From positions 1 through 62,029 of IMG/VR virus record IMGVR_UViG_3300044980_000053: a stretch of DNA of 62,029 bases; one strand, written 5' to 3'. Made by a program: the position numbers and the translations under genes. This DNA comes from a virus. The notes beneath the pieces were generated by a model. That model worked only from the letters and a program-made list of their open reading frames with translations, did not search any database and was not told the origin of the DNA. Positions 1-62,029 of this stretch are shown one piece after another. How positions within the stretch are numbered: position 1 is the first letter of the stretch; every line of letters begins with the position of its first letter.

Positions 1-441
1 CTTCTGAACGTCTATAGGAGAGACGTCACACGGTAGACCCGATAGATAGGCGATCGCCTCGGCTCCGTACATGAGACCCCAGTACATATAGCGAGCATCA
101 CTCGCTTCCAGAGTCATGTTGCACCCCTTGATCCAAGTCACAACATCGAAGTGGTGCCTGAACACAGAGGTATCAAAAAATACGTGTCGATAAGTACTAA
201 GGACAACGGCGTCGCATCGCGTGCGTTCTGCGATATCGTTATCACTGGCCTTAGTTAAGAGCCAGCCTTGAAGGCAATACTTAGACGTGCTGTTATACAG
301 ATCTAACGCATGAGCGCCAGCAGTGTCCGTGCTGATGCCCTTGGCGGCTTCCCACACTTCGCGCTCGGCGGGATCGGAGGGCCGCTGGACTAGTTTCTTG
401 ACTACCTTCCAGCGGTGGTCTGGCTCACGAAACTGACTCAC
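1..441 (-). CDS. Unknown protein, C-terminus cut by window edge
   Basis: The minus strand is open for 147 codons from a GTG at 441 to the window edge. The GTG lies inside the last codons of the upstream 984-residue gene (17 nt overlap), the packing seen throughout this phage. The visible part starts MSQFREPDHRWKVVKK and includes VVTWIKGCN and RYMYWGLMYG, so it is a mixed soluble sequence with no membrane segment or motif I recognise. It is the next gene of the late minus-strand operon, so a virion role is only an inference. The start choice rests on frame and overlap; no other in-frame start lies upstream before a stop was checked for. Confidence 0.6.
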   Translation of the reverse strand, partial: MSQFREPDHRWKVVKKLVQRPSDPAEREVWEAAKGISTDTAGAHALDLYNSTSKYCLQGWLLTKASDNDIAERTRCDAVVLSTYRHVFFDTSVFRHHFDVVTWIKGCNMTLEASDARYMYWGLMYGAEAIAYLSGLPCDVSPIDVQK

Positions 442-3379
442 CGGACTCTGGCTCCTTCGTTCCCTGAGCACCGCGAGCCAGTCGAAGGACCAGCTCACCC
501 ATGCCGCGGAACGTAGTCTGCAGACTCTGCTCGAGCTCCTCGAACGTCGCTTCTCCGACTCGCTCACGAAGATCGACTTCCTGCATCCAGAGAGTCAGCA
601 TGACGCGTGCAAGATTATCTACCGACTTCTCGAGATTCGGGAGGTACTCACTCACGACGTTATGCAGTGCTGGAGACTGCGCGAGCATCGCCACAGCCGC
701 GGCATCGAACACGTCTTCACTCTGAAGGCGTGCCGCGTCGTGTAGGAACTGTGGGTTGATCTCGGACATCATGTCATGACTGCTCGGGCCATCCGTTGGC
801 ATCATAGCGCCAGGAGGCGGTTGCTGCCCCTGTTGCATGGATGGATCCATGCCCATCATAGACGGGTCCTGCATACCCTGCATTCCCATCATCGATGGGT
901 CTTGCATACCTTGCATAGAGGGATCCATGCCCGTCATAGACGGGTCGTGCATACCTTGCATAGAGGGATCCATGCCCATACCCATCTGAGGCATCCCGCC
1001 CTGCATAGACGGATCTTGTCCGCCCATCATGGACGGATCCTGTCCGCCCATCATGGACGGATCCTGCATGCCCTGCATCGAAGGATCCATGCCCATGCCG
1101 GGCTGGCCGCCGGACATTCCTGGCATGCCCTGCATCCCGCCCATACCTCCGGGCCCACCCGGGCCCATTGGGGACGAACCAATCATACCAGGACCCCCTG
1201 TCGCCAAGTTCATGGACGACGGAGGCGCGCCCATGGACTGGGTCTGCACGGTTGGCATCATGGGCGACCCACCCGCGATCTCGTGCGAGCGCTGAACAAT
1301 CGCCTGCACGGTTTGCTGACGCTCCATGAGCTTCTGCATCTCGTGCTGAATCGCCTGGTCCATCTCCATGGCCGCGAGCTCGACCGGAGACGGCTCGGGC
1401 GGGGGAGGCGGCTGGGCCATGGCAGCCATAGCGGCCTGCTGACCTAGCGCGTCATCACCACCGCCCGCATCGCCGCCAGGGGCGGCCCCCGCGGTAGGAG
1501 GCTTGCTACCACCAGAGGGAGGAGATTTCTTCTTGGGTTTGTCACCACCTGACTTCTTATCGTCATCGGCCGCGACCTTGTCAAGGCGCATCTGAATCTG
1601 CGCCAACTGACGAGGAGAAGCTACCCAAGCATATGAGGTACCATCAGACGCAGCTTTCTCAAGCAGCGTCCAGGCGTCCTCACAGTCAAGGACGTACTCG
1701 TGCGCAAGCTTCTTCAGAGCCGCGATCTTGTCCATGGCACCGCTGCCGTTGACAGAGAATTGCCGGGCCCCGGCGTCCTTTATGTTGACCTTCTTGGCAC
1801 CGGCGGAGGCCAGCATGCTGAGTGAGCAGTCGGCTAGATGGTGAATCGACTGAATCCAGTCGCGCTCATTCTGGCGCTCCTTGAGCGGGACCCAGATGAA
1901 CTCGGCGGGAATGTAGACGATCTGAGAGCCCTTTGGCATCCAGATGGTGTTATACGGATTGCGCTCGTCGGTGGTTATCGTGCGCTCTTCGAAGCCGCCC
2001 GGCGACTTGACCTTGATGCGCCTGACGCCGTCAGCATCCGTGCTGATGGACGTGATCTCCATCGGTACGGTGGCCTGGTAGCCAGACCGAATTTGTCGAA
2101 CGAAGAAACCCTTCCCTGCCTTAGGAGCTCCACTGACGTCCTTGAACATGCGCTCGTGCAGCGCACCAGAGGCCATGCTCTCGGCGACTAGGTCTCTGCC
2201 GACGAGAACCATCGGCTGGATGTAGTCGCCGTCAGGGAAAACGGCCAGGTACTTCGGCGCATCCCACCCGCGCTTAGCAACGAACTCGCCCTCGTCGGGA
2301 CGGCCGTACGGGTAGTACTTGTTCGAGCTACCGTGGGTCTCGGGATCGTAATACGAGTTGTCCACGATAGGCGCATGTCCGCGGATAGCAGGGCGACGAC
2401 CGTAGCGCGTGCCGCTGTCGAAGACATCGACAGGATTTGGAACCACTAGCGCCGGACGCTCACGGCCATCAGTCGCGTAGAGCGTGTAGATGTCGGCCTG
2501 GTTAGGCTCAATCCACCTCTCGTACGGCTGCTCCTTGACGGCCATGTTCCGCTCAAGGCGCTCGTCCTTGGCGGCGAATCCGCGCTTGCGTACGCCTGCA
2601 TAGGCCTCTCCGGCCTTGTCGCCAAAGATGCGCTTGAAATCCGTGGGCGTGTTGTCTTTGTCCGCAATCCAGAGTGCGCCACCAAAGTTCTGCTTGGCAG
2701 AGATTTTCTCCAGCTTGGGCTGGAGAACTTGCGCGAGAGTCGTCAGACCGTAGATTGCGGCAGCTTCCTTGAGGAGCTGCGGGTCTCGCGAGAGTGAGTC
2801 GCGGAACGCGCTCTTGACGCGGTTAGGCGCCTGCTCCAGCAGTCTCGGGAGCATCGCCGTAATGTCGTGGCCGACCTTCTCCAAGTTCTCTACCGACAGG
2901 AGCTCAGTGAGCTTTGTGGCGTCGGCCGCATACGAGAACCGACCCGTGAGGGGCGGCACCGTAACATTGCGGATGTCCACGTCCGTGTAGAGAGTCTCGG
3001 GCGTCTTGACACCGCCCCCGAGCGACGCATCTGCGTGTTTCTCGAGTTCGTCCAGCCAACCCTTGGTCAGCGGGAAGAACATGTTCTTGTCCTTGACGTA
3101 CATCACGTCGAGCGGCTTGACGGCGTTAGAGCTCATCACGACCGGCGCGTAGACGGCCATGCCCGCGTGCTCGAGGATGAACGCGCCCACGGCGTATCCG
3201 CGATCAACGTCGGTCGACAAGATCTTGAACGTCACGACTTTAGGAACGAGATCTGGCATCTTGCTCGAGAGGAGCTGATATGCCTGCTCGCTAAGTCCCT
3301 GCTCAAAAAGCTGAGTAGCCTGATCAGGCCCCGCGGGCATCTGACCTTGCTGCTGATTCATCTGTGGGCCGAATGGCAT
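425..3379 (-). CDS. Large virion-like protein with Met/Pro/Gly repeat region (984 aa)
   Basis: No family is recognised. The first roughly 620 residues look globular (for example VPKVVTFKILSTDVD and LTKGWLDELEKHAD). A charged K/P/G linker at about 615-650 follows, then a Gln/Met/Gly/Pro-rich stretch with about ten DPSM units at about residues 755-860, and a final helical segment of about 110 residues. Size, the low-complexity linker and its place in the minus-strand late operon fit a structural or assembly protein, but this is inference. It overlaps the next gene by 17 nt. Confidence 0.75.
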   Translation of the reverse strand: MPFGPQMNQQQGQMPAGPDQATQLFEQGLSEQAYQLLSSKMPDLVPKVVTFKILSTDVDRGYAVGAFILEHAGMAVYAPVVMSSNAVKPLDVMYVKDKNMFFPLTKGWLDELEKHADASLGGGVKTPETLYTDVDIRNVTVPPLTGRFSYAADATKLTELLSVENLEKVGHDITAMLPRLLEQAPNRVKSAFRDSLSRDPQLLKEAAAIYGLTTLAQVLQPKLEKISAKQNFGGALWIADKDNTPTDFKRIFGDKAGEAYAGVRKRGFAAKDERLERNMAVKEQPYERWIEPNQADIYTLYATDGRERPALVVPNPVDVFDSGTRYGRRPAIRGHAPIVDNSYYDPETHGSSNKYYPYGRPDEGEFVAKRGWDAPKYLAVFPDGDYIQPMVLVGRDLVAESMASGALHERMFKDVSGAPKAGKGFFVRQIRSGYQATVPMEITSISTDADGVRRIKVKSPGGFEERTITTDERNPYNTIWMPKGSQIVYIPAEFIWVPLKERQNERDWIQSIHHLADCSLSMLASAGAKKVNIKDAGARQFSVNGSGAMDKIAALKKLAHEYVLDCEDAWTLLEKAASDGTSYAWVASPRQLAQIQMRLDKVAADDDKKSGGDKPKKKSPPSGGSKPPTAGAAPGGDAGGGDDALGQQAAMAAMAQPPPPPEPSPVELAAMEMDQAIQHEMQKLMERQQTVQAIVQRSHEIAGGSPMMPTVQTQSMGAPPSSMNLATGGPGMIGSSPMGPGGPGGMGGMQGMPGMSGGQPGMGMDPSMQGMQDPSMMGGQDPSMMGGQDPSMQGGMPQMGMGMDPSMQGMHDPSMTGMDPSMQGMQDPSMMGMQGMQDPSMMGMDPSMQQGQQPPPGAMMPTDGPSSHDMMSEINPQFLHDAARLQSEDVFDAAAVAMLAQSPALHNVVSEYLPNLEKSVDNLARVMLTLWMQEVDLRERVGEATFEELEQSLQTTFRGMGELVLRLARGAQGTKEPESGESVS
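831..1140 (-). repeat. Degenerate DPSM-coding tandem repeat
   Basis: About ten copies of a 7-12 codon unit encode MDPSMQGMQ-like peptides inside the 984-residue protein. On the plus strand they appear as recurring gggtcctgcat and ggatccatgcc blocks. Unit length and sequence vary, as expected for coding repeats that grow by slippage. No spacers of constant length are present, so it is not a CRISPR array. Confidence 0.8.
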
Positions 3380-3392
3380 TAGTTATGACTCC

Positions 3393-3569
3393 TCACGTAC
3401 CCGGTAAGGATACTACCTTGGGGATCTTGATATCCGGAAGGTTAACCCCACCTAGCTCTTTTGTCTTCTGACCTTTCAGAGACGAGAGCGAAGGGGCCGC
3501 GATTGTATCCGCAGCCACTTTGGCCTCGATTAATTTGAGGCCAGCCAGTCTGATGTGGCGGCCCAGCAC
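3393..3569 (-). CDS. Small unknown protein (58 aa, GTG start)
   Basis: A 58-codon frame fills most of the gap between the 442- and 984-residue genes. GTG at 3569 is the first possible start because TAG immediately precedes it in frame. The product begins with basic/hydrophobic residues (LGRHIRLAGLKLIEAKV) and ends in a Pro/Val-rich tail (NLPDIKIPKVVSLPGT). Composition looks protein-like and the spacing fits the operon. No function is recognised; a short virion or assembly peptide is possible. Confidence 0.55.
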   Translation of the reverse strand: MLGRHIRLAGLKLIEAKVAADTIAAPSLSSLKGQKTKELGGVNLPDIKIPKVVSLPGT

Positions 3570-3579
3570 CTAGTTGGCC

Positions 3580-4908
3580 TTACCGCCCTGCGCGGACGGC
3601 TTCTTCAAGTCGGCGCAAATGATTTCTCATACTCGCCTCTTTGTCCTTATCATCCTTCTTATCCTCATCGTCTTTACTCTGCATCCACGGCGGCATGTCT
3701 TTCTTCTCGCCGTCGTCCTTCTTATCCTTGTCCTCGTCGTCCTTCTTGCTCATGAAGGGCGGAAGGTCATCCGAGGCAGACTTAGCCTGATTAGCCGAGC
3801 GACCGTCGTAGGCACCGGGGCGCGAGTGCGTCGCCGACGGATCGTGCTTCATGTACTTGTCGCCGCGCGAGCCCGGGGGAACCGAGGTCGCGTCCGCGGC
3901 CACCTTCGCCTGCGCTTCGTTGCGCAGACCCGTAAGGTAGTGAGCCTTCTCTGCCGTCTTAAGGCCCATGCAGGCCCTGACGTGCGCAATCTTCTCTTCC
4001 TCGCCCAAATGCTGGGGGAGGTACTCGATGATCTCCGACGCGGTCTTCTTGAAGAGCGTGACGTACGGATCCTCAGACGCCGCCTTGCGGGACGTCTCCA
4101 TGACCGAGTTATCCTTCGAGTCGGTTCGAGCAGGTGCCATCGGGTGCGGCGCTTCCTTGCCAACCACAGCCGGGCCCTTGATCTGCTTCATCACTTCACC
4201 GAGGCTGCCAACGCCCTTCGTGCCGAAGTTCGCATAGCCCTCAGGGCGCCACGCAGCGTCCATCTTACCTTCGCCAGTGGTGGGCTCCTTATTGCCCTTG
4301 TCGCCACCTTCGAGAGTCGAGCCCTCAGCGATCTTGCGCATGATGTCGCGAAGCGACGCCGTGCGGGACTGATCCTGAACTGAGTTGTCCTTCGAGTCGC
4401 TACGAGCAGGAGCAGCCGGCTGCTCCTCTTCCTTGCCGACAGCGCCAGGCTTGGTGTCCACGTCAGTCTCGCCGCGGCTGTCCGTTGCAAAACCCTCGGG
4501 ACGGTACTTCAGGTCCATCTTCTGCTCGCCGTTCGGCGAGTCTTTCATCTGGTTCGGCTTGTCACCGCCCTCGAGAGTCGAACCCTCGGCAGTCTTCTCA
4601 GCAGCAAGCTCCATCAGGTGAACAGCGTTGTCAGAGGCGATCTTAGCGACCTCATCCCACGACTCAACTTGGCCAAACGACGCGGCCTTGAAGTTGGGCT
4701 GCTTAGCAAGCAGCTGCGAGGCCTCGACAATGTGACTTGCGATCTTGTGCGTGACTTCCATCGGAACGGGCTTGAGCGGATCAAAATCCACACGCTCCGC
4801 GATGTAATCACTGACCTTGACAGCATCGCCTTCGTTGGCGAACTGAGCTCGGCCCGATTGCGTCAGACCCAGCATAATTCCTCTTGCATACGCCGATTTA
4901 AAGAGCAT
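3580..4908 (-). CDS. Acidic/lysine-rich repeat protein, possible scaffold or virion protein (442 aa)
   Basis: Residues 1-100 are helical. Two related blocks follow at about 105-185 and 193-278, both carrying AEGSTLEGGDK, YRPEGFA or WRPEGYA, and PARSDSKDNSV or PARTDSKDNSV. A helical segment spans about 280-340, and two short related blocks (LPPFMSKKDDEDK and MPPWMQSKDDEDK) sit at about 381-424 before a basic C-terminal helix. Highly charged, repeat-built proteins beside portal genes are often scaffold or prohead-core proteins, but no family is recognised. A good ribosome site (AGGAGAACTAAC) precedes the ATG. Confidence 0.75.
   Translation of the reverse strand: MLFKSAYARGIMLGLTQSGRAQFANEGDAVKVSDYIAERVDFDPLKPVPMEVTHKIASHIVEASQLLAKQPNFKAASFGQVESWDEVAKIASDNAVHLMELAAEKTAEGSTLEGGDKPNQMKDSPNGEQKMDLKYRPEGFATDSRGETDVDTKPGAVGKEEEQPAAPARSDSKDNSVQDQSRTASLRDIMRKIAEGSTLEGGDKGNKEPTTGEGKMDAAWRPEGYANFGTKGVGSLGEVMKQIKGPAVVGKEAPHPMAPARTDSKDNSVMETSRKAASEDPYVTLFKKTASEIIEYLPQHLGEEEKIAHVRACMGLKTAEKAHYLTGLRNEAQAKVAADATSVPPGSRGDKYMKHDPSATHSRPGAYDGRSANQAKSASDDLPPFMSKKDDEDKDKKDDGEKKDMPPWMQSKDDEDKKDDKDKEASMRNHLRRLEEAVRAGR
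4075..4596 (-). repeat. Internal duplication in the 442-aa protein
   Basis: Two diverged copies of about 80-86 codons lie at about 4354-4596 and 4075-4332. Shared landmarks in the same order are AEGSTLEGGDK, G(E)xKMD, RPEG(F/Y)A, VGKE, PAR(S/T)DSKDNSV and SRxAS. Confidence 0.75.
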
Positions 4909-4962
4909 CTGTTAGTTCTCCTGGGACGACCCTATGGGCTCGCCTTGTAATGATAGGACTAA

Positions 4963-5253
4963 TTACCTGTGTTTAACGCGCGGGACGTGGACTTGTAGTG
5001 GTGGATATCCAGTTGGATGATAAGGCATAGCACGTGGAGGCGGATGCCACCCCGCTATGCGCTCATAGTGACCGTAATGAGTGACACCGTAACCATCGAT
5101 CATTACGCCGGGTACCCAGAAATAGGCCTGCGGGCATAAATCGTACGGTGGCGCATATTCCCAGCAGTACTCAGGATAGTCGTATGCAGGCGCCGGTTCT
5201 TCCGCGTAACAAGACGCCGCGAGCAGAAACAGTATTACCAATAACTTACTCAT
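4963..5253 (-). CDS. Exported Tyr/Pro-rich small protein (96 aa)
   Basis: An N-terminal signal sequence is visible (MSKLLVILFLLAASCYAEEP). The Cys lies after AAS, but the usual Leu at -3 is missing, so either signal peptidase I or an atypical lipoprotein site could apply. The mature part is rich in Tyr, Pro and His (YDYPEYCWEYAPPYDLCPQ) with two Cys. The gene overlaps its upstream neighbour by 4 nt (ATGA), so it is co-translated with the RNA polymerase/virion cluster, an odd place for an envelope protein. Function unknown. Confidence 0.7.
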   Translation of the reverse strand: MSKLLVILFLLAASCYAEEPAPAYDYPEYCWEYAPPYDLCPQAYFWVPGVMIDGYGVTHYGHYERIAGWHPPPRAMPYHPTGYPPLQVHVPRVKHR

Positions 5254-5462
5254 CCCAAAACCTTGGACTTATGTAAATTTGCTGCGGCCGGGGCTGCAGG
5301 CGGTGCAGGCGGGGATACAGCAGAAGGCGGCGCGACTCCGCTAGCTGCGGATGCTTGAGCAGGAGACACAGGCGCAGAGCCGGGGATTCCGGGCGTCGCG
5401 CTGCTGATCTTAAAGCGTCTCAGTGCTTCAATAGAGCCGGCGTCTCGAGATTGCTTAATCAT
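5250..5462 (-). CDS. Small Ala/Pro-rich protein with shared N-terminal motif (70 aa)
   Basis: It starts MIKQSRDAGSIEALRRFKIS, nearly the same N-terminal helix as the 131-residue protein at 7712-8107, then becomes a Pro/Ala/Ser-rich tail. The shared helix followed by a disordered tail suggests a docking or packaging tag rather than an enzyme; this is inference. Confidence 0.65.
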   Translation of the reverse strand: MIKQSRDAGSIEALRRFKISSATPGIPGSAPVSPAQASAASGVAPPSAVSPPAPPAAPAAANLHKSKVLG

Positions 5463-5464
5463 GT

Positions 5465-5932
5465 TTATGCTCCGGCCGGCGGCTGAGCCGCAGGAGAACC
5501 CAAGAGATGCCCTACGCCTAAACCTAGCCGGTGACCTAGGGATGCGCCAACAGGCATTCCGAGCAGGCCTCCAGCAACGCCACCATACGCGCCGCCTGCG
5601 AGACTTCCAACAGAACCCAGAAGACTTGATAGCCTTCCCTCGCCTTGCGAGCGTTCACGGCGCATCATAGACGGAAGCATGGCGGCCTGCAGAACGGTAC
5701 CGGCTCTACCAATACGCTGCATCCACGGGCTACCAGGAATGGTCGGCCAAAACACGTTACCGTGATGAAGTGCGCCGCCAGGTCCAATCGCGCGAGGACC
5801 TTGTGCAAAAACTTCTGGGGCTTGCCCGATAACCGCCATTCGCGCGCCACGCGCAAGGTCGCTGGACCCGTAGCCCAAGAGAGCGAATTTCTCTAGGGCG
5901 GCTTTGGATCCTGCTTCTTTAGCGTCGAGCAT
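5465..5932 (-). CDS. Gly-rich small protein with shared N-terminal motif (155 aa)
   Basis: The N-terminus (MLDAKEAGSKAALEKFALLG) carries the AxxxGxxxALxxFxL pattern found in three neighbouring proteins. The C-terminal half is Gly/Ala/Leu-rich (SLAGGAYGGVAGGLLGMPVG) and resembles glycine-zipper, membrane-active segments. Its start overlaps the stop of the RpoC-C gene by 1 nt. Function unknown. Confidence 0.65.
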   Translation of the reverse strand: MLDAKEAGSKAALEKFALLGYGSSDLARGARMAVIGQAPEVFAQGPRAIGPGGALHHGNVFWPTIPGSPWMQRIGRAGTVLQAAMLPSMMRRERSQGEGRLSSLLGSVGSLAGGAYGGVAGGLLGMPVGASLGHRLGLGVGHLLGSPAAQPPAGA

Positions 5933-7722
5933 TAGTAGCGCCCTCCCTCGCCCTTTCCAAACTCAGTTCCGGCAGCGTAGGCGCCGATTGGCGAGTAGCC
6001 GTGAAGGTCGGCCTCATCGCCCTTATGTGCGCTCTCTAGAATCGTGTCCTTCAAGTATCTGTGGCCAAGTCTAGCCATCCAGTCACTGTTCAACAACGGG
6101 ACTCTGCTTGCAGCTCGAACCTCGGGCTCTGCTCTCGGACCTCCGTCAGCAACGCTAACAGTCTTGAACCCACGTCGATGAAGTACGTCAACGATCGGTT
6201 GCGTAACTGTCGTGCCTGCTGTGTAGTGCAGAATGTCGTTGGCCAAGGTCTCACCGTGTGCTTCAGATAAAGGCAGTGTCCTGGCCGTCTTAGCGAGAGC
6301 GCTCTTGTATCTGTTGTAGTTGACAACGTCGCCGTTGATAAAGTCGTCGTTAGGGCCTGGATCTACGATCTTCACCCAGTTGAGAACCGACTTGGCGACG
6401 GTCTCAATGTGTCGTTTATCGATATCTGCTCCGGCCCGCGCGTAGACGTCGTGTAGCGCGTCTACAAGGTAACGACGACCTTCGCCCAGTCCCTTAAGGG
6501 AGACAACATCTGCTGGGCTGGGAACACCGTCAGATAGCGCGTCGCCCGCGAACACTGACTGGCCCTTCTCGATGATCGGCTTCTGATCCGGCGGAACATA
6601 GTGCTGCAACTCACCGACGTAGACGTAGTGACCGCCCTGCGGAGCCGCAGATACGTTTCTGACTTCTCCGTCGTGCTCGGCCAACACCGCGCGGTGCATA
6701 AAAGATTTCGGAATCTCGAGGAGCTGACGAACACCCTTGATTCCCTCTAGCATCTTCTTGTCTGAACCCGCGGCAGAAATGCGACCGCCGTGCTTTGCGT
6801 TAAGAGAGAACTGAGTCAGCGGCTCACTTAAGCTCTGAGCTGCGCGAACACCTACGTTGGTTCCTAGAGGAACGTGTTGACCGTATGCGTCAAGTCCCTG
6901 GCACTTTTGGCACACGCCCGCAGTAGCTTCACACGTCATCGGCGAGCGCGCAACAACATCCTCGTGCTTCTTGGCGAGCTCTGTAGCGAGTTGCGGAGTG
7001 ACGAGTCTCCCGTCGGTGAGATACCTGTCGATGATGTTAGGGTCATCACCCTTCATCAGAAGACCGTTCTTTGTACCGCAGTCTGGCGTGGTGATAAGTT
7101 TGTCGTTGGTGTTGTTGATGAGGATCTTTGCAAGATCGCCAGGCTCTGTCACGGAGATGTTCGACAGCACAGCATTCTTTCGCGCTTCAACGCCGGCAGC
7201 CCACGACTCCCCTGGCGTGAGACCTTCAGAGAAGGAGTGGCGAATCGGCCACATCATTATCTTCTCTTTTGAGTTACGCACTAGAACAGGCGCCGCGACC
7301 ATGCGCATGAGCTGACCCACGCTACCTCTGCCGCCTGACTGAATCATTTCGCCCATGGTCCCGCGGTTCTGTCGCGTGAGTTTGAGCATCGCATCTTGGC
7401 CATCGAGCAGAGCCTTCTCGCGCTCTTCTATGTTCTTAGACTCTTTGTAGGCTTTGATGTGCGGAGCGAGAAGCTCGTCGCGTTTCGGATCCGGTTCTAT
7501 GTCGTCGAGGCCAACGGAGATTCCCTCGAGAGTCGCGAGCTCGTCGCCGAGTCTCTTGAGTTTTGTGACAATATCGGGATATTGGTCAGGGTGTTCTCGC
7601 GCCAAACGCACGAGACCGTCATTCAACGAGTTCTTTGTAAGCTGCTTGTCAGTAACCTGCCACTTACTCGGCAGGATCTGGTTGACTAGGTGTTGACCGA
7701 GAGTGGGCACATTAATACCCAC
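5932..7722 (-). CDS. rpoC-C: RNA polymerase beta-prime subunit, C-terminal part (596 aa)
   Basis: This protein matches the C-terminal part of bacterial beta-prime. VPTLGQHLVNQILP resembles the TTVGR segment of RpoC. GISVGLDDIEP (about 67-77) precedes the bridge-helix region MIQSGGRGSVGQL (126-138). A zinc site has four Cys (C215 in DCGT, C264, C271, C274), and the trigger-loop region reads GVRAAQSLSEPLTQF (291-305) followed by KHGG. It continues where the fusion protein at 8632-14547 stops, so both are needed for one active centre. Two ORFs (131 and 168 aa) separate the halves, so this is a true gene split. It lacks the zinc-free N-terminal catalytic loop, which is in the fusion. Phage-encoded split beta-prime is known in phiKZ-like phages; this arrangement is different. 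Confidence 0.92.
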   Translation of the reverse strand: MGINVPTLGQHLVNQILPSKWQVTDKQLTKNSLNDGLVRLAREHPDQYPDIVTKLKRLGDELATLEGISVGLDDIEPDPKRDELLAPHIKAYKESKNIEEREKALLDGQDAMLKLTRQNRGTMGEMIQSGGRGSVGQLMRMVAAPVLVRNSKEKIMMWPIRHSFSEGLTPGESWAAGVEARKNAVLSNISVTEPGDLAKILINNTNDKLITTPDCGTKNGLLMKGDDPNIIDRYLTDGRLVTPQLATELAKKHEDVVARSPMTCEATAGVCQKCQGLDAYGQHVPLGTNVGVRAAQSLSEPLTQFSLNAKHGGRISAAGSDKKMLEGIKGVRQLLEIPKSFMHRAVLAEHDGEVRNVSAAPQGGHYVYVGELQHYVPPDQKPIIEKGQSVFAGDALSDGVPSPADVVSLKGLGEGRRYLVDALHDVYARAGADIDKRHIETVAKSVLNWVKIVDPGPNDDFINGDVVNYNRYKSALAKTARTLPLSEAHGETLANDILHYTAGTTVTQPIVDVLHRRGFKTVSVADGGPRAEPEVRAASRVPLLNSDWMARLGHRYLKDTILESAHKGDEADLHGYSPIGAYAAGTEFGKGEGGRY

Positions 7723-8107
7723 CCTGCTGTGGACCCATCATCTGTTGCATCTGCGCGGCTTGCATTGCTTGCTGCTGTTGCTGCGCCTGCTGCTTAGCCT
7801 GCTGGTGCTTGTGGAGCATGTAGATTCCGCCGCCGATGGCTGCCGACGGTAAGAGAGTTCTGATGTTGCCCATGGCGCGCTGACGCGAGAGCTCACCAAG
7901 ATCTGCCATCGGCCCTTGTGCGCCCTCGGCAAGATGGCCTACGCCCTCGAGACTCTTGGGCAGGCCGCCACCGAGGCCGCCCATGAGATGGCCGGGTAGT
8001 TCTTTCATGGCCTGAAACTGACCGCCGAAGAATCCGGGACCTTCATCTGCGAGCTTGAAAGTCTTCAGTGCTGCGATGGCGCCCTCTGCGCTTGCTTGCT
8101 TGATCAT
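7712..8107 (-). CDS. Small protein with shared N-terminal motif and Gln-rich tail (131 aa)
   Basis: It begins MIKQASAEGAIAALKTFKLA, the clearest example of the motif also seen at 5250-5462, 5465-5932 and 8107-8613. The middle is Gly-rich (LMGGLGGGLPKSL), a short hydrophobic stretch (LLPSAAIGGGIYML) follows, and the C-terminus is Gln/Met/Ala-rich. It overlaps the RpoC-C start by 11 nt and the upstream gene by 1 nt. Placement inside a split RNA polymerase suggests a polymerase partner or virion linker; unproven. Confidence 0.65.
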   Translation of the reverse strand: MIKQASAEGAIAALKTFKLADEGPGFFGGQFQAMKELPGHLMGGLGGGLPKSLEGVGHLAEGAQGPMADLGELSRQRAMGNIRTLLPSAAIGGGIYMLHKHQQAKQQAQQQQQAMQAAQMQQMMGPQQGGY

Positions 8108-8613
8108 CAGAACACCATCCCGGCACCAGACGGGCCGCCTGAATCAACGGCACGCGAACCTGTGTCGCCTGCCTGCGGGTTCACTGTTGGACCCCAGTGG
8201 ACTGTTCTATCCAGAGGATCCTTGTGATCCTTCTGGTCGCCGGGAGGATTGAGGCCGTCTAGCCCCTGAAGAATCTGCTCGAGGTTATCTGCGTCTCTGC
8301 GATCGCCGTATGCGTTTCCGCCCTCGGATGCCGGCTCTGGAGAGGGACCAGCGTCGGCCTTCTTATGGCCGCTCTCAGCGGCTGCACGCAAGGCTGCGTC
8401 ATAGCCGTGGAATTTTCTGGTTGGTAACTGAAGCCTCAGTTCCTCTCCCGCTAACTTGAAATCTCTTAGTGCGGCGGTGACGGCTAAGTCGTGAGCTTTC
8501 TTAACATGTGCAGGCAACTTAGCCCCCTTAGGCGTAGCGTCTTCGAACTCTCGCGCTACCTCTGGGTGATTAGCCCAGAGATATGCACGTTGCGCTCTCG
8601 ACCTCATCGGCAT
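8107..8613 (-). CDS. Unknown protein between RNA polymerase genes (168 aa)
   Basis: The N-terminus (RSRAQRAYLWANHPEVAREF) resembles a motif common in small phage proteins with an AYLWAxxP start. The shared helix AHDLAVTAALRDFKLAGEEL follows at about 43-62, and a Gly/Asp/Pro-rich acidic tail ends the protein. It lies between the beta/beta-prime-N fusion and the 131-residue gene. No enzymatic motif is seen. Confidence 0.65.
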   Translation of the reverse strand: MPMRSRAQRAYLWANHPEVAREFEDATPKGAKLPAHVKKAHDLAVTAALRDFKLAGEELRLQLPTRKFHGYDAALRAAAESGHKKADAGPSPEPASEGGNAYGDRRDADNLEQILQGLDGLNPPGDQKDHKDPLDRTVHWGPTVNPQAGDTGSRAVDSGGPSGAGMVF

Positions 8614-8631
8614 AGTTACTAAAAGGTTAGC

Positions 8632-11600
8632 TTACTTATCTATCTTGACGGGGTCATTGAGATCCAATTCTCCACGATGATAAGCCCCGAGCGCTTCCTC
8701 TGTAGAGGCAAAACTCTTGGTCTTTTTATCACTACTTGGCCTAGTAGCGCGGTGAAGACCCATAATGCTTTCCATCTCAGGAGCAATGTTTAATGAGCGT
8801 GGATTCCTGTCAGAAAATAGAAGGTGCGACAGCGTTATATTTTTGGAATCCTCCACCGCTGCTGGCGTGACGGGAACGTGTATTTGAACCGTATTCGACA
8901 GGATTGTTCCATCGACGGCCATAAACGTCTCTGAGCCCGGAACCGTAAGATCATAACCGGTTTCGCGGATGTTTGTGGCTTCGTAACTTACCACACGGTC
9001 CCAGCTGATTGATTCATTGTCTACCAGGTTAACCCAGGGAATAAAGTCCACCTGTTGTCGTAACGTTGGGTGATCCGACAAAATGCGTTGAGCCGTGTGG
9101 CGCGTCGTATACCCGTCGCTAATCGCATTACTAAGCGCAGTGTACGTAGCGTTCTTGTTGCCATATAGTCGACGCGCCTCTTTTGCTATTGCAAGAGGTA
9201 TCGGAACTATGTCTGTTCTCGTATAGGCAGAGGCCGTCTTATCTATTGGCTCAGCAAAGTAAGCCTTAAACCTTTGTGCCTTAGTCTCGTGAGCCACGCA
9301 CAATGAGCCGAGTTTACGAAGTTCAACGCTAGACGGCGTAACAACCCAACAATCAAGACCCTTGGGGGTCTTTGTCGTGGTGATTGTAGCGGTAACGTTG
9401 AGCGACTTATAGAGCAGTACCGTCTCTTGTGCCAACCGAATACTGGTTGTGCAGTGATTGATTATCCACTGAGGTTTTGCTTTGCCGTGACTAACAGCAA
9501 TGCTGCCATCCGTGTCGATAAGACCCGCCAGGAGACCACGACGAAACTCTTCAGGGGCTGTCAGAAAGAAAGGAGGAAGATGTTTATTTCGTGCGCCGTG
9601 TCCGATGAGCGGAGCAACAAGAGACGCATATTCCACAGAGCCTACGGCTAGCTTCTGGCTATTGGGCCCGAAACCCTCTCCTTTCCTTGTTAGATGCGTA
9701 ACTGTTGGCGTCAAACTAAAAATTTCTTGAAGAAGCGTTTTATACCGTTCTTGAATAGCCGGCTCTATCGCAGCCAGGTTTACGACTGAAGGGCCGTTGG
9801 CTAGCTCGTCGACCCAACCGTCCCCGACCAACATACCGAGTAATTGTCCTACGCCCTCCGTAAGAGAGATCGTCGAATTTAGTCGCTGTTCTCTGGGTCG
9901 ATTTCCTCGCAGTTGACGTTCTGACGTCATCATTGATACGCAAACGTCTAATGGCGATAGGTGTCGCGCTATAGGCACAAATACGCCTCCCGCTTCTGCA
10001 GGTCTTCGGCGAACAGTATTGAGCTCACGAGTAAGCCCATACACCGCGCGAGGGTCGTCATCAGATACAATCTGACGGCCAGATGCGAGTGTTACGGTTT
10101 CAACGTATCGATCTTTGTGTACCGACCACGCGGAGACCTTCATGAGTTTAAGTTGCCCCGTCGATGGATCGTGCGCTATCACACGAATCCCTTCTGGCAC
10201 TGCATAAAAAGCGCGATGTTCTTTTTCGAACTGAAGCGCGCCGTGTGGAAAATTTTCCAGGGGGCACACAAAAAATCGATCCCCCTCCAGATAACCCGTG
10301 ACTGTTTTGAAGCGCGCGGTCATTTGTTCATCCTGTTGTTCAGCATGTCGCCATGCTAGCACGTCTGCTTCTTTTTGTCCATAGTCTGTAAAAAAAGAAG
10401 AAGAGATACACAGGATTACGTGTCCAAAACAGCAGTCACCGTCATAGTCGAGGTTAGCCCCTCGTTCGTAAGCGGGTGCGATTTTAATCGCCTTACCTCC
10501 AATTAACCGGGGATAGGCCGCCACAATATTGCTCCTGCTCAAAGAAGGCGCACGGTTCACGAGTACAGGTCGATCCTTGGATTCGTTGATGAGCTCGTCT
10601 CTAGCAATGGGAGTTCTGTCATCTACCATGCGCTGAGCTTCGACTGCCGGATATCCGCGACGAACCAAGCGACCAATGATGAACTTCGAGTACATCGTCC
10701 ACGCCATGTCCTCTGGAAGACCGATCTCGTCCATAGACAGTTCCGGTCCAGGAGACACGACGCCTCGTCCGCTTGGCGTTTGCAGACGCTTCATAATCTT
10801 CGACTGAAAAAAGCCGTTGCCGGGGCGAGACCCTGTGATAGCGAGTATATAACCCTTTGCGTCTCTCTTGTTTACTCCCGGGCTGACCGGCTCTCCGATT
10901 CCAAACAACGCACTGACAGCGTCGTACAAGTGTTGACGAGGGGCGGCTAGCTCCTTGTCCGGTAGAACCTCTTTGACTTTCTCGAGGCCGTCGTTAGCCA
11001 AGAACGCATCTCTGTAAAGGAGATTTGCGTCACCGACTTGGAGCTTGCCGTCTGGCAGCGGCAGAACCGGGCGGATAATTGGCGGCGTGACTGGGACCTT
11101 GCTCAGGACATATGCCTTGTCCGGGGTGAGGCCGAGATCTTTAAGCGCCTCGAGGTACTTCACCTTCTTGACGGTATTATCTAAGGCGGTGCCCTTGAGG
11201 CGTCTAGCTTCATCGCGAAGGTTCTTGATCTCCTTATCCATGTCAATGGCACCGAGTGCGCTCTTGAACCAGTTGCCGCCTTTGCCGACGTGTTCTGTAA
11301 ATTGATCCTGTGTCAAGTTGAGAAGCTTCTTCACGGGCTCTTCGAACACAGGATTAACAATTGGCTCGACAAGATCGACGTGAGACCACTTAGTGCCAGA
11401 GGCTCCGCCGGTTCTAGCAGGGTCAAATAGTCCGCCTGTTTCTGGCTTTAGATCCTTGGCTCTGATCATCTTACTAGGATCTGGCAGTGCCCCGCTAGAC
11501 ATCTTGGTGATGTCCGCATCGGTGAGCGGGCCGAGTGCGAGCCTGGAGCCGCTCTTGTTAACCTTGATACCGGCACCAGTGAGCATGGAATGAAGTTTGT

Positions 11601-14547
11601 CATACACAAACGACGTCTTGGGTGCGGGAGTAGGTAGGCCAAGTTGAATGGCTCTCCAGAACTCGTCGTTTCTCTGACTCTTTATGGTGGCAGACTCACG
11701 GAGTATATTTCTCGCGTTGTGTGACACGAGACCGTCGAATTCCATTCGACCGATTCCCTTGGCCCCGTCGTCACCGCCCTTTGCTGGCTGTTCGTTGTAG
11801 TCGTAGCGGCCCGGTTGACTAGCCGACCACCCGCTCTCGGCGGTCTTCATGAGCTTGAGGATGTACGCATTGCCAACGAACACATTCGGAATTTTTTTTC
11901 CTGTGACAGGATCAGTGACAGTCTCCTTGTCAGAGAGTCCAGCCTCCTTTAGCTTGTCGCGCGCGAACTTAACAGCATTGCCAGGCATGTACTGCGGAGC
12001 AATGATCGGCTTGCCCGTCTTAGCCGCTACCTTGCCGAGAGCGGCCTCTATGATCTGACTCGGATTGATTCGCGTGATGACACCCGCACTCGTAAACAGC
12101 ACGTCGATTGGGTGACCGGACTCGTCCTGCAGCATCTGATCATCCGGAATGATCTGTGCAATCACACCCTTAGCCCCGTGCCTGTTGGTAATTTTATCGG
12201 CGATCTGGAGCGGCTCCTCGGTCTTAACGGTGACGCTGTGTCGAGCTTCGGTTTTCGCGACGTCAGATACTACGCCAGGGTTGTCGCTATTCCAGGTCTC
12301 AACTACCTCTCTATACGGCTTCACCAAACTCTTCGACAATTTGCCAAGGAGCGCCGCATCGCCGGTGACTACGTTGGGGCGCACCGCAACAAGAAGAGGA
12401 TCTCCTTTGTAGACGGTTGTCCCGGGCTTTATTACGCCGTCGTCGTCGAGATTTGCATACTGCTTGGCGGTGTATCTTGGGCCGAAGTAAGTCTTATGTC
12501 TCTCTCGACCGGCCTGCGTCTCCCCGCTGATATCGAGCACATGTTGATACATGTGCTCACTCGTTAGTTTGTTGGCGGCGTTTTGACTGACAACTAGACC
12601 ATCGTTTGAATTGAGGCCACGGGCCGCTACGTACGCTACGCGTAGATTTGTACCGAGAGCGAGGGTTCCGTCCTTGGTGAAGTTAGACTCAGCCAATAGC
12701 TGGCCTTTCTTCACTTCATCGCCCTGTTTAACGATCAGATTATTGGTGAGATACGTTTTAGCGGCCAGCGGAAGATCTTGGTCATAGTGCAGCTTCATAA
12801 CGCCGCCCGCAGCGCTTGTCTTTGTACCGCGAGGCGCCAAGTGAATGTAGTCACCGTCGATTTTGGTGATGACACCGTCCTCTCTAGCGGTAGGGACAAT
12901 GATCTTGGCAAACTCCTGCTCAACAGAGTGTCCAGGAGCCCACGACTCGACTTGCACGTTTGGAGCCTCTCTGTGCACGAGGGGCAACGCCTGCTCCTGG
13001 TGCTTAGACGCCATGAGTGATCGGTTACCTTGCATGCTTCCGATTAGTGGAAGCAAGTTGGTCGTGGGGCTAAACATGTCCGTCGCATGCCTGATCTCAT
13101 GAGTGACGCGGTCTGATGGCTCGTGTCCCATGAGGTGGTTGTGCATGGTCTCGATTATCTTACCGGGACTCAGGTCCTGTCCTGGAAAGGCGATTACGCT
13201 CTTACTAGCCTCTTTAATGCTGAGAATTTCATCCTTGCCGGTTTTGACGTTCCTGTAAGTTCCATAGAGATTGTTGTGATCATCACGCATGGTACCGATA
13301 GCCGCGCGGACATCGACACCGGCGTGGAAACTCTCGGGCGTCCTGACCTCGTCCAGAATCCCGAGGTGAGTCATGTGCGCGTCGCGAGCCTCTATAGGAA
13401 TGGCGCGTTCCGTTGGAATCGCGCCCTCGCCGAGCATAGTTACCTTAGACGCCTGACTGATGAGCTCCATCGGATTGATCTGCGTGGGAACAGCAGAGAG
13501 CGATGAGCCCGTCAAGAAACCGTTCACTGATTTCGTGAACATGCCAGACGGGATAGCGTCGCGGAGCTTTCCCTTGGCTGCGTCTAGCTTCCATCCGAAC
13601 TTGTTGCGCATAGAGCGTGCCGTGAGGCCGAGACGCTCTCGGATGAAGTCGTCTACTGAGTGGAAAGTCTTGAACTCTAGTGCGTCACGATCGTCGACGT
13701 TTCTGGCGTTCTTGTGAACGTCGAGAAGTTTATGGCCGGCCGAGAGTAGCGCCTGCGGTGACGCCTTGTCGAAAGGGTGACCGAGAGTCACCTCATTGAC
13801 GTCTGGGTCCATCTTAGTCGTATCGAAATACGCGCGCAACGCATCTGCGCGCGCCTCCGGCGTGGCTGGCCTAGGACGGCCAGGTCGCTCCAAGATAACG
13901 TCGTACAACGTGTCGACGTGCTTCTCTGGCTTTGAGAATTTTTTGTTGTTGATCTCCGCTACTTCAGAACCCCAAGCTCTAGATATATCTTGGTGAGGTA
14001 CGCCAAGAGCCTTGAGAACAGGATATAGACCAATCTTCGAGGAAGTGTGCGAGGGCGTGATGTACAGAAGACCTTTCTCTTGGTCCATCGACATCTTTAG
14101 ATTGGCACCCTTGGCCATGTTGAACTGCGCCTCAAGAAGCTGGTTGCCGCGTCTATGCACATAGACGCCGGACTTCGGCCGCAGTAGGTTGGCGACAGCG
14201 TACTCTGTGCCATCGAGGATAAACGTGTGCCTGGGCGTAAAGTACGGCAGGCGCAGTAGCGTGAAGCCCTTAGCCTGATCAGTTACCTGTCCGGCTGAGT
14301 CCTTTACTATCAAGTCTCCCTTTACGCGCTCAGATAGCGTACGGCCCTCCATTAGAGCCTTCTTCTGCTCGCGGGACGAGAACTCCTCTGGAACTACGTG
14401 AGCGTTGTTCAACTCGATAGTCCAGCGACCCGCCTTCATAGGAAAAGACTGGTTAAGGCCCTCTACGGCGGCCTTTCGGATGTAACCACGTCTGGTGTCG
14501 CTGTCTTCCAGAACGGGGCGCAAGTTCTTGGTAGAAGAGTCTGTCAC
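8632..14547 (-). CDS. rpoBC-N: RNA polymerase beta plus beta-prime N-terminal fusion with intein (1971 aa precursor)
   Basis: Residues 1 to about 1000 follow bacterial beta in order: QINPMEL (356-362), AHMTHLGILDEVRTPES (390-406, the THYGR..ETPEG region), LALGTNLRVAYVAARG, ITNRHGAKGVIAQI (786-799), DVLFTSAGVITRINPSQI, and GRMEFDGLVSHNAR (933-946). Beta-prime then starts near 1025 (GLFDPARTGG, WSHVDLVEPI) and reaches RPVLVNRAPSLSR (1326-1338) and the Mg-binding NLDYDGD (1365-1371). Residues 1372-1885 are an intein. The C-extein VQIHVPVTPAAVEDSK to VKIDK (1886-1971) continues beta-prime colinearly; the rest is at 5932-7722. The N-terminal zinc-binding domain of beta-prime is absent. Predicted spliced product: 1457 residues. 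Beta/beta-prime fusions occur in Helicobacter and Wolbachia; a fusion plus a beta-prime split is unusual. Confidence 0.93.
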   Translation of the reverse strand: MTDSSTKNLRPVLEDSDTRRGYIRKAAVEGLNQSFPMKAGRWTIELNNAHVVPEEFSSREQKKALMEGRTLSERVKGDLIVKDSAGQVTDQAKGFTLLRLPYFTPRHTFILDGTEYAVANLLRPKSGVYVHRRGNQLLEAQFNMAKGANLKMSMDQEKGLLYITPSHTSSKIGLYPVLKALGVPHQDISRAWGSEVAEINNKKFSKPEKHVDTLYDVILERPGRPRPATPEARADALRAYFDTTKMDPDVNEVTLGHPFDKASPQALLSAGHKLLDVHKNARNVDDRDALEFKTFHSVDDFIRERLGLTARSMRNKFGWKLDAAKGKLRDAIPSGMFTKSVNGFLTGSSLSAVPTQINPMELISQASKVTMLGEGAIPTERAIPIEARDAHMTHLGILDEVRTPESFHAGVDVRAAIGTMRDDHNNLYGTYRNVKTGKDEILSIKEASKSVIAFPGQDLSPGKIIETMHNHLMGHEPSDRVTHEIRHATDMFSPTTNLLPLIGSMQGNRSLMASKHQEQALPLVHREAPNVQVESWAPGHSVEQEFAKIIVPTAREDGVITKIDGDYIHLAPRGTKTSAAGGVMKLHYDQDLPLAAKTYLTNNLIVKQGDEVKKGQLLAESNFTKDGTLALGTNLRVAYVAARGLNSNDGLVVSQNAANKLTSEHMYQHVLDISGETQAGRERHKTYFGPRYTAKQYANLDDDGVIKPGTTVYKGDPLLVAVRPNVVTGDAALLGKLSKSLVKPYREVVETWNSDNPGVVSDVAKTEARHSVTVKTEEPLQIADKITNRHGAKGVIAQIIPDDQMLQDESGHPIDVLFTSAGVITRINPSQIIEAALGKVAAKTGKPIIAPQYMPGNAVKFARDKLKEAGLSDKETVTDPVTGKKIPNVFVGNAYILKLMKTAESGWSASQPGRYDYNEQPAKGGDDGAKGIGRMEFDGLVSHNARNILRESATIKSQRNDEFWRAIQLGLPTPAPKTSFVYDKLHSMLTGAGIKVNKSGSRLALGPLTDADITKMSSGALPDPSKMIRAKDLKPETGGLFDPARTGGASGTKWSHVDLVEPIVNPVFEEPVKKLLNLTQDQFTEHVGKGGNWFKSALGAIDMDKEIKNLRDEARRLKGTALDNTVKKVKYLEALKDLGLTPDKAYVLSKVPVTPPIIRPVLPLPDGKLQVGDANLLYRDAFLANDGLEKVKEVLPDKELAAPRQHLYDAVSALFGIGEPVSPGVNKRDAKGYILAITGSRPGNGFFQSKIMKRLQTPSGRGVVSPGPELSMDEIGLPEDMAWTMYSKFIIGRLVRRGYPAVEAQRMVDDRTPIARDELINESKDRPVLVNRAPSLSRSNIVAAYPRLIGGKAIKIAPAYERGANLDYDGDCCFGHVILCISSSFFTDYGQKEADVLAWRHAEQQDEQMTARFKTVTGYLEGDRFFVCPLENFPHGALQFEKEHRAFYAVPEGIRVIAHDPSTGQLKLMKVSAWSVHKDRYVETVTLASGRQIVSDDDPRAVYGLTRELNTVRRRPAEAGGVFVPIARHLSPLDVCVSMMTSERQLRGNRPREQRLNSTISLTEGVGQLLGMLVGDGWVDELANGPSVVNLAAIEPAIQERYKTLLQEIFSLTPTVTHLTRKGEGFGPNSQKLAVGSVEYASLVAPLIGHGARNKHLPPFFLTAPEEFRRGLLAGLIDTDGSIAVSHGKAKPQWIINHCTTSIRLAQETVLLYKSLNVTATITTTKTPKGLDCWVVTPSSVELRKLGSLCVAHETKAQRFKAYFAEPIDKTASAYTRTDIVPIPLAIAKEARRLYGNKNATYTALSNAISDGYTTRHTAQRILSDHPTLRQQVDFIPWVNLVDNESISWDRVVSYEATNIRETGYDLTVPGSETFMAVDGTILSNTVQIHVPVTPAAVEDSKNITLSHLLFSDRNPRSLNIAPEMESIMGLHRATRPSSDKKTKSFASTEEALGAYHRGELDLNDPVKIDK
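8893..10434 (-). mobile_element. LAGLIDADG intein in the RNA polymerase catalytic motif (514 aa)
   Basis: The intein begins with Cys (TGC at 10434-10432) right after NLDYDGD and ends with ILSN before Thr (AAT at 8895-8893). Removing it restores NLDYDGD-T-VQIHVPVT, colinear with NADFDGDQMAVHVPLT of bacterial beta-prime. Intein residues 113-130 (VTLASGRQIVSDDD) match block B in position. LLGMLVGDGW (198-207) and LLAGLIDTDGSI (301-312) are the two homing-endonuclease motifs, and TFMAVDGTILSN (503-514) is blocks F/G. Oddities: the block B TxxH motif reads SDDD, the penultimate residue is Ser rather than His, and about 60 extra residues separate blocks A and B. Confidence 0.9.
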
Positions 14548-14906
14548 GACAGAGGTCCAGATTTCTCTACGGGTTCGACGTCACTCATAGAATCTACCTG
14601 GTCAGGGCGAGCAGGCGCCTTGTTCTCGAACCAACATAGAACGATGACGTGCTCGCCGGTCTTGGTCTCATAGCTCTTCTCGTAGCGAATTGTTATCTCA
14701 CCTGACCAGGCCCTGTTGCAGACGTCGTCGTAGTCTGCCAGCTCCTCAGGACAGTTGAACATCTTCGTACACTGCCGAACGCTGGGGCCCTTACGGGACT
14801 TACCAGAAACGGTAACAGGAGACGCTGCCTGTCCGAATGGGTGGGCTCCCGTGAGCTCCTGCATGCGGTTCAGTGTTTCTGCGAAGTCGTCTTTCTTGTC
14901 TGCCAT
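14544..14906 (-). CDS. Unknown protein upstream of RNA polymerase fusion (120 aa)
   Basis: The stop overlaps the RNA polymerase fusion start by 4 nt (ATGA), so translation is probably coupled. The N-terminus is helical (FAETLNRMQELTG), the centre has two Cys (QCTKMFNCPEE) and a third (DDVCNRAW), and a beta-rich part follows (EITIRYEKSYETKTGEHVIVLCWFE). No family is recognised. Its position makes a polymerase accessory role possible, but nothing in the sequence shows it. Confidence 0.65.
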   Translation of the reverse strand: MADKKDDFAETLNRMQELTGAHPFGQAASPVTVSGKSRKGPSVRQCTKMFNCPEELADYDDVCNRAWSGEITIRYEKSYETKTGEHVIVLCWFENKAPARPDQVDSMSDVEPVEKSGPLS

Positions 14907-14935
14907 GAGTCACCTATTGTGTTTTAATACCGCGA

Positions 14936-15080
14936 CTACGCGCCCCAACGATCTCGTTGGGCTTGTGACATGCGAATCTTTGCCTCGGGCGTATATTTTC
15001 GTCCGCGTTGTCTAGCGGACATCGCTTGTCTTTGTTCGAGAGTTGCCTTGTGACCGCGGCGCGCAGCCGATATTAGCGCG
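14936..15080 (-). pseudogene. Out-of-frame C-terminus of the GIY-YIG endonuclease
   Basis: In the frame one base off from the GIY-YIG gene, the minus strand encodes RRGHKATLEQRQAMSARQRG, then KYTPEAKIRMSQAQRDRW and a stop at 14938-14936. This is a NUMOD3 repeat in the expected place, so one extra base near 15060-15085 has probably displaced the true C-terminus. It explains the otherwise empty stretch before 14906. Confidence 0.65.
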
Positions 15081-15632
15081 CGATTCATCAGACATCTTTT
15101 TACCTTTATTACTTTCTGAAATTTTCTTACGGTGTTCTTCAGTCTTAGGAACGCCTCGGCGCTGCTCAGACATAAGATCTCGTGTTTCTTGCGAGAGTTT
15201 CTTACCCGTTTGTGCGATTGCTAATTTCATTCGATGTTCGGGAGATTTTGTTCTGCCTTTATTTCCTGCGGAAATCGCCGCTCGCGCTTCTTCGTCATGT
15301 TTGTATCCGAGTTTTCCTGGGCCCTTAGCCTTTGCGTTAACAAGACGACAGCCTAAGGATCGAAAATACTCGGTCCAATAGTCTTCAGCGGCGTCCATGA
15401 AGGGCGCAGGTACTTCTTGAACCAATCGAATAGTTGGAATCACGTTTTGTTGCACCAGACTTTGAACCCAATACACGCGATAAGGTACGCGCCCTCGGTT
15501 ACGATTTTCTCGTTGTCCTTTGTCCTTAAGATGTTGTGCTAGACGGATCTCAAGCGCCTTGATTGTACGACCTACGTACCGTATCTCGCCATCTCGTGGG
15601 TCTATAAGAACGTATATCTTCGCGATTTTCAA
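15012..15632 (-). CDS. GIY-YIG homing endonuclease with NUMOD3 motifs, frameshifted at the 3' end (206 aa as read)
   Basis: The N-terminus IYVLIDPRDGEIRYVGRT is the GIY-YIG core (here YVL..RYVG) with R24 of the catalytic helix region nearby. Basic NUMOD3-type repeats follow (KGRTKSPEHRMKLA, RGVPKTEEHRKKISES, KGKKMSDESRANI), which bind DNA. TTG at 15632 is used as start; the portal stop lies 6 nt upstream. After RANIG the frame turns into unrelated sequence, while the shifted frame continues NUMOD3 repeats to a TAG at 14936. The gene sits between portal and the RNA polymerase genes, a typical homing site. Confidence 0.85.
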   Translation of the reverse strand: MKIAKIYVLIDPRDGEIRYVGRTIKALEIRLAQHLKDKGQRENRNRGRVPYRVYWVQSLVQQNVIPTIRLVQEVPAPFMDAAEDYWTEYFRSLGCRLVNAKAKGPGKLGYKHDEEARAAISAGNKGRTKSPEHRMKLAIAQTGKKLSQETRDLMSEQRRGVPKTEEHRKKISESNKGKKMSDESRANIGCAPRSQGNSRTKTSDVR

Positions 15633-15637
15633 AATAT

Positions 15638-17422
15638 TTATGCCACCGTTTCTCCGTCAGAGGGCGGACTCGTGGCTCCCGTAGGATCTTGTCCTGTTCT
15701 TGCCATAGAGATCGCTGCTCTGTTTTGCTGCTGTGTCGCGTCTTCAAGAGATAATTTTACTAGCGCGTACATTGGTTTATCGCGTTTTTCGAGTTCCGTC
15801 ATCTGTGAACGTCTAGTACCTTCATCCAATCCCATCAATTGTTGAACGATTTGATCGGCCTGTTGTTGCATAGCTTGCGGATCATATGCGGCACCGCTTT
15901 GTCCTAGTTGCGCCTGCGTGCGCGCCTGGAGACCAAGTTCATTCTGTCGCTTCTGCATCTCGATATTGATTTCGGATGCGACTCTCGCGTCGTCGAGTGT
16001 TTCCTGCTTACGCTTCTGCCGCTCCTCAACTGGGTCGACGTCAAAGGCCTCACCAAGAGTAGCCTTGGAAATCCACGGACCGCTGGACGGATCAGCCATA
16101 TTGAGCTGCAAGAGCAGCGCCTTCTGTTGCACGTCGTCGATGAATTTAAACGGCGCGAGCTTGACCTTAATAGATCCCCAACCAAGCAGCTTGGCGGTCT
16201 TATCTGTTATCCACTGCAGGAGATCGTTTAGATCTGTGGTCTGATGAATCAACTGGTTCTCGAGGACGCGTAGCTGAATTCCTGAACCCATAGCGGAGAA
16301 CCCGCCATAGATGAACTCCTTGGGGAGTCCTAGTGCCGCAATAATGTTGTCCTCGGCCGCCTGAACTTCGCCGAGCGTCATAAGAGCGCGCGCCTGTCCG
16401 CCGAAGTGGGTAACTTCAGCCGGGATAGGCGACCACATGATGTGGAGCGGATCTCTGCGCCAGCGCTTTACGCTAGACTTCATCTCCGCTGTCCAGTGAG
16501 ACAGGTTGATCGTCAAAAGCGGATCGGCGTTGGCCGTCGACTGTTTCGGCGAGATGATGCGCATCGGAACGATGTAGTCGAGTGCGATAGCTTCGTTTGC
16601 CTTGCGTAGAACCGCGGCAAAAAAGAAGAGCTTAATTGTCGACGACAGGGGCGGAAATCCCCACTGCGCTTCGATGCCGGCGGGTGCGTCCATCTTAAGA
16701 TGGCAGACCTGCCCGTCAGCGAACTTAAAGATCTTGTCGTCCTTAAGAGTGCGGAGGAACTCCATTGGCATAGAGTCAATGAGGTGCTTGTTGTTTTTAG
16801 CGACGCGCTCTTTCAGCTCTTTCGGAATTGTCCAGTAGTATTCTGAATGTCCTGTTATCGGGTTATGATCGATGTCGATAAGCTTTGGGTCCCATCGAAT
16901 AATCGAGATCTTGTCTGGCTTAGCAATCTTCTTGTCCACGACGTCGTCGGGGCCCGCTTCAGCCTTCGCATGACAGCTTGGACATACGTAAGAAAAAGTA
17001 AGCTTCTTGAGACGAAAGCGATAGTTCAAGCTGGTGGCATTCGACTGCTGTCTGCAGTGCGGGCACTTGAGAAAACGTACGAACGGAGAGTACATCGAGA
17101 AGAAAGAGTTGCCGTACGTAAACTTGTCAATCGCCGCTTTTACTAACCATCGCTTGACATGGAGTTGTTCGTCGAGCAGCTTTTCGTACTTCTTCTTCAA
17201 TCCTTCGTTGGTCGTCTCATAGAGAATATCTGTGATCGGATACGTACAAAACTTCTGGAGTGCCGCATAGATATGGGCAGAATTGAAGTACAGATACTCC
17301 GTAAGGCGGAATAAGTCTTTTAGTTTTCGAGGCGCGAACGCCGTGAGAAAATCAAACAGCGGATTGCTGTGTGATGCTACGTTGCCAAAGTTAAGGTCTC
17401 CGCCGGCGTCTAGATCAAGCAT
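15638..17422 (-). CDS. Portal-like protein with zinc-ribbon insert (594 aa)
   Basis: The protein has portal features: an early helical region (FRLTEYLYFNSAHIYAALQKF), a central domain with EAIALDYIVPMRIISPK and QAAEDNIIAALGLPKEFIYGG (typical of portal proteins that bind several chains), a long helix afterwards, and a Gln-rich C-terminus. C120, C123, C147 and C150 form a CxxC..CxxC insert, unusual for portals. Portal proteins form the dodecameric DNA gate at the prohead vertex. It heads the minus-strand operon, 35 nt from the divergent SNF2 gene. Family assignment is by pattern, not by a search. Confidence 0.7.
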   Translation of the reverse strand: MLDLDAGGDLNFGNVASHSNPLFDFLTAFAPRKLKDLFRLTEYLYFNSAHIYAALQKFCTYPITDILYETTNEGLKKKYEKLLDEQLHVKRWLVKAAIDKFTYGNSFFSMYSPFVRFLKCPHCRQQSNATSLNYRFRLKKLTFSYVCPSCHAKAEAGPDDVVDKKIAKPDKISIIRWDPKLIDIDHNPITGHSEYYWTIPKELKERVAKNNKHLIDSMPMEFLRTLKDDKIFKFADGQVCHLKMDAPAGIEAQWGFPPLSSTIKLFFFAAVLRKANEAIALDYIVPMRIISPKQSTANADPLLTINLSHWTAEMKSSVKRWRRDPLHIMWSPIPAEVTHFGGQARALMTLGEVQAAEDNIIAALGLPKEFIYGGFSAMGSGIQLRVLENQLIHQTTDLNDLLQWITDKTAKLLGWGSIKVKLAPFKFIDDVQQKALLLQLNMADPSSGPWISKATLGEAFDVDPVEERQKRKQETLDDARVASEINIEMQKRQNELGLQARTQAQLGQSGAAYDPQAMQQQADQIVQQLMGLDEGTRRSQMTELEKRDKPMYALVKLSLEDATQQQNRAAISMARTGQDPTGATSPPSDGETVA

Positions 17423-17457
17423 TAAGCCACGTCCTGTGGTATTGCGAAAGAGATAGC

Positions 17458-19440
17458 ATGGAAATTACAGTTCGTATTGGTGCGGCTAGCAATGGAACCC
17501 CTGTGTTCACGTGCGCAAGCCAGCACCAGGCTCTTGGAAGAGTATTCGGCGCGGTCTATGATGACAAGCGATGTCTCTGGATGATGCCAGCATTCTGGCC
17601 GGCGTCCGAGCTCACGCTCAATGACCTCGAGGTCCTGTCCAAGAGTCTCCCGATAGTACTGTCGGACAGCGCTAAGCGGCATGTCGCAGATCTCGATAAC
17701 CACAAGAAAAGTCTAGCAGAACGGGCTCTTCCGGCAGGGTTTGACTTCGTCACTAAACCATATGATCATCAGATCCTTGGGCTCTGTCACGCGTGGTGGT
17801 GCCTGCGCTCGGCACTGTTCTATGAGGCCGGACTTGGCAAGAGTAAGATCGCTACGGACCTCATTCGCTTGATGAAGCACCAGGGCTCTCAGAAGTCAAC
17901 ACTAGTCCTTGGACCTTTGGTCACGATTACCAACTGGGGACGAGAGATCGATAGGCATTCTGGTGGGCAGCTGACTTGGCGAGCTCTTCGTGGCGATCCG
18001 GTAGAGCGCGCAGCCATCCTTGATGAAATCAAGGAGACTCGCCCCGATGTAGTTCTAGCGACTTATGACACCGCGCGTATAGACACTGATGCGATGATAG
18101 AGACGCTAGATTACGATACGATCGTTGCTGATGAGTCTCACAACTTAAAGGCGGCCGATTCTCAACGCTCTATTGCTGCAAGAGAGCTGGCCATAAAAGC
18201 GTCTCGTCGAGTCATAATGACTGGTACCTCAAGTTCTGGAGATCCTCGCGACATTTTCGGTCAGTTTAAGTTCTTAGGTGAGTGCTTCATGCCAGAGAAC
18301 GCCTGGCAGTTTAAGCGCAAATTCCTGGTAACGCCTGGTCCCAACTCACATGTCGTACTCGGGTTCAAGAACCTCAACATCTTGAATAAGCGTGTGACGG
18401 CTCTCTCCATCAACAAGACCAAAGAAGAGTGTCTAGACCTTCCTGAGCAAACGATAGTAGACGTCAGCTACCAGCTCTCTAGGAGACAGAGAGTAATTCA
18501 TAATCAGCTGGTCGAGGACATGACGATAAATCCCGTCATGATGGAGCTCCTCATGTTCGGTGACGCGAGGACTCTGCCTCCCGCAGCACAGCTTCCTCAC
18601 AGAGCTGCCGTTCTGACAAAGGCCCTCCAGGTCGCGTCAGGATTCCTGATCACCAAGGCGCAGGTTGAGGGCGAAGAGGACACAGTTACGCGGTTAGAGG
18701 AGAATCCAAAATTAGACGCCGCCATGGAGAAGTTGCACGAGGTCTTAGACGGTACTAAGAACAAGATCATCATATGGTGCTGGTTCAAGATCGAGATGGA
18801 CTTGATCCAGGAGAGGCTAGCTGAGGAGGGTTGGGACTACGTCAGAGTAGACGGCGACAACAGCTCTCAAGCTCAAGAGCTCATTGATGAATTCGGCGCA
18901 GATGATGGTAAAAGAGTTTACCTCAGTCAAGTATCAACCGGCGTCGGCGTGACCATCAACATGGCCACATACATGATGTACTACTCGATGCCGTTCTCCC
19001 TGATTCAATATTCTCAGTCACTGGACCGCAATCACCGAATTGGTCAGCAGCACAAAACTACCGTGTTCAGGATGTTGGGCGACGGCACGCCAGAGCCGAC
19101 GATAGCCAGACTTTTAGATGCCAAGGAGAGCGTAGACACTGCGCTCACCAAGCGCATGGACTGCATGGCGTGTCCGCATAGCGCGCGGTGCATTCCAGCA
19201 GGTGTCATGCCCTTCGACACTGCTTGTATCTACAAGCGCGCTATCGCGCGTCCCGTCACCGTTGCAAACCCGATCGACCTGTCGTATGATCCCGATCATG
19301 AAAATTCGAATGACCTTCGACCGCGAGGATATCAAGACCCTCATTGCGGAGCATCTGAGACTCAAGGGGATCAAGGTGGAGCTCTCGTCGATGAAGCTCA
19401 AGGGCTCAGTGACGGTGACCGTGGAGGTCGACGGAGCTGA
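17458..19440 (+). CDS. SNF2-family DNA helicase/translocase (660 aa)
   Basis: Two RecA-like domains are visible. Domain 1 has Walker A EAGLGKSK (about 123-130) and a DESH Walker B (about 225-228). Domain 2 ends with the SNF2 motif VI block LDRNHRIGQQHKT (about 522-534). Such phage proteins act as ATP-driven DNA translocases in replication, recombination or transcription remodelling. The C-terminus has a Cys cluster (CMACPHSARC and TAC) that may bind metal. The last 47 codons overlap the next gene and look like low-complexity overprinted sequence. It starts divergently from the portal gene. Confidence 0.85.
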   Translation: MEITVRIGAASNGTPVFTCASQHQALGRVFGAVYDDKRCLWMMPAFWPASELTLNDLEVLSKSLPIVLSDSAKRHVADLDNHKKSLAERALPAGFDFVTKPYDHQILGLCHAWWCLRSALFYEAGLGKSKIATDLIRLMKHQGSQKSTLVLGPLVTITNWGREIDRHSGGQLTWRALRGDPVERAAILDEIKETRPDVVLATYDTARIDTDAMIETLDYDTIVADESHNLKAADSQRSIAARELAIKASRRVIMTGTSSSGDPRDIFGQFKFLGECFMPENAWQFKRKFLVTPGPNSHVVLGFKNLNILNKRVTALSINKTKEECLDLPEQTIVDVSYQLSRRQRVIHNQLVEDMTINPVMMELLMFGDARTLPPAAQLPHRAAVLTKALQVASGFLITKAQVEGEEDTVTRLEENPKLDAAMEKLHEVLDGTKNKIIIWCWFKIEMDLIQERLAEEGWDYVRVDGDNSSQAQELIDEFGADDGKRVYLSQVSTGVGVTINMATYMMYYSMPFSLIQYSQSLDRNHRIGQQHKTTVFRMLGDGTPEPTIARLLDAKESVDTALTKRMDCMACPHSARCIPAGVMPFDTACIYKRAIARPVTVANPIDLSYDPDHENSNDLRPRGYQDPHCGASETQGDQGGALVDEAQGLSDGDRGGRRS

Positions 19441-19687
19441 GATCGAAGAAGAGGGCCCGCAGTCTAGCCCTCCGTATGATTCGGGAGAGAAGGAACCTCC
19501 TGCACTAGAGCCTCTCACTCCGCAGGAAAAGAACATCACTGATATCAAGGCAGCCTCAGCTGCTCTGATGGACAAGAAGCCGGGTCTGTACGGAGAACCA
19601 GCGCGCTCTTCACTGGCAGGCGCTATGAGTGAGGAGGAGGCGAGGGCCTTCTTGACTAATGGCGGCGGACGATCGTCTGGACGATAA
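19298..19687 (+). CDS. Unknown acidic protein overlapping the helicase end (129 aa)
   Basis: ATG at 19298 gives a product starting MKIRMTFDREDIKTLIAEHL; an alternative ATG lies at 19286. The first part is a beta-alpha domain (KLKGSVTVTVEVDGAE), the second an acidic Pro-rich linker and a short helical end (MSEEEARAFLTNGG). It overlaps the SNF2 gene by 143 nt, long for this genome. No family is recognised. Confidence 0.6.
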   Translation: MKIRMTFDREDIKTLIAEHLRLKGIKVELSSMKLKGSVTVTVEVDGAEIEEEGPQSSPPYDSGEKEPPALEPLTPQEKNITDIKAASAALMDKKPGLYGEPARSSLAGAMSEEEARAFLTNGGGRSSGR

Positions 19688-19717
19688 CAACAAAGCATTC
19701 TTAGCGAGTTAACGCCA

Positions 19718-19957
19718 ATGGGTGAAACACGAACAATTGAAGAATTGATCGACGCGCTTGGCGTCGACGAGTATATGCGAGAGCAGTTCGATACTGACCG
19801 TGCTCGCCTAACCGCGCGTCTTTGCGCCAAGCACGGCGTCAACGAAGCCGAAATCGATACGTTGATTAGAGACCATCGCTATGAGCACTCAGGCGAGGAT
19901 CCTGAAGACGATTACATGCACGTCATGGCGATGGGCCGCGCGGCCGGATGGGTGTAG
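19718..19957 (+). CDS. Small acidic unknown protein (79 aa)
   Basis: It starts MGETRTIEELIDALGVDEYM and is mostly helical and acidic, ending DPEDDYMHVMAMGRAAGWV. No motif is recognised. It is the first of several small early-type genes after the helicase; codon use matches its neighbours. Confidence 0.6.
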   Translation: MGETRTIEELIDALGVDEYMREQFDTDRARLTARLCAKHGVNEAEIDTLIRDHRYEHSGEDPEDDYMHVMAMGRAAGWV

Positions 19958-19996
19958 TTAGGCGACGGCCAGATAAACATGCAACAAAGGATACGT

Positions 19997-20170
19997 ATGA
20001 CACCGCATGAGATCATCAAGTTTCGACGCGACGTTCAACAACAGTCAGGTGTTCCCGAGGAACACAAAAAAGAAGACCGCAAGCACTGCTTGAAGAATCT
20101 TCGCAAGCAGACCCGACGTCAGAGGCACGCTGCGCGTCAGCGCCTGAAGAAGCGCCGGGGCTGGGCGTGA
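19997..20170 (+). CDS. Small basic protein (57 aa)
   Basis: ATG at 19997 is preferred because AAAGGA lies 6 nt upstream; the upstream in-frame ATG at 19979 has no clear ribosome site. The product ends in a strongly basic run (RKQTRRQRHAARQRLKKRRG), which would bind nucleic acid. It lies 1 nt from the next gene. Function unknown. Confidence 0.55.
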   Translation: MTPHEIIKFRRDVQQQSGVPEEHKKEDRKHCLKNLRKQTRRQRHAARQRLKKRRGWA

Positions 20171-20171
20171 G

Positions 20172-20414
20172 ATGTGGCTAGAAATCGTGGAACACGAGGG
20201 GCGTAAGTACGTTAGAGCTTCGTGTTCTATGCCGCCTGCAGACGAGTACGACGATTCTTACGACGAAGAAGCCGTAATCTGTCTCAAGTGCGGCAAGGAC
20301 GGTAAGTGGTACAACACCGTGAAGCACGATAAGACCTGTCACTCGAAACAGCGCAAGAAGAAGGTGAAGAGTGAGCAACGACGAAAGAGGGCGAAAGCTC
20401 TTAGCTCGCGATGA
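20172..20414 (+). CDS. Small zinc-finger-like protein (80 aa)
   Basis: CLKCGKDGKWYNTVKHDKTC contains CxxC plus H and C in a spacing that suits one zinc site. The tail is basic (QRKKKVKSEQRRKRAK). Its last 44 nt overlap the following GTG-started gene. Nucleic-acid binding is likely; the target is unknown. Confidence 0.6.
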   Translation: MWLEIVEHEGRKYVRASCSMPPADEYDDSYDEEAVICLKCGKDGKWYNTVKHDKTCHSKQRKKKVKSEQRRKRAKALSSR

Positions 20415-21417
20415 GTTTCGCGAGGCCGTCTTCACGAGAGACGGTCGCATATGCGTCATATGCAGATCGCCGGCTATGGACGCTCACCACATACTCGAGC
20501 GCAAGCTCTGGTCAGACGGAGGCTACTACACGGACAACGGCGCATCGGTTTGCGCCGGTTGCCATCTAAAAGCAGAGACAACAGAAATCTCGTGCGAGGA
20601 GCTTAGAGAGAAGTGCGGGATCACTCGTCCTATCTTGCCTGAGCACTTGTACAGAGACGAGCGCTATGACAAGTGGGGCAACGTCATCCTGCCTAATGGG
20701 CAGCGCATACGCGGCGAGCTCATGGAAGACGGCAGCGTGCAGAAGATCCTGGCGTCTTACATGCACTTGTTCACTGGCAGGGTGAAGTATCCGAGGACCT
20801 ACCACCTCCCGTGGAGCCCGGGTTACACTGACGATGACCGAGTCATGAAAGACCCAGATGCGTGCTTTGGGCAAGCCGAAGTCGTTGTGACCGAGAAGAT
20901 GGACGGCGAGTGCACGACGATGTATCCGGACGGCATACATGCCAGGAGCACGGAGTATTCTCCTCATCCGTCCCGAGATAGAGTGCGTGCTCTACACGCT
21001 TCGATCGCGCACGACATCCCCGCGGGGTGGCGCCTGTGCGGAGAGAACCTCTACGCTGTTCACAGCCTCGAGTACGACTCGTTGCCGTCCTTCTTCCTGT
21101 TGTTCTCTGTCTGGGATCAACGGAACGAGTGCCTCTCGTGGGCTGATACTAAACTGTGGGCAACGCTTCTAGGACTAAAAACGGTCCCCGTGCTATACCA
21201 GGGAACCTGGGATCCGAAAGAGATTCGGCGTCTCGGTGGTGACGTAGCTACCAGTGTGTATGGCACTAAGCGCGAAGGTTACGTCGTACGAACAACAAAT
21301 GGTTTTCACTACAAGGACTTCCGAAACAAGATTGCTAAGTATGTTCGAAAGGACCATGTGGTATCACACGGTCATTGGATGCATCAAACGGTTCGTCCTA
21401 ACGGAATAAAGGAATAA
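20371..21417 (+). CDS. HNH domain fused to RNA ligase-type nucleotidyltransferase (348 aa)
   Basis: Residues 25-66 form an HNH fold: C28 and C31, DAHHI (H39, H40), N56, and C61/C64/H65. Residues about 125-330 match the RNA/DNA ligase superfamily: KMDG (K176 would carry AMP), GEN (223-225), EGYV (302-305) and the basic KIAKYVRK end (motif V). Such ligases seal RNA nicks, as phage Rnl-type enzymes do for cleaved tRNA. The GTG at 20371 with AAGGTGAAG upstream is needed, because later starts would remove the first zinc ligands. A nuclease joined to a ligase could cut and seal or act on damaged RNA; this is inference. Confidence 0.8.
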   Translation: MSNDERGRKLLARDEFREAVFTRDGRICVICRSPAMDAHHILERKLWSDGGYYTDNGASVCAGCHLKAETTEISCEELREKCGITRPILPEHLYRDERYDKWGNVILPNGQRIRGELMEDGSVQKILASYMHLFTGRVKYPRTYHLPWSPGYTDDDRVMKDPDACFGQAEVVVTEKMDGECTTMYPDGIHARSTEYSPHPSRDRVRALHASIAHDIPAGWRLCGENLYAVHSLEYDSLPSFFLLFSVWDQRNECLSWADTKLWATLLGLKTVPVLYQGTWDPKEIRRLGGDVATSVYGTKREGYVVRTTNGFHYKDFRNKIAKYVRKDHVVSHGHWMHQTVRPNGIKE

Positions 21418-21421
21418 CGCA

Positions 21422-21763
21422 ATGAGAAAACACAAAGTCAAGAAGACCCGCAAAGAGTACGTCGTATTTCTGTGCCAGAACAAGAAGTGTGAGTTCTTCG
21501 GCAAGCCGACCGTCCAGGGCGTTTGTCATCGGGAAGATCCTGATGTGATCGACTACAAGAAGCTCGATAAACAGGAGAAAGAAGCTCGAGAGACAATCAA
21601 GTGGCTGAAGAAGAAGTTTCCTGGTAAGAAGTACGTCAAGGCGCTCGAGTCTTATTACGAGTGCGCCTGGATCAACTGGTCCAGCTCGCTGGATGAGACG
21701 ATTTATCTTCGCATGCAGAACGCGCGTATGCGCCTCAAGAGACGCACTGCTCACAAGCGATAG
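21422..21763 (+). CDS. Small basic zinc-ribbon-like protein (113 aa)
   Basis: The start has CQNKKCEFFGKPTVQGVC, a Cys cluster that could bind metal, after a basic MRKHKVKKTRKEYV. The rest is helical and Lys-rich (KKLDKQEKEARETIKWLKKK), ending in a basic stretch. It lies 4 nt after the HNH-ligase gene. Function unknown. Confidence 0.6.
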   Translation: MRKHKVKKTRKEYVVFLCQNKKCEFFGKPTVQGVCHREDPDVIDYKKLDKQEKEARETIKWLKKKFPGKKYVKALESYYECAWINWSSSLDETIYLRMQNARMRLKRRTAHKR

Positions 21764-21772
21764 GAGTACCGT

Positions 21773-22042
21773 ATGGAGACTCTCAGAGTAACACTGCCGA
21801 CGGGTATCGAGGCGGCACAGGACACCGTGGAGTTTCAGTACTTCCAAGAGAACAACCTGTGGTACCGCCTGAAGACCTCAGGCTTTCACTTTCCCATTCC
21901 AGTCAGCGACACTAATGAAGGTATCTTCAAGGCCACCATGAAGGGCATCGAAGTGCTTCGCTGGGTCAGACATCATGTCGAGTTCATCAAGAACTCTATG
22001 GAGTCTGAATCAATCAACGCAACTAAGACAGGACAAGAATGA
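21773..22042 (+). CDS. Unknown small protein (89 aa)
   Basis: It starts METLRVTLPTGIEAAQDTVE and has a beta-rich first half (WYRLKTSGFHFPIPVSD) and a helical end. Its stop overlaps the nuclease start by 4 nt (ATGA), so the two are probably co-translated. The context suggests a partner of the nuclease, but no family is recognised. Confidence 0.6.
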   Translation: METLRVTLPTGIEAAQDTVEFQYFQENNLWYRLKTSGFHFPIPVSDTNEGIFKATMKGIEVLRWVRHHVEFIKNSMESESINATKTGQE

Positions 22043-22959
22043 GCGCATCCGGTGTAGAAGAGCTAGATGCTCTTCTAGACCCCGAGATAGAAGTTCACGA
22101 GCAGCTCGAACCAGATCTCGTTGATATTCTACCACGAGGGTACCTATCAATATCCCAGGCGACGCGCTTCCTCAAGTGCGCGCATCAGTGGAAGTTGATA
22201 TACGTAGACGGCAAGCCTCAAAAGACGACTATTCGCATGATGAACGGCACGTTCGTTCATGCAGCGGTAGAGAAGGTGCTCGAGGCTCGTTTAGAAACGG
22301 GTGCAACTCCCTCCTTGGAGTTGGCAACAGACGCGTACTCAGACGTTTTCGAGAAGAACAAAGTTCTTGTGGAAGAGTGGGAAGGTCAAGAACCAGGCTC
22401 CGCCAAAGACACGGGGATTCGCTGTACGACGACTTTCCACCAGAAAGTCGCGCCGTCTTCTACGCCTATCGCGGTAGAGCGTGAATTTAGAATCACCGTG
22501 AGTACCGAGGACGGTAAAGTAAGACTGCCCGTCATGGGGCGCATAGACTCCGTTCAAGCACAGGTCATGTCAGAAGAGGACTATCAACGCATCCGAGAAG
22601 ACTTAAATAAAGGCAAACAGGTCAAGGTACTTCAGAGACTACACGACCTAAAAGTGTCGACGGATAAGTGGACAAAAGACGATCTCGTCAATGACCTGCA
22701 GTTCGCTGTATACGCTCACGCGGAGCAGACGCCTGATATCCAAATAGACAACATTCACTACGGTCGGAGTAAGGTACCCAATCCTAGATATGAAGCGATT
22801 GATACCGTCATCAGTCGAAAGCAAGCGGATCACGCGCTAGACGTATTAAAGGGCGTGGCTCAGGGTATCTCGAGCGGCGTATTTCCCATGACTGACCCGA
22901 GCAATTGGTTCTGCTCTGAGAAGTGGTGTTCCGTGTGGAAACACTGTAGAGGTAAGTAA
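22039..22959 (+). CDS. PD-(D/E)XK nuclease, Cas4/AddB-like with Fe-S cysteines (306 aa)
   Basis: The order matches the RecB-like nuclease family: YLSISQATRFLKCAHQWKL (first Cys), NGTFVHAAVE (H motif), a central beta segment with MGRIDSVQ, HDLKVSTD (the ExK position reads DLK), QFAVYAHA (motif QxxxY), and a C-terminal CSEKWCSVWKHC triad. One N-terminal Cys plus three C-terminal Cys is the Fe-S signature of AddB and Cas4. It would degrade or process DNA ends in replication or recombination. Metal-ligand assignments are by eye. Confidence 0.8.
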   Translation: MSASGVEELDALLDPEIEVHEQLEPDLVDILPRGYLSISQATRFLKCAHQWKLIYVDGKPQKTTIRMMNGTFVHAAVEKVLEARLETGATPSLELATDAYSDVFEKNKVLVEEWEGQEPGSAKDTGIRCTTTFHQKVAPSSTPIAVEREFRITVSTEDGKVRLPVMGRIDSVQAQVMSEEDYQRIREDLNKGKQVKVLQRLHDLKVSTDKWTKDDLVNDLQFAVYAHAEQTPDIQIDNIHYGRSKVPNPRYEAIDTVISRKQADHALDVLKGVAQGISSGVFPMTDPSNWFCSEKWCSVWKHCRGK

Positions 22960-23249
22960 TGCCGATAGAAGACTACGAGTTTAAGCAACTCGAACAAGAA
23001 CTAGAGCGTCTCAAGTCTGACCACGAGTACGAGATCAGCTGCCTCAATAGTCGAGTAAAAGAACTAGAGATTGTGGTAGAGAGGCTCATCGCTGCGGCTA
23101 AGAGACCAAGAACGGCGCGAGAGGCTGCAGACATGACCTTCGTCCCATGGCCTACGGATAAGCACGTCAGGTATAACGGAGCAGGCCAGCCGTGCGATAT
23201 GTGGACTGGCCCTTGCGCATGCGGCGCTTTCCATGTAGAAGGTGTGTAA
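22959..23249 (+). CDS. Small coiled-coil protein with Cys-rich end (96 aa)
   Basis: Residues 5-45 form a coiled coil (EQELERLKSDHEYEISCLNS, VKELEIVVERLIAAA). The C-terminal part has WPTDKHVRYNG and CDMWTGPCACGAFH with three Cys. It starts at a TAATG junction with the nuclease. Similar coiled-coil/CACGA proteins occur in other phages without known role. Confidence 0.6.
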   Translation: MPIEDYEFKQLEQELERLKSDHEYEISCLNSRVKELEIVVERLIAAAKRPRTAREAADMTFVPWPTDKHVRYNGAGQPCDMWTGPCACGAFHVEGV

Positions 23250-23677
23250 TGAAACACCTACTTCTCGCCGCCATTGTCGCCCTATTCGTTTCTCCTGCCT
23301 ATGGTCAGGACAGCAATAAATCTGTTGCAGGTCACTTTGAGAGGATCTCTGATTGGCACTATCTTGCCGCAGACCCTTCCGTGCCTCAGTGCGGAGGGAA
23401 GGTTATGAGCGACGAGTTGGACGCGATCAGCGAGATGTCCGAATTTACGGTCACCGCGGCGGTTCTTACTACCAATTGGAATGACCAATTCTATTGGGTG
23501 AAAGAGGCGCAAGCGTACGTTGAATTGAACCCGGTTCCAGAGTCAAAGACGGGCGAAGTCTGGGTCTACGGTTTCGTGCTCAACCAAGAGATGATCGCGT
23601 TTGAAATGCAGCACTACGACAACAAGAAACTAACCTGTGTAGACGCGTGGATGGCGCGACTAAAGAAGGACAAGTGA
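23249..23677 (+). CDS. Exported small protein (142 aa)
   Basis: ATG at 23249 overlaps the previous stop (TAATG) and gives a clear signal peptide MKHLLLAAIVALFVSPAYGQ, with cleavage likely after AYG. The mature part has two Cys that could form a disulfide (PQCGGK and LTCVDA). It would act in the periplasm or outside, perhaps in superinfection exclusion or envelope change; function unknown. Confidence 0.65.
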   Translation: MKHLLLAAIVALFVSPAYGQDSNKSVAGHFERISDWHYLAADPSVPQCGGKVMSDELDAISEMSEFTVTAAVLTTNWNDQFYWVKEAQAYVELNPVPESKTGEVWVYGFVLNQEMIAFEMQHYDNKKLTCVDAWMARLKKDK

Positions 23678-23973
23678 GTGTAGATCCATTCGATACTCCG
23701 AACGAGCCGTTTTACATCCCTGAGGAGCTGAAGCGAGCCGTTAAGGATATCGTATACGAGCTCCTAAGGGCTACGGCCAACCATGGCCCGATGTACTCAG
23801 CGCACGAGGGCCATTCGATCATAGAAGAAGAGTATGAGGAGCTCAAGGAGCACGTGTTCACCAAACAGGGACGTCGTGACGTTGAGGCCATGCGAGCTGA
23901 GGCTGTTCAACTAGGAGCCATGGCCCTTCGGTTCATTATAGACATCGTTGATTCGGGGAATGGACAGCGCTAG
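23674..23973 (+). CDS. MazG-like small protein (99 aa)
   Basis: GTG at 23674 overlaps the previous TGA (GTGA) and is preferred over the ATG at 23647. The core HEGHSIIEEEYEELKEHVF, followed by RAEAVQLGAMALRFIIDIVD, fits the all-alpha NTP pyrophosphohydrolase (MazG-like) pattern of ExxE plus a later acidic helix. Members hydrolyse NTPs or dNTPs. A weak match; it may be a related phage family without catalysis. Confidence 0.6.
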   Translation: MSVDPFDTPNEPFYIPEELKRAVKDIVYELLRATANHGPMYSAHEGHSIIEEEYEELKEHVFTKQGRRDVEAMRAEAVQLGAMALRFIIDIVDSGNGQR

Positions 23974-24010
23974 CAACAGAAACTCTCTTTCTGTGGTAAA
24001 AGGATTTGCG

Positions 24011-24175
24011 ATGGAAAAACTAGGTGTATTGATCCCCGGTTCAGATGGAACCAAGGCCTCGGAAGACCTCACGGTCAAACCCAAATGCGCCAAGTGCCGT
24101 CGTGAGCTAGACCCGGACACCAACGTCCCCAAGTGTGCCGTTTGCGGAACCCTCCCAGCCGAGGAAAAGGAATGA
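24011..24175 (+). CDS. Small zinc-ribbon protein (54 aa)
   Basis: ATG at 24011 has an AAGGA site 7 nt upstream; an upstream ATG (23960) is possible. CAKCRRELDPDTNVPKCAVC has two CxxC pairs that would bind one zinc. No other domain. It probably binds nucleic acid or protein; function unknown. Confidence 0.6.
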   Translation: MEKLGVLIPGSDGTKASEDLTVKPKCAKCRRELDPDTNVPKCAVCGTLPAEEKE

Positions 24176-24176
24176 C

Positions 24177-24428
24177 GTGCCGGGTAAAACGAAGTCTCCT
24201 GGCGCAGCCAGCCCAAATCAAAAAGTTACCGCTGACATAGCGGGACGACTCAAGAATATACGGGCATTGTGGCTCGCGGTATACAACGATCCAGAGCACA
24301 CCCTGGCAGAGGTGGCCGTTGAGGTCTACGACAAGATCGGGGAGCTGCTAGAGGGCAAGAGCCTAGAGCAGCTAACGTATTACAACATCGACAGAGACAG
24401 AGTTCTCAAGAACCTTAAGGAGTTCTGA
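24177..24428 (+). CDS. Small helical protein (83 aa, GTG start)
   Basis: GTG at 24177 is chosen because AGGAAAAGGAATGAC lies just upstream; an earlier ATG would overlap the zinc-ribbon gene. The product is helical (GRLKNIRALWLAVYN, LAEVAVEVYDKIGEL) with a basic end. No family is recognised. Confidence 0.55.
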   Translation: MPGKTKSPGAASPNQKVTADIAGRLKNIRALWLAVYNDPEHTLAEVAVEVYDKIGELLEGKSLEQLTYYNIDRDRVLKNLKEF

Positions 24429-24431
24429 CAG

Positions 24432-24599
24432 ATGCCTCTATTGAAACTGCGGAAGCTCAGCTTCCGTAGGATAGTCACGCTCGTCGTGCGCCTAGTCGCC
24501 ACGGCAGTTCTGTTCTTTACGAGCGGCAATGTTGCGCTGAAGTCGATGGCCAAAAGTGCCGTCGGCGAAATTATCAATGACGTTCTTGGTTTCGCGTGA
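24432..24599 (+). CDS. Small membrane protein (55 aa)
   Basis: A short frame begins MPLLKLRKLSFRRIVTLVVR, then a hydrophobic run (LVATAVLFFTSGNVAL) and a helical tail. One transmembrane segment with a basic N-terminus is likely. It sits 3 nt after one gene and overlaps the next GTG by 4 nt, which supports translation. Function unknown. Confidence 0.5.
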   Translation: MPLLKLRKLSFRRIVTLVVRLVATAVLFFTSGNVALKSMAKSAVGEIINDVLGFA

Positions 24600-25081
24600 C
24601 TCTAGAAGAGTTCCTAATCGCCCAACGCGACGAAGACGCAGAGCCAAACAAAGACGTTCAAGACGTTGGTGTTACCATCGAAGTGAGAGAGACGGCTTCG
24701 CCTCGTCTTGTCTCGAATCTCACGAAATTGCAGCGCCTGGGCCTCCTAAACGGAGACGCGTTGCTATCGATCGTTGGGCAGGCGCCTCTAGATCCTCTGA
24801 ATCTAGCGGGAGTGATTATGGATCGTCAGCCTGCGGGCTGGACGTTCAGCGCTCCCGACTGCTCTATGTTTCGCGTTCTAGCTAGAGACGAGAAGGATGC
24901 CGTGTCTGCGGCTATTCGTGTCGATCTCCTGGACAACTCCGTTGATACACTGGTAGCCAATAAGGCGCGACAGTTGACCGTGTATAAGCACTACGAGCCA
25001 GAGGGCAAAAGTGTCCTCGAAGATATCCAGAAGATGTGTGACGAGGCCGTGCAGGCCGCTGCTAGGGAAGCATTATCATGA
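24596..25081 (+). CDS. Unknown protein (161 aa, GTG start)
   Basis: GTG at 24596 overlaps the previous stop (GTGA). The product is mixed alpha/beta, with VGVTIEVRETASPRLVSNL and a central DRQPAGWTFSAPDCSMFRVL, ending in a helix (IQKMCDEAVQAAAREALS). No family recognised. Its end overlaps the next ATG (ATGA). Confidence 0.6.
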   Translation: MTLEEFLIAQRDEDAEPNKDVQDVGVTIEVRETASPRLVSNLTKLQRLGLLNGDALLSIVGQAPLDPLNLAGVIMDRQPAGWTFSAPDCSMFRVLARDEKDAVSAAIRVDLLDNSVDTLVANKARQLTVYKHYEPEGKSVLEDIQKMCDEAVQAAAREALS

Positions 25082-25356
25082 ATAACGAAGCCGCGCTTCA
25101 AACAGAATACGTAGAAAACGACATAGGCGAAAGCCCTTATCGAGAAGCGCCTCGATCAGCACACATATACGACGCAGGGTCTCTCACGATCGATTTTCGT
25201 GAGGTAGTAGCCGTGTGGGCTTATGACCAGAAGTCTAGTAAAGACCCCGGCATAATAATCATATTTCGCAGCGGCCTGGAGCGTAAGTTCAACGGCACGT
25301 CTGTTACCAAAGACATTCCGCGCGCATATAAGGACTACATCCTAGGACGCAGATAA
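25078..25356 (+). CDS. Unknown small protein (92 aa)
   Basis: It starts MNNEAALQTEYVENDIGESP and contains a beta-rich core (LTIDFREVVAVWAYDQKSS, GIIIIFRSGLERKFNG) like a PH or SH3-type fold, though this is a guess. It ends the tightly packed early gene run before a 73-nt gap. Confidence 0.6.
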   Translation: MNNEAALQTEYVENDIGESPYREAPRSAHIYDAGSLTIDFREVVAVWAYDQKSSKDPGIIIIFRSGLERKFNGTSVTKDIPRAYKDYILGRR

Positions 25357-25367
25357 TTCAGGTTATT

Positions 25368-25396
25368 GATCGACTGAGCATGTTGTTCAGTTGATC
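25368..25396 (+). other. Hairpin in intergenic gap
   Basis: GATCGACTGA pairs with TCAGTTGATC (10 bp, one G-U) around a 9-nt loop. No T-run follows, so it is not a standard terminator; it may be an operator, mRNA stabiliser or processing site before the gene at 25430. Confidence 0.4.
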
Positions 25397-25429
25397 CAGT
25401 AAAGAAGCAACAGAAAGACAGAGAAAGAC

Positions 25430-25900
25430 ATGCAAGCACGTAACTGCGATCACTTGTTTCAGCGTTTCACGTTTCAGAAGACCACCACGGAGATCATCGA
25501 CAAGGCCAAGGCCAAGATCTCACAGCTCCAGAGCAAGATGGAGGAGCGTCAGTCGCGTATTCGCGATCTCCGAGAGTCCTACAAGATCTCGGACGCCGCG
25601 TTCGTCGACATCCTAGGCAAGATGCGCGAGAACATGCAGAAGGGCGGCTTCGTGCAAAACTACAGCACGAGCAGCACGGACAACCACGGTAACACCCGCG
25701 AGATCACGGTGGGCGCAGGTGTCGTCAACCACCTCCTGACGGAGAACGACTACATCACGGCAGAGCGTGAATCAGTCGAGCGGCTGACGTTTATCGTCAA
25801 CAACTTGCGTGATGGCCAGCACACGTCGGACACCGGTACGAAGTATACCGATCAGTGGCACACGCTGTCGTTTGCGGAGCTCGAGTACCTCGAGTTCTAA
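25430..25900 (+). CDS. Coiled-coil phage protein (156 aa)
   Basis: Residues 18-60 form a coiled coil (IIDKAKAKISQLQSKMEERQ), followed by a basic/helical part and NYSTSSTDNHGNTREITVGA, then a long helix. The C-terminus is SFAELEYLEF. Strong codon bias (AAG, CTC, GAC-rich) suggests high expression. Function unknown; it ends 7 nt before the convergent sigma gene. Confidence 0.65.
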   Translation: MQARNCDHLFQRFTFQKTTTEIIDKAKAKISQLQSKMEERQSRIRDLRESYKISDAAFVDILGKMRENMQKGGFVQNYSTSSTDNHGNTREITVGAGVVNHLLTENDYITAERESVERLTFIVNNLRDGQHTSDTGTKYTDQWHTLSFAELEYLEF

Positions 25901-25906
25901 CCGAGG

Positions 25907-26698
25907 TTACAGGGCTAACTGAAGAAGCTCCTCCGCGACCTCGTCACTAAGAGTCTCGCGGAGAAGTTTTAATCCACGCATCTTAGCCTGGCGAATCTCC
26001 TCCGGTGTCAAGCCCATAAGAGATGCTATCTGCGATAGGTTCTTGGATTCTCCTCTGAACCCAAAGAACAACTTCAAAACAACGGCTTCTAGGTTAGGTA
26101 GACCCGCAAGGATCTTTTCAATCGCTTCCCTCCGCTCATCCGCACTGGCCGCGTCGACACGGGAATCAGCGCCTCCTCGCGCAAACTCCTCGTCGTCTAC
26201 CGACTCCAGCGCGGCCCCGTCACAGTAAGGTATCATGCCAGCAACGGCATCGGCCTCTGGTGAAGCTACTCCAGTCGCGTCTGCGACTCTCTTAGCGCGA
26301 GCGGCTCTGCGATATTCTTTCTGCCGGTGTGTAGGAACATGAACGAGACTAGATGTCGCGTAATCATGGTCCGACATCTCCTTGTGGACCCACCATCCAG
26401 CATACGTTAGGAACTTGATAGGTGGTTTTCTCTCGCAGTCGAAACGGTCAATTGCCTTGAGCAATCCTAGGTTTCCTACCGCTATATAATCCTGCACTGC
26501 GACAGGATCTTTTGTTCTCTTGTGTGCTTGTCTGACAACAAATTTCAGGTGACTCTGTACAACAGCGTCTCTGGATTTGTAGTCCTTGTTCTGCTGCCAT
26601 AGACGAATTAATCGTCGTTCTTCAGCAGCATCTCGCACAACAGGCGTGCGACCAATTTCGTTGTAATAGAGAACAGCAGGCGATGGTCCATCCGACAC
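25907..26698 (-). CDS. RNA polymerase sigma70-family factor (263 aa)
   Basis: Region 1.2/2 is present: YYNEIGRTPVVRDAAEERRL, then AVVQSHLKFVVRQAHKR, DYIAVGNLGLLKAIDRFD (core binding) and IKFLTYAGWWVHKEM (-10 recognition/melting). After an acidic linker, region 4 has LPNLEAVVLKLFFGF and the HTH NLSQIASLMGLTPEEIRQAK, which would contact a -35 element. It directs RNA polymerase to promoters. It lies on the late/virion strand, while the phage encodes its own beta and beta-prime, so it may serve that enzyme, the host enzyme, or both. It is transcribed divergently from the SSB-like operon. Confidence 0.88.
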   Translation of the reverse strand: MSDGPSPAVLYYNEIGRTPVVRDAAEERRLIRLWQQNKDYKSRDAVVQSHLKFVVRQAHKRTKDPVAVQDYIAVGNLGLLKAIDRFDCERKPPIKFLTYAGWWVHKEMSDHDYATSSLVHVPTHRQKEYRRAARAKRVADATGVASPEADAVAGMIPYCDGAALESVDDEEFARGGADSRVDAASADERREAIEKILAGLPNLEAVVLKLFFGFRGESKNLSQIASLMGLTPEEIRQAKMRGLKLLRETLSDEVAEELLQLAL

Positions 26699-26772
26699 AT
26701 GTAAAATCTACCACGCTCACGGGCGCTTAGCGCGAGTCTATATGAGCATGAAAAAAAGTTGCATGAACGCGC

Positions 26773-26800
26773 TTGACACGGGGGCACTTCAGCCTATGAT
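26773..26800 (+). promoter_or_regulatory. Sigma70-type promoter for the replication operon
   Basis: TTGACA (26773-26778), 16 nt, TATGAT (26795-26800). The start should be near 26807, about 45 nt before the SSB-like ATG. It is the only near-consensus promoter I found. It suggests that this operon is read early by the host polymerase. Confidence 0.75.
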
Positions 26801-26850
26801 CTGCCCACTCGCGCTACGCGAGGAATCAACCACGAAGGAATAAAGCAGTA

Positions 26851-27867
26851 ATGACTAAGAATGGTAAGAATGGGTCCACGACGACAACCGCGACGACGGC
26901 TTTGACCCGTCCGGAACCTAAGGTCGTGAGTCGACCAGCTCTCGGTGCCGAATTAGCACTCCGGAACCCGGAAGAGCTGGACCAGGTCTTTTATGACAAG
27001 CAAGAAGCCCTATATGCACTGACGCAAGATGAGGCGCTTCCTGAGGAAATCAGGAACGCCATCACGGCTCTTCATACGCAGGCGGCTTCGAATAAGCCCG
27101 GTATGGACGAGATGAATATCAGCTGGCGTATTCCAGAGATTAAGATCGTGCAGGCGACTACGGTGAGCGCGGCGCGTCCCGCGGACTCTAGAACCGGAGA
27201 CCTATTCTCTTCGGCAGGCGAGGCTCTTCCAAAGACGTTCTCGTTCATCCCGGTACACTTCAACGAGGAGAACGTTCTGTTCCCTGTTGACGCGAAGCGC
27301 CCAGAGTGCCAGGCGCCCGACGCGAAGTTGGGCCGACCATACGGTGAGTGCTCCAAGTGCCCGCACCAGCCGTTCGGAAAGCAGAATGGCGGCCGCGGGG
27401 AACAGAAGCGCACGGAGTGCAACAACCAGATCGTCGCTACGGTACTAGCGGCAGACCTGTCGCAGTTGTACACTGTTCGTTTCGCGAAGACGTCGCGAAA
27501 GGCGGGAAGCTCGCTGTTGCAGCTGTCGGCTGCGCAACCAGTGCTGTGGCAGCAGACATATACCCTCAGTACCGAGAAGGGTCAGGGGACGGGTAACTAC
27601 TACGTCTTCAAGACCGCACCTACGGGTCGCAGCAATACACAGCACATGATGCGAGTGGCGCAAGCGCTATGCGAACTGTATACGGCAGATCGTCATAGGA
27701 AGCTCGCGGACCACTATCGCAGCGTTAGTGCTGCTGCAGACGTGGCTGCTGACGAGGAAGCGGAGTTCGAGAAGCGTCGTCACGCAAATGGCGACGCTGA
27801 ACCATACGACCTCGACGGCGCGGTTTCAGAGAAGACCTCGGTTAGAGGTAGCAGCAAGCCGATGTAG
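26851..27867 (+). CDS. Possible single-stranded DNA-binding protein (338 aa)
   Basis: A Thr/Lys-rich N-terminus is followed by a mixed domain with FPVDAKRPECQAPDAK and GECSKCPHQPFG plus a later Cys (KRTECNNQ), which could bind zinc. A beta-rich part follows (LYTVRFAKTSRKAGSSLLQL) and the C-terminus is acidic. Phage proteins of this pattern next to primase and polymerase genes are often annotated as ssDNA-binding or replication-associated. It has its own promoter upstream and a terminator after it, as expected for an abundant protein. Family not proven. Confidence 0.6.
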   Translation: MTKNGKNGSTTTTATTALTRPEPKVVSRPALGAELALRNPEELDQVFYDKQEALYALTQDEALPEEIRNAITALHTQAASNKPGMDEMNISWRIPEIKIVQATTVSAARPADSRTGDLFSSAGEALPKTFSFIPVHFNEENVLFPVDAKRPECQAPDAKLGRPYGECSKCPHQPFGKQNGGRGEQKRTECNNQIVATVLAADLSQLYTVRFAKTSRKAGSSLLQLSAAQPVLWQQTYTLSTEKGQGTGNYYVFKTAPTGRSNTQHMMRVAQALCELYTADRHRKLADHYRSVSAAADVAADEEAEFEKRRHANGDAEPYDLDGAVSEKTSVRGSSKPM

Positions 27868-27873
27868 CTAAGA

Positions 27874-27906
27874 AGACGGGCGGCCTCTACGCGCTCGTCT
27901 TTTTTT
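27874..27906 (+). terminator. Rho-independent terminator after the SSB-like gene
   Basis: AGACGGGCG (27874-27882) pairs with CGCTCGTCT (27892-27900; one G-U), loop of 9 nt, followed by a run of T. It stands inside the replication operon and would reduce transcription of the nuclease and primase genes. Confidence 0.8.
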
Positions 27907-27940
27907 GCTAGGCCAGTGCTGTTATTTAACCGGAGGTCTC

Positions 27941-28780
27941 ATGTCACAGTTACCTGTACTTAATGAATTGGCGCAGAAGTACGCGCCGTGGTCGTGGAGT
28001 AAGCTCGGCACTGCTGAGTCGTGTCCCTCGCAGTTTCGTCACAAACACCTCTTGAAGACGGCGGAAACGGGCACAAATTCAGACACACAAGTCGGGGTAG
28101 CCGCTCATGCGGTTCTAGAACGGCGTCTCAAAGGAGTATCCAAAGAAGCGGCTGCTAAGGAAGCACTAGAAGAGACGCCACTAACTTCTCAAGAGATGGA
28201 GAATCTCTATGCACTAGACGAGCGCGTAGAGAGTTTCCTCCAGAAGTTTGACGCGTTCTGCAAGCGAGAGCGCGCGAAGAGCGTCATGATAGAGCAAGCC
28301 TGGGGTCTCGATGCTGCACTGCAGCCCGTTTCTTTTTTTGACCCTAAGGTCTTCTTCAGGGGAAAGATCGATGTCGCCGTCATAACAGCGCATGATGACG
28401 TCGTAGTCATTGACCACAAGTCCGGCTTTGCTAAAGACCTCTTCAAAGACACAAAGAAAAAACAGCAGCTCCACACATATGCGATATTGGCGCTGGCCAA
28501 TATTCCCGCTATGAAGGGAATGCGTGGCGCAATTCACTTTATGCAGGGCGACCCTAATAAAGCCATACAGTGGCTTGACTACGTCGACACTAAGAAGGTT
28601 AGAGACGTGTATGCGCCGTGGCTCTTTGATAAGATTAACGACGTCTCTAGTAACCTAGTCGAACCGTTCCTCGCTAAGCCGAAATTGCGTTGGCCGTGTG
28701 AATGGTGCGGATTTCGGGCGTCCTGCAAAGAATTCAACGAGAAATATCCAGAGGGAGTAGACCTTGGCGAAGCGTGGTAA
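27941..28780 (+). CDS. Second PD-(D/E)XK nuclease with Fe-S cysteines (279 aa)
   Basis: ATG at 27941 has a GGAGG site; an upstream ATG at 27905 would lie in the terminator. WSWSKLGTAESCPSQFRHKH gives the first Cys, VGVAAHAVLE the His motif, GKIDVAVI the Asp, VVIDHKSG the DxK catalytic pair, and QQLHTYAILAL the QxxxY motif. CEWCGFRASC supplies three C-terminal Cys, so an Fe-S cluster as in AddB/Cas4 is expected. It probably trims DNA ends during replication or recombination. It overlaps the primase start by 17 nt. Confidence 0.85.
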   Translation: MSQLPVLNELAQKYAPWSWSKLGTAESCPSQFRHKHLLKTAETGTNSDTQVGVAAHAVLERRLKGVSKEAAAKEALEETPLTSQEMENLYALDERVESFLQKFDAFCKRERAKSVMIEQAWGLDAALQPVSFFDPKVFFRGKIDVAVITAHDDVVVIDHKSGFAKDLFKDTKKKQQLHTYAILALANIPAMKGMRGAIHFMQGDPNKAIQWLDYVDTKKVRDVYAPWLFDKINDVSSNLVEPFLAKPKLRWPCEWCGFRASCKEFNEKYPEGVDLGEAW

Positions 28781-31700
28781 GAAAGGCGACGATCAGTCTG
28801 GCAAGTTTTCTCGCCTAACTGAACTGTGGACAGAGATAACATCAGACCAGTGGGGTTCGTTTCTCAACGAGCTTAAGCCGCAGTCTAAGTTCTCGTGGAG
28901 CAAGGATAGTATCAAGGGATGCTGCCCTCTTCATGATGAAGACACGCCATCGTTTTACGTAACGCCGTCTAAGGGCATCGCCTATTGCTTCGGCTGCCAT
29001 GCTCTATTTACCAATCCAGTTGCATTGGTAGCCAGCATCAGCGGCGCTCGCATGGGTGAGGCGCTTCTGCGCATTCGCAGACACTTCAATATTCGGCGGT
29101 CATTGTCGGATAAGTTCTGCGAACGGGTAACGGAGTATGAGCAGCACCAGGAACTCAAGTCGAAGATAGTGAACTTCTGCGGCGAGCAGCTGCTAGCAGC
29201 TATCAAGCTATGGCCAGACGACCAAGCCATGACGGATGCCGGTTTGTATTGGGCCAAGACGGCAGTCGAGTATCTAGTCTCTCGCAAGATGGGCGCGTCG
29301 CGCTCTGACTCGACAAATACTAAGATCGCTGACCCGCATGGTGTATGGGAGGCCGTGTGTCGCTCTCAGCTTATGGGGGCGTTGCCACCGGTGGCTTCCG
29401 CGTTGGCAGCCTTTGGCGCAGACAGCGAAGAATACAAGTTCTACGCGGAGTACACGAAGAAGTACACGGGTGAAGGCAACCGGTATATCGGTTGGCTAGT
29501 CATGCCGTACCATGATGCGCCTGGTTCTGTGTCTCGCATCAAACTGCGAGAGCCGCGGTCTGGTGATAAGAAGCAGATCGTCACTGTTGAGGAAGAAGAG
29601 TACAAAGAAGAAACAGGAGACTTCCTAGGTTTCTACGGTCTCCACTACTACCGTCTCTTCTTAGCCCCAAAGAGCCCAGGGGACCCCATGGTCCACACGG
29701 CATGTGTCGTCGAGGGCGAGTTCGACGCCCTGTCGAGCATCACACAGCAGATTAGAAACGGCGGCTCGCCCGATTTTATCGTTCTTGGCCTTTCAGGAGG
29801 CGGCGCGTCGTCGGTTGAGACTTTGCACAACTTTGGCGTGTCTCGTGTTCGCATCATCGGAGACAATGACAGTGGAGGCAATAAGTTCTCCCGTCAGGTA
29901 GTAGAGAAGTCTAAGGGTGCCGCTCTTTCGCTCCAGATTTTTTTGTGGCCTGACCGCGAGGATACGCAGAACATCAAGGACCCAGACGATGCGGTAAAGG
30001 CGCTGGGTTATCAGGTTTGGTTAGGTCTCGTATGCGATGACCGGTCGTACCTGTCTCTGCCTGACTGGTGTGTTCAGCAAGTTCAGGAGGAGCTCCGGGA
30101 CGCGCCGGTTAACGACGTACGCATGAGCGGTGAGATAGCCGCAAAGTGGGGCAAGTTCTTATCGGATAGTCAGGAACAAGAAAAGTACGTCAACGACGTC
30201 GCGGCTGCCTGCGGCGTTAGTGCTGACGTACTGCGTGACGACCTTGTTCCAGACGAGAAGAGCAAAGAAGTCAAAGCCTATATCAGTAGGTTGGCCTCTT
30301 TGATTTCATCGGCATTTGATGTCATCGGTATCAAGAGCGCGGAGAACCGCAAGAGCGTCCTCTGTCTATGGGACCGAAACAAGCGCGTAATGCACGACGT
30401 TCTGCTAAACGATGCAGTCAACGCAGAGACCTTCTTTTCTCATTACTACGGTAACATCGACGACATGCTCGAGCGCAATGTCGGGCCTCTTCCAGAGGAG
30501 GGGGACTGGGAAGGTGAGCTCCCGCACTCGTTGAAGATAAAGAGCTGTCGCCACTACTTGGTGCAAGCCATTCTAAAACTATCACAAGGTAAGACCAACA
30601 TCGCGGACTTAGAGATTAAGAAACAGGGCATACACGTGATGCCCAGCGTAAATTCAACGGACATCGGCCCTCCGCGTCCGGACGTGTTCATTCAGAACGG
30701 CAGAGACTTGTTTCATCTCTCGTATGACGAGGACGACAACATGTCAGCTGCAGTCGTCAACAGTCCGATTCAGAACGGAGTCATGTTCGAGGGGTCCGGA
30801 GAGCCGTGGGCTCAGGGACTAACTCTGTCTTCCATCAATACGCAGGTTGACGTTGTTAAGCTCTTCTTAGATCTCCGAAAGATGATTGATACTGGGTGGC
30901 GATGGAAGTATCAGGAAGTGGACACCACGTTCTTGGCTGCCTACGTGATGTGCTTGTCTGTGATGAATCTTTTCAAACGGCAGACTATCGTCTTCATTAC
31001 CGCTGAACCTTCATCGGGCAAAAGTCGTTTTTTGCACGGCTTTATCAGCGGCAACAGCTTCCCTGACATCAACGTACTGGAGCACAGTAAGGGTTACGAC
31101 GATTACAGCGAAGCTGGCGTGTCTAGTGGGCAGGCTGGTAGTACCCTATGCGCGTGCCTGGACGAGTTCGAGAAAGACCCTGACGACCCGAAGCGCACAG
31201 CCGCTGTCAAAGCTATCTTGTTGCTGCTCAGAGACATGATTTCTGAGTCTTCTGTCAAGCGTACACGCGGTACTGCAACCGGTGGCGTGAGAGAGGCACA
31301 CCTGCGTTTTCCTCTCATGATGGCCGCCGTGAATCCGCCTCAAGGGACCGCGGACCTAACGCGCCTGTTGGTCGTAGAGTCCGTAAATATCCTGGACCGT
31401 GACGCGCCTGAGGACATTCTCAAAAGAGAGATTGGCCAAGCCGGAATCATCAAGATTCGCAAGAATCTAACGGTAGGCCTGCTCCCGCACATCCAGTCTC
31501 TGATGCGCATACAGGACGAGATTAAGCAGGAACTAGGAGACAAATTCATCGTGCCGCGCAGCATTCCATCCCGAATCATGGAGGCACTGCATCCTGTCCT
31601 ATCCATGCTCAAGTTTCTGAGTATGGAAGCCCTGCGTTTAGGCCTACCAGAGGGTACGATTCCTGACTACCACGAGTTCATCAAGAACTTCAGCTCGACT

Positions 31701-32375
31701 CGCGAAGGTTCCATTAAGTTGACGTCCAGCCAGACGCTGGGCGAGGGCCTTCTACAGGACGTTCTAAACGGCTTCTTTTACATCACGGGGTCAGACGGTC
31801 GTATCAGCAATCGAAGCACAATCAGTCAGCTCATGGGAGACATGAATCGCGTACGAGACATTAATCTGACCATGTCAGGTGCGTACTTCGACGAGAAGAT
31901 GGAGTGGCTTGTTATCAATTGGATCGAGGCTCGGCAGAGCGTTCTACGAGACAGCAAGTTTTCGAAGTACGACGCACAAACTCTGCGAACGCTGTCCGAG
32001 CGCGCAAAGAGCTTTGTGAGATCTTCAGAGATCGAACGCGGGGCTGTTCTTCGTCGTTTGGCGAAGTACATGGGGCCGGCGCAGGACGCTAACCTGATTA
32101 CCGTTTACTCGATTCGCCACTTGCTCGACAAAACCCGTGAGGGGCAAACCGAGCTCATCCATGGCATGGGGGAAATTCCTGCGTCTGTTAATACGCAGGC
32201 GGACCTAGATGAAGTTCAGGAGTTCGCCAGAATCCACAAGATAAGCCTGGAGAAGGCAGCACAAGTCGTCGAGTTTATGCGGCAGTCTCGAGAGACGGCT
32301 GCGAAGAACGCGGCGCCTGCAGAAGAAAAAAAGAATGCAGGAGTTGCTGGACCCAACGATGAAGGCGTGGCATAA
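28764..32375 (+). CDS. DNA primase-helicase (1203 aa)
   Basis: TTG at 28764 is the likely start (GAGGGAG upstream). A CHC2 zinc finger is formed by C54, H57, C75 and C78 (CPLHDEDTPSF, YCFGC). A TOPRIM domain has VVEGEFDAL (about 314-322) and IIGDNDSGG (about 365-373). An ATPase module has Walker A TAEPSSGKS (about 748-756) and LDEFEKD (about 797-803), with an AAVNPP sensor-like Asn. It makes RNA primers and unwinds DNA at the fork. The long middle region has no recognised fold. At 1203 residues it is larger than usual bifunctional phage primases. Confidence 0.87.
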   Translation: MAKRGKKGDDQSGKFSRLTELWTEITSDQWGSFLNELKPQSKFSWSKDSIKGCCPLHDEDTPSFYVTPSKGIAYCFGCHALFTNPVALVASISGARMGEALLRIRRHFNIRRSLSDKFCERVTEYEQHQELKSKIVNFCGEQLLAAIKLWPDDQAMTDAGLYWAKTAVEYLVSRKMGASRSDSTNTKIADPHGVWEAVCRSQLMGALPPVASALAAFGADSEEYKFYAEYTKKYTGEGNRYIGWLVMPYHDAPGSVSRIKLREPRSGDKKQIVTVEEEEYKEETGDFLGFYGLHYYRLFLAPKSPGDPMVHTACVVEGEFDALSSITQQIRNGGSPDFIVLGLSGGGASSVETLHNFGVSRVRIIGDNDSGGNKFSRQVVEKSKGAALSLQIFLWPDREDTQNIKDPDDAVKALGYQVWLGLVCDDRSYLSLPDWCVQQVQEELRDAPVNDVRMSGEIAAKWGKFLSDSQEQEKYVNDVAAACGVSADVLRDDLVPDEKSKEVKAYISRLASLISSAFDVIGIKSAENRKSVLCLWDRNKRVMHDVLLNDAVNAETFFSHYYGNIDDMLERNVGPLPEEGDWEGELPHSLKIKSCRHYLVQAILKLSQGKTNIADLEIKKQGIHVMPSVNSTDIGPPRPDVFIQNGRDLFHLSYDEDDNMSAAVVNSPIQNGVMFEGSGEPWAQGLTLSSINTQVDVVKLFLDLRKMIDTGWRWKYQEVDTTFLAAYVMCLSVMNLFKRQTIVFITAEPSSGKSRFLHGFISGNSFPDINVLEHSKGYDDYSEAGVSSGQAGSTLCACLDEFEKDPDDPKRTAAVKAILLLLRDMISESSVKRTRGTATGGVREAHLRFPLMMAAVNPPQGTADLTRLLVVESVNILDRDAPEDILKREIGQAGIIKIRKNLTVGLLPHIQSLMRIQDEIKQELGDKFIVPRSIPSRIMEALHPVLSMLKFLSMEALRLGLPEGTIPDYHEFIKNFSSTREGSIKLTSSQTLGEGLLQDVLNGFFYITGSDGRISNRSTISQLMGDMNRVRDINLTMSGAYFDEKMEWLVINWIEARQSVLRDSKFSKYDAQTLRTLSERAKSFVRSSEIERGAVLRRLAKYMGPAQDANLITVYSIRHLLDKTREGQTELIHGMGEIPASVNTQADLDEVQEFARIHKISLEKAAQVVEFMRQSRETAAKNAAPAEEKKNAGVAGPNDEGVA

Positions 32376-32383
32376 GGGCGCCA

Positions 32384-35380
32384 GTGGCAGGAAAAACAAA
32401 ATTACCGGTGTTCACGGGAAATCCCGCAGTGGCACACCCCGACATTCAGGGCGGGGGAAAACCGAGTATCATCTGCGGCGGCTGCGACTTATTTCACAAG
32501 GAGAGATTTACGGGCTCTGGGGCGCCCGGACAAGTGGACGTTATGTTCGTATCTGAATCGCCATCGCAGTGGACGGTTAAGAACAATGCGGCATTCTCGG
32601 GCCGTGGAGGCTCGACGATTAAGCGCGCGTGGAAAGACCTTGGGCGTACGGACACCAAAACGGGCGCCCTTCGCGTGTGGTGGACGTACGCGGTCCAGTG
32701 TCAGGTTGAAGAGGGGCGCGAGCAATCAGGCTCTGCTAGTACCTCCACCATCGCCCGGTGCTCAAACTTTCTTAACCAGGCGATCTTGGTTAAGAGACCA
32801 AAAGTCATCATTGCGCTAGGCGCAACGGCGCTCAAGTCTCTTGGATATCGCGCGGAGAAGTTCACTGATGTACGCGGACGAATCTTGGAGCACGAGATCT
32901 CGGGCCACAGATTCTCTTTAGTAGTCACGTTCGGTACGAAGGCAGTGTTATCCCAGACGGGGTTGTTTCATCTTCTTACAGAAGACCTCAAACGAGCCGC
33001 GCGCTTAGCTACTGGCGTAGATGAGATCGCTCGCGCGACTCCTATAGAAGAGCTAACTAAGAACTACGTCTTTCCTAAGACTGTCCAGGAGGTTAAGGAC
33101 CTCTGTGACCATATTATCAACTACGTTGTCCCTGGGGCGCCGTCGGCGCAGAAATGTTTTCTAGCGCTGGACACGGAGACTAACACTCTCTATCCCCACA
33201 GAGCGGACGCTAAAGTCTTATGCCTGTCAGTGGCGTGGGATACCGGTAAGGCGACGGCGATACCGTTGTTTCACCCGCAAGCAACGTGGACACCAGACGA
33301 GCTCAGCGAGGTTCTGGCGCACGTTAGGCGTATGTTGGAATGTCCGAAGCCAAAGGTTCTTCACAATTCTGGTTTCGACCTTCGCTTCCTAGAACTACGT
33401 CACGGGTTGAAGGTTAACAACGTCCAGTGGGATACGATGCTAGGGGAGCATCTTCTACACGAAGACCTGACAGGCGCATACTCTCTCAAGACGCTAGGAC
33501 GGAACTACTTCCCAGAATTCTCTAACTATGCGGATAAAGTCGGAGAGATCGCGGCTACGCTAACAGAAGAAGAGCAAGAGACCGCAGACGCAATAGGGTC
33601 GGTTAAGAAGGGCAAGATAAAGAACCGTCTTGGTCTAGAAGACATGACCGGCGAGATGACCAAGGCTCAAGTAGACGCGTACATCCTGGGCGACAAGAAA
33701 CTCAGAAAGAAGCGCGCTAATGACGCCGGTTATGAGAGAGTTCCTCTAGACACCCTGCTCCCATACGCGGCCATCGATACGGATTTGACGCGCAGACTTC
33801 TGCGTAACCAATACGGTCGCATCAAGGATGAGGGTTGCCAGAAGACCGCTAGCTTAATGAAGTCTCACTGCATCCCGGCTGCGCGCGTGCTTGGTAAGAT
33901 GGAGTTTCTGGGATTCCCTGTAGACCGTGAGCACATCTCTGTCATAGAGGAACAACTCACTAAGGTCGTAGAAGCCAAGATGAATGCCTTGCGCGGGTTC
34001 TGGGATGCAACCATCGCATTCAAGCCGGACAAGAAGGGCGAGGAGTTCAATCCAAACTCAACTAAGCAGATTGAGTTCATGCTTTTCTCTGGCGGCGTCG
34101 TGGACCCTGAACATCCAAAGTATGACGACAAGGGAAATATCATTCCCGATACACGAGAGGGCCCGTGGTGCGAGAAGAACGAGAAGTCTGGTCAGTTTAA
34201 GACTGATAAGAAGACGCTAAAGGCTGTCGCTGAGAAGAAGCACTGTCCGTTTGCCAAGGCGCTGCTGGAGTACCGAGCCGCCCACAAGGCGCTAACGGGG
34301 TTCGTCCAGGAAATTAAGGTTCTGTCGGAGTACGACGGACGCGTACATACGAACTTCAACATCCACGGCACTGCGACCGGTCGTCTATCGTCGCGTTCTA
34401 TTAACTTACAGAACTTGCCGACTAAGAAGGTTGCGGGCACGAACATAAAGAAGATCTTCATCCCCGATAACCCGAATGAAGAGTTAGTCTTCAACGTGGA
34501 CTGGAAAGGCGCGGAGATCCGCGTGCTAACTGCATACGCCAGGGACCCAGAGCTCGAGAGGGCTCTCCAGTCTGGGCTAGATATTCACAGTTGGTTCACG
34601 CAAGAGGTCTTCGGTATTCCCTACGAAGAAGTCGAGGCGAAGAAGGAAACCGACGACAAGATAAAGGACACCCGCCTAACCATAAAGCGTGTCGTGTTTG
34701 GAACTCTTTATGGTGCGATGGCTAAGAAGATTGCCGAGACTGCCAGTATCTCCCAAGACAGAGCCCAGGAGATCATCGACAAGCTATACGCGCGCTTCCC
34801 GGCACTGGCGAAGTACATGGATGAGGTGGTTGGGCAAATCCACAGGAACGGCTACGTGGAGACGCTGTTTGGACGTAGGCGCCGATTCCCCCTATTCAAC
34901 GTCAGCGGGTTCTTTAAGGGCCGCGCGGAGCGAATGGGCAAGAACATGAAGATTCAGTCCACCTCGTCCGATATCGTCATTGGTCAGTTATGCGAGGTAG
35001 ATGAGCACATTAGTGAGCTAGGCGGCCGCTTGTGTATTACCGTCCACGACTCGATTGTTGGAACGATACGCAAGGACATGGCGCACCGGGCGGGCGCTTT
35101 TTTTCAGAAGTACTGCGTCGACAGGGTACGTGAGAGGTACCCGTGGCTACCCGTCGATTTCGCTTGCGACATCACTGTCGGACCAAACTACGGCGAACAG
35201 ATCCCGCTGCAGGACTGGCTAGACCAACGGGCCCCTGCCCCCAGCACAGAAGACAAAGAATTCTTCGAGGAGCTCGATCATGAGGCTGTGAAGGAACTTA
35301 GAGAAGACGAAGATGAGGCGCGTAATAGAGAGCGCATGGAACAACAAGAGGACGCCCGCCGAGAGGCTGAGGCATCATAA
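32384..35380 (+). CDS. polA: DNA polymerase family A with N-terminal Fe-S uracil-DNA glycosylase-like domain (998 aa)
   Basis: Residues about 25-210 resemble family 4/5 uracil-DNA glycosylases: C31, C34, C106 and C126 match the Fe-S ligands and RPKVIIALGATALKSL the core strand; the usual GEAPG reads SESPS and HPS is not visible, so activity is doubtful. The 3'-5' exonuclease has DTET (about 262), KVLHNSGFDLRF and YAAIDTD. Polymerase motifs A (NVDWKGAEIRV, about 703), B (RLTIKRVVFGTLYG) and C (VHDSIV) are intact. GTG start at 32384. Replicates the phage genome. Confidence 0.92.
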   Translation: MAGKTKLPVFTGNPAVAHPDIQGGGKPSIICGGCDLFHKERFTGSGAPGQVDVMFVSESPSQWTVKNNAAFSGRGGSTIKRAWKDLGRTDTKTGALRVWWTYAVQCQVEEGREQSGSASTSTIARCSNFLNQAILVKRPKVIIALGATALKSLGYRAEKFTDVRGRILEHEISGHRFSLVVTFGTKAVLSQTGLFHLLTEDLKRAARLATGVDEIARATPIEELTKNYVFPKTVQEVKDLCDHIINYVVPGAPSAQKCFLALDTETNTLYPHRADAKVLCLSVAWDTGKATAIPLFHPQATWTPDELSEVLAHVRRMLECPKPKVLHNSGFDLRFLELRHGLKVNNVQWDTMLGEHLLHEDLTGAYSLKTLGRNYFPEFSNYADKVGEIAATLTEEEQETADAIGSVKKGKIKNRLGLEDMTGEMTKAQVDAYILGDKKLRKKRANDAGYERVPLDTLLPYAAIDTDLTRRLLRNQYGRIKDEGCQKTASLMKSHCIPAARVLGKMEFLGFPVDREHISVIEEQLTKVVEAKMNALRGFWDATIAFKPDKKGEEFNPNSTKQIEFMLFSGGVVDPEHPKYDDKGNIIPDTREGPWCEKNEKSGQFKTDKKTLKAVAEKKHCPFAKALLEYRAAHKALTGFVQEIKVLSEYDGRVHTNFNIHGTATGRLSSRSINLQNLPTKKVAGTNIKKIFIPDNPNEELVFNVDWKGAEIRVLTAYARDPELERALQSGLDIHSWFTQEVFGIPYEEVEAKKETDDKIKDTRLTIKRVVFGTLYGAMAKKIAETASISQDRAQEIIDKLYARFPALAKYMDEVVGQIHRNGYVETLFGRRRRFPLFNVSGFFKGRAERMGKNMKIQSTSSDIVIGQLCEVDEHISELGGRLCITVHDSIVGTIRKDMAHRAGAFFQKYCVDRVRERYPWLPVDFACDITVGPNYGEQIPLQDWLDQRAPAPSTEDKEFFEELDHEAVKELREDEDEARNRERMEQQEDARREAEAS

Positions 35381-35407
35381 ACATTGCAACAAATGAGGTA
35401 GAAGTAA

Positions 35408-35989
35408 ATGTACACCAGGAGACCCGCCGCGAGAGACTGTGACCTTATGTTCTTCGATGTCGAGACCGGAGGGCTAGACCCCGATCGACACGACATTATC
35501 GATATCGCATGCGTACGCACTGACCCGACGGGTAAGACTGTCTTGGATGAATACTCATCTAGGATTATTCCTGTCAGGCCTGTCGATGCCGCTGCAGCCC
35601 GTGTCAACGGGTATACCGCTGAGAAGTGGGCGGCAGGCGCCGTACCGCTGAACACTGCCATGGTGCATGTTCTGAAGGTTGCTCGAGACTGCTTGTTCAC
35701 GGCTCACAACGTGAGCTTTGACTGGTCATTCTTAGAGGCTGCTATGAAAGAGTGCCAGCAGCGTTGGCCCAGCACGTATCACAAGATAGATACGGTGGCC
35801 TTGGCTATGCCAATGCTCAGAGCTGGGTTGGTGGAGAACGTCAAGCTCACCACGCTGACAAAGTTCTTTGGAATCGAGCACACTGACGCACACAGCGCGC
35901 TGTCTGATGCACGTGCCTGTAGAGAAGTATTTTTACGCCTTGACTCTGTCTACGGACCTGCCATAAAGTCCCTCAGCTCGGCCCCCTGA
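35408..35989 (+). CDS. DEDDh 3'-5' exonuclease, DnaQ-like (193 aa)
   Basis: MFFDVETGGLDPDRHDIIDI carries motif I (DxE), AHNVSFDWSFLE motif II, and HTDAHSALSDARA motif III (HxxxxD). This is the proofreading/trimming exonuclease fold of DnaQ. It follows the polymerase gene and has a GAGGTAG ribosome site. It may proofread, process RNA or DNA ends, or work in repair. Confidence 0.87.
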   Translation: MYTRRPAARDCDLMFFDVETGGLDPDRHDIIDIACVRTDPTGKTVLDEYSSRIIPVRPVDAAAARVNGYTAEKWAAGAVPLNTAMVHVLKVARDCLFTAHNVSFDWSFLEAAMKECQQRWPSTYHKIDTVALAMPMLRAGLVENVKLTTLTKFFGIEHTDAHSALSDARACREVFLRLDSVYGPAIKSLSSAP

Positions 35990-35992
35990 TTC

Positions 35993-36010
35993 TGTCTTTG
36001 AGCAAAGACA
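35993..36010 (+). other. Hairpin after the exonuclease gene
   Basis: TGTCTTTG pairs with CAAAGACA (loop AG, or GAGC if the inner pair is open). There is no T-run, so it is a weak terminator candidate or the 5' boundary of the structured RNA that follows. Confidence 0.4.
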
Positions 36011-36020
36011 AACTTGTTCA

Positions 36021-36190
36021 TAGTCTCAGAGGGGCACCAACTTTTGCTCTCATAACCAGGACGAGATAGGCTGCGCTGCAGTAGCTGAATCAAGTTCGAC
36101 TTCCCTACGGTTCCAGGGTCGCGCCCTGAACTGCTTGGTCTCAGACTAATCCTGGCGGAGGCGTCCAGGTGCTGGTTATGAGGGCATCTA
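36021..36190 (+). ncRNA. Candidate structured RNA or 5' leader element
   Basis: This stretch has no long frame but folds well by eye. A 15-bp closing stem joins 36045-36059 (TGCTCTCATAACCAG) to 36172-36186 (CTGGTTATGAGGGCA), one G-U. Inside are hairpins CTGC/GCAG (36071-36081), GTAG/CTAC with inner AAGT/ACTT (36081-36108), GTTCCAGGG/CCCTGAAC (36109-36130) and CCTGG/CCAGG (36151-36169). TAGTCT (36021-36026) can pair with AGACTA (36143-36148), a possible pseudoknot. The stem ends about 10 nt before a strong ribosome site, so it may be a free RNA or a riboswitch-like leader. No known family was recognised. Confidence 0.55.
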
Positions 36191-36206
36191 TTTCTTAGGA
36201 GAAGAA

Positions 36207-36245
36207 ATGGCTAGTGTTAACACCGTTATCGGGGTCAAGCCATGA
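36207..36245 (+). CDS. Short leader peptide (12 aa) coupled to AlkB-like gene
   Basis: ATG at 36207 follows TAGGAGAAGAA and encodes MASVNTVIGVKP; its TGA overlaps the next ATG (ATGA). The good ribosome site belongs to this frame, so the dioxygenase may be translated by coupling. A very short ORF can occur by chance. Confidence 0.45.
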   Translation: MASVNTVIGVKP

Positions 36246-36811
36246 AGCCCTACTACTTTCGTAACGGCTTCATAAACGTAAAACTCGAGGATGTACTTAG
36301 CAGCACGCCTTGGGTTCAAGTGACAGATGCGCGCTTAGAGTGCTTCATGTCTGAAAGCACGGAAACGTACACCTACGGTGAAGGGCGCGGTGTGCGGACA
36401 TATCAACCCGTTCCCTATTCATCATTAGCCACTGAGATTCAACACCAACTAAATCGCGATGATATAGGCGGCCTAGACGGAGCTATGCGCGACGTCTTTC
36501 AATATAACGTCTGCTTTCTGAATCGCTACGACAACGCGCAAATGCAGTTAGGTTGGCATTCGGATGACTCTCCTGGCATGAGCCACGAACATCCCATTGC
36601 AGTAGTGTCGTTCGGACACGCGCGTGAGATTTGGTGGCGAGAGAAAACGCAGAGTGGCGTCGTGCCGTTGGATCAGCGGCAACTCTTAGAACACGGGTCA
36701 ATTTTCGTAATGCCTGCTGGCATGCAGCTCACGCATCAACATCGCATTCCTAAAGGAGACCGACCGATGAGCACTAGAGTGTCGCTTACGTTCAGGAGGT
36801 ACGTTCCATAA
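36242..36811 (+). CDS. AlkB-like 2-oxoglutarate/Fe(II) dioxygenase (189 aa)
   Basis: NRYDNAQMQLGWHSDDSPGM gives the HxD iron ligands, HQHRIP the distal His, and RVSLTFRRYV the Arg that binds 2-oxoglutarate and the family end. FGHAREIWWREK resembles the substrate region of AlkB. The enzyme should demethylate DNA or RNA bases, or act as a base hydroxylase. The start lies at the end of the leader peptide; the structured RNA above may control it. Confidence 0.87.
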   Translation: MKPYYFRNGFINVKLEDVLSSTPWVQVTDARLECFMSESTETYTYGEGRGVRTYQPVPYSSLATEIQHQLNRDDIGGLDGAMRDVFQYNVCFLNRYDNAQMQLGWHSDDSPGMSHEHPIAVVSFGHAREIWWREKTQSGVVPLDQRQLLEHGSIFVMPAGMQLTHQHRIPKGDRPMSTRVSLTFRRYVP

Positions 36812-37086
36812 TGGAGGGCCTCTTAGCGGACCTAGTGATAGTAGCCATCACCTTAGGCGCCGGTCTAATAGGTGCCGACCTTACCTGGAAATACTGGAAG
36901 CGCGCCAGGGCTAAGGATCCAGAAATTAAGCGCGAGATAATGGAGGAACAGGGAGAAAACAATGCCAAGGAGTACGAGGTCGAAGAATCTCGTAAGTGCT
37001 CCATGTGCGGGGAGTTGACAGATCCTTCTGCGGATCTATATATGAGCGGCGAGTGGTTTCACAAGAAATGTTTCAAGATCAATTGA
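36811..37086 (+). CDS. Single-span membrane protein with cytoplasmic Cys motif (91 aa)
   Basis: An N-terminal hydrophobic segment (LVIVAITLGAGLIGADLTW) is followed by a basic/acidic helix and CSMCGELTD...WFHKKC, a zinc-binding-like end. It overlaps the dioxygenase stop by 1 nt and precedes the SPFH gene. Likely part of the membrane cluster. Confidence 0.6.
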   Translation: MEGLLADLVIVAITLGAGLIGADLTWKYWKRARAKDPEIKREIMEEQGENNAKEYEVEESRKCSMCGELTDPSADLYMSGEWFHKKCFKIN

Positions 37087-37103
37087 CAAGAAAGAGAGAC
37101 AGT

Positions 37104-38042
37104 ATGCGTAACAGTCGACAAGGTACAGTGACGTTGTTTGTGATCGGGGCAATAGTTCTGCTAGGCGGTCTTGTGGTAGCGGGCATCGCGTGTGCGAAGC
37201 TCGAGAAGATTCACCCAGGGCACGTTGGCGTATCCGTCAAGAAGTGCGAGGGAGGAGGCGTTTCCGATGACCCTATTCCGACCGGCTACTACTGGCGCAC
37301 GCTGTTCTGTGAGGACGTGGTCGAGTACCCGATCTCGATGCAGTCGCTCATTCTCACCAAGAACCCTCACGAGGGCACTGGAGGAACGAGCGGCAACGAG
37401 GTCGACCAGTCGATCACAGTGACGTCATCAGAGGGCCTAGGTATCGAGACCGACGTGGCGCTGAATTTCACGCTCGACGCCAAGAAGGTGCCGAGTATCT
37501 ATTCGAAGTGGCGCGACAACATCGAGAACATCGAACACAAGTATATCCGCCAAACCGTTCGCGAAGGTCTTCAGAACACGTTCGCTAAGTACTCCGCTGA
37601 AGAGCTCTACTCCACCAAGAAGGAGACGGCGCGCGCAGAAGTCCAGACGTTCCTGGAGAATAAGATCGGCCCGTTCGGTTTCATGATCTCGCAGTTCACG
37701 ATCAACCGCATCGAGCCGCCGCAGCAGGTGATCACCGCTATTAACGCAAAGGTAGCCATGATCCAGCAGGCGCAGCAGAGCCAGCAAGAGGTCAAAAAGA
37801 AGGAGGCCGAGGCGGCTCAAGCAGTTGCTGTCGCCAGAGGGCAGGCTGACGCGCGCAAGGCGCAAGCAGAAGGTGAGGCAGCGGCCATCGAGATGACGGC
37901 TGATGCGCAGGCGAAGGCCAATCTCACGTTGTCTAAGTCAGTAACTCCAGAACTGATCGAGTACGTCAAGGCACAGAAGTGGTCGGGTAACCTTCCTCAG
38001 GTTACTGGCCAGATTCAGCCGATGATGAACGTCGGGAAATAG
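37104..38042 (+). CDS. SPFH/band 7 (prohibitin-like) membrane protein (312 aa)
   Basis: ATG at 37104 gives one N-terminal membrane segment (VIGAIVLLGGLVVAGIACA). The SPFH domain follows (IHPGHVGVSVKKC, YPISMQSLILT, SSEGLGIETDVALNFTLD, FGFMISQFTINRIEPP), then an Ala/Lys/Glu-rich coiled coil (KKKEAEAAQAVAVARGQADA). SPFH proteins assemble ring-like membrane scaffolds and often work with proteases. Its role in a phage is unknown: membrane reorganisation, exclusion or lysis control are possibilities. Confidence 0.87.
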   Translation: MRNSRQGTVTLFVIGAIVLLGGLVVAGIACAKLEKIHPGHVGVSVKKCEGGGVSDDPIPTGYYWRTLFCEDVVEYPISMQSLILTKNPHEGTGGTSGNEVDQSITVTSSEGLGIETDVALNFTLDAKKVPSIYSKWRDNIENIEHKYIRQTVREGLQNTFAKYSAEELYSTKKETARAEVQTFLENKIGPFGFMISQFTINRIEPPQQVITAINAKVAMIQQAQQSQQEVKKKEAEAAQAVAVARGQADARKAQAEGEAAAIEMTADAQAKANLTLSKSVTPELIEYVKAQKWSGNLPQVTGQIQPMMNVGK

Positions 38043-38044
38043 CT

Positions 38045-38239
38045 ATGACGTCAGATGACGAGACTAAGCTAATTACTCTTGTCATATCCCTATTGGGGAT
38101 GTTGGCGATCATCTTGGTAGCAGCAGTATTCACTGACTGCGAATGGAATGATCACAGGCGTCAGAGCTGCATCGAGCAGACTCATGACGTGCCAAGCTGC
38201 ATTAAAGCGTTCCCGCCAACAGGCGCTCATAAAGAGTAA
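38045..38239 (+). CDS. Small membrane protein (64 aa)
   Basis: A single membrane segment (LITLVISLLGMLAIILVAAVF) is followed by a short tail with three Cys (FTDCEW, SCIEQ, SCIKAF) that could form disulfides. It starts 3 nt after the SPFH gene. The tail would be outside the inner membrane or bind metal. Function unknown. Confidence 0.6.
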   Translation: MTSDDETKLITLVISLLGMLAIILVAAVFTDCEWNDHRRQSCIEQTHDVPSCIKAFPPTGAHKE

Positions 38240-38243
38240 GGTC

Positions 38244-38315
38244 GCGGGTATAGCTCAGCGGAAGAGCAGCGCCTTTACAAGGCGACAGTCGGCGGTTCGA
38301 TCCCGTCTACCCGTA
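38244..38315 (+). tRNA. tRNA-Val(UAC)
   Basis: Cloverleaf: acceptor GCGGGTA/TACCCGT (first pair G-U), D-arm GCTC/GAGC, anticodon loop TTTACAA (anticodon TAC), T-arm GGCGG TTCGATC CCGTC, discriminator A. No CCA is encoded. The first anticodon-stem pair is a G-A mismatch; the other four pair. Confidence 0.85.
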
Positions 38316-38369
38316 CGAACATAAGAATCTTCGTTTTCTTGGTACAAGAAACAGTGAAAGGAAACAACC

Positions 38370-38594
38370 ATGCCAGCATTTGAAGTGATCGTGATCGAGA
38401 CTGCAACGAAGAAGGACGTCGAGGACAACGGCGCCGCACCGGAGAAGCTCATTCTCGGGCCTGTGGTCGTACTGGCCAAGGACGCTCCCACTGCCGGACA
38501 CAAGGCGATGATGGAGAACGCCGACAAGATCAAGGTCGCCAACCTAGACAGGACGTCGACGCTCATCCGCCCTTTTGCCGAAGCGGGCGAGTAG
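38370..38594 (+). CDS. Small phage protein (74 aa)
   Basis: ATG follows GAAAGGAAACAACC. The sequence MPAFEVIVIETATKKDVE, then KLILGPVVVLAKDAPTAG and ending DRTSTLIRPFAEAGE, resembles a small alpha/beta phage family in which a final VRPF strand is typical. Function unknown. The stop lies 4 nt before a short hairpin. Confidence 0.6.
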   Translation: MPAFEVIVIETATKKDVEDNGAAPEKLILGPVVVLAKDAPTAGHKAMMENADKIKVANLDRTSTLIRPFAEAGE

Positions 38595-38597
38595 AAG

Positions 38598-38614
38598 AGA
38601 AGCCAAAGGCTTCT
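38598..38614 (+). other. Hairpin just after a stop codon
   Basis: AGAAGCC (38598-38604) pairs with GGCTTCT (38608-38614), loop AAA. No T-run follows, so a terminator is unlikely. It could stall ribosomes at the TAG (38592-38594) and favour a shift into the open -1 frame. Confidence 0.35.
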
Positions 38615-38668
38615 GCGACTCAGCCCGCTGTCGTTAATCCGCGTCGAGGGCACTCGACAGAGGATCTG

Positions 38669-38851
38669 TTGAAGCGTCTCACGGAACACCAACACCCGCA
38701 GAATCCATACTGTGTGGACCCTCTGTATCCGTCGGTATACCCAACGCGGATCGGCGGAACACTAGGGAGCAATTACTCCCCAGGGTCACACGTGGTGCAA
38801 AGCACCGGGACTACGGTCTCACTCAACGCCAAAGACTTGATGGGGCGCTGA
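38669..38851 (+). CDS. Unknown small protein, TTG start (60 aa)
   Basis: TTG at 38669 follows CAGAGGA. The product has a Pro/Tyr-rich centre (NPYCVDPLYPSVYPTRIGG) and a Ser/Thr/Gly-rich end. The frame is open upstream back to the previous gene (EEKPKASATQPAVVNPRRG would precede it), so it may be the 3' part of a longer frameshifted product. Its stop abuts the terminase stop. Confidence 0.5.
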   Translation: MKRLTEHQHPQNPYCVDPLYPSVYPTRIGGTLGSNYSPGSHVVQSTGTTVSLNAKDLMGR

Positions 38852-40471
38852 TCAGTAGAACTCGAGATCTCTGCACAACATCCTCCACGCCAACCACGAG
38901 AACAAGTGAGCGTGGAGAAAGTCATCCGGTACGTTGGGCGGATGGCGCCACACCTTCTTCCCCGCTACCGTTGTCTCCTCGTAAACGCTTAAGATATCAT
39001 TGATTGCGGGTTTCATCGCAACAACAGGGCCAAACAGAAATTGTTTCAGTAGTACAGCTCTGGCCCAGTTGTCTATGAGAGAACTGCGGTCGCAGTGATA
39101 ACTGGCGGATTCTGGCGACCAATCCATCGGCTTGGATTTGTTCATATAGCGCACAGCCACCACCCTGTGAACTCCTAAGCGCGTCTTGAGCTCCGCATTA
39201 GCTAGTTGCCCCTCGCCAGCGTCCCCGACGATCATGCTGACGTTCCAAGCGTCGCAAATATGTGCAATCTCCTCAACGGTTTGAAGCATGTGGCCGTTAG
39301 GAAAAATCCTATAGTAAAGTGTCCTAAAGCGGCCGTCGGCTTGCTGCCCTCCGACGTGTAGAACCGTACGCGACTTGTACATACCTTCGCTGCCTTTAAT
39401 CTCGCCTCCGCCCCCTGACCAGTCGACGCCTGCAGTAACCTTTGAGATTCCGAGCATAGAGTCGTTCTCGGGTAGCCTAGAGAGCTTGACGCGCTCATCA
39501 CACAACTCTTCGAGGATCTCTTTCGTAAGAAGCTTAACGCCTGTAGAAGTAGATACGCCCAGGCACTCATTGAAGAATTTGGTTTCGCCGTAGACGGTCT
39601 GTTTATCTAAGAACTCACTCCAGTGGATTAAAGCCTTGGCGTGACGCGGGTCGCTAGTAGGCCACGCAGCAGCGACGTTCCTGGGCATGATGGCCTGGCT
39701 AATATGGAAGCCCTTGATCTTGGCGTCAGGCTTCATGTCGATCCATCGACCCTCACGTGGATTCAAGTTCTTAGAGCACTTCAGGCAAACAGGGCCCTCT
39801 AGACCAAGAGGCCTTATGTTGTCTACGAAGGTGTAATTTCCGCAACCACTGCACTTCATGCACCACTCAGATTGAGTGGACAACTGCCACAAAAACTCAA
39901 TACCGTTCTCAGAAGTCTTAGGAGTCCCCGCGTAGATAGAAAAAGGTCCGTACTTCGACGCGGACATAGCTTCTTCTACTACGGGCACTACTGACTCGTA
40001 CTGAATATCCTGTATCTCGTCGAATAGAGCTCTGTCGGCGGAGTAACCGCGGGCTCTGTCGGCGTCATCGCTGCCATATGTGAACGCCATCTCAGAGCCG
40101 TTGTTAAGTGTCCGTAACAGGACGTTATCAATGGACTCGGGACCTGCAAATCCCTTCCTCAGAAGCGGACTGTAGGCGAGGATCTTGGCGACACGTGTGT
40201 GTGAAAACTTAAGTGTCTGTTCTTTAGAGGGGGAGAGGTAGTAGGCCTTAAAGTGCGGGATACCCATGCACTCGGCGAGCATGAAACAAGCAATGGAGGT
40301 GCTCTTGCCAAGCTGACGAGCGCACTTCAGTAGAATCTTTGAGTAGTTACCGTCGTATATGGCGTAGAACATAGGCCAGTGTTCCAGGGAGAAGGGTTGA
40401 CCTTCCACGTGGAAAAACGACTCGGCTATGTCAGCCCGTGAACCAGAAAGTGTTAGGTCGCTGGCGCTCAT
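38852..40471 (-). CDS. Terminase large subunit (539 aa)
   Basis: ATG at 40471 (MSASDLTLSG) is preferred over a start at 40582 because of the divergent gene's position. Walker A is CARQLGKS (50-57), Walker B ALFDE (148-152), and the RNase H-like nuclease has AGVDW (D350) and VGDAGEG (D417). An insert with CxxCxxC (204-210) and CxxC (229-232) forms a zinc ribbon. It packages DNA into proheads through the portal. Late strand; no small subunit recognised nearby. Confidence 0.9.
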   Translation of the reverse strand: MSASDLTLSGSRADIAESFFHVEGQPFSLEHWPMFYAIYDGNYSKILLKCARQLGKSTSIACFMLAECMGIPHFKAYYLSPSKEQTLKFSHTRVAKILAYSPLLRKGFAGPESIDNVLLRTLNNGSEMAFTYGSDDADRARGYSADRALFDEIQDIQYESVVPVVEEAMSASKYGPFSIYAGTPKTSENGIEFLWQLSTQSEWCMKCSGCGNYTFVDNIRPLGLEGPVCLKCSKNLNPREGRWIDMKPDAKIKGFHISQAIMPRNVAAAWPTSDPRHAKALIHWSEFLDKQTVYGETKFFNECLGVSTSTGVKLLTKEILEELCDERVKLSRLPENDSMLGISKVTAGVDWSGGGGEIKGSEGMYKSRTVLHVGGQQADGRFRTLYYRIFPNGHMLQTVEEIAHICDAWNVSMIVGDAGEGQLANAELKTRLGVHRVVAVRYMNKSKPMDWSPESASYHCDRSSLIDNWARAVLLKQFLFGPVVAMKPAINDILSVYEETTVAGKKVWRHPPNVPDDFLHAHLFSWLAWRMLCRDLEFY

Positions 40472-40532
40472 GCTCTGCGACCTAAGTGTAACCGATAGCA
40501 ACCGATAGAGAAATTTGGGAGGATTGATAGAT

Positions 40533-41822
40533 ATGTCGAAGATCGAACAGAACCAGGTGACCGAGGATACCCCCGCCAACAAGCTGGGGATCGATGTTCA
40601 AACGCCGAACGGCTTCCGAGACCTAATCAAGGTTCTCGCGAGCACCCCGCAAGTCCTGTGCGCGGTGGGTCCTTCCGGCATCGGAAAGACCGCAATCCCG
40701 AAGCAGGTGGCCAAGGAGCGCGGCGCTCCGTATGCCGCCATCCACATGCCGACGATGACCCCGGAAGACTTCCACATCCCGACGATGTCGAAGGACAAGA
40801 GCCAGTACTACGACCGCCGTATCCCGCGCGTCTTCCAGGAGATCCTGGACTACGTGGAGAAGACGAAGGCCGAGAACAACGGCGTCGTTCCTCCGGAGAA
40901 GCGTCCGATCATCTCGGTGGAGGAGCTCAACCGCGCGGTCGACAAGTCCGTGACGCGCGGCGCATTCGTCATGCTCGGAGATCGCCGTATCGGCGATGTC
41001 CAGCTCGATGACTCGATCCAGTTCGTGGCGACCATGAACCCCTCGGGTGGTGGTATGTCCGTGAACGAGTTCGAGCGTGATCCGGCGATGCGTCGCCGTC
41101 TGACGCTGGTGTACGTGGCGCCGGACTACTCGACGTTCATTAACTTCGCCGACGCGGCGAAGTTCCACCCGGAGGTCGTGGCGTACCTGCGCGCGCACAC
41201 GTCGCAGTACTACGACCAGACCGGTGCCAACAGCGGCAAGGTGTTCGCGTGTCCCGCCACCTGGGAGGGCGTGTCGAACGTCTGCTACGCGTTCGAGCGC
41301 GTGCAGCAGCCGCTGACCTCGCCGGCTGCGCGAGCGGCCGTGTCGGGCCTCATCGGTACCGGCGTCGCCGAGACGCTCCTCGAGTTCATTCGTGATCGGT
41401 CAGTGACGATCTCGCCTGAGGACATCCTCAGCGGCTACACCGAGAAGAGCGACGTCCGGAAGCGCGTGAAGAGCATGCTTGCCATCGACGGCGGCCGGCT
41501 CGATCGCGTGACGGATCTCACTCGCGGCCTGTCGGTGCTCATCCTGAGCTCGACGGACAAGAAGCCGGAAAAGCTCGCGAAGCACCTGGGGTTGTTCATG
41601 TCGGATCTGCCCGAAGAGGTCTTCTTCGCGCTGATCAACAACATGACCAACGAGGGTAACAAGGGCGGTCAGGAAGCGCGTCTGTGGGTGCAGAAGATCA
41701 ACGTCTGCATGAATGACGACGCGAACTTCAAGGAAGCGCTCGCGAAGCTTCACAACGCCAAGGAGAAGGCGAACAAGGAAGCGGACGCGTCGGGTGCGAA
41801 GGACTCGAAGGAGTCGAAGTAA
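40533..41822 (+). CDS. MoxR-family AAA+ ATPase (429 aa)
   Basis: ATG at 40533 has GGAGG 10 nt upstream. Walker A GPSGIGKT (about 45-52), Walker B IISVEELN (about 126-133), sensor-1 ATMNPSG (about 167-173) and a later Arg-rich RRRLTL region fit MoxR/RavA ATPases. These remodel or activate partner proteins and usually work with a VWA protein, which occurs at 44545-45870. High-expression codon use resembles the VWA gene. The C-terminus is Lys/Glu/Ala-rich and helical. Confidence 0.85.
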   Translation: MSKIEQNQVTEDTPANKLGIDVQTPNGFRDLIKVLASTPQVLCAVGPSGIGKTAIPKQVAKERGAPYAAIHMPTMTPEDFHIPTMSKDKSQYYDRRIPRVFQEILDYVEKTKAENNGVVPPEKRPIISVEELNRAVDKSVTRGAFVMLGDRRIGDVQLDDSIQFVATMNPSGGGMSVNEFERDPAMRRRLTLVYVAPDYSTFINFADAAKFHPEVVAYLRAHTSQYYDQTGANSGKVFACPATWEGVSNVCYAFERVQQPLTSPAARAAVSGLIGTGVAETLLEFIRDRSVTISPEDILSGYTEKSDVRKRVKSMLAIDGGRLDRVTDLTRGLSVLILSSTDKKPEKLAKHLGLFMSDLPEEVFFALINNMTNEGNKGGQEARLWVQKINVCMNDDANFKEALAKLHNAKEKANKEADASGAKDSKESK

Positions 41823-41825
41823 GGG

Positions 41826-42479
41826 CTAGGTACGGATAGACGCTAGGGCGCTCTCGGCCTTTGCGCGCCTCTCGCGGACGTGCATCTCAACCGCCGCTAG
41901 GCGGGCAAGTTGCACGCCCGCGGGAGTTTCTTTTATCTCGACGTCCGGGAGCTGCCGCGAGATGCGCGGCCACTCCTGTCTGACCTCGAAGGCGAGGTTT
42001 GTTGAAGCGAGTCTTCGCACGAGGTAGTCCTCGGCGAAAGAGAGTTCTTTTGGTGCTGTAACGAAACCTGCGCGGTCTAGGATGACGGCTACCCCAGCAC
42101 GAGGCTCGTCCTCTGGTACAAGAGCCTCGTCGTCGAGCAGTCGCCTGATCCAGGCGGCCTCCTCGAAAGTCCAAGCCAGTTGGACTGGCGTTGGCTCCTC
42201 AAGGATATCTGGAAGGACTTCATAGCCGTGAAAAGCTAATGCAGTCTTAGACGTCACGATAAAATCCCAGTAGAAACTTGGGACGAGATGGAGTCCCACA
42301 GCGGCCATGAGACGTGCCCTGTTCATAACAGGCAGATCTACGCGGTGGTGTTCCATCTCCTTCCAAGTCGTCTCTGGCTCCCAGAGCAGGAAGTCGCTTC
42401 CAATCAGGGCGCGTGTGGCTTGAAGAACAGCCACTGCTGGGCTGTCCTCGCTACGTAGAATGTCTTGCGCGTAACTCAC
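41826..42479 (-). CDS. Unknown protein, virion-strand (217 aa)
   Basis: Mixed alpha/beta with MNRARLMAAVGLHLVPSFYW, FEEAAWIRRLLDDEALVPED and a final long helix (VQLARLAAVEMHVRERRAKA). It abuts the upstream gene with no gap and ends 4 nt from the convergent MoxR gene. No family is recognised; its position between terminase and tail genes suggests a head or assembly role. Confidence 0.65.
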   Translation of the reverse strand: MSYAQDILRSEDSPAVAVLQATRALIGSDFLLWEPETTWKEMEHHRVDLPVMNRARLMAAVGLHLVPSFYWDFIVTSKTALAFHGYEVLPDILEEPTPVQLAWTFEEAAWIRRLLDDEALVPEDEPRAGVAVILDRAGFVTAPKELSFAEDYLVRRLASTNLAFEVRQEWPRISRQLPDVEIKETPAGVQLARLAAVEMHVRERRAKAESALASIRT

Positions 42480-43478
42480 TCACCGAATGTAGCGCGCTAG
42501 GTGCGATTGCAAATCCATTGGGAGTGTGGGAAGAACTGCGGCCAGCTTCGCTAGGTCCACGCTGTCACCAACACCGCTGATCTCACGGGCAAGGTCTGGT
42601 CCCAGAGCATCGCTGTAGAAACTAGTCGGATAGGCGGCTAGACGCTCCATTGGAATAAATCGACCGCCAAGGGACATGCCCGCCGAGGCGACCTTATCTG
42701 TGTTCCACACGGAGGCTGCTGGATCTGGGAGCTTCTTGCCCCAGTGCTGGTCAAGACCGGCCATCTCATCTAGGACCTCGAGAGAGGCCGCGATCTTCTC
42801 CTGAACAGCGCGATCACGGAGCTCTGGGCCCTGTCTAAGGACCTCACTAGCAAGCTTCCTGAAGCCCCCCTGATGCTCCTCTGGCGCTGCCTCTGCTCTG
42901 GCCTCCAGCCAGTCTGCTAGCGTACGCGTAGACGTCACGACCAGCCCGGCCATCTTGCGGGTCTCGTCGGAGACGCGTACGCCGTGAAATGCGGCCTTCT
43001 CAACAAGGCGCGCGGAAGCCAGAGTGCGGGAACCTGGCGACAGGCTACGGCCCTCGTAACGTAGGCGTTGCTCAGCGGCCTGAACATCGCTGGCGCTCTT
43101 CACGCGAAGGCGCTTAATGTGCGGCAGGAGGTAATCATCGGAATCATCCTGCGCTACCTTGACCGCGCGTACTGGAGCTTCAAACAGGCTCTCGTCTACC
43201 CCGTAGACGTCGAGAGCTTCCTTAACAGAAGCCCTGACATATGCAGGTACGTCTCCTGCGGCGTCAAGGTATGCACGAGACAAGATAGCGTGCTCTCTAG
43301 AGTGCAGCGCGAAGGCACGCTTCTCGGGCCACGCAAAGGCTGAATCAGGCAACGAGTTGACCTCAGAAGCGTCAATATCGACTTCCATCACGGCGGAAGC
43401 GAGCTTAGGCCGTCCCTCTACTAGGCGCATTAGGTGCGCCATAACAGGATCATGAAAAGCGTCGATAATCTGAGGCAT
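42480..43478 (-). CDS. Unknown protein, virion-strand (332 aa)
   Basis: ATG at 43478 (MPQIIDAFHDPVMAHLMRLV) is the likely start; earlier starts would run into the divergent gene. The sequence is largely helical with charged stretches (RLRYEGRSLSPGSRTLASAR) and a C-terminal ASAGMSLGGRFIPMERLAAY. No family is recognised. A TATACT sequence lies 6 nt upstream of the ATG. It may be a structural or prohead protein. Confidence 0.65.
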   Translation of the reverse strand: MPQIIDAFHDPVMAHLMRLVEGRPKLASAVMEVDIDASEVNSLPDSAFAWPEKRAFALHSREHAILSRAYLDAAGDVPAYVRASVKEALDVYGVDESLFEAPVRAVKVAQDDSDDYLLPHIKRLRVKSASDVQAAEQRLRYEGRSLSPGSRTLASARLVEKAAFHGVRVSDETRKMAGLVVTSTRTLADWLEARAEAAPEEHQGGFRKLASEVLRQGPELRDRAVQEKIAASLEVLDEMAGLDQHWGKKLPDPAASVWNTDKVASAGMSLGGRFIPMERLAAYPTSFYSDALGPDLAREISGVGDSVDLAKLAAVLPTLPMDLQSHLARYIR

Positions 43479-43518
43479 ATCGTAAGTATACGAGAACTGT
43501 AAGTAAAGAGGAGGAACG

Positions 43519-44235
43519 ATGAGTAAATTCGCTAACATGACGGCCGGGGATGTGGCTGCGATCGTCGTAGGATCGATGGAGCGCGGAGAGGAGCCTGATA
43601 TCGCGTCTCTTGACGCTTGGTTTGGGACCGCCTCTGAGGTAGACGGATTCAGCGTGATCTCTGCAATCGCTGCCCCTTTAGGTCCTATAGGCCTTTCTAG
43701 CGCACATGCCCCCATCTCTCGAAAGCAGCGCGCCTATCGGACGGTTTTCGCGGTTCTAAACACAAAGTTAAATAACCTTGACGGCGGTTGGCGTACTTTC
43801 GCCCGCCGTCGACAGAGCAGCGACGGGAAAACGCCTGAAGAGCGTAAAGCTGACAGCGAACAAGAAATGCGCGAGCGCGAAAGCGCTGTGGCAAACGTTC
43901 CTACCAGGAAAGTAACCGGAGTACTCGGTCGACATTCGAGCAGCTACTTTCCCAGTGTGAACTATTCCTGGTACGCCGTAAAAGACGTAGAGCTCTTTTC
44001 TACAAAAGAACATGACATCATGTACCTCGACGATAACGGCGACGGAACGGAAATAGAAAAAAGTACGGGAGAATCTCGCGCCAAATTTCTCGGGGAGAAC
44101 CCCGATGAAATGCTGGGACATGTCGTCGAAGTCGAGTACCTTCACAAAGAAGATGTTAACGATGCTATCGCAAAAACGCGCTCTACTATCTGGGCTGACG
44201 GGCACGAGGTCAAGTCTCTCAAGGTCATTGACTAG
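43519..44235 (+). CDS. Unknown protein, paralogue of next gene (238 aa)
   Basis: A perfect AGAGGAGGAACG site precedes the ATG. The N-terminal 55 residues (SKFANMTAGDVAAIVVGSME to FSVISAIAAP) match the protein at 44246-44530. A second part (about 125-238) contains YFPSVNYSWYAVKDVELFST and LGHVVEVEYLH, a beta-rich domain. Both lie between MoxR and VWA genes, so they may be adaptors for that system; unproven. Confidence 0.65.
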   Translation: MSKFANMTAGDVAAIVVGSMERGEEPDIASLDAWFGTASEVDGFSVISAIAAPLGPIGLSSAHAPISRKQRAYRTVFAVLNTKLNNLDGGWRTFARRRQSSDGKTPEERKADSEQEMRERESAVANVPTRKVTGVLGRHSSSYFPSVNYSWYAVKDVELFSTKEHDIMYLDDNGDGTEIEKSTGESRAKFLGENPDEMLGHVVEVEYLHKEDVNDAIAKTRSTIWADGHEVKSLKVID

Positions 44236-44245
44236 GAGAAAGAGC

Positions 44246-44530
44246 GTGAATGAATTTGTGAACATGTCGGTGGGGGACGTCGCTTCAGCTATCGTCGATT
44301 CTCTTGAGAAGAACGAAGAAGTAAACCTCGTTGCTTTTGCCGAGTGGTGCAAGACTGCGACCGCGAACGACGGAGAAACGTTATTCAGTGCTATAGCAGC
44401 ACCGAACGTGCCAAACGTTAAAGATTACCAAATCCGCTTCAAACAATTTAACAATGCGGTAGGAAACCTACCGAGTTTTATCGACCTAGTAAACAGGATC
44501 ACCGATAAGCGCAACAGCGAGAAAGAATAA
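44246..44530 (+). CDS. Small protein, paralogue of the preceding N-terminus (94 aa, GTG start)
   Basis: GTG at 44246 (AGGAGAAAGAGC upstream) gives NEFVNMSVGDVASAIVDSLE, matching the previous protein's NMTAGDVAAIVVGSME. Both have the later block ending SAIAAP. The rest is helical and ends in an acidic/basic tail (NRITDKRNSEKE). Likely a duplicated helical bundle domain of unknown function. Confidence 0.65.
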   Translation: MNEFVNMSVGDVASAIVDSLEKNEEVNLVAFAEWCKTATANDGETLFSAIAAPNVPNVKDYQIRFKQFNNAVGNLPSFIDLVNRITDKRNSEKE

Positions 44531-44544
44531 GAGAGGAACGCAAG

Positions 44545-45870
44545 ATGAAAATTGATATCAGTCAGTTCATGCTCTGGCTCTTGAGCGAGCGCCCGTTCTA
44601 CGGCGCCATGGCGACGAGCCTTAACCGCGTTTGCAAGCCCGGCATGGGTACGATGGCCGTTGGCGTGCAGAACGGAAGAATCTCGCTGTTCTACGACCCG
44701 GAGTTTCTCGCCGAGATCGACATGAGCGCCGCGGTGTTCATCCTCGAACACGAGATGCTGCATCTCGCCCTCGACCATGTTCCGCGTTATCTCGAGCTCC
44801 TCAGCCACCTGCCCGAGGAAGCGCGAGAGCGAGCCAAGCCCGTGTTCAACATCGCGGCGGACTGCGCTGTCAACTCGCTTCTGCGCAACAACAAGAACTT
44901 CTCTGCCGCGGAGAAGTTCACGCGCAAGCACATCGAGCAGCGCGTCCTCAAGGAGGGCGAGAAACTCTCGGACACGGACGGCATGTGCATGCCGGAGAAG
45001 TACGGTCTGCCGGACCTCCAGGCGTTCGAGACGTACCAGTATGCTCTGATGCGGCGCGTGAAGGTCATGAACTTCAAGCTCAAGTCGCATGACGGGTGGA
45101 CTGACGGTCTCGAGGACGGAGACAGCCAGGAGTCGCTGACTGGTGAGGCGAATCGTCTTCGCGAGCAGCTGAAGGGCATGCTTCGCAAGGCCGTTCAGCA
45201 CGCCGGCAGCCAAGATCGCGGTCTACTCCCGGCCGGAGTCGAGGAGTTCTTGCGTGAGTACCTCGCTGACCCGGTCATCCCGTGGTGGGAGGTGTTTGCG
45301 ACGCGTGCGAAGACGTCTAAGGCGGCGAAGTATCGTCGAAGCGTCACGACTCCGAACCGGTCGCTGATGGCACTGAGCGAAGAGCATCCGGACATCATTC
45401 CGTTCCCCGGACGGGTGCGAGACAAGTCCTGGCGCGTCTTTCTGATGGTCGATACCTCTGGGTCGATGTCAAGCGAGTCGCTCGAGATCGTCAAGAGCGA
45501 GCTGCACCACATGCTGCGTGCCGACGAAGGCATGGAGCTTCGGTACATGCAAGGTGACGCCGAAGTGCACTTCGACGTTCTTCTGAAGCCTGGAGACGAG
45601 ATCCCTGCTCAGGTGTGCGGTCGCGGCGGGACGGACTTCGCGGCATATTTCCACTATATGGCGCGGTACGTTAACGACGATTCGTCGAAACCTGATATTG
45701 TCGTAGTTTATACCGACGGGTATTGCCCGGCGATATCTCAGAAGGAGCGCCTCCCTAGTGAAATTCCTGTGTTGTGGTTGGTTACTCCAAACCACTCTTC
45801 AGAAATGGCAAAGGACTACGGAGAATTGATCGTATGTGACCCGGCACATAACGGTCTCTACAAAAAATAA
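44545..45870 (+). CDS. Metallopeptidase-like/VWA domain protein (441 aa)
   Basis: N-terminal HExxH-like motif: EHEMLHLALDH (about 69-79). The C-terminal VWA fold has the MIDAS set DTSGSMSSES (about 303-312), GRGGTDFAAY (about 359-368) and VVYTDGY. Between them is a basic helical segment. This pattern matches VWA-like predicted metallopeptidases that pair with MoxR ATPases. The MoxR gene lies 2.7 kb upstream on the same strand. Possible chaperone, metal-insertion or protein-remodelling function. Confidence 0.85.
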   Translation: MKIDISQFMLWLLSERPFYGAMATSLNRVCKPGMGTMAVGVQNGRISLFYDPEFLAEIDMSAAVFILEHEMLHLALDHVPRYLELLSHLPEEARERAKPVFNIAADCAVNSLLRNNKNFSAAEKFTRKHIEQRVLKEGEKLSDTDGMCMPEKYGLPDLQAFETYQYALMRRVKVMNFKLKSHDGWTDGLEDGDSQESLTGEANRLREQLKGMLRKAVQHAGSQDRGLLPAGVEEFLREYLADPVIPWWEVFATRAKTSKAAKYRRSVTTPNRSLMALSEEHPDIIPFPGRVRDKSWRVFLMVDTSGSMSSESLEIVKSELHHMLRADEGMELRYMQGDAEVHFDVLLKPGDEIPAQVCGRGGTDFAAYFHYMARYVNDDSSKPDIVVVYTDGYCPAISQKERLPSEIPVLWLVTPNHSSEMAKDYGELIVCDPAHNGLYKK

Positions 45871-45872
45871 AC

Positions 45873-46445
45873 GTGTCGCGCTGGATAAATAGAACGGGCT
45901 CGTGGTTCGAATCAATCGAGGTTATAGGTCACACAAGTAAAACTAGTGTGAAGTGCAGATGCTGGTGCTTCAAACCTAATGGTCACTTGTGCGGCCGAGA
46001 GTTTGTCGTTAAATCGAATAATCTTGTAACAGGAAATACGCGCAGCTGTGGGTGTCAAGGAGAAGCTGGCCGTAAGCAACGGTATCCGAGACCGCCATCT
46101 TTTGATAGCTTCATACGTTCAATGATGTCTATCTATAGATGTGCCGCTAGAAGCCGACAACACTGCCCATTCCGTTTATCCTTCAAGACCTGTAAAACGT
46201 TGTTTTCTTCCAACTGTCATTATTGCAATTTGCCGCCGTCAAACAAGTTACATAGTAACTACACGACATATCAAGGCTTTCGTTATAGCGGTATAGATCG
46301 CTTAAACACAAAGCGTGGATATATCCTGAATAACTGTGTGTCTTGTTGTAAGACGTGCAACTATGCAAAGCGGTTTATGACTAAGGAGGAATTCCTTTCC
46401 TGGGTTGTTCAGGTGTACAAACACCAACACAAAGGAGATTCATGA
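45873..46445 (+). CDS. HNH homing endonuclease (190 aa, GTG start)
   Basis: The N-terminus has one Cys-rich repeat (CRCWCFKPNGHLCGREFVV, later SCGC) as in phage HNH/AP2-type proteins. The C-terminal HNH has CHYC, SGIDRLNTKRGYILNNCV and CKTCNYAKR. It begins 2 nt after the VWA stop, is more AT-rich than its neighbours, and overlaps the next gene by 4 nt: signs of an inserted mobile gene. Confidence 0.85.
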   Translation: MSRWINRTGSWFESIEVIGHTSKTSVKCRCWCFKPNGHLCGREFVVKSNNLVTGNTRSCGCQGEAGRKQRYPRPPSFDSFIRSMMSIYRCAARSRQHCPFRLSFKTCKTLFSSNCHYCNLPPSNKLHSNYTTYQGFRYSGIDRLNTKRGYILNNCVSCCKTCNYAKRFMTKEEFLSWVVQVYKHQHKGDS

Positions 46446-46684
46446 AGTACTCACACAGCGAGCTGCTCCTCAGGTTCCGAGGTAATCCGTCTTACAAGCG
46501 GTTCATCGAGGACATGAGAAAGGCGAACATCGACGTCTGCATTCAGGTTCTCCCTGGCAACAAGGAGACTCCGGTTGCAGTGGCGACGACTAACGCTGCC
46601 TACAGCGACATCGTCAACAGTGCGGGTGTGCTCATACACTCTGAACTCATCGGGACTCGAGTTGTCGTGAGTCCGCTTCTGTAG
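46442..46684 (+). CDS. Unknown small protein (80 aa)
   Basis: It starts MKYSHSELLLRFRGNPSYKR and continues with a beta-rich domain (VCIQVLPGNKETPVAVATTN, GTRVVVSPLL). Codon use returns to that of the VWA gene, so it was probably next to that gene before the HNH insertion. The final gene before the terminator. Function unknown. Confidence 0.6.
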   Translation: MKYSHSELLLRFRGNPSYKRFIEDMRKANIDVCIQVLPGNKETPVAVATTNAAYSDIVNSAGVLIHSELIGTRVVVSPLL

Positions 46685-46691
46685 CGAGTTC

Positions 46692-46763
46692 TGGCGTCGC
46701 GCGGTCACAAGTAGCACTTGATCCGGTGCTGCATGTTCCTCCCGCCGCGCGACGCCTCTTTTT
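46692..46763 (+). terminator. Strong terminator with forked loop
   Basis: GGCGTCGCGCGG (46692-46703) pairs perfectly with CCGCGCGACGCC (46744-46755) and is followed by TCTTTTTTTG. The 40-nt loop holds a second stem (GTAGCAC with GTGCTGC). It ends the plus operon before convergent minus-strand tail genes; no T-run exists in the other direction. Confidence 0.88.
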
Positions 46764-46768
46764 TTGTC

Positions 46769-47704
46769 TTAACCTGGAAGCAAGGGCACGGAGTGAGGAT
46801 CGAAATTCGGACACACCGCCAATACTGCGGCTAGTGTACTGGCTTCGAGCGCTTGTGCCGCTGTCAACGCCTGTGCGGTCGACGCTTGGTTAGATGTCGC
46901 GGTAGCAAGTGCTGTAGCAGACATAGCGGCGTCGGCTGTACGCGCGGTGTTGGCGGCGGTCGCATCTGCCATAGCTGGCGATGACGATAACTGGCCTGTC
47001 GCGGTGGTCAGAGATGCCAAAAAAGCTGCTGCACCTGTTCCGCCGGTATTGGCGTTATAAAATACGTTACCTGCCGACAGTAATGCGCTGAAGCTGCCGT
47101 AGAGGGCGGTGACGTCGCCAAGCAGAGTCTGTGCTGTCGTGAGCAGCGCAGACTTGTACGTGTAGTCATTCTGCGCGGCGGTAAGCGTTGTAGTCGCTGC
47201 CTGTGCCGTCAGCTGTGTCTGATAACGGGCCTGTTTAGCTGTTGTGTACGCCTGAATCAGTACTGTGACCGTAGAGGTATCTGGTGCGGGAAACGTGTAG
47301 TATGCGGGTGTCGCATCCGGTGCAGTATAGTTTGCCTCGAAGCTAATCCAGGCAGTAACCAGGGCGTTGACGTTCTGCTGAAACGCCGTAGCGGCATCTA
47401 GCGCGGTCTGCAAATCGCCGTATGTCGCGGACCACACATTGGACAGATACAGGGTCCCCGCGGGGCCTGGTGCTGCAATACCCGCGGGTCTGCCAATCGG
47501 CACCGTAGAAAGCTCGGTAACGGTAGATACATGAACTAGCGTGTCCGCATCAGGGTTGAGGGGATCGTTCACTTGAACCGTGAAGACGTTCAAGTGTGGG
47601 AGCTCCGCAGGAATGTTTGCAGAGACCATTCGACTAGTGATAACGTACGCCTCTGCTGCGCCAGCTACCAGCTCTACGTCTCTTACTTGCTCTAGTACTG
47701 CCAC
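46769..47704 (-). CDS. Ala/Thr-rich tail-associated protein (311 aa)
   Basis: The sequence is Ala/Thr-rich with long helical stretches (LQTALDAATAFQQNVNALVT, TAQAATTTLTAAQNDYTYKS) and a beta-rich start. Such composition is common in tail-fibre or fibre-attachment proteins. It is the last gene of the minus tail block, 4 nt after the 128-residue gene. Exact role unknown. Confidence 0.7.
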   Translation of the reverse strand: MAVLEQVRDVELVAGAAEAYVITSRMVSANIPAELPHLNVFTVQVNDPLNPDADTLVHVSTVTELSTVPIGRPAGIAAPGPAGTLYLSNVWSATYGDLQTALDAATAFQQNVNALVTAWISFEANYTAPDATPAYYTFPAPDTSTVTVLIQAYTTAKQARYQTQLTAQAATTTLTAAQNDYTYKSALLTTAQTLLGDVTALYGSFSALLSAGNVFYNANTGGTGAAAFLASLTTATGQLSSSPAMADATAANTARTADAAMSATALATATSNQASTAQALTAAQALEASTLAAVLAVCPNFDPHSVPLLPG

Positions 47705-47707
47705 GGA

Positions 47708-48094
47708 TCAGCACCCTGCCGAGAGGTTTACAGTCTGGTTAACGATGAGCGAAGTTTGAAGCTGACTGATCTCGTTAAGAAGTCGCTGAAGTCTGATCTG
47801 CGTCATCAGGAGATCTTCTTGCATCTGATTGATCGTGGCCCAGACGCGCGTCAGCGTTGGGCAGCGGTAGAAGCGCACGCCAGCTGCCGCAGCGGCCGGA
47901 GCACCGTCTGGATACAGACTCATGTCGGCGGCAGTGGCGTAGTGACTAAAAGAACCGGAAGCTAACGAGTACACAAAAACGCCAGGATCGATGCCGATAG
48001 AAGACGTGATCTGGTTAGTGACGGTGTACTGAGCCGCATTGGGAATAGACGCGGCGGAAGTAGTTTGCTGCAAACTTAAAGATACGCTTGCCAC
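47708..48094 (-). CDS. Small tail-associated protein (128 aa, GTG start)
   Basis: A Ser/Thr-rich beta-like N-terminus (SLSLQQTTSAASIPNAAQYT) is followed by a C-terminal coiled coil (INQMQEDLLMTQIRLQRLLN). It starts with GTG and is divergent from the HNH gene at 48126. Probably virion-associated, by position and composition only. Confidence 0.6.
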   Translation of the reverse strand: MASVSLSLQQTTSAASIPNAAQYTVTNQITSSIGIDPGVFVYSLASGSFSHYATAADMSLYPDGAPAAAAAGVRFYRCPTLTRVWATINQMQEDLLMTQIRLQRLLNEISQLQTSLIVNQTVNLSAGC

Positions 48095-48125
48095 GGTGAT
48101 TTTCTAGTGTAGCTTGCTTTTGCAA

Positions 48126-48635
48126 ATGCAGCATTGTCGACGATGCACGAAGTGCAGTGAAGAAAAGGTCGTCGAGGAATTCAGAATAGTAGATTCTGAT
48201 ACTCGATACCATCCATGGTGCAGAGCGTGTGAAAACGCTGCGACTAAAGGCAGCGCCGCTCGCTTGAGGAATAAGGCTGTCATCAAGGAGTACAAAAACT
48301 GCCCTTGTTTCGACTGTCACGTTCAATACCCTTGGTACGTCATGACGTTCGACCACCGTGATCCCTCACAGAAGCTATTTAACTTGAGCGCGGCAGGCGC
48401 AAGACCGCTCCAGGTGGTTCTTGATGAACTAGCTAAGTGCGACCCTGTTTGTGGGAATTGTCATCTTGAAAGAACACACGCCATGCTCAACGATCCCGTG
48501 TGGAAGGCGCAGTGGCATGCGAAAGTTGTTGAGAGTGCTAAACGTAGGAGGAAACAAAAATGTCCACCTACCTCGGAATCGACCCAAGCCTCACAGAATT
48601 CGGCGCCTTCGACAGAAGCGATAGATGTCACCTGA
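48126..48635 (+). CDS. HNH endonuclease, first tandem copy (169 aa)
   Basis: ATG at 48126 is preferred to a TTG at 48114. CRRCTKCSEEKVVEEF and WCRACE form an N-terminal zinc motif. The HNH core has CFDCHVQY, MTFDHRDP (D-H), and CDPVCGNCHLERTH. It is related to the gene at 48693. Its last 76 nt overlap a ruvC-like 5' fragment, so its C-terminal tail (PTSESTQASQ) is read through foreign sequence. Confidence 0.85.
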   Translation: MQHCRRCTKCSEEKVVEEFRIVDSDTRYHPWCRACENAATKGSAARLRNKAVIKEYKNCPCFDCHVQYPWYVMTFDHRDPSQKLFNLSAAGARPLQVVLDELAKCDPVCGNCHLERTHAMLNDPVWKAQWHAKVVESAKRRRKQKCPPTSESTQASQNSAPSTEAIDVT

Positions 48636-48679
48636 TTCAGCGGCAGAGAAGCGGTTACCGTCCTACTTTCTACGCGTAG
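48560..48679 (+). pseudogene. 5' remnant of a ruvC-like gene
   Basis: ATG at 48560, with AGGAGG before it, encodes MSTYLGIDPSLT, closely like the start of the intact RuvC-like protein (MTRYLGVDPSLT), then diverges (EFGAFDRSD) and stops after 39 codons. The upstream HNH end and this ATG repeat the junction found at 49127. A broken duplicate is the simplest reading. Confidence 0.6.
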
Positions 48680-48692
48680 CCTGTCGCATCGC

Positions 48693-49130
48693 ATGACGCC
48701 TCAACATAAACATTGCACTAAATGCAAGGAACTTAAACCGATTGATGAATTTGGACGCAACAAAAAGGCTAGGGATGGCCGGTCATCCTGGTGTCGAGCG
48801 TGTACGAATACGAATAAAATGAATAGCCGCGCCAAAAACGTCAAAATCATCGAAGCACACAAAGATAAATCGTGTATGGATTGTGGTATCCAGTACGATT
48901 CATGCGCCATGACATATGATCACAGAGACCCAGAGACTAAAAACTTTGGAGTAAGTGAAGCTTGGTCACGGCCTATTCCAGATATTTTAGAAGAAATATC
49001 TAAATGTGACGTTGTGTGTCTTATATGTCACAGCTATAGAACGCGTGATCGACTATTAAATAACCCAGAATGGAAAAAGAGTTGGCATGCTAAAGTCCTA
49101 GCCAGCGCTAATCGTAGAAGAAAAACATGA
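48693..49130 (+). CDS. HNH endonuclease, second tandem copy (145 aa)
   Basis: The same layout as the first copy: CTKCKELKPIDEFG, WCRACT, CMDCGIQY, MTYDHRDP and CDVVCLICHSYRT, and the shared end KxSWHAKVLASANRRRK. It is clearly more AT-rich than surrounding genes and overlaps the RuvC ATG by 4 nt. A homing gene next to ruvC. Confidence 0.85.
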   Translation: MTPQHKHCTKCKELKPIDEFGRNKKARDGRSSWCRACTNTNKMNSRAKNVKIIEAHKDKSCMDCGIQYDSCAMTYDHRDPETKNFGVSEAWSRPIPDILEEISKCDVVCLICHSYRTRDRLLNNPEWKKSWHAKVLASANRRRKT

Positions 49131-49687
49131 CTCGATATTTAGGCGTTGATCCTTCTTTAACGGGTACCGGTCTTTGTTTAATTGATGACGGTGGATCCGT
49201 TAGAAACTTCAGACTCGAGACTGTTGACACCAGAGATCTCCGCGGCCCTGGACGTCTACTCACTATACGCCGAGCACTTGAAGAGTTCCTGATAGAACGT
49301 CCTACGCTTGTTGGAGTGGAGAGCTACGCGTTCAACGCTGTTGGTCGCGTATTTCAACTCGGTGAACTAGGCGGCGTGCTGCGGGTAGCGATCTACGAAG
49401 CGGGCATCCCATTCGTAGAAGTCGCACCTGTACAGCTGAAGAAGTACGCCACGGGCAACACGAATGCTGAAAAGCGCGACATCGTGTGTGCCGCCGCCGA
49501 GATCATTGGTGCGCCTGTCGACGATGACAACCAGGCCGACGCTATTTTTTTAGCTCTCATCGCTAGTTCCATGTCTGTCGCTGACAAGCGCTTGACGCCG
49601 GCACAGAATGCCGTCATCATGCGGCTCCGGAATCCGGGCAAGAAGAAGACGCGTCGACGCCCGCGACGCAATAAGACGGCGATCTAG
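49127..49687 (+). CDS. RuvC-like Holliday junction resolvase (186 aa)
   Basis: RNase H-fold acidic residues are visible: D8 (YLGVDPSLTGTG), E65 (VGVESYAF) and D132-D138 (DDDNQADA), plus KKYATGN in the usual place. The enzyme cuts branched DNA before packaging or in recombination. The C-terminus is strongly basic (KKKTRRRPRRNK). The start overlaps the HNH gene by 4 nt. Confidence 0.88.
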   Translation: MTRYLGVDPSLTGTGLCLIDDGGSVRNFRLETVDTRDLRGPGRLLTIRRALEEFLIERPTLVGVESYAFNAVGRVFQLGELGGVLRVAIYEAGIPFVEVAPVQLKKYATGNTNAEKRDIVCAAAEIIGAPVDDDNQADAIFLALIASSMSVADKRLTPAQNAVIMRLRNPGKKKTRRRPRRNKTAI

Positions 49688-49706
49688 CCACCAAGGAGCA
49701 TGCTAA

Positions 49707-51935
49707 GTGATCTCAGGTACCGAGGTTTTCTCGCACCCGACAACTGTACTCAAACGAGATGGTAAAACTACTCAACCGTTTATAGAGGACAAAATTGTTC
49801 AGGCAATTAGAGGCGCATGGATTGAAGCGGAGGGCGTGGTAGACGAGGCGGCACTCGTCAAAGTAACAAGACTGGCAATTTCGTCTCTGCCTATTGGCGT
49901 GGCATCTGTCGAACAAGTTCAAGATTCTGTAGAGACTTCCCTAATGAAGTTGCAGAAGTTCTCTATAGCAAAAGCCTATATTGTCCATAGGCAGCGCCGA
50001 GCAGAAGCTCGTGCTGATCGCAAGAAGCCAGATGCTGCTGCGATCTCCGGTTATATTCACGCATCGAAGTACGCCCGCCATCGAGACGATCTTGGCCGCC
50101 GCGAAGTTTATGACGAGACTGTGGCGCGCGTCGAAGATATGCACTTGCGGCGTTTCGCGCATATTGACGGGTTTAATACGGAGATTCGAGAGGCCTTCGA
50201 TTTAGTCCGTGAACAGCGCGTGCTACCTAGCATGCGCACTCTCCAGTTCGGAGGGGCAGCCATCGAGACCAATCATGCGCGCGCATATAACTGCAGCGCG
50301 TCGCTAGTGGATCGCCCTCGTGTGTTTGCAGAAGCTATGTTCCTTCTCCTATCGGGTTGCGGCGTTGGCTATTCCGTACAATACGACCACGTCGATAAGT
50401 TACCGAAGCTCGGTCGCATCAACACGAAGAGCGTGATTCATCACGTCATTCAAGACTCCATCGAGGGATGGGCAGACGCTCTAGATACCTTGGTTAATAG
50501 TTATCTGACCGGCGACTACGTCGAATTCTCCTATCACCTAATCAGACCAGCAGGATCTCCACTCAGAACAAGCGGTGGCAAGGCGCCTGGACACCTCAAG
50601 CTTCGCGAATCTATCGAGACGGTTCGCCGTGTTCTAGACGGCGCACAAGAACGAAAGCTACGCCCAATTGAGTGTCACAAGATTTTCTGTGCTGCAGCAT
50701 CCGCAGTGCTCTCCGGGGGCATTCGCAGATCTGCAATGATTGCGCTGTTCTCTCCAGAGGACGCCGAAATGCTCAACGCGAAGACTAACCCACAGTGGTT
50801 TAAGGATAACCCGGATTTTGCGTACGCTAACAACAGCGTTGTTCTTCAGCTTGAAGACGTTCGCAAAAAACAACTCAAGAGGGTTCTTCAAATGACCAGG
50901 AGCTATGGAGAACCTGGTTTCTTTTTTGCAAGTAGCCCGACACACGTGACCAACCCGTGTTGCGAAATTGCTCTCGACCCAGTATTCGTTGACGAGAATG
51001 GTAATCAGCACACCGGCTGGTCAATGTGTAACCTGTCTGAGATTAATGCGGCCAGGCTAGATACTCTTAATGACTTCGAGCGCGCTGCACGAGCGGCCAC
51101 GCTCATAGGCACTATGCAGGCGACCTATACGGATTTTCCATATCTAGGAAAGGTAACTGAAAAGATCGTTCGGAGAGACGCGCTATTGGGCGTAGGTATG
51201 ACGGGTATTCAGGACCGTCCGGACATAGCTCGAAACTACGACTATCAGAAAGTCGTCGCAGAGAAGTGCGTGCGATGGAACACCGAATTCGCTGAGAAAC
51301 TTGGCATCAACGCCGCTGCTCGCATTACTTGCGTCAAGCCGAGCGGGACGACGTCTCTCGAGCTTGGGTCTGTAGGATCCGGCATTCACCCTCACCACGC
51401 GCGTCGTTATATTCGGCGCGTGACGGCTGATGAACTCGAAGCTGTATTTCAAGAGTTTCGCAAGGTAAACGCAGGAATGTGCGTGCGTAAGCCGGATGGC
51501 AAGTGGGTTATTGAATTTCCTGTTGAGGCGCCTGAAGGTGCCTTAGTAAAGGAAGACGTGTCTGCCGTTCAATTCTTGGAAATGGTTCGCCAGACTCAGC
51601 TAGCTTGGGTCAAGACCGGGACGGCGCGCGGCGCCCTGAATCACAATGTATCTAACACAGCGGTCGTTCGCGAAAATGAGTGGGATGAAGTCGCAGAATA
51701 CCTTTGGAAAAACAAGGAGTGCTTCACTGGTGTATCTCTTCTGTCGGACACAGGGGATACCGACTACGCTTTTGCTCCTCTAGAAGCCGTTAAGAACGAA
51801 GCTCAGGAGAGACGGTGGAACGAGCTTTGTATGCTCTATAAAACCGTGGATTATTCTGCTATGTACGAGGAGAGCGATGAGACTGCTCTACGGGGTGAGA
51901 TTGCCTGCGCGGGCGGCGCGTGCTCTATTGCTTGA
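49707..51935 (+). CDS. nrdJ: Adenosylcobalamin-dependent (class II) ribonucleotide reductase (742 aa)
   Basis: The N-terminus TTVLKRDGKTTQPF resembles an ATP-cone. LLLSGCGVGYSVQYDHVDKL is typical of class II enzymes. CCEIALDP and MCNLSEIN carry active-site Cys, VKPSGTTSLELGSVGSGIHP the phosphate/substrate loop, and CAGGACSIA the redox Cys pair at the C-terminus. It reduces ribonucleotides to deoxyribonucleotides using B12. At 742 residues it is close to the monomeric class. GTG start after AAGGAG. It supplies precursors for replication. Confidence 0.88.
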   Translation: MISGTEVFSHPTTVLKRDGKTTQPFIEDKIVQAIRGAWIEAEGVVDEAALVKVTRLAISSLPIGVASVEQVQDSVETSLMKLQKFSIAKAYIVHRQRRAEARADRKKPDAAAISGYIHASKYARHRDDLGRREVYDETVARVEDMHLRRFAHIDGFNTEIREAFDLVREQRVLPSMRTLQFGGAAIETNHARAYNCSASLVDRPRVFAEAMFLLLSGCGVGYSVQYDHVDKLPKLGRINTKSVIHHVIQDSIEGWADALDTLVNSYLTGDYVEFSYHLIRPAGSPLRTSGGKAPGHLKLRESIETVRRVLDGAQERKLRPIECHKIFCAAASAVLSGGIRRSAMIALFSPEDAEMLNAKTNPQWFKDNPDFAYANNSVVLQLEDVRKKQLKRVLQMTRSYGEPGFFFASSPTHVTNPCCEIALDPVFVDENGNQHTGWSMCNLSEINAARLDTLNDFERAARAATLIGTMQATYTDFPYLGKVTEKIVRRDALLGVGMTGIQDRPDIARNYDYQKVVAEKCVRWNTEFAEKLGINAAARITCVKPSGTTSLELGSVGSGIHPHHARRYIRRVTADELEAVFQEFRKVNAGMCVRKPDGKWVIEFPVEAPEGALVKEDVSAVQFLEMVRQTQLAWVKTGTARGALNHNVSNTAVVRENEWDEVAEYLWKNKECFTGVSLLSDTGDTDYAFAPLEAVKNEAQERRWNELCMLYKTVDYSAMYEESDETALRGEIACAGGACSIA

Positions 51936-51938
51936 ATC

Positions 51939-52154
51939 ATGAAGTGTTCTAACTGTAACGAGTCCCTCCCGCCCTCAGAGGGCCTCGTTCTACGCCACAA
52001 TGACGAGTTCATTGCTGCTATCTGCCCGGCTTGTTCTGAGGGCGTAGCCGTCGGCTCTCTGAGCGTTAAGAGAGACACTACAGGGGCGTTCGAGTACTCC
52101 CAGTGGAGTCCTGTAGCTCAGCTGGCGCAGCTGAGAGCTCACAGCAAGCGGTGA
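51939..52154 (+). CDS. Small zinc-finger-like protein (71 aa)
   Basis: CSNCNESLPP and CPACSEG form two CxxC pairs for one metal. The rest is short and unstructured-looking. It starts 4 nt after the reductase and may regulate or accompany it; no evidence beyond position. Confidence 0.6.
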   Translation: MKCSNCNESLPPSEGLVLRHNDEFIAAICPACSEGVAVGSLSVKRDTTGAFEYSQWSPVAQLAQLRAHSKR

Positions 52155-52157
52155 GCC

Positions 52158-52433
52158 GTGAGCAAGGTCGAGCACCTGCTCGGGCTCACGCCTGCCTTGA
52201 AACGTGTTGCCTGGGCCTACCTACGACGCGGTGAGGGCGTCTACAGCACGGATTTATTGGGGTTCGATCGTGTTGTTGTGAAAGAGCTTTACCCGCTACA
52301 GTCCCCGGCCGATGCGCCACCACAGGGCGGCATGATCGTCGAGTTCTGGCGAGTCGGCAGGCGCGTACGCTGGCTAGACTTCGGCTGCCGCGTTACGGGC
52401 GGTGGCGGGGATCCTATTATTCGCGAAGTTTAA
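52158..52433 (+). CDS. Unknown small protein (91 aa, GTG start)
   Basis: GTG start; MSKVEHLLGLTPALKRVAWA is followed by a beta-rich part (GGMIVEFWRVGRRVRWLDFG). No family is recognised. It overlaps the convergent gene at 52430 by 4 nt, which supports this as the end of the plus block. Confidence 0.55.
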   Translation: MSKVEHLLGLTPALKRVAWAYLRRGEGVYSTDLLGFDRVVVKELYPLQSPADAPPQGGMIVEFWRVGRRVRWLDFGCRVTGGGGDPIIREV

Positions 52434-52642
52434 GGCTTAACTTCGGCCGCCCGTGCAAGGGCGGCTAGCTGCTCGAGCACAAGGTAACCCAGCGTAGCTA
52501 CGGTACCGGAGGGAACGACACCGACGCCCTTCTGACAAGTTACGAAGCGAACCATACCGTTGTCTAAGACCTCGGCAAATACGGTAGTCTCATCACTCGG
52601 CGCGCCGCCGGGATATTCTCTGGTTTCTACGGTGTTGCTCAT
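52430..52642 (-). CDS. Unknown small protein, tail block (70 aa)
   Basis: ATG at 52642 has AAGGAAACT upstream (an earlier start lies inside the 818-residue gene). The product has a beta-rich middle (TTVFAEVLDNGMVRFVTCQK) and a helical end (LEQLAALARAAEVKP). It follows the large tail protein by 7 nt. Function unknown. Confidence 0.6.
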   Translation of the reverse strand: MSNTVETREYPGGAPSDETTVFAEVLDNGMVRFVTCQKGVGVVPSGTVATLGYLVLEQLAALARAAEVKP

Positions 52643-52649
52643 AGTTTCC

Positions 52650-55106
52650 TTAGATAGCGTAGCCCGTCTGGAAGTGGTTCCACCGGCGCCTAACGCGCCC
52701 GATAGAGAGCGTATACGGACCGCCAGAGCCTGCGTTCGTCTGGGTGTTAAACCAAACGCTGACAGGATTTCCAGTGATAGACGTTCCGGCCTGAGCCACA
52801 TTGGCAACTAGCGCGCCGTTGATGAACAACCTGGCGCGGTAGTTAGTACCACCCGCTGAGTTCATGTTGGGACCGCAAATCTCTAGCTTCATCAGATAGA
52901 GAGTGTTAGCCACAACGGGAACGCCAGTGGATGTGAAGGTTTGCGAGTCGGCGTTGAAGTTGAGCTGCCAGCTGCCGTACGAGAAATCCCAGTGAGCGGT
53001 GATAGCGTCACTGCCGATCTTAACGCCTAGGTCTGTTGAGAACTCGTGGCTCGAGTCGTCAACAGTGCCAGTCTTGACGAGGAACTCTAGGGTGTACTCA
53101 AGGTTTGAGTCGGCCCAGGCTTCCTCTGGACCGGTAAGAGCAGAGGTACCTGTACCTGTTCCATTGCCAAGCGTTTGCAACGTGACCGTTCGCTGACTAA
53201 GGCCAGAGGCCGGAAGATTGTAACTGATAGCGTCGCTGCTTGCGGACAAGTTCATCAGACCCTGCGTATACGTCCAACAATCTGGCAGAACGGTGTACAG
53301 AATCTGCACGTCCAACAGAAGGATATTGCTGCCAGAGATTGTGCAGCTAAAGGACAGACTCAGTTTTTCTGTTAGAAGACTCTGGTGGGGGAGATGCCCA
53401 GACGTGGGGGATGCTCCTACGACAAGAGCCTCTGTAGTGCCGGTCGTAGCGGTTGTTACGCCATTAGCAACAACAGTACTTAGCCCAGATGGCGATAGGT
53501 TCGTCGACTTTAGAGCAACGTCAAGTACGTTGGATGCGTTGTTTGAAAGATAATAGACGACGATGCCGTTGATGATGGCGTTCGACGGGACGGACTCCGA
53601 CAGAGGAAGAACCCAGACGTCGCTAGACGTGGTCAATTCGACATCTACGCCTGTCACGCTGGGACTGCCTGCGGAGGCGGCACCGTCTACGGGGTCGAGA
53701 TGAACTATTGTCTGCAGCCCTGTGCCGTGTGTCCAGTCCTCATCAACCTCAGAGACCTGACCCATTCGGTAACCCGTGTGGTCAATAAGGGACCGAGGAT
53801 TTCCGAGATAGTCGTTGAACGTTCTAAGAGGCGTGTAGTTGGTCTCTGCCGGGGCCTTGTCGCTGTGCACGAAGTTCGCCATCGTAGCGATCTGCGTACC
53901 TAGCGGCCCAGCAGTGAGATACGTGCCGACCGTAGGGCCCTCGATCTTGGCGGCGCCGGAAGCGCTGCCAGCGAGGTCGCTGACGATCTTGGATAGCTGC
54001 GCTTGAACCGTGGTTGCAGGATTGGTCGTGCCGTCTGCCCAGTTGGGACCGCCGCTGTACGAAATGTTTGCGGCTGTATACGCACCTAGCGGCTGATTGG
54101 TGGCGCCCTGTGCGATTGCAACGCCAGTGTCAAAAACGAGTTCGCCGTTGATTACCTTGCAGATGTGTAGCGCGTTAACGAGGAGCTCGGGGTGGACGCG
54201 GGAGTTGAAGAGACTGGAGGCGGAGATCAGCGTGTTACTGTTCTCCGGGATGGACTGGCGGCGACCTCCTGTAGATGAGGTGCTGCTCACTTGTGAGAAT
54301 TGAACCGCCAGTGAATCGCCTTCCGCGAGCACCTGGGATGGGTTCGACGTAAAGAAACCTGCAAGATTGGCGGGGCTAAGCGTGTAACCAACGCCGTCTA
54401 TATTGCCAGAAATGTATTGCTTGGTTTGTGGCACCAATAACAAATCAGTGCCGGAGCCGCCACCGACCAGTGTCGCGTTCACGAGCTGTGTGTTGTCTGG
54501 CGATGCAGGTATTAGCGCATTGAGCGCGGAGATGACCTGAGACATCGTTGTAGTACCGGATACAGCGACGATAGAAATCGTGCGCTCGTAAGTATTCTCC
54601 GTCGAGAGAGTACAAGAAAACGAGGCACCAGAACTTATGGTGATGTTGATCTCGTCGCCAGCGGCGTAGGCGCGGCGCAGGGATTGGACCTGGACAGTCT
54701 GCGCGGAGTCAGAGGCGCGCTTGAGGTAGAGCGAGCCGTAGAAGGATTGGACGGGTGGAACAGGCGAGGCCTGAGCTGAACCAGGTGTCAGGCCTGGTAG
54801 GATGTATAGGACGTCGCTGAGTGTAAAAATGCCAGAGGCGGCGTCAGTGGTACTGCCAGGCCAACTAATAGTACCAGGACCTGCCAGGAGCATTCTTTGC
54901 TGCGAATCACGCAGATACAACGAGTCGTTCTCCACAGACCTGAGAACTTCAAACCGCTGCCGAAGGCATTCAATACTTCTTCCAAGAACAGTTTGGTTTA
55001 ATGCTTCACCGTTTTGCGGGGGTAGCACCGAGGCAAGGTTATTTTCGCCATCGTCAGAAGCCGTGTTCTGCGAGTAATCGACAAACGGGGTTACTGGACC
55101 AGACAT
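52650..55106 (-). CDS. Large tail-fibre-like structural protein (818 aa)
   Basis: Ser/Thr/Gly/Asn-rich and beta-rich throughout, with a coiled-coil-like part near residue 40-65 (SIECLRQRFEVLRSVENDSL) and a C-terminal lectin-like beta domain (ARLFINGALVANV, YTLSIGRVRRRW). Composition and position fit a tail fibre or receptor-binding protein. No family motif is certain. Confidence 0.7.
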   Translation of the reverse strand: MSGPVTPFVDYSQNTASDDGENNLASVLPPQNGEALNQTVLGRSIECLRQRFEVLRSVENDSLYLRDSQQRMLLAGPGTISWPGSTTDAASGIFTLSDVLYILPGLTPGSAQASPVPPVQSFYGSLYLKRASDSAQTVQVQSLRRAYAAGDEINITISSGASFSCTLSTENTYERTISIVAVSGTTTMSQVISALNALIPASPDNTQLVNATLVGGGSGTDLLLVPQTKQYISGNIDGVGYTLSPANLAGFFTSNPSQVLAEGDSLAVQFSQVSSTSSTGGRRQSIPENSNTLISASSLFNSRVHPELLVNALHICKVINGELVFDTGVAIAQGATNQPLGAYTAANISYSGGPNWADGTTNPATTVQAQLSKIVSDLAGSASGAAKIEGPTVGTYLTAGPLGTQIATMANFVHSDKAPAETNYTPLRTFNDYLGNPRSLIDHTGYRMGQVSEVDEDWTHGTGLQTIVHLDPVDGAASAGSPSVTGVDVELTTSSDVWVLPLSESVPSNAIINGIVVYYLSNNASNVLDVALKSTNLSPSGLSTVVANGVTTATTGTTEALVVGASPTSGHLPHQSLLTEKLSLSFSCTISGSNILLLDVQILYTVLPDCWTYTQGLMNLSASSDAISYNLPASGLSQRTVTLQTLGNGTGTGTSALTGPEEAWADSNLEYTLEFLVKTGTVDDSSHEFSTDLGVKIGSDAITAHWDFSYGSWQLNFNADSQTFTSTGVPVVANTLYLMKLEICGPNMNSAGGTNYRARLFINGALVANVAQAGTSITGNPVSVWFNTQTNAGSGGPYTLSIGRVRRRWNHFQTGYAI

Positions 55107-55108
55107 GG

Positions 55109-56095
55109 TTAAGCAGCTCCTGCGAACAAGGTCACTTCAACAGGTTTGTCTTTGAAGAGACTGTCTTGACAAACTTTGACATCCCAGCGTGTAAGTTTAC
55201 ACCCACCAAAGCGAATACGCCAATCGATGAAATCTTCAAACGTGAGATCCATTTTGGCGCGATTGCAAATAATGCAACAGGGAACTACGTTAGTTCGATG
55301 GTAGCCCTGATCGTTATCAACTCGATCAATGCCCGAATAGCGATAGACATCTTCGTATCCCTTACCTTTGGCTCTTCTTGTATTAGTGCCGGCGGCGGCG
55401 CAGTAAAAACAAGGAGCCTCAAACAAAATGCGACACTCTTCGTCTGTCAAATCCCAGCCAATACCTCGACTACGTGCGTTTGCTTTACCTTGTTTGATAA
55501 TGCAGTTGCGTGCGATCTTATCCCGGTCTTTGTGAATCCGCGAGCAGCCACAGCTAGTGGTATGTCCTGATCGAAGATCGTGTCCGCTTACAACGATTTC
55601 CCGTTCAGTACACGTACAACAGCATACCCAATAACCTTTATCTCTTGGCGCGCCTTCTGACATTGAAGCGAGACGCAACACCGTCAGTTGTCCATATGTG
55701 TTACCGACTTCATTTAATCGACGAATACATCCACAACTTCTTGTCTGTCCATCTGTTAGATGGCTTCCACGTACAATCACTTCAATACGTTCTTCGCATG
55801 CACAGACACAAATCCAGTAAGCTTCACCCTTCTTTCCTTTGTGCGACAAACGAACCACTGTAAGTAATCCATATACAGCACCTTGTCTATCTTTAGACAA
55901 CGCACATCCGCAACTTTTAGTTGCGCCACTGCGCAAACTCTGACCCATTACAGTAACTAACGTTTTGTCAGAACACGCACATTGGCACAAAAATCGTGTA
56001 CGTTTACTACCACCAGAGACGATAGATTCGGCACGCTCGATTACGGTGAGCTTGCCAAAAACATCACCAGATTGTATTGGGTTTTTTCGTGGCAT
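55109..56095 (-). CDS. HNH endonuclease with three zinc-type DNA-binding repeats (328 aa)
   Basis: Three repeats of GKLTVIE...CQCAC...LRSG.TKSCGC form occur at about residues 8-62, 68-118 and 122-180 (each with CxC and SCGC). A helical linker follows, then an HNH core: CFYC, YSGIDRVDNDQGYHRTNVV, CCIICNRAK. It is inserted between two tail genes with 2-nt gaps on each side. It probably acts as a homing endonuclease for a nearby site. Confidence 0.87.
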   Translation of the reverse strand: MPRKNPIQSGDVFGKLTVIERAESIVSGGSKRTRFLCQCACSDKTLVTVMGQSLRSGATKSCGCALSKDRQGAVYGLLTVVRLSHKGKKGEAYWICVCACEERIEVIVRGSHLTDGQTRSCGCIRRLNEVGNTYGQLTVLRLASMSEGAPRDKGYWVCCCTCTEREIVVSGHDLRSGHTTSCGCSRIHKDRDKIARNCIIKQGKANARSRGIGWDLTDEECRILFEAPCFYCAAAGTNTRRAKGKGYEDVYRYSGIDRVDNDQGYHRTNVVPCCIICNRAKMDLTFEDFIDWRIRFGGCKLTRWDVKVCQDSLFKDKPVEVTLFAGAA

Positions 56096-56097
56096 GT

Positions 56098-56643
56098 TTA
56101 TGGCGTAGCCTGGTACAACAGAGTCCAGCTCACGTCCACGGTTATCGCTGAAGTCTTCGCAATTGTTGGGAAAATTTGACGCGCTAGAAGGCGCGTAGTG
56201 CCTGGCGCGGTTCCAGGCGTGTCAGACGTAGACTGTGCGGTTCCGCCAGAAAACAGTCCGGCCTCGCTTATGTTCTGAGAATTAAGATCGCCGGATGGAA
56301 TCGTAATAATGAGCGTGACCTCGCCAGGGGCCAGGGTCACTTTTCCAGAATCGCCGATAACGTACCCTCCGATAGGGCTTTGGAGAGATATGTCAGAGCG
56401 AGTCGGCTGTGTTGTGCCAGATCCGAGACGGAGGCTGTAAATTTGATCCTGTAGAGGGGCAGGATCCGTAGCCCGTTGACATACCAATTCTACCAATAAA
56501 TTCGCCATGTTATAAGTAATTTGGTTGAATAGCTGGTGTTTACGCTTAATACCCCCAGTTACCGCGTCTCGCACTACGACTTGAAGGATCCCACGCATCG
56601 GTAGACCATCGCCAAAATCATTCATATCAGTGAGCGTAGACAT
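56098..56643 (-). CDS. Tail/baseplate-associated protein (181 aa)
   Basis: A beta-rich protein (GYVIGDSGKVTLAPGEVTLI, NISEAGLFSGGT) with an N-terminal strand set. The SEAGLFS pattern occurs in tail-fibre attachment or fibre proteins. It overlaps the 800-residue gene by 17 nt. Function by position. Confidence 0.65.
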   Translation of the reverse strand: MSTLTDMNDFGDGLPMRGILQVVVRDAVTGGIKRKHQLFNQITYNMANLLVELVCQRATDPAPLQDQIYSLRLGSGTTQPTRSDISLQSPIGGYVIGDSGKVTLAPGEVTLIITIPSGDLNSQNISEAGLFSGGTAQSTSDTPGTAPGTTRLLARQIFPTIAKTSAITVDVSWTLLYQATP

Positions 56644-59029
56644 TAATTGGCCTCTCGATAAGACTTATATCACGCGGTTGCGTTGAGGGGAACGTTGTTC
56701 CATCCCATCCCTGTACGCTGCCGTAACTTGCCGCAAGTAACATAGGATCGACGCCGCCGACAAGCAGAGGCATGTCATTGCCGCTGATGGAAGACGTAGA
56801 TAGATTTCCAATATTGGCCTGCATAAAGTTCACAGTAACCGTGGTACTATCCCAAGCGGTCAAACGCGTGATCGTACGACTCGTGTGGTTCACCGTATAG
56901 TCTACGTTTTCACGCAGTGCAAGGCCTCCAATTGTGCCTTCAATCCAAACGCGGTTTAGGTAAGCGTACCGAGGGGACGACGGCACGTCCGGCAACGTTA
57001 CTGGAACGCTGAGACTAGGAAACGACACACTCGGTGTAAATTCTTCGAGATGGTAAAAATCGCCCGCGTTCCATAAACCTTCTCCTACAGTAGGCGAATA
57101 GTCTGTAAAGACTACCTGGTCGGGACCGTAGACGCGGGATCCTACCAATCTTGCAAACGAAATCGGATCGTCAATTATATCAACGAGATCAGAAAAAAAA
57201 GTGGAAGGAACCGTCAGAGGGTACGTATATGCCGGTCTGGACCCAACAACGAGATCGTTCAAATCCGTAATGGACTGCGGAAAAGCCGTTCCGATAAGTG
57301 CAGAAATAGCCGCTGCATTAAAAGTGACAAAGAAGGTCTGGTACTTCAGATATTCATTAAACAACACATAAGCTACTCGATGCCTGTAAATATTTGAGGT
57401 CTCAGGAATAAAACCATCATCAGATGCTCCCACTATGAGACCTGGATCACCAACTTGTGCTTGATCAACGGGGTCAACCACGTTTAGAACATACAGAGGT
57501 GACGAAGTGCGACGAATTATGTCGGGGTACTGCCCGTCGATCGGGGTGAAAAGTTGTATTGGAATAACCGACGAGGCCCACCATGTCGGGCTCTGCACAT
57601 AATCCGTGACGGTTACCGCTGTCGTCAAAACCTCGAACGCGCTCAATACAGCACCAACGATAAGATCTGTTCTCAGCGGGGTTCCTGCTGGATACGTATA
57701 GTAATTAGTTAGCCCCGTGATGGGGTTCGTCGTCAACACGCGAACGTAGTTCGGGTCGCTGAAATCTACCGACTGATAAACCTCACCGTCGTTCTGCACG
57801 ACGGGGAATCCCATGACGACGTTGAGGGCAGACTCCACTCGATCAAAAACTGGACCCAGGATGTAAAGCTGAAAAATACCGCGGAGAAATCCTCGATAGG
57901 CCTCACTGCTAGGTCCCTGCCTTCCGATCATCGATCCGAAGTTGTTCGACAGAGTCATGCGATCTACGAGACCGTCTGGAACCCAGAACGACATCTGTAG
58001 TGATGGAGTCGTCGTACCAGGCGGTTCCTCGATCGAACCTGTTGTCGACAAACGGGGCGACGCGCCAGAGGCAGGAAACTGTTCTTGCTTCCAAGTGTAA
58101 TTTGCAGAGTACGGGCCCGGGTATCCCTGCCATGCAGTGATCGCAGTGATCGTACCTGACTCGTAGTTAACTACGTAGTCAATGTTCTCTTGCACTAGAC
58201 CTCCAGAAGGGGCCTGTGCGAAGATCTGCAGCGAGCCTTGGTCTATCCGTGTATGTGCGAGATTGCCTTGATTGCCAATAGTGAGATTAAAGATCTCGCC
58301 GTTGACCTGATTGTCGGCGGGCGTGCGTAGAACGACGTAGTTAACCGCGCCAGTCAAATTCGCAGGAATCGGCGTCTCGAGAGATACCCACAGGCCGCCT
58401 GTACGCACGAGCACGATATCGCAGTCGGCGTTCTTTCTCTGGAAGCCGTTGGGGCCCACGTCCAAGAATCGAATGATATCGCCCTTCATCACGCCTGACG
58501 GCGATGCGGGCGTCCAACTAGATACTGTGCTGTCGGTGAGCTCTCCACCGGTTTCGATGTCTACTGTGCGATAAGCGAAGCCAGGAAGAGGCGTGCCATT
58601 GCCAGAAGTATCTGTCGGGTCCGTGACAAACTGGAGATTCGGAAGCACGACGTCGAAGTCAATCGACGGCTCGAGGCTAGCGGTCGGTTCAAACGTCGTG
58701 TTGTCTAGTGAAGGGATCGAGACGAATTGCGAGCCATCAGGGTTCGACGGAGAGGTGACGAGCCAGCGATTGAGTTGCGTAGTAGAGCCCTCTTGAAAGG
58801 AAACCTCGTCTTCGCTGATCGTGACCAGCGTATAAAACTCCTTGTCGAAGGCGACGGCGTCCGTGAGGCACGGCGCGAGCGTGGCACTCGCGAGGTCCAA
58901 GAATGCCTGACCCATTAGCAACTCTTCGCCTTGACACAGAGCCTGGACCTGGTCTGCGTCGGCGAAGAATCGCTGCCAGAAGCCACTCAAGCCCTGGAAG
59001 AGAATCGATGGACTAGAAGGAACAGGCAT
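56627..59029 (-). CDS. Large baseplate/tail protein (800 aa)
   Basis: A helical N-terminus (LSGFWQRFFADADQVQALCQ) and long beta-rich body with repeated motifs like ENVDYVVNYESGTITAITAW and ENVDYTVNHTSRTITRLTAW (about 275-300 and 735-760). Such repeats are known in baseplate and tail-collar proteins. It follows the J-like gene by 2 nt. Family not assigned. Confidence 0.7.
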   Translation of the reverse strand: MPVPSSPSILFQGLSGFWQRFFADADQVQALCQGEELLMGQAFLDLASATLAPCLTDAVAFDKEFYTLVTISEDEVSFQEGSTTQLNRWLVTSPSNPDGSQFVSIPSLDNTTFEPTASLEPSIDFDVVLPNLQFVTDPTDTSGNGTPLPGFAYRTVDIETGGELTDSTVSSWTPASPSGVMKGDIIRFLDVGPNGFQRKNADCDIVLVRTGGLWVSLETPIPANLTGAVNYVVLRTPADNQVNGEIFNLTIGNQGNLAHTRIDQGSLQIFAQAPSGGLVQENIDYVVNYESGTITAITAWQGYPGPYSANYTWKQEQFPASGASPRLSTTGSIEEPPGTTTPSLQMSFWVPDGLVDRMTLSNNFGSMIGRQGPSSEAYRGFLRGIFQLYILGPVFDRVESALNVVMGFPVVQNDGEVYQSVDFSDPNYVRVLTTNPITGLTNYYTYPAGTPLRTDLIVGAVLSAFEVLTTAVTVTDYVQSPTWWASSVIPIQLFTPIDGQYPDIIRRTSSPLYVLNVVDPVDQAQVGDPGLIVGASDDGFIPETSNIYRHRVAYVLFNEYLKYQTFFVTFNAAAISALIGTAFPQSITDLNDLVVGSRPAYTYPLTVPSTFFSDLVDIIDDPISFARLVGSRVYGPDQVVFTDYSPTVGEGLWNAGDFYHLEEFTPSVSFPSLSVPVTLPDVPSSPRYAYLNRVWIEGTIGGLALRENVDYTVNHTSRTITRLTAWDSTTVTVNFMQANIGNLSTSSISGNDMPLLVGGVDPMLLAASYGSVQGWDGTTFPSTQPRDISLIERPINVYAH

Positions 59030-59031
59030 GA

Positions 59032-60999
59032 CTAGTTCGATACCACTGTAACGGTATTTGCGTTTGCGAGATAAACTACCGTACGGTCAGTAACACCAAG
59101 CGCTACGAGATCTGGCGCGGGACTAGAGACGAGTTTACTCGGATCAATCGTAACTATGTCCGTCGAACTATAGGTACTAGTTGTACCTGTTGGGTCTCGC
59201 AGAACGTAAGTGAAGACGATCGGCTCGAGTACGCCTATCGATGGATATTGATTACGGACATACTGACTTACCGCTGACGCGTCGATCGGCGCTGCGTTCG
59301 TGTTGAAGTTGGTGATAAACGCCGCTACGTTGGTCGCTATATCAGCGTTGTTCAACGTTGTCGTTGCCGTTGTCTGTAGTGTATATGTGATGGTACAGCT
59401 AACGACTACAGGATTGAGGCCGCGTGGAAGCGGAAAAGAACTTAGGATTCGCTCCGAAGTTCCACGCACGAACTCGTCGATCGCGCTGAACGTCGATACT
59501 GTCCGATAGCGCACGCGGAGGTTAAGTCCGTCGAAGCGGGAGACGTCTGCGTCTGTTCCGACGACGACCTGCATCTGCATGAGTGCACTCTGCGCGTACA
59601 CTGGCTCTGTTACAATCGTCTGAAATTGGAGGCCCTCTGACGGCGTCACCGCGTTACTCGGTGCCTGGTTCACCTGGTTAGGAAAGTGCTCCAGACCGTC
59701 GAGAGGAGAAATAAATGCGGACTCTGACCCGGGTGGATTCAAGATAGCGACGTCGAGGATATCTAGTACTGGGCCGCCTGGTAGTGTAATCTGGCCACTT
59801 GCTGCAACAGTGCGAGAAGTGATTCCGGTCGTCAGTGGGATACCCCCGACGCCTGCCAAGACGTCGTTGTAATTCGGCGCTGTCGTACCGATGGTATAGC
59901 TGACGTTCGTTGGCGGCGATGCTTCGTCGGTAATCACAGGGAACGGCGCCGTCTCGCTGATGACGAGATACGTCCCGTTGTTCGCGATCACCATGTGCTC
60001 GGTAGGCACATTTGGGAAACCAGCTGAGATGTGAATGATGTCACCTGGCTCTACGGCAGAGAAGCTATTCGAGTTGTCGCGGAAGATAGCCGCGACGCCG
60101 TCTGGTCTCTCGTACAGGCCGCCGACCACACCAGTGAACTCCGTCTCTACCGGCGCCAGGCCTAGGTAGATATCTATCATGCCTCCGACATGGAAGAGCA
60201 TGTGTGGTGCAACCCCAGGCACGAGGTCTCTTTGCATCTCGGGGTCTCCATACCCTACAACCGTCAGCGTGTTTATGCCGTCGAAATTGTCATTCAGTGT
60301 CGCGACGATCGAACGCTGATTGATCAGGTTTCTGACCGAGATCGCCGTTGGCGCGCGGGCTAGGACCTCTGGAACAGTCTCTTGGCCTGCGCCACCTGAG
60401 AACGTATCGACGATCTCAACATATGTGACATACGGGCTGAAGGGCGCGAAGCTTGCAAACTGTCCGGGCCCGACGTTGTAAGATGTGCCGGTCTGCGTTG
60501 CCACTAGCGGAATGCGGAACTCGTAATCAGTTACTACGTTCGTCGAATCGACGATAGGCACGAGGGACGCCGCTGGAATGAAATACGTTTGCGCACTGTC
60601 CACCAGGAATGTGATACCCGGTGCCCACGTGAATAGATTCGTAATGGGAACAAAGATGTCGACCTGTCTCGAGGAATGGCCGATTGCGTAGCCGACGGCC
60701 TTTGTGCCAGATAGCGGTGAAATGAAGAAGTTGCTAAGGATTGCGGTAACCGCGTCAGCCTGCGCCGTAGGGTCAGTGCCTGTAGCGTTGGCCGCGGTGT
60801 TCAGTGACTGCAGCTGTGAGGTCTGCGCGTACTGCCCACGGAGATAGGCGAAGATTGCGGCCACGGCGCCGATAGTCAAATCTCGAAGCGCCGTGCCGGG
60901 CGTAAAATCGCCTGTAGGTACCTCTTGTGTCAAGAGATCCTGCAGGAAGCTCGCGGCGTTCGCGACGTCGTCTTGTGAGATGGTGATATCTGTTGCCAT
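59032..60999 (-). CDS. Baseplate J-like protein (655 aa)
   Basis: The N-terminus FLQDLLTQEVPTGDFTPGTA, then LRDLTIGAVAAIFAYLRGQ and IDAVT-type segments, match the start of baseplate J/gp6-like wedge proteins. The centre has TSYNVGPGQFASF and a beta-rich domain; the C-terminus is YSSTDIVTID with a final strand. The protein joins wedges around the tail hub. It lies next to a gp25-like gene, as in many myoviruses. Confidence 0.78.
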   Translation of the reverse strand: MATDITISQDDVANAASFLQDLLTQEVPTGDFTPGTALRDLTIGAVAAIFAYLRGQYAQTSQLQSLNTAANATGTDPTAQADAVTAILSNFFISPLSGTKAVGYAIGHSSRQVDIFVPITNLFTWAPGITFLVDSAQTYFIPAASLVPIVDSTNVVTDYEFRIPLVATQTGTSYNVGPGQFASFAPFSPYVTYVEIVDTFSGGAGQETVPEVLARAPTAISVRNLINQRSIVATLNDNFDGINTLTVVGYGDPEMQRDLVPGVAPHMLFHVGGMIDIYLGLAPVETEFTGVVGGLYERPDGVAAIFRDNSNSFSAVEPGDIIHISAGFPNVPTEHMVIANNGTYLVISETAPFPVITDEASPPTNVSYTIGTTAPNYNDVLAGVGGIPLTTGITSRTVAASGQITLPGGPVLDILDVAILNPPGSESAFISPLDGLEHFPNQVNQAPSNAVTPSEGLQFQTIVTEPVYAQSALMQMQVVVGTDADVSRFDGLNLRVRYRTVSTFSAIDEFVRGTSERILSSFPLPRGLNPVVVSCTITYTLQTTATTTLNNADIATNVAAFITNFNTNAAPIDASAVSQYVRNQYPSIGVLEPIVFTYVLRDPTGTTSTYSSTDIVTIDPSKLVSSPAPDLVALGVTDRTVVYLANANTVTVVSN

Positions 61000-61001
61000 G
61001 G

Positions 61002-61451
61002 CTAGGTCCCCGTGACTGACAGCATAGGTAGAATCAGGTTTAGCCCTTGATTAGCCGCATTTGTAATCAGGATCTGTGCGGCTATTCCCGGCGCTTCTGG
61101 AATAAGAATGTACTGGGTGACAACAATAGACGATAGCTGCTCGTCACTTGGGACGTTCGTCTGAGCGGCTTGGTAGGCCGTCAACGTATCAGATGCTTGC
61201 TGAATCGATAGCTGCAGAACCTCCTGTGCATCCTGCGTCGTGACGTTTGCGCCCATGAGATTGGTGAGCTGCGTCCCGTATGTAGGGTCGAGCGGATCAG
61301 TACCAACGGGAGTGAGAAGGCACTTGGCCACTTCATTTACGAGCTTATTAATTCCTCGAACGCCGAGAGAGCGCGTCTGCCCGAAAGAATAGAATCCAAA
61401 GCCATTATATTTTGAAGCAGGAACTATCTGCACGTTGACGTCGTAACTCAC
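61002..61451 (-). CDS. Baseplate wedge protein, gp25-like (149 aa)
   Basis: GINKLVNEVAKCLLTPVGTD, then PLDPTYGTQLTNLMGANVTT, fits the gp25/W family (the PxDPxYG motif). The C-terminal beta part has QYILIPEAPGIAAQILITNA. It forms part of the sheath-baseplate contact. It lies upstream of the J-like gene with a 2-nt gap. Confidence 0.8.
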   Translation of the reverse strand: MSYDVNVQIVPASKYNGFGFYSFGQTRSLGVRGINKLVNEVAKCLLTPVGTDPLDPTYGTQLTNLMGANVTTQDAQEVLQLSIQQASDTLTAYQAAQTNVPSDEQLSSIVVTQYILIPEAPGIAAQILITNAANQGLNLILPMLSVTGT

Positions 61452-62029
61452 AGCGGACTCCCGTCTGTCCAGACCCCATTTTGGAAATCAAACGTCATCG
61501 GCGACTGCACGATCGTTCCTCCGCTCCTAAACGTATTCACTGCCGCGTGAAGAGCATTTTGGTCTACCTGAAGTCTACCTGCTAGTAGGTCTGCATACGA
61601 CGCGTGATTGCTCTTGATCTGTGCGATGGTCTGATTCTCGAGAAGAGTTGCACGGTCGAGGGCCTGCGTATTGGCTAAACCAAGACTGCTCATCACCTGT
61701 ACGCCTGCGGCAGCAGGAATAAGCGCTATGGCCGCAAGCGGCGTTCCAAGCGCAGAGGTCGTAGAGTCCGGATGACCGGGCCAGTAGTTGGGAACGAGTG
61801 CCGATGGGTTGACCGGAGCTACGAAACCAGCTGATACGAAGTTGATCTGAAAGTGCGTGAATGGGCTCGTGTTGAGAAAGCCATATGGTCCGCCTGTAAC
61901 GCCAACTTTGCCTATGGCCTGGCCTTCACTGACTGGCTTACCAATAGGCGGACATCCTGTCGCACTCGACAGGTGCGTATAGACCGTTTGATAGCCAGCA
62001 AAGTCCCCGTTATGTTCAATGACTATATA
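61448..62029 (-). CDS. M23-type peptidase domain, tail lysin (partial, N-terminus off window)
   Basis: The minus strand is open from the window edge to 61448 (about 193 codons). Its visible start shows YTHLSS, GKPVSEGQAIGKVGVTG and THFQINFVSAGF, in the order of LytM/M23 zinc peptidases (the H-x-H is replaced by HFQ). The C-terminal part after about residue 110 is helical. Such domains cut cell-wall peptides during DNA injection. An internal GTG/ATG at 61696 is not the true start. Confidence 0.75.
   Translation of the reverse strand, partial: YIVIEHNGDFAGYQTVYTHLSSATGCPPIGKPVSEGQAIGKVGVTGGPYGFLNTSPFTHFQINFVSAGFVAPVNPSALVPNYWPGHPDSTTSALGTPLAAIALIPAAAGVQVMSSLGLANTQALDRATLLENQTIAQIKSNHASYADLLAGRLQVDQNALHAAVNTFRSGGTIVQSPMTFDFQNGVWTDGSPL

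Follow-up and report, generated by a model that had tools for sequence, protein, structure and literature searches.

A 15-bp long-range stem between an exonuclease gene and an AlkB-like gene in a 62-kb virus: a candidate intercistronic element followed by a 12-codon frame

The locus lies in a 62-kb virus (IMG/VR record IMGVR_UViG_3300044980_000053), of which the whole stretch of 62,029 nt was analyzed and is referred to here as the window. On the plus strand, a primase gene is followed by genes for a family-A DNA polymerase with a UDG-like domain and a DnaQ-like exonuclease, a 252-nt gap (35990-36241), an AlkB-like gene, a 91-aa frame, a Band-7 protein, a 64-aa frame and a tRNA-Val gene at 38244. 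The run ending in this tRNA gene is convergent with the gene for the terminase large subunit (TerL), which lies on the minus strand at 38852-40582. The features discussed below are presented in Table 1. The first-pass annotation had placed a non-coding gap of about 250 nt before the AlkB-like gene, and this was borne out: the gap is part of a run of genes on one strand, contains no plus-strand ORF of at least 40 aa and is flanked by two real genes with Pfam assignments. The AlkB homologue retains the HxD...H iron ligands and the arginine pair, as do its phage relatives. No terminator and no promoter were found in the gap; the scan for both returned one weak match, at 35940-35969 within the exonuclease gene, a count below the shuffle mean. 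The small hairpin at the start of the gap has no T-run and is atypical as a terminator.

Table 1. Positions of the features of the gap, its flanking genes and the structured RNAs of other loci
Feature	Coordinates	Strand	Details
DnaQ-like 3'-5' exonuclease	35408..35989	+	upstream gene; PF00929; phrog_192
Small hairpin	35993..36008	+	GTCTTT-GAGC-AAAGAC; immediately 3' of exonuclease stop
5' arm of 15-bp stem	36045..36059	+	TGCTCTCATAACCAG
Stem interior	36060..36171	+	112 nt; four predicted hairpins
3' arm of 15-bp stem	36172..36186	+	CTGGTTATGAGGGCA
Shine-Dalgarno (SD) region	36190..36208	+	ATTTCTT-AGGAG-AAGAAAT; possible short A+U-rich hairpin, SD in loop
12-codon mini-cistron	36207..36245	+	MASVNTVIGVKP; stop TGA across alkB ATG (ATGA)
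AlkB-like 2OG-Fe(II) dioxygenase	36242..36811	+	PF13532; phrog_21963
Structured RNA, locus L040	L040:4471-5544	-	
Structured RNA, locus L042	L042:2242-2470	-	
Structured RNA, locus L043	L043:2723-2801		

Other parts of the window also drew attention. Just upstream of the tRNA-Val gene, positions 38053-38202 fold strongly (composition-adjusted z about -4) within the 64-aa frame, which is itself weakly supported. Further along, the open frames at 45873-46445, 48114-48635 and 48693-49130 carry CxxC pairs and are HNH-like in appearance with unusual codon use, and a truncated RuvC-like start (ATG 48560, MSTYLGIDPS) recurs as a full frame at 49127 (MTRYLGVDPS), a sequence pattern which suggests an insertion with partial gene duplication.

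The two arms in the gap form an uninterrupted 15-bp helix with a single G-U (U-G) pair, and in the predicted ensemble its pair probabilities were 0.81-1.0, confirming the long-range stem noted in the first-pass annotation. Its rarity was assessed by counting inverted repeats with at least 15 bp, a 10-bp perfect seed and a loop of 60-170 nt. The gap stem is the only repeat of this class in the window. When the window was shuffled 150 times with its dinucleotide content preserved, 12 of the shuffles contained any such repeat (0.08 per 62 kb on average), the chance of a comparable stem anywhere in the whole window being about 8% on this look-elsewhere basis. Related phage loci amounting, with the window, to 1.51 Mb held 18 such repeats, mostly within ORFs; the non-coding cases include several low-complexity repeats or extended tRNA stalks. 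For the 2.4 kb of window DNA outside long frames we estimate the chance of such a stem at about 1-2%, which is unlikely but not astronomically so. Judged by its location, the stem is probably meaningful, if not beyond doubt.

While the complete 151-nt fold was considerably more stable than its shuffles (z = -4.15), the 112-nt interior alone gave a z of only -0.65, with 54 of 200 shuffles equally good, and the stability signal therefore resides in the stem and not in the interior. The four inner hairpins described earlier were indeed predicted; given the interior z and a local fold energy that ranks 14th among the local windows of the sequence (composition-adjusted scan, step 6), they are indistinguishable from chance apart from one strong hairpin at 36108-36133, which is well defined in the ensemble. 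Pair probabilities elsewhere in the interior were mostly 0.4-0.7. The possible pseudoknot was not upheld, as inspection by eye found no convincing one.

Downstream of the stem, the Shine-Dalgarno sequence AGGAG (36197-36201) lies five bases 5' of the ATG at 36207; the strong ribosome site and the 12-codon frame overlapping the dioxygenase start were both found as annotated. In the predicted fold this SD was 0.94 unpaired, with values of 0.86 and 0.59 when the 5' arm was removed or blocked, respectively; it was mostly unpaired across all predicted folds beginning in the gap, and dropped to 0.37 once exonuclease coding sequence from 35900 was added. The alkB gene has a weak SD of its own, with a 3-nt match versus 5 for the leader, and its start codon was predicted to be paired (6% unpaired). 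Mini-cistrons for translational coupling with an ATGA overlap are a known arrangement, and the frame in the window is likewise a short SD-preceded frame which ends across the start of a gene with a weak SD. It differs in having only 12 codons and in lying downstream of a structured gap, and any coupling here is putative. Judged by this layout, the frame looks like a coupling mini-cistron rather than an attenuation leader, and the role of leader peptide given to it in the earlier annotation is not favored. The plus strand of the window contains 214 short frames preceded by an SD, and the mini-cistron may therefore be a product of chance. The AlkB homologues in locus L113 and in phage Cr30 (L108) overlap a normal upstream gene by ATGA or by 1 nt, and by analogy the 12-codon frame may replace such a gene in coupling to alkB.

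Searches for relatives of the element returned only the window itself. A BLASTN comparison of the gap with phages and plasmids, taken down to E 10, gave chance matches only. A single-sequence covariance model (R1) run against the records of 31 relatives and 50 AlkB-carrying phages recovered nothing but the window, and there was no R1 match in 80 AlkB loci; these searches were heuristic first looks which very diverged copies could escape. Pattern searches at the DNA level revealed no other copy in IMG/VR when aimed at the linker, at both arms and at a 3' hairpin, and none in GTDB contigs when aimed at both arms; no TerL relatives were found in GTDB genomes. No Rfam family matched at the gathering threshold, in agreement with the annotation that no known RNA family is present, and at E<=10 the best match was a chance plant-virus leader with 17 bits. 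A literature search, short of full-text depth, found no paper describing the element. The absence of homologues is not proof, and the searched records may exclude near-identical ones. The element is thus an orphan of unproven function.

The genes around it do have relatives in IMG/VR, with identities of 50-60% for the exonuclease and 55-66% for the terminase, and polymerase, exonuclease and terminase are kept together in these genomes. None of the exonuclease and terminase relatives carries such an RNA between these genes. The interval contains tRNA-Gln and tRNA-Ala (L001, L002), an HNH gene and tRNA-Gln (L009), small frames, or nothing, and the exonuclease-TerL interval is a site of gene turnover. 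AlkB homologues with up to 83% identity are located elsewhere and lack the element. With the 83% identical AlkB gene in L113 directly preceded by another gene and no R1 match in the 80 AlkB loci, the element does not move together with alkB.

The reading we prefer, tentatively and at a probability of about 0.42, is that the gap combines an intercistronic stem, serving in processing or protection, with a translational-coupling mini-cistron. The gap would be part of a polycistronic phage mRNA covering the exonuclease and alkB genes, between which the 15-bp helix has the potential to fold. Most likely, a host activity of the RNase III type would cleave or bind the helix as double-stranded RNA, or the helix would remain as a stable cap. 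In this way the 3' end of the exonuclease mRNA would be protected, and the alkB mRNA would begin at a defined point about 20 nt before the first start codon. The mini-cistron, with its good and exposed SD, would deliver ribosomes to alkB, whose own site is weak and predicted to be buried, and ribosomes ending at the TGA may restart on the overlapping ATG. A conserved fold of the stem interior would not be required.

Phage mRNAs, for example the early mRNA of phage T7, carry intercistronic stems that are processed by RNase III. As in those stems, the window has a long paired element between two same-strand genes whose layout suggests co-transcription, with no terminator and near a downstream ribosome site. 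Its arms, unlike theirs, are 112 nt apart and enclose an interior of several hairpins, and cleavage is only putative; no sequence relation is known. Several observations are consistent with an intercistronic element. The long uninterrupted stem occupies a true intergenic gap and is of a class that few shuffles contain, and the same-strand run continues through a gap free of terminator and promoter. The modelled folds place stability in the stem and leave the leader SD open and the alkB start paired, and the ATGA and 1-nt overlaps at the AlkB starts of L113 and Cr30 suggest a comparable layout. On the other side, the element is present in no relative and evolutionary constraint is only putative, RNase III cutting is suggested solely by the length of the stem, and a stem of this kind has a window-wide chance of about 8%, next to a mini-cistron that could be fortuitous.

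A close rival, which we regard as quite possible though the less probable of the two, is a stand-alone gene for a non-coding RNA; this RNA, about 142 nt long, would be closed by the terminal helix and released from the exonuclease-alkB transcript. It would fill a slot for RNA genes where the polA operon and the terminase gene converge. RNA genes are frequent in the exonuclease-TerL interval, and the tRNA and HNH genes of L001, L002 and L009 in the corresponding interval, together with the window's own tRNA-Val, speak for such a slot. More distant relatives, L040 and L042/L043, carry in their polA-TerL interval a structured RNA which is alignable between the two. This RNA (A5/A6) has seven conserved closing-stem pairs and a GCGATGTWCCGTCGC hairpin, and 8 of its 40 predicted pairs were changed on both sides, in a comparison of two distinct sequences only. 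In L042 a terminator-like stem with a T-run directly follows the RNA, and there is no gene before TerL. Neither the L040 nor the L042 RNA matched Rfam at gathering. L040 contains three copies of a GATGTTCCGTC hairpin core within about 1 kb that is highly structured and for the most part non-coding. These RNAs resemble the window element in relative position, in lying on the polA strand, and in having a long closing stem, inner hairpins and no Rfam family. They have no detectable sequence or covariance-model similarity to it, and the GATGTWCCGTC hairpin common to L040 and L042/L043 is absent from the window. Membership of the window element in this group was refuted at R2 covariance-model sensitivity, with no window match at E<=1.

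AlkB loci in large phages are often close to tRNA genes, and some of them (L115, L117 and L138) carry stem-closed RNAs without an Rfam match; with L159, these loci hold long-stem-closed RNAs among tRNA genes and so also speak for a free RNA. Across L113-L192 the frequent placement of AlkB homologues near tRNA genes, not set against a background rate, raises the question of action on tRNA. In L159 (143-261 and 333-434), the acceptor stems of a phage tRNA and of a weak tRNA-like sequence continue, through pairing of leader with trailer, as helices of 24 and 20 bp, possibly a processing stalk. The window element resembles these pre-tRNAs in that a long perfect helix encloses an RNA domain where phages carry RNA genes, but their interior is a tRNA, whereas neither ARAGORN nor RF00005 found a tRNA in 35950-36300, not even at E 10. 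In the 350-kb phage of L138, an AlkB homologue and tRNA-like genes lie near three RNAs (1398-1546, 1653-1840 and 2741-2888) with long closing stems of 26, 22 and 13 bp; the first RNA contains two T-arm-like hairpins. At L117:2555-2624, in a tRNA array, there is a sub-threshold YrlA match (Y RNA-like) that scores 37 bits where the cut-off is 69, and no TROVE gene was found in that 619-kb phage record. YrlA and Y RNA-like RNAs (RF02553), which sometimes lie near phage tRNAs, as in the weak L117 match, also have a terminal helix closing a multi-branched domain; the window, in contrast, gave no RF02553 match and its record contains no TROVE/Ro60 partner gene. All of these parallels are analogies of place and architecture and not homology.

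The case for a stand-alone RNA is weakened by the lack of any sequence or structure match to those RNAs in the R1 and R2 searches, by an interior fold no better than chance, and by the lack of a promoter or terminator of its own. A broader form of the idea, which we consider rather unlikely, is that a free RNA of about 142 nt is one of many unrelated, stem-closed, non-tRNA RNAs in the RNA-gene hot spots of large phages (tRNA arrays and the polA-TerL interval), which would form an undescribed functional class defined by architecture and not by sequence.

It is also improbable, in our judgment, that the repeat acts only at the DNA level or is meaningless, whether as a chance inverted repeat, the relic of a lost gene or a MITE-like unit of 142 bp with terminal repeats. 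The likelihood that the window would contain a comparable repeat by chance, the similar repeats inside coding sequence of other phages and the gene turnover in this interval are consistent with such an origin. However, the repeat lies precisely within the non-coding gap, the arms have no visible target-site duplication next to them, and no second copy of the paired arms was found in the window, IMG/VR or GTDB contigs. A TBLASTX search of the gap for a relic gene gave a best E of 0.018 over 37 residues, which is not credible.

With respect to the riboswitch-like leader proposed in the first-pass annotation, no expression platform is visible because the gap has no terminator and the SD is not sequestered in folds starting in the gap; switching of the SD was rejected, as it is mostly open with and without the 5' arm. 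A ligand-sensing riboswitch or an attenuator governing alkB through a leader peptide is therefore highly improbable despite its fitting position upstream of a gene for metabolism or repair, the short leader frame and the strong overall fold, as there is no known aptamer and no Rfam match, no terminator, an SD exposed whether or not the stem forms, and no such element upstream of the AlkB homologues.

Were the element a free RNA, it would be a further sign, next to L040/L042, L115, L117 and L138, that the RNA-gene hot spots of phages contain structured RNAs other than tRNAs which are diverse in sequence and unannotated. The preferred reading, an intercistronic processing stem with a mini-cistron, predicts cleavage at the stem and coupling through the 12-codon frame. 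If the stem is processed or insulating, it would be another case of phages setting separate levels for the genes of one transcript.
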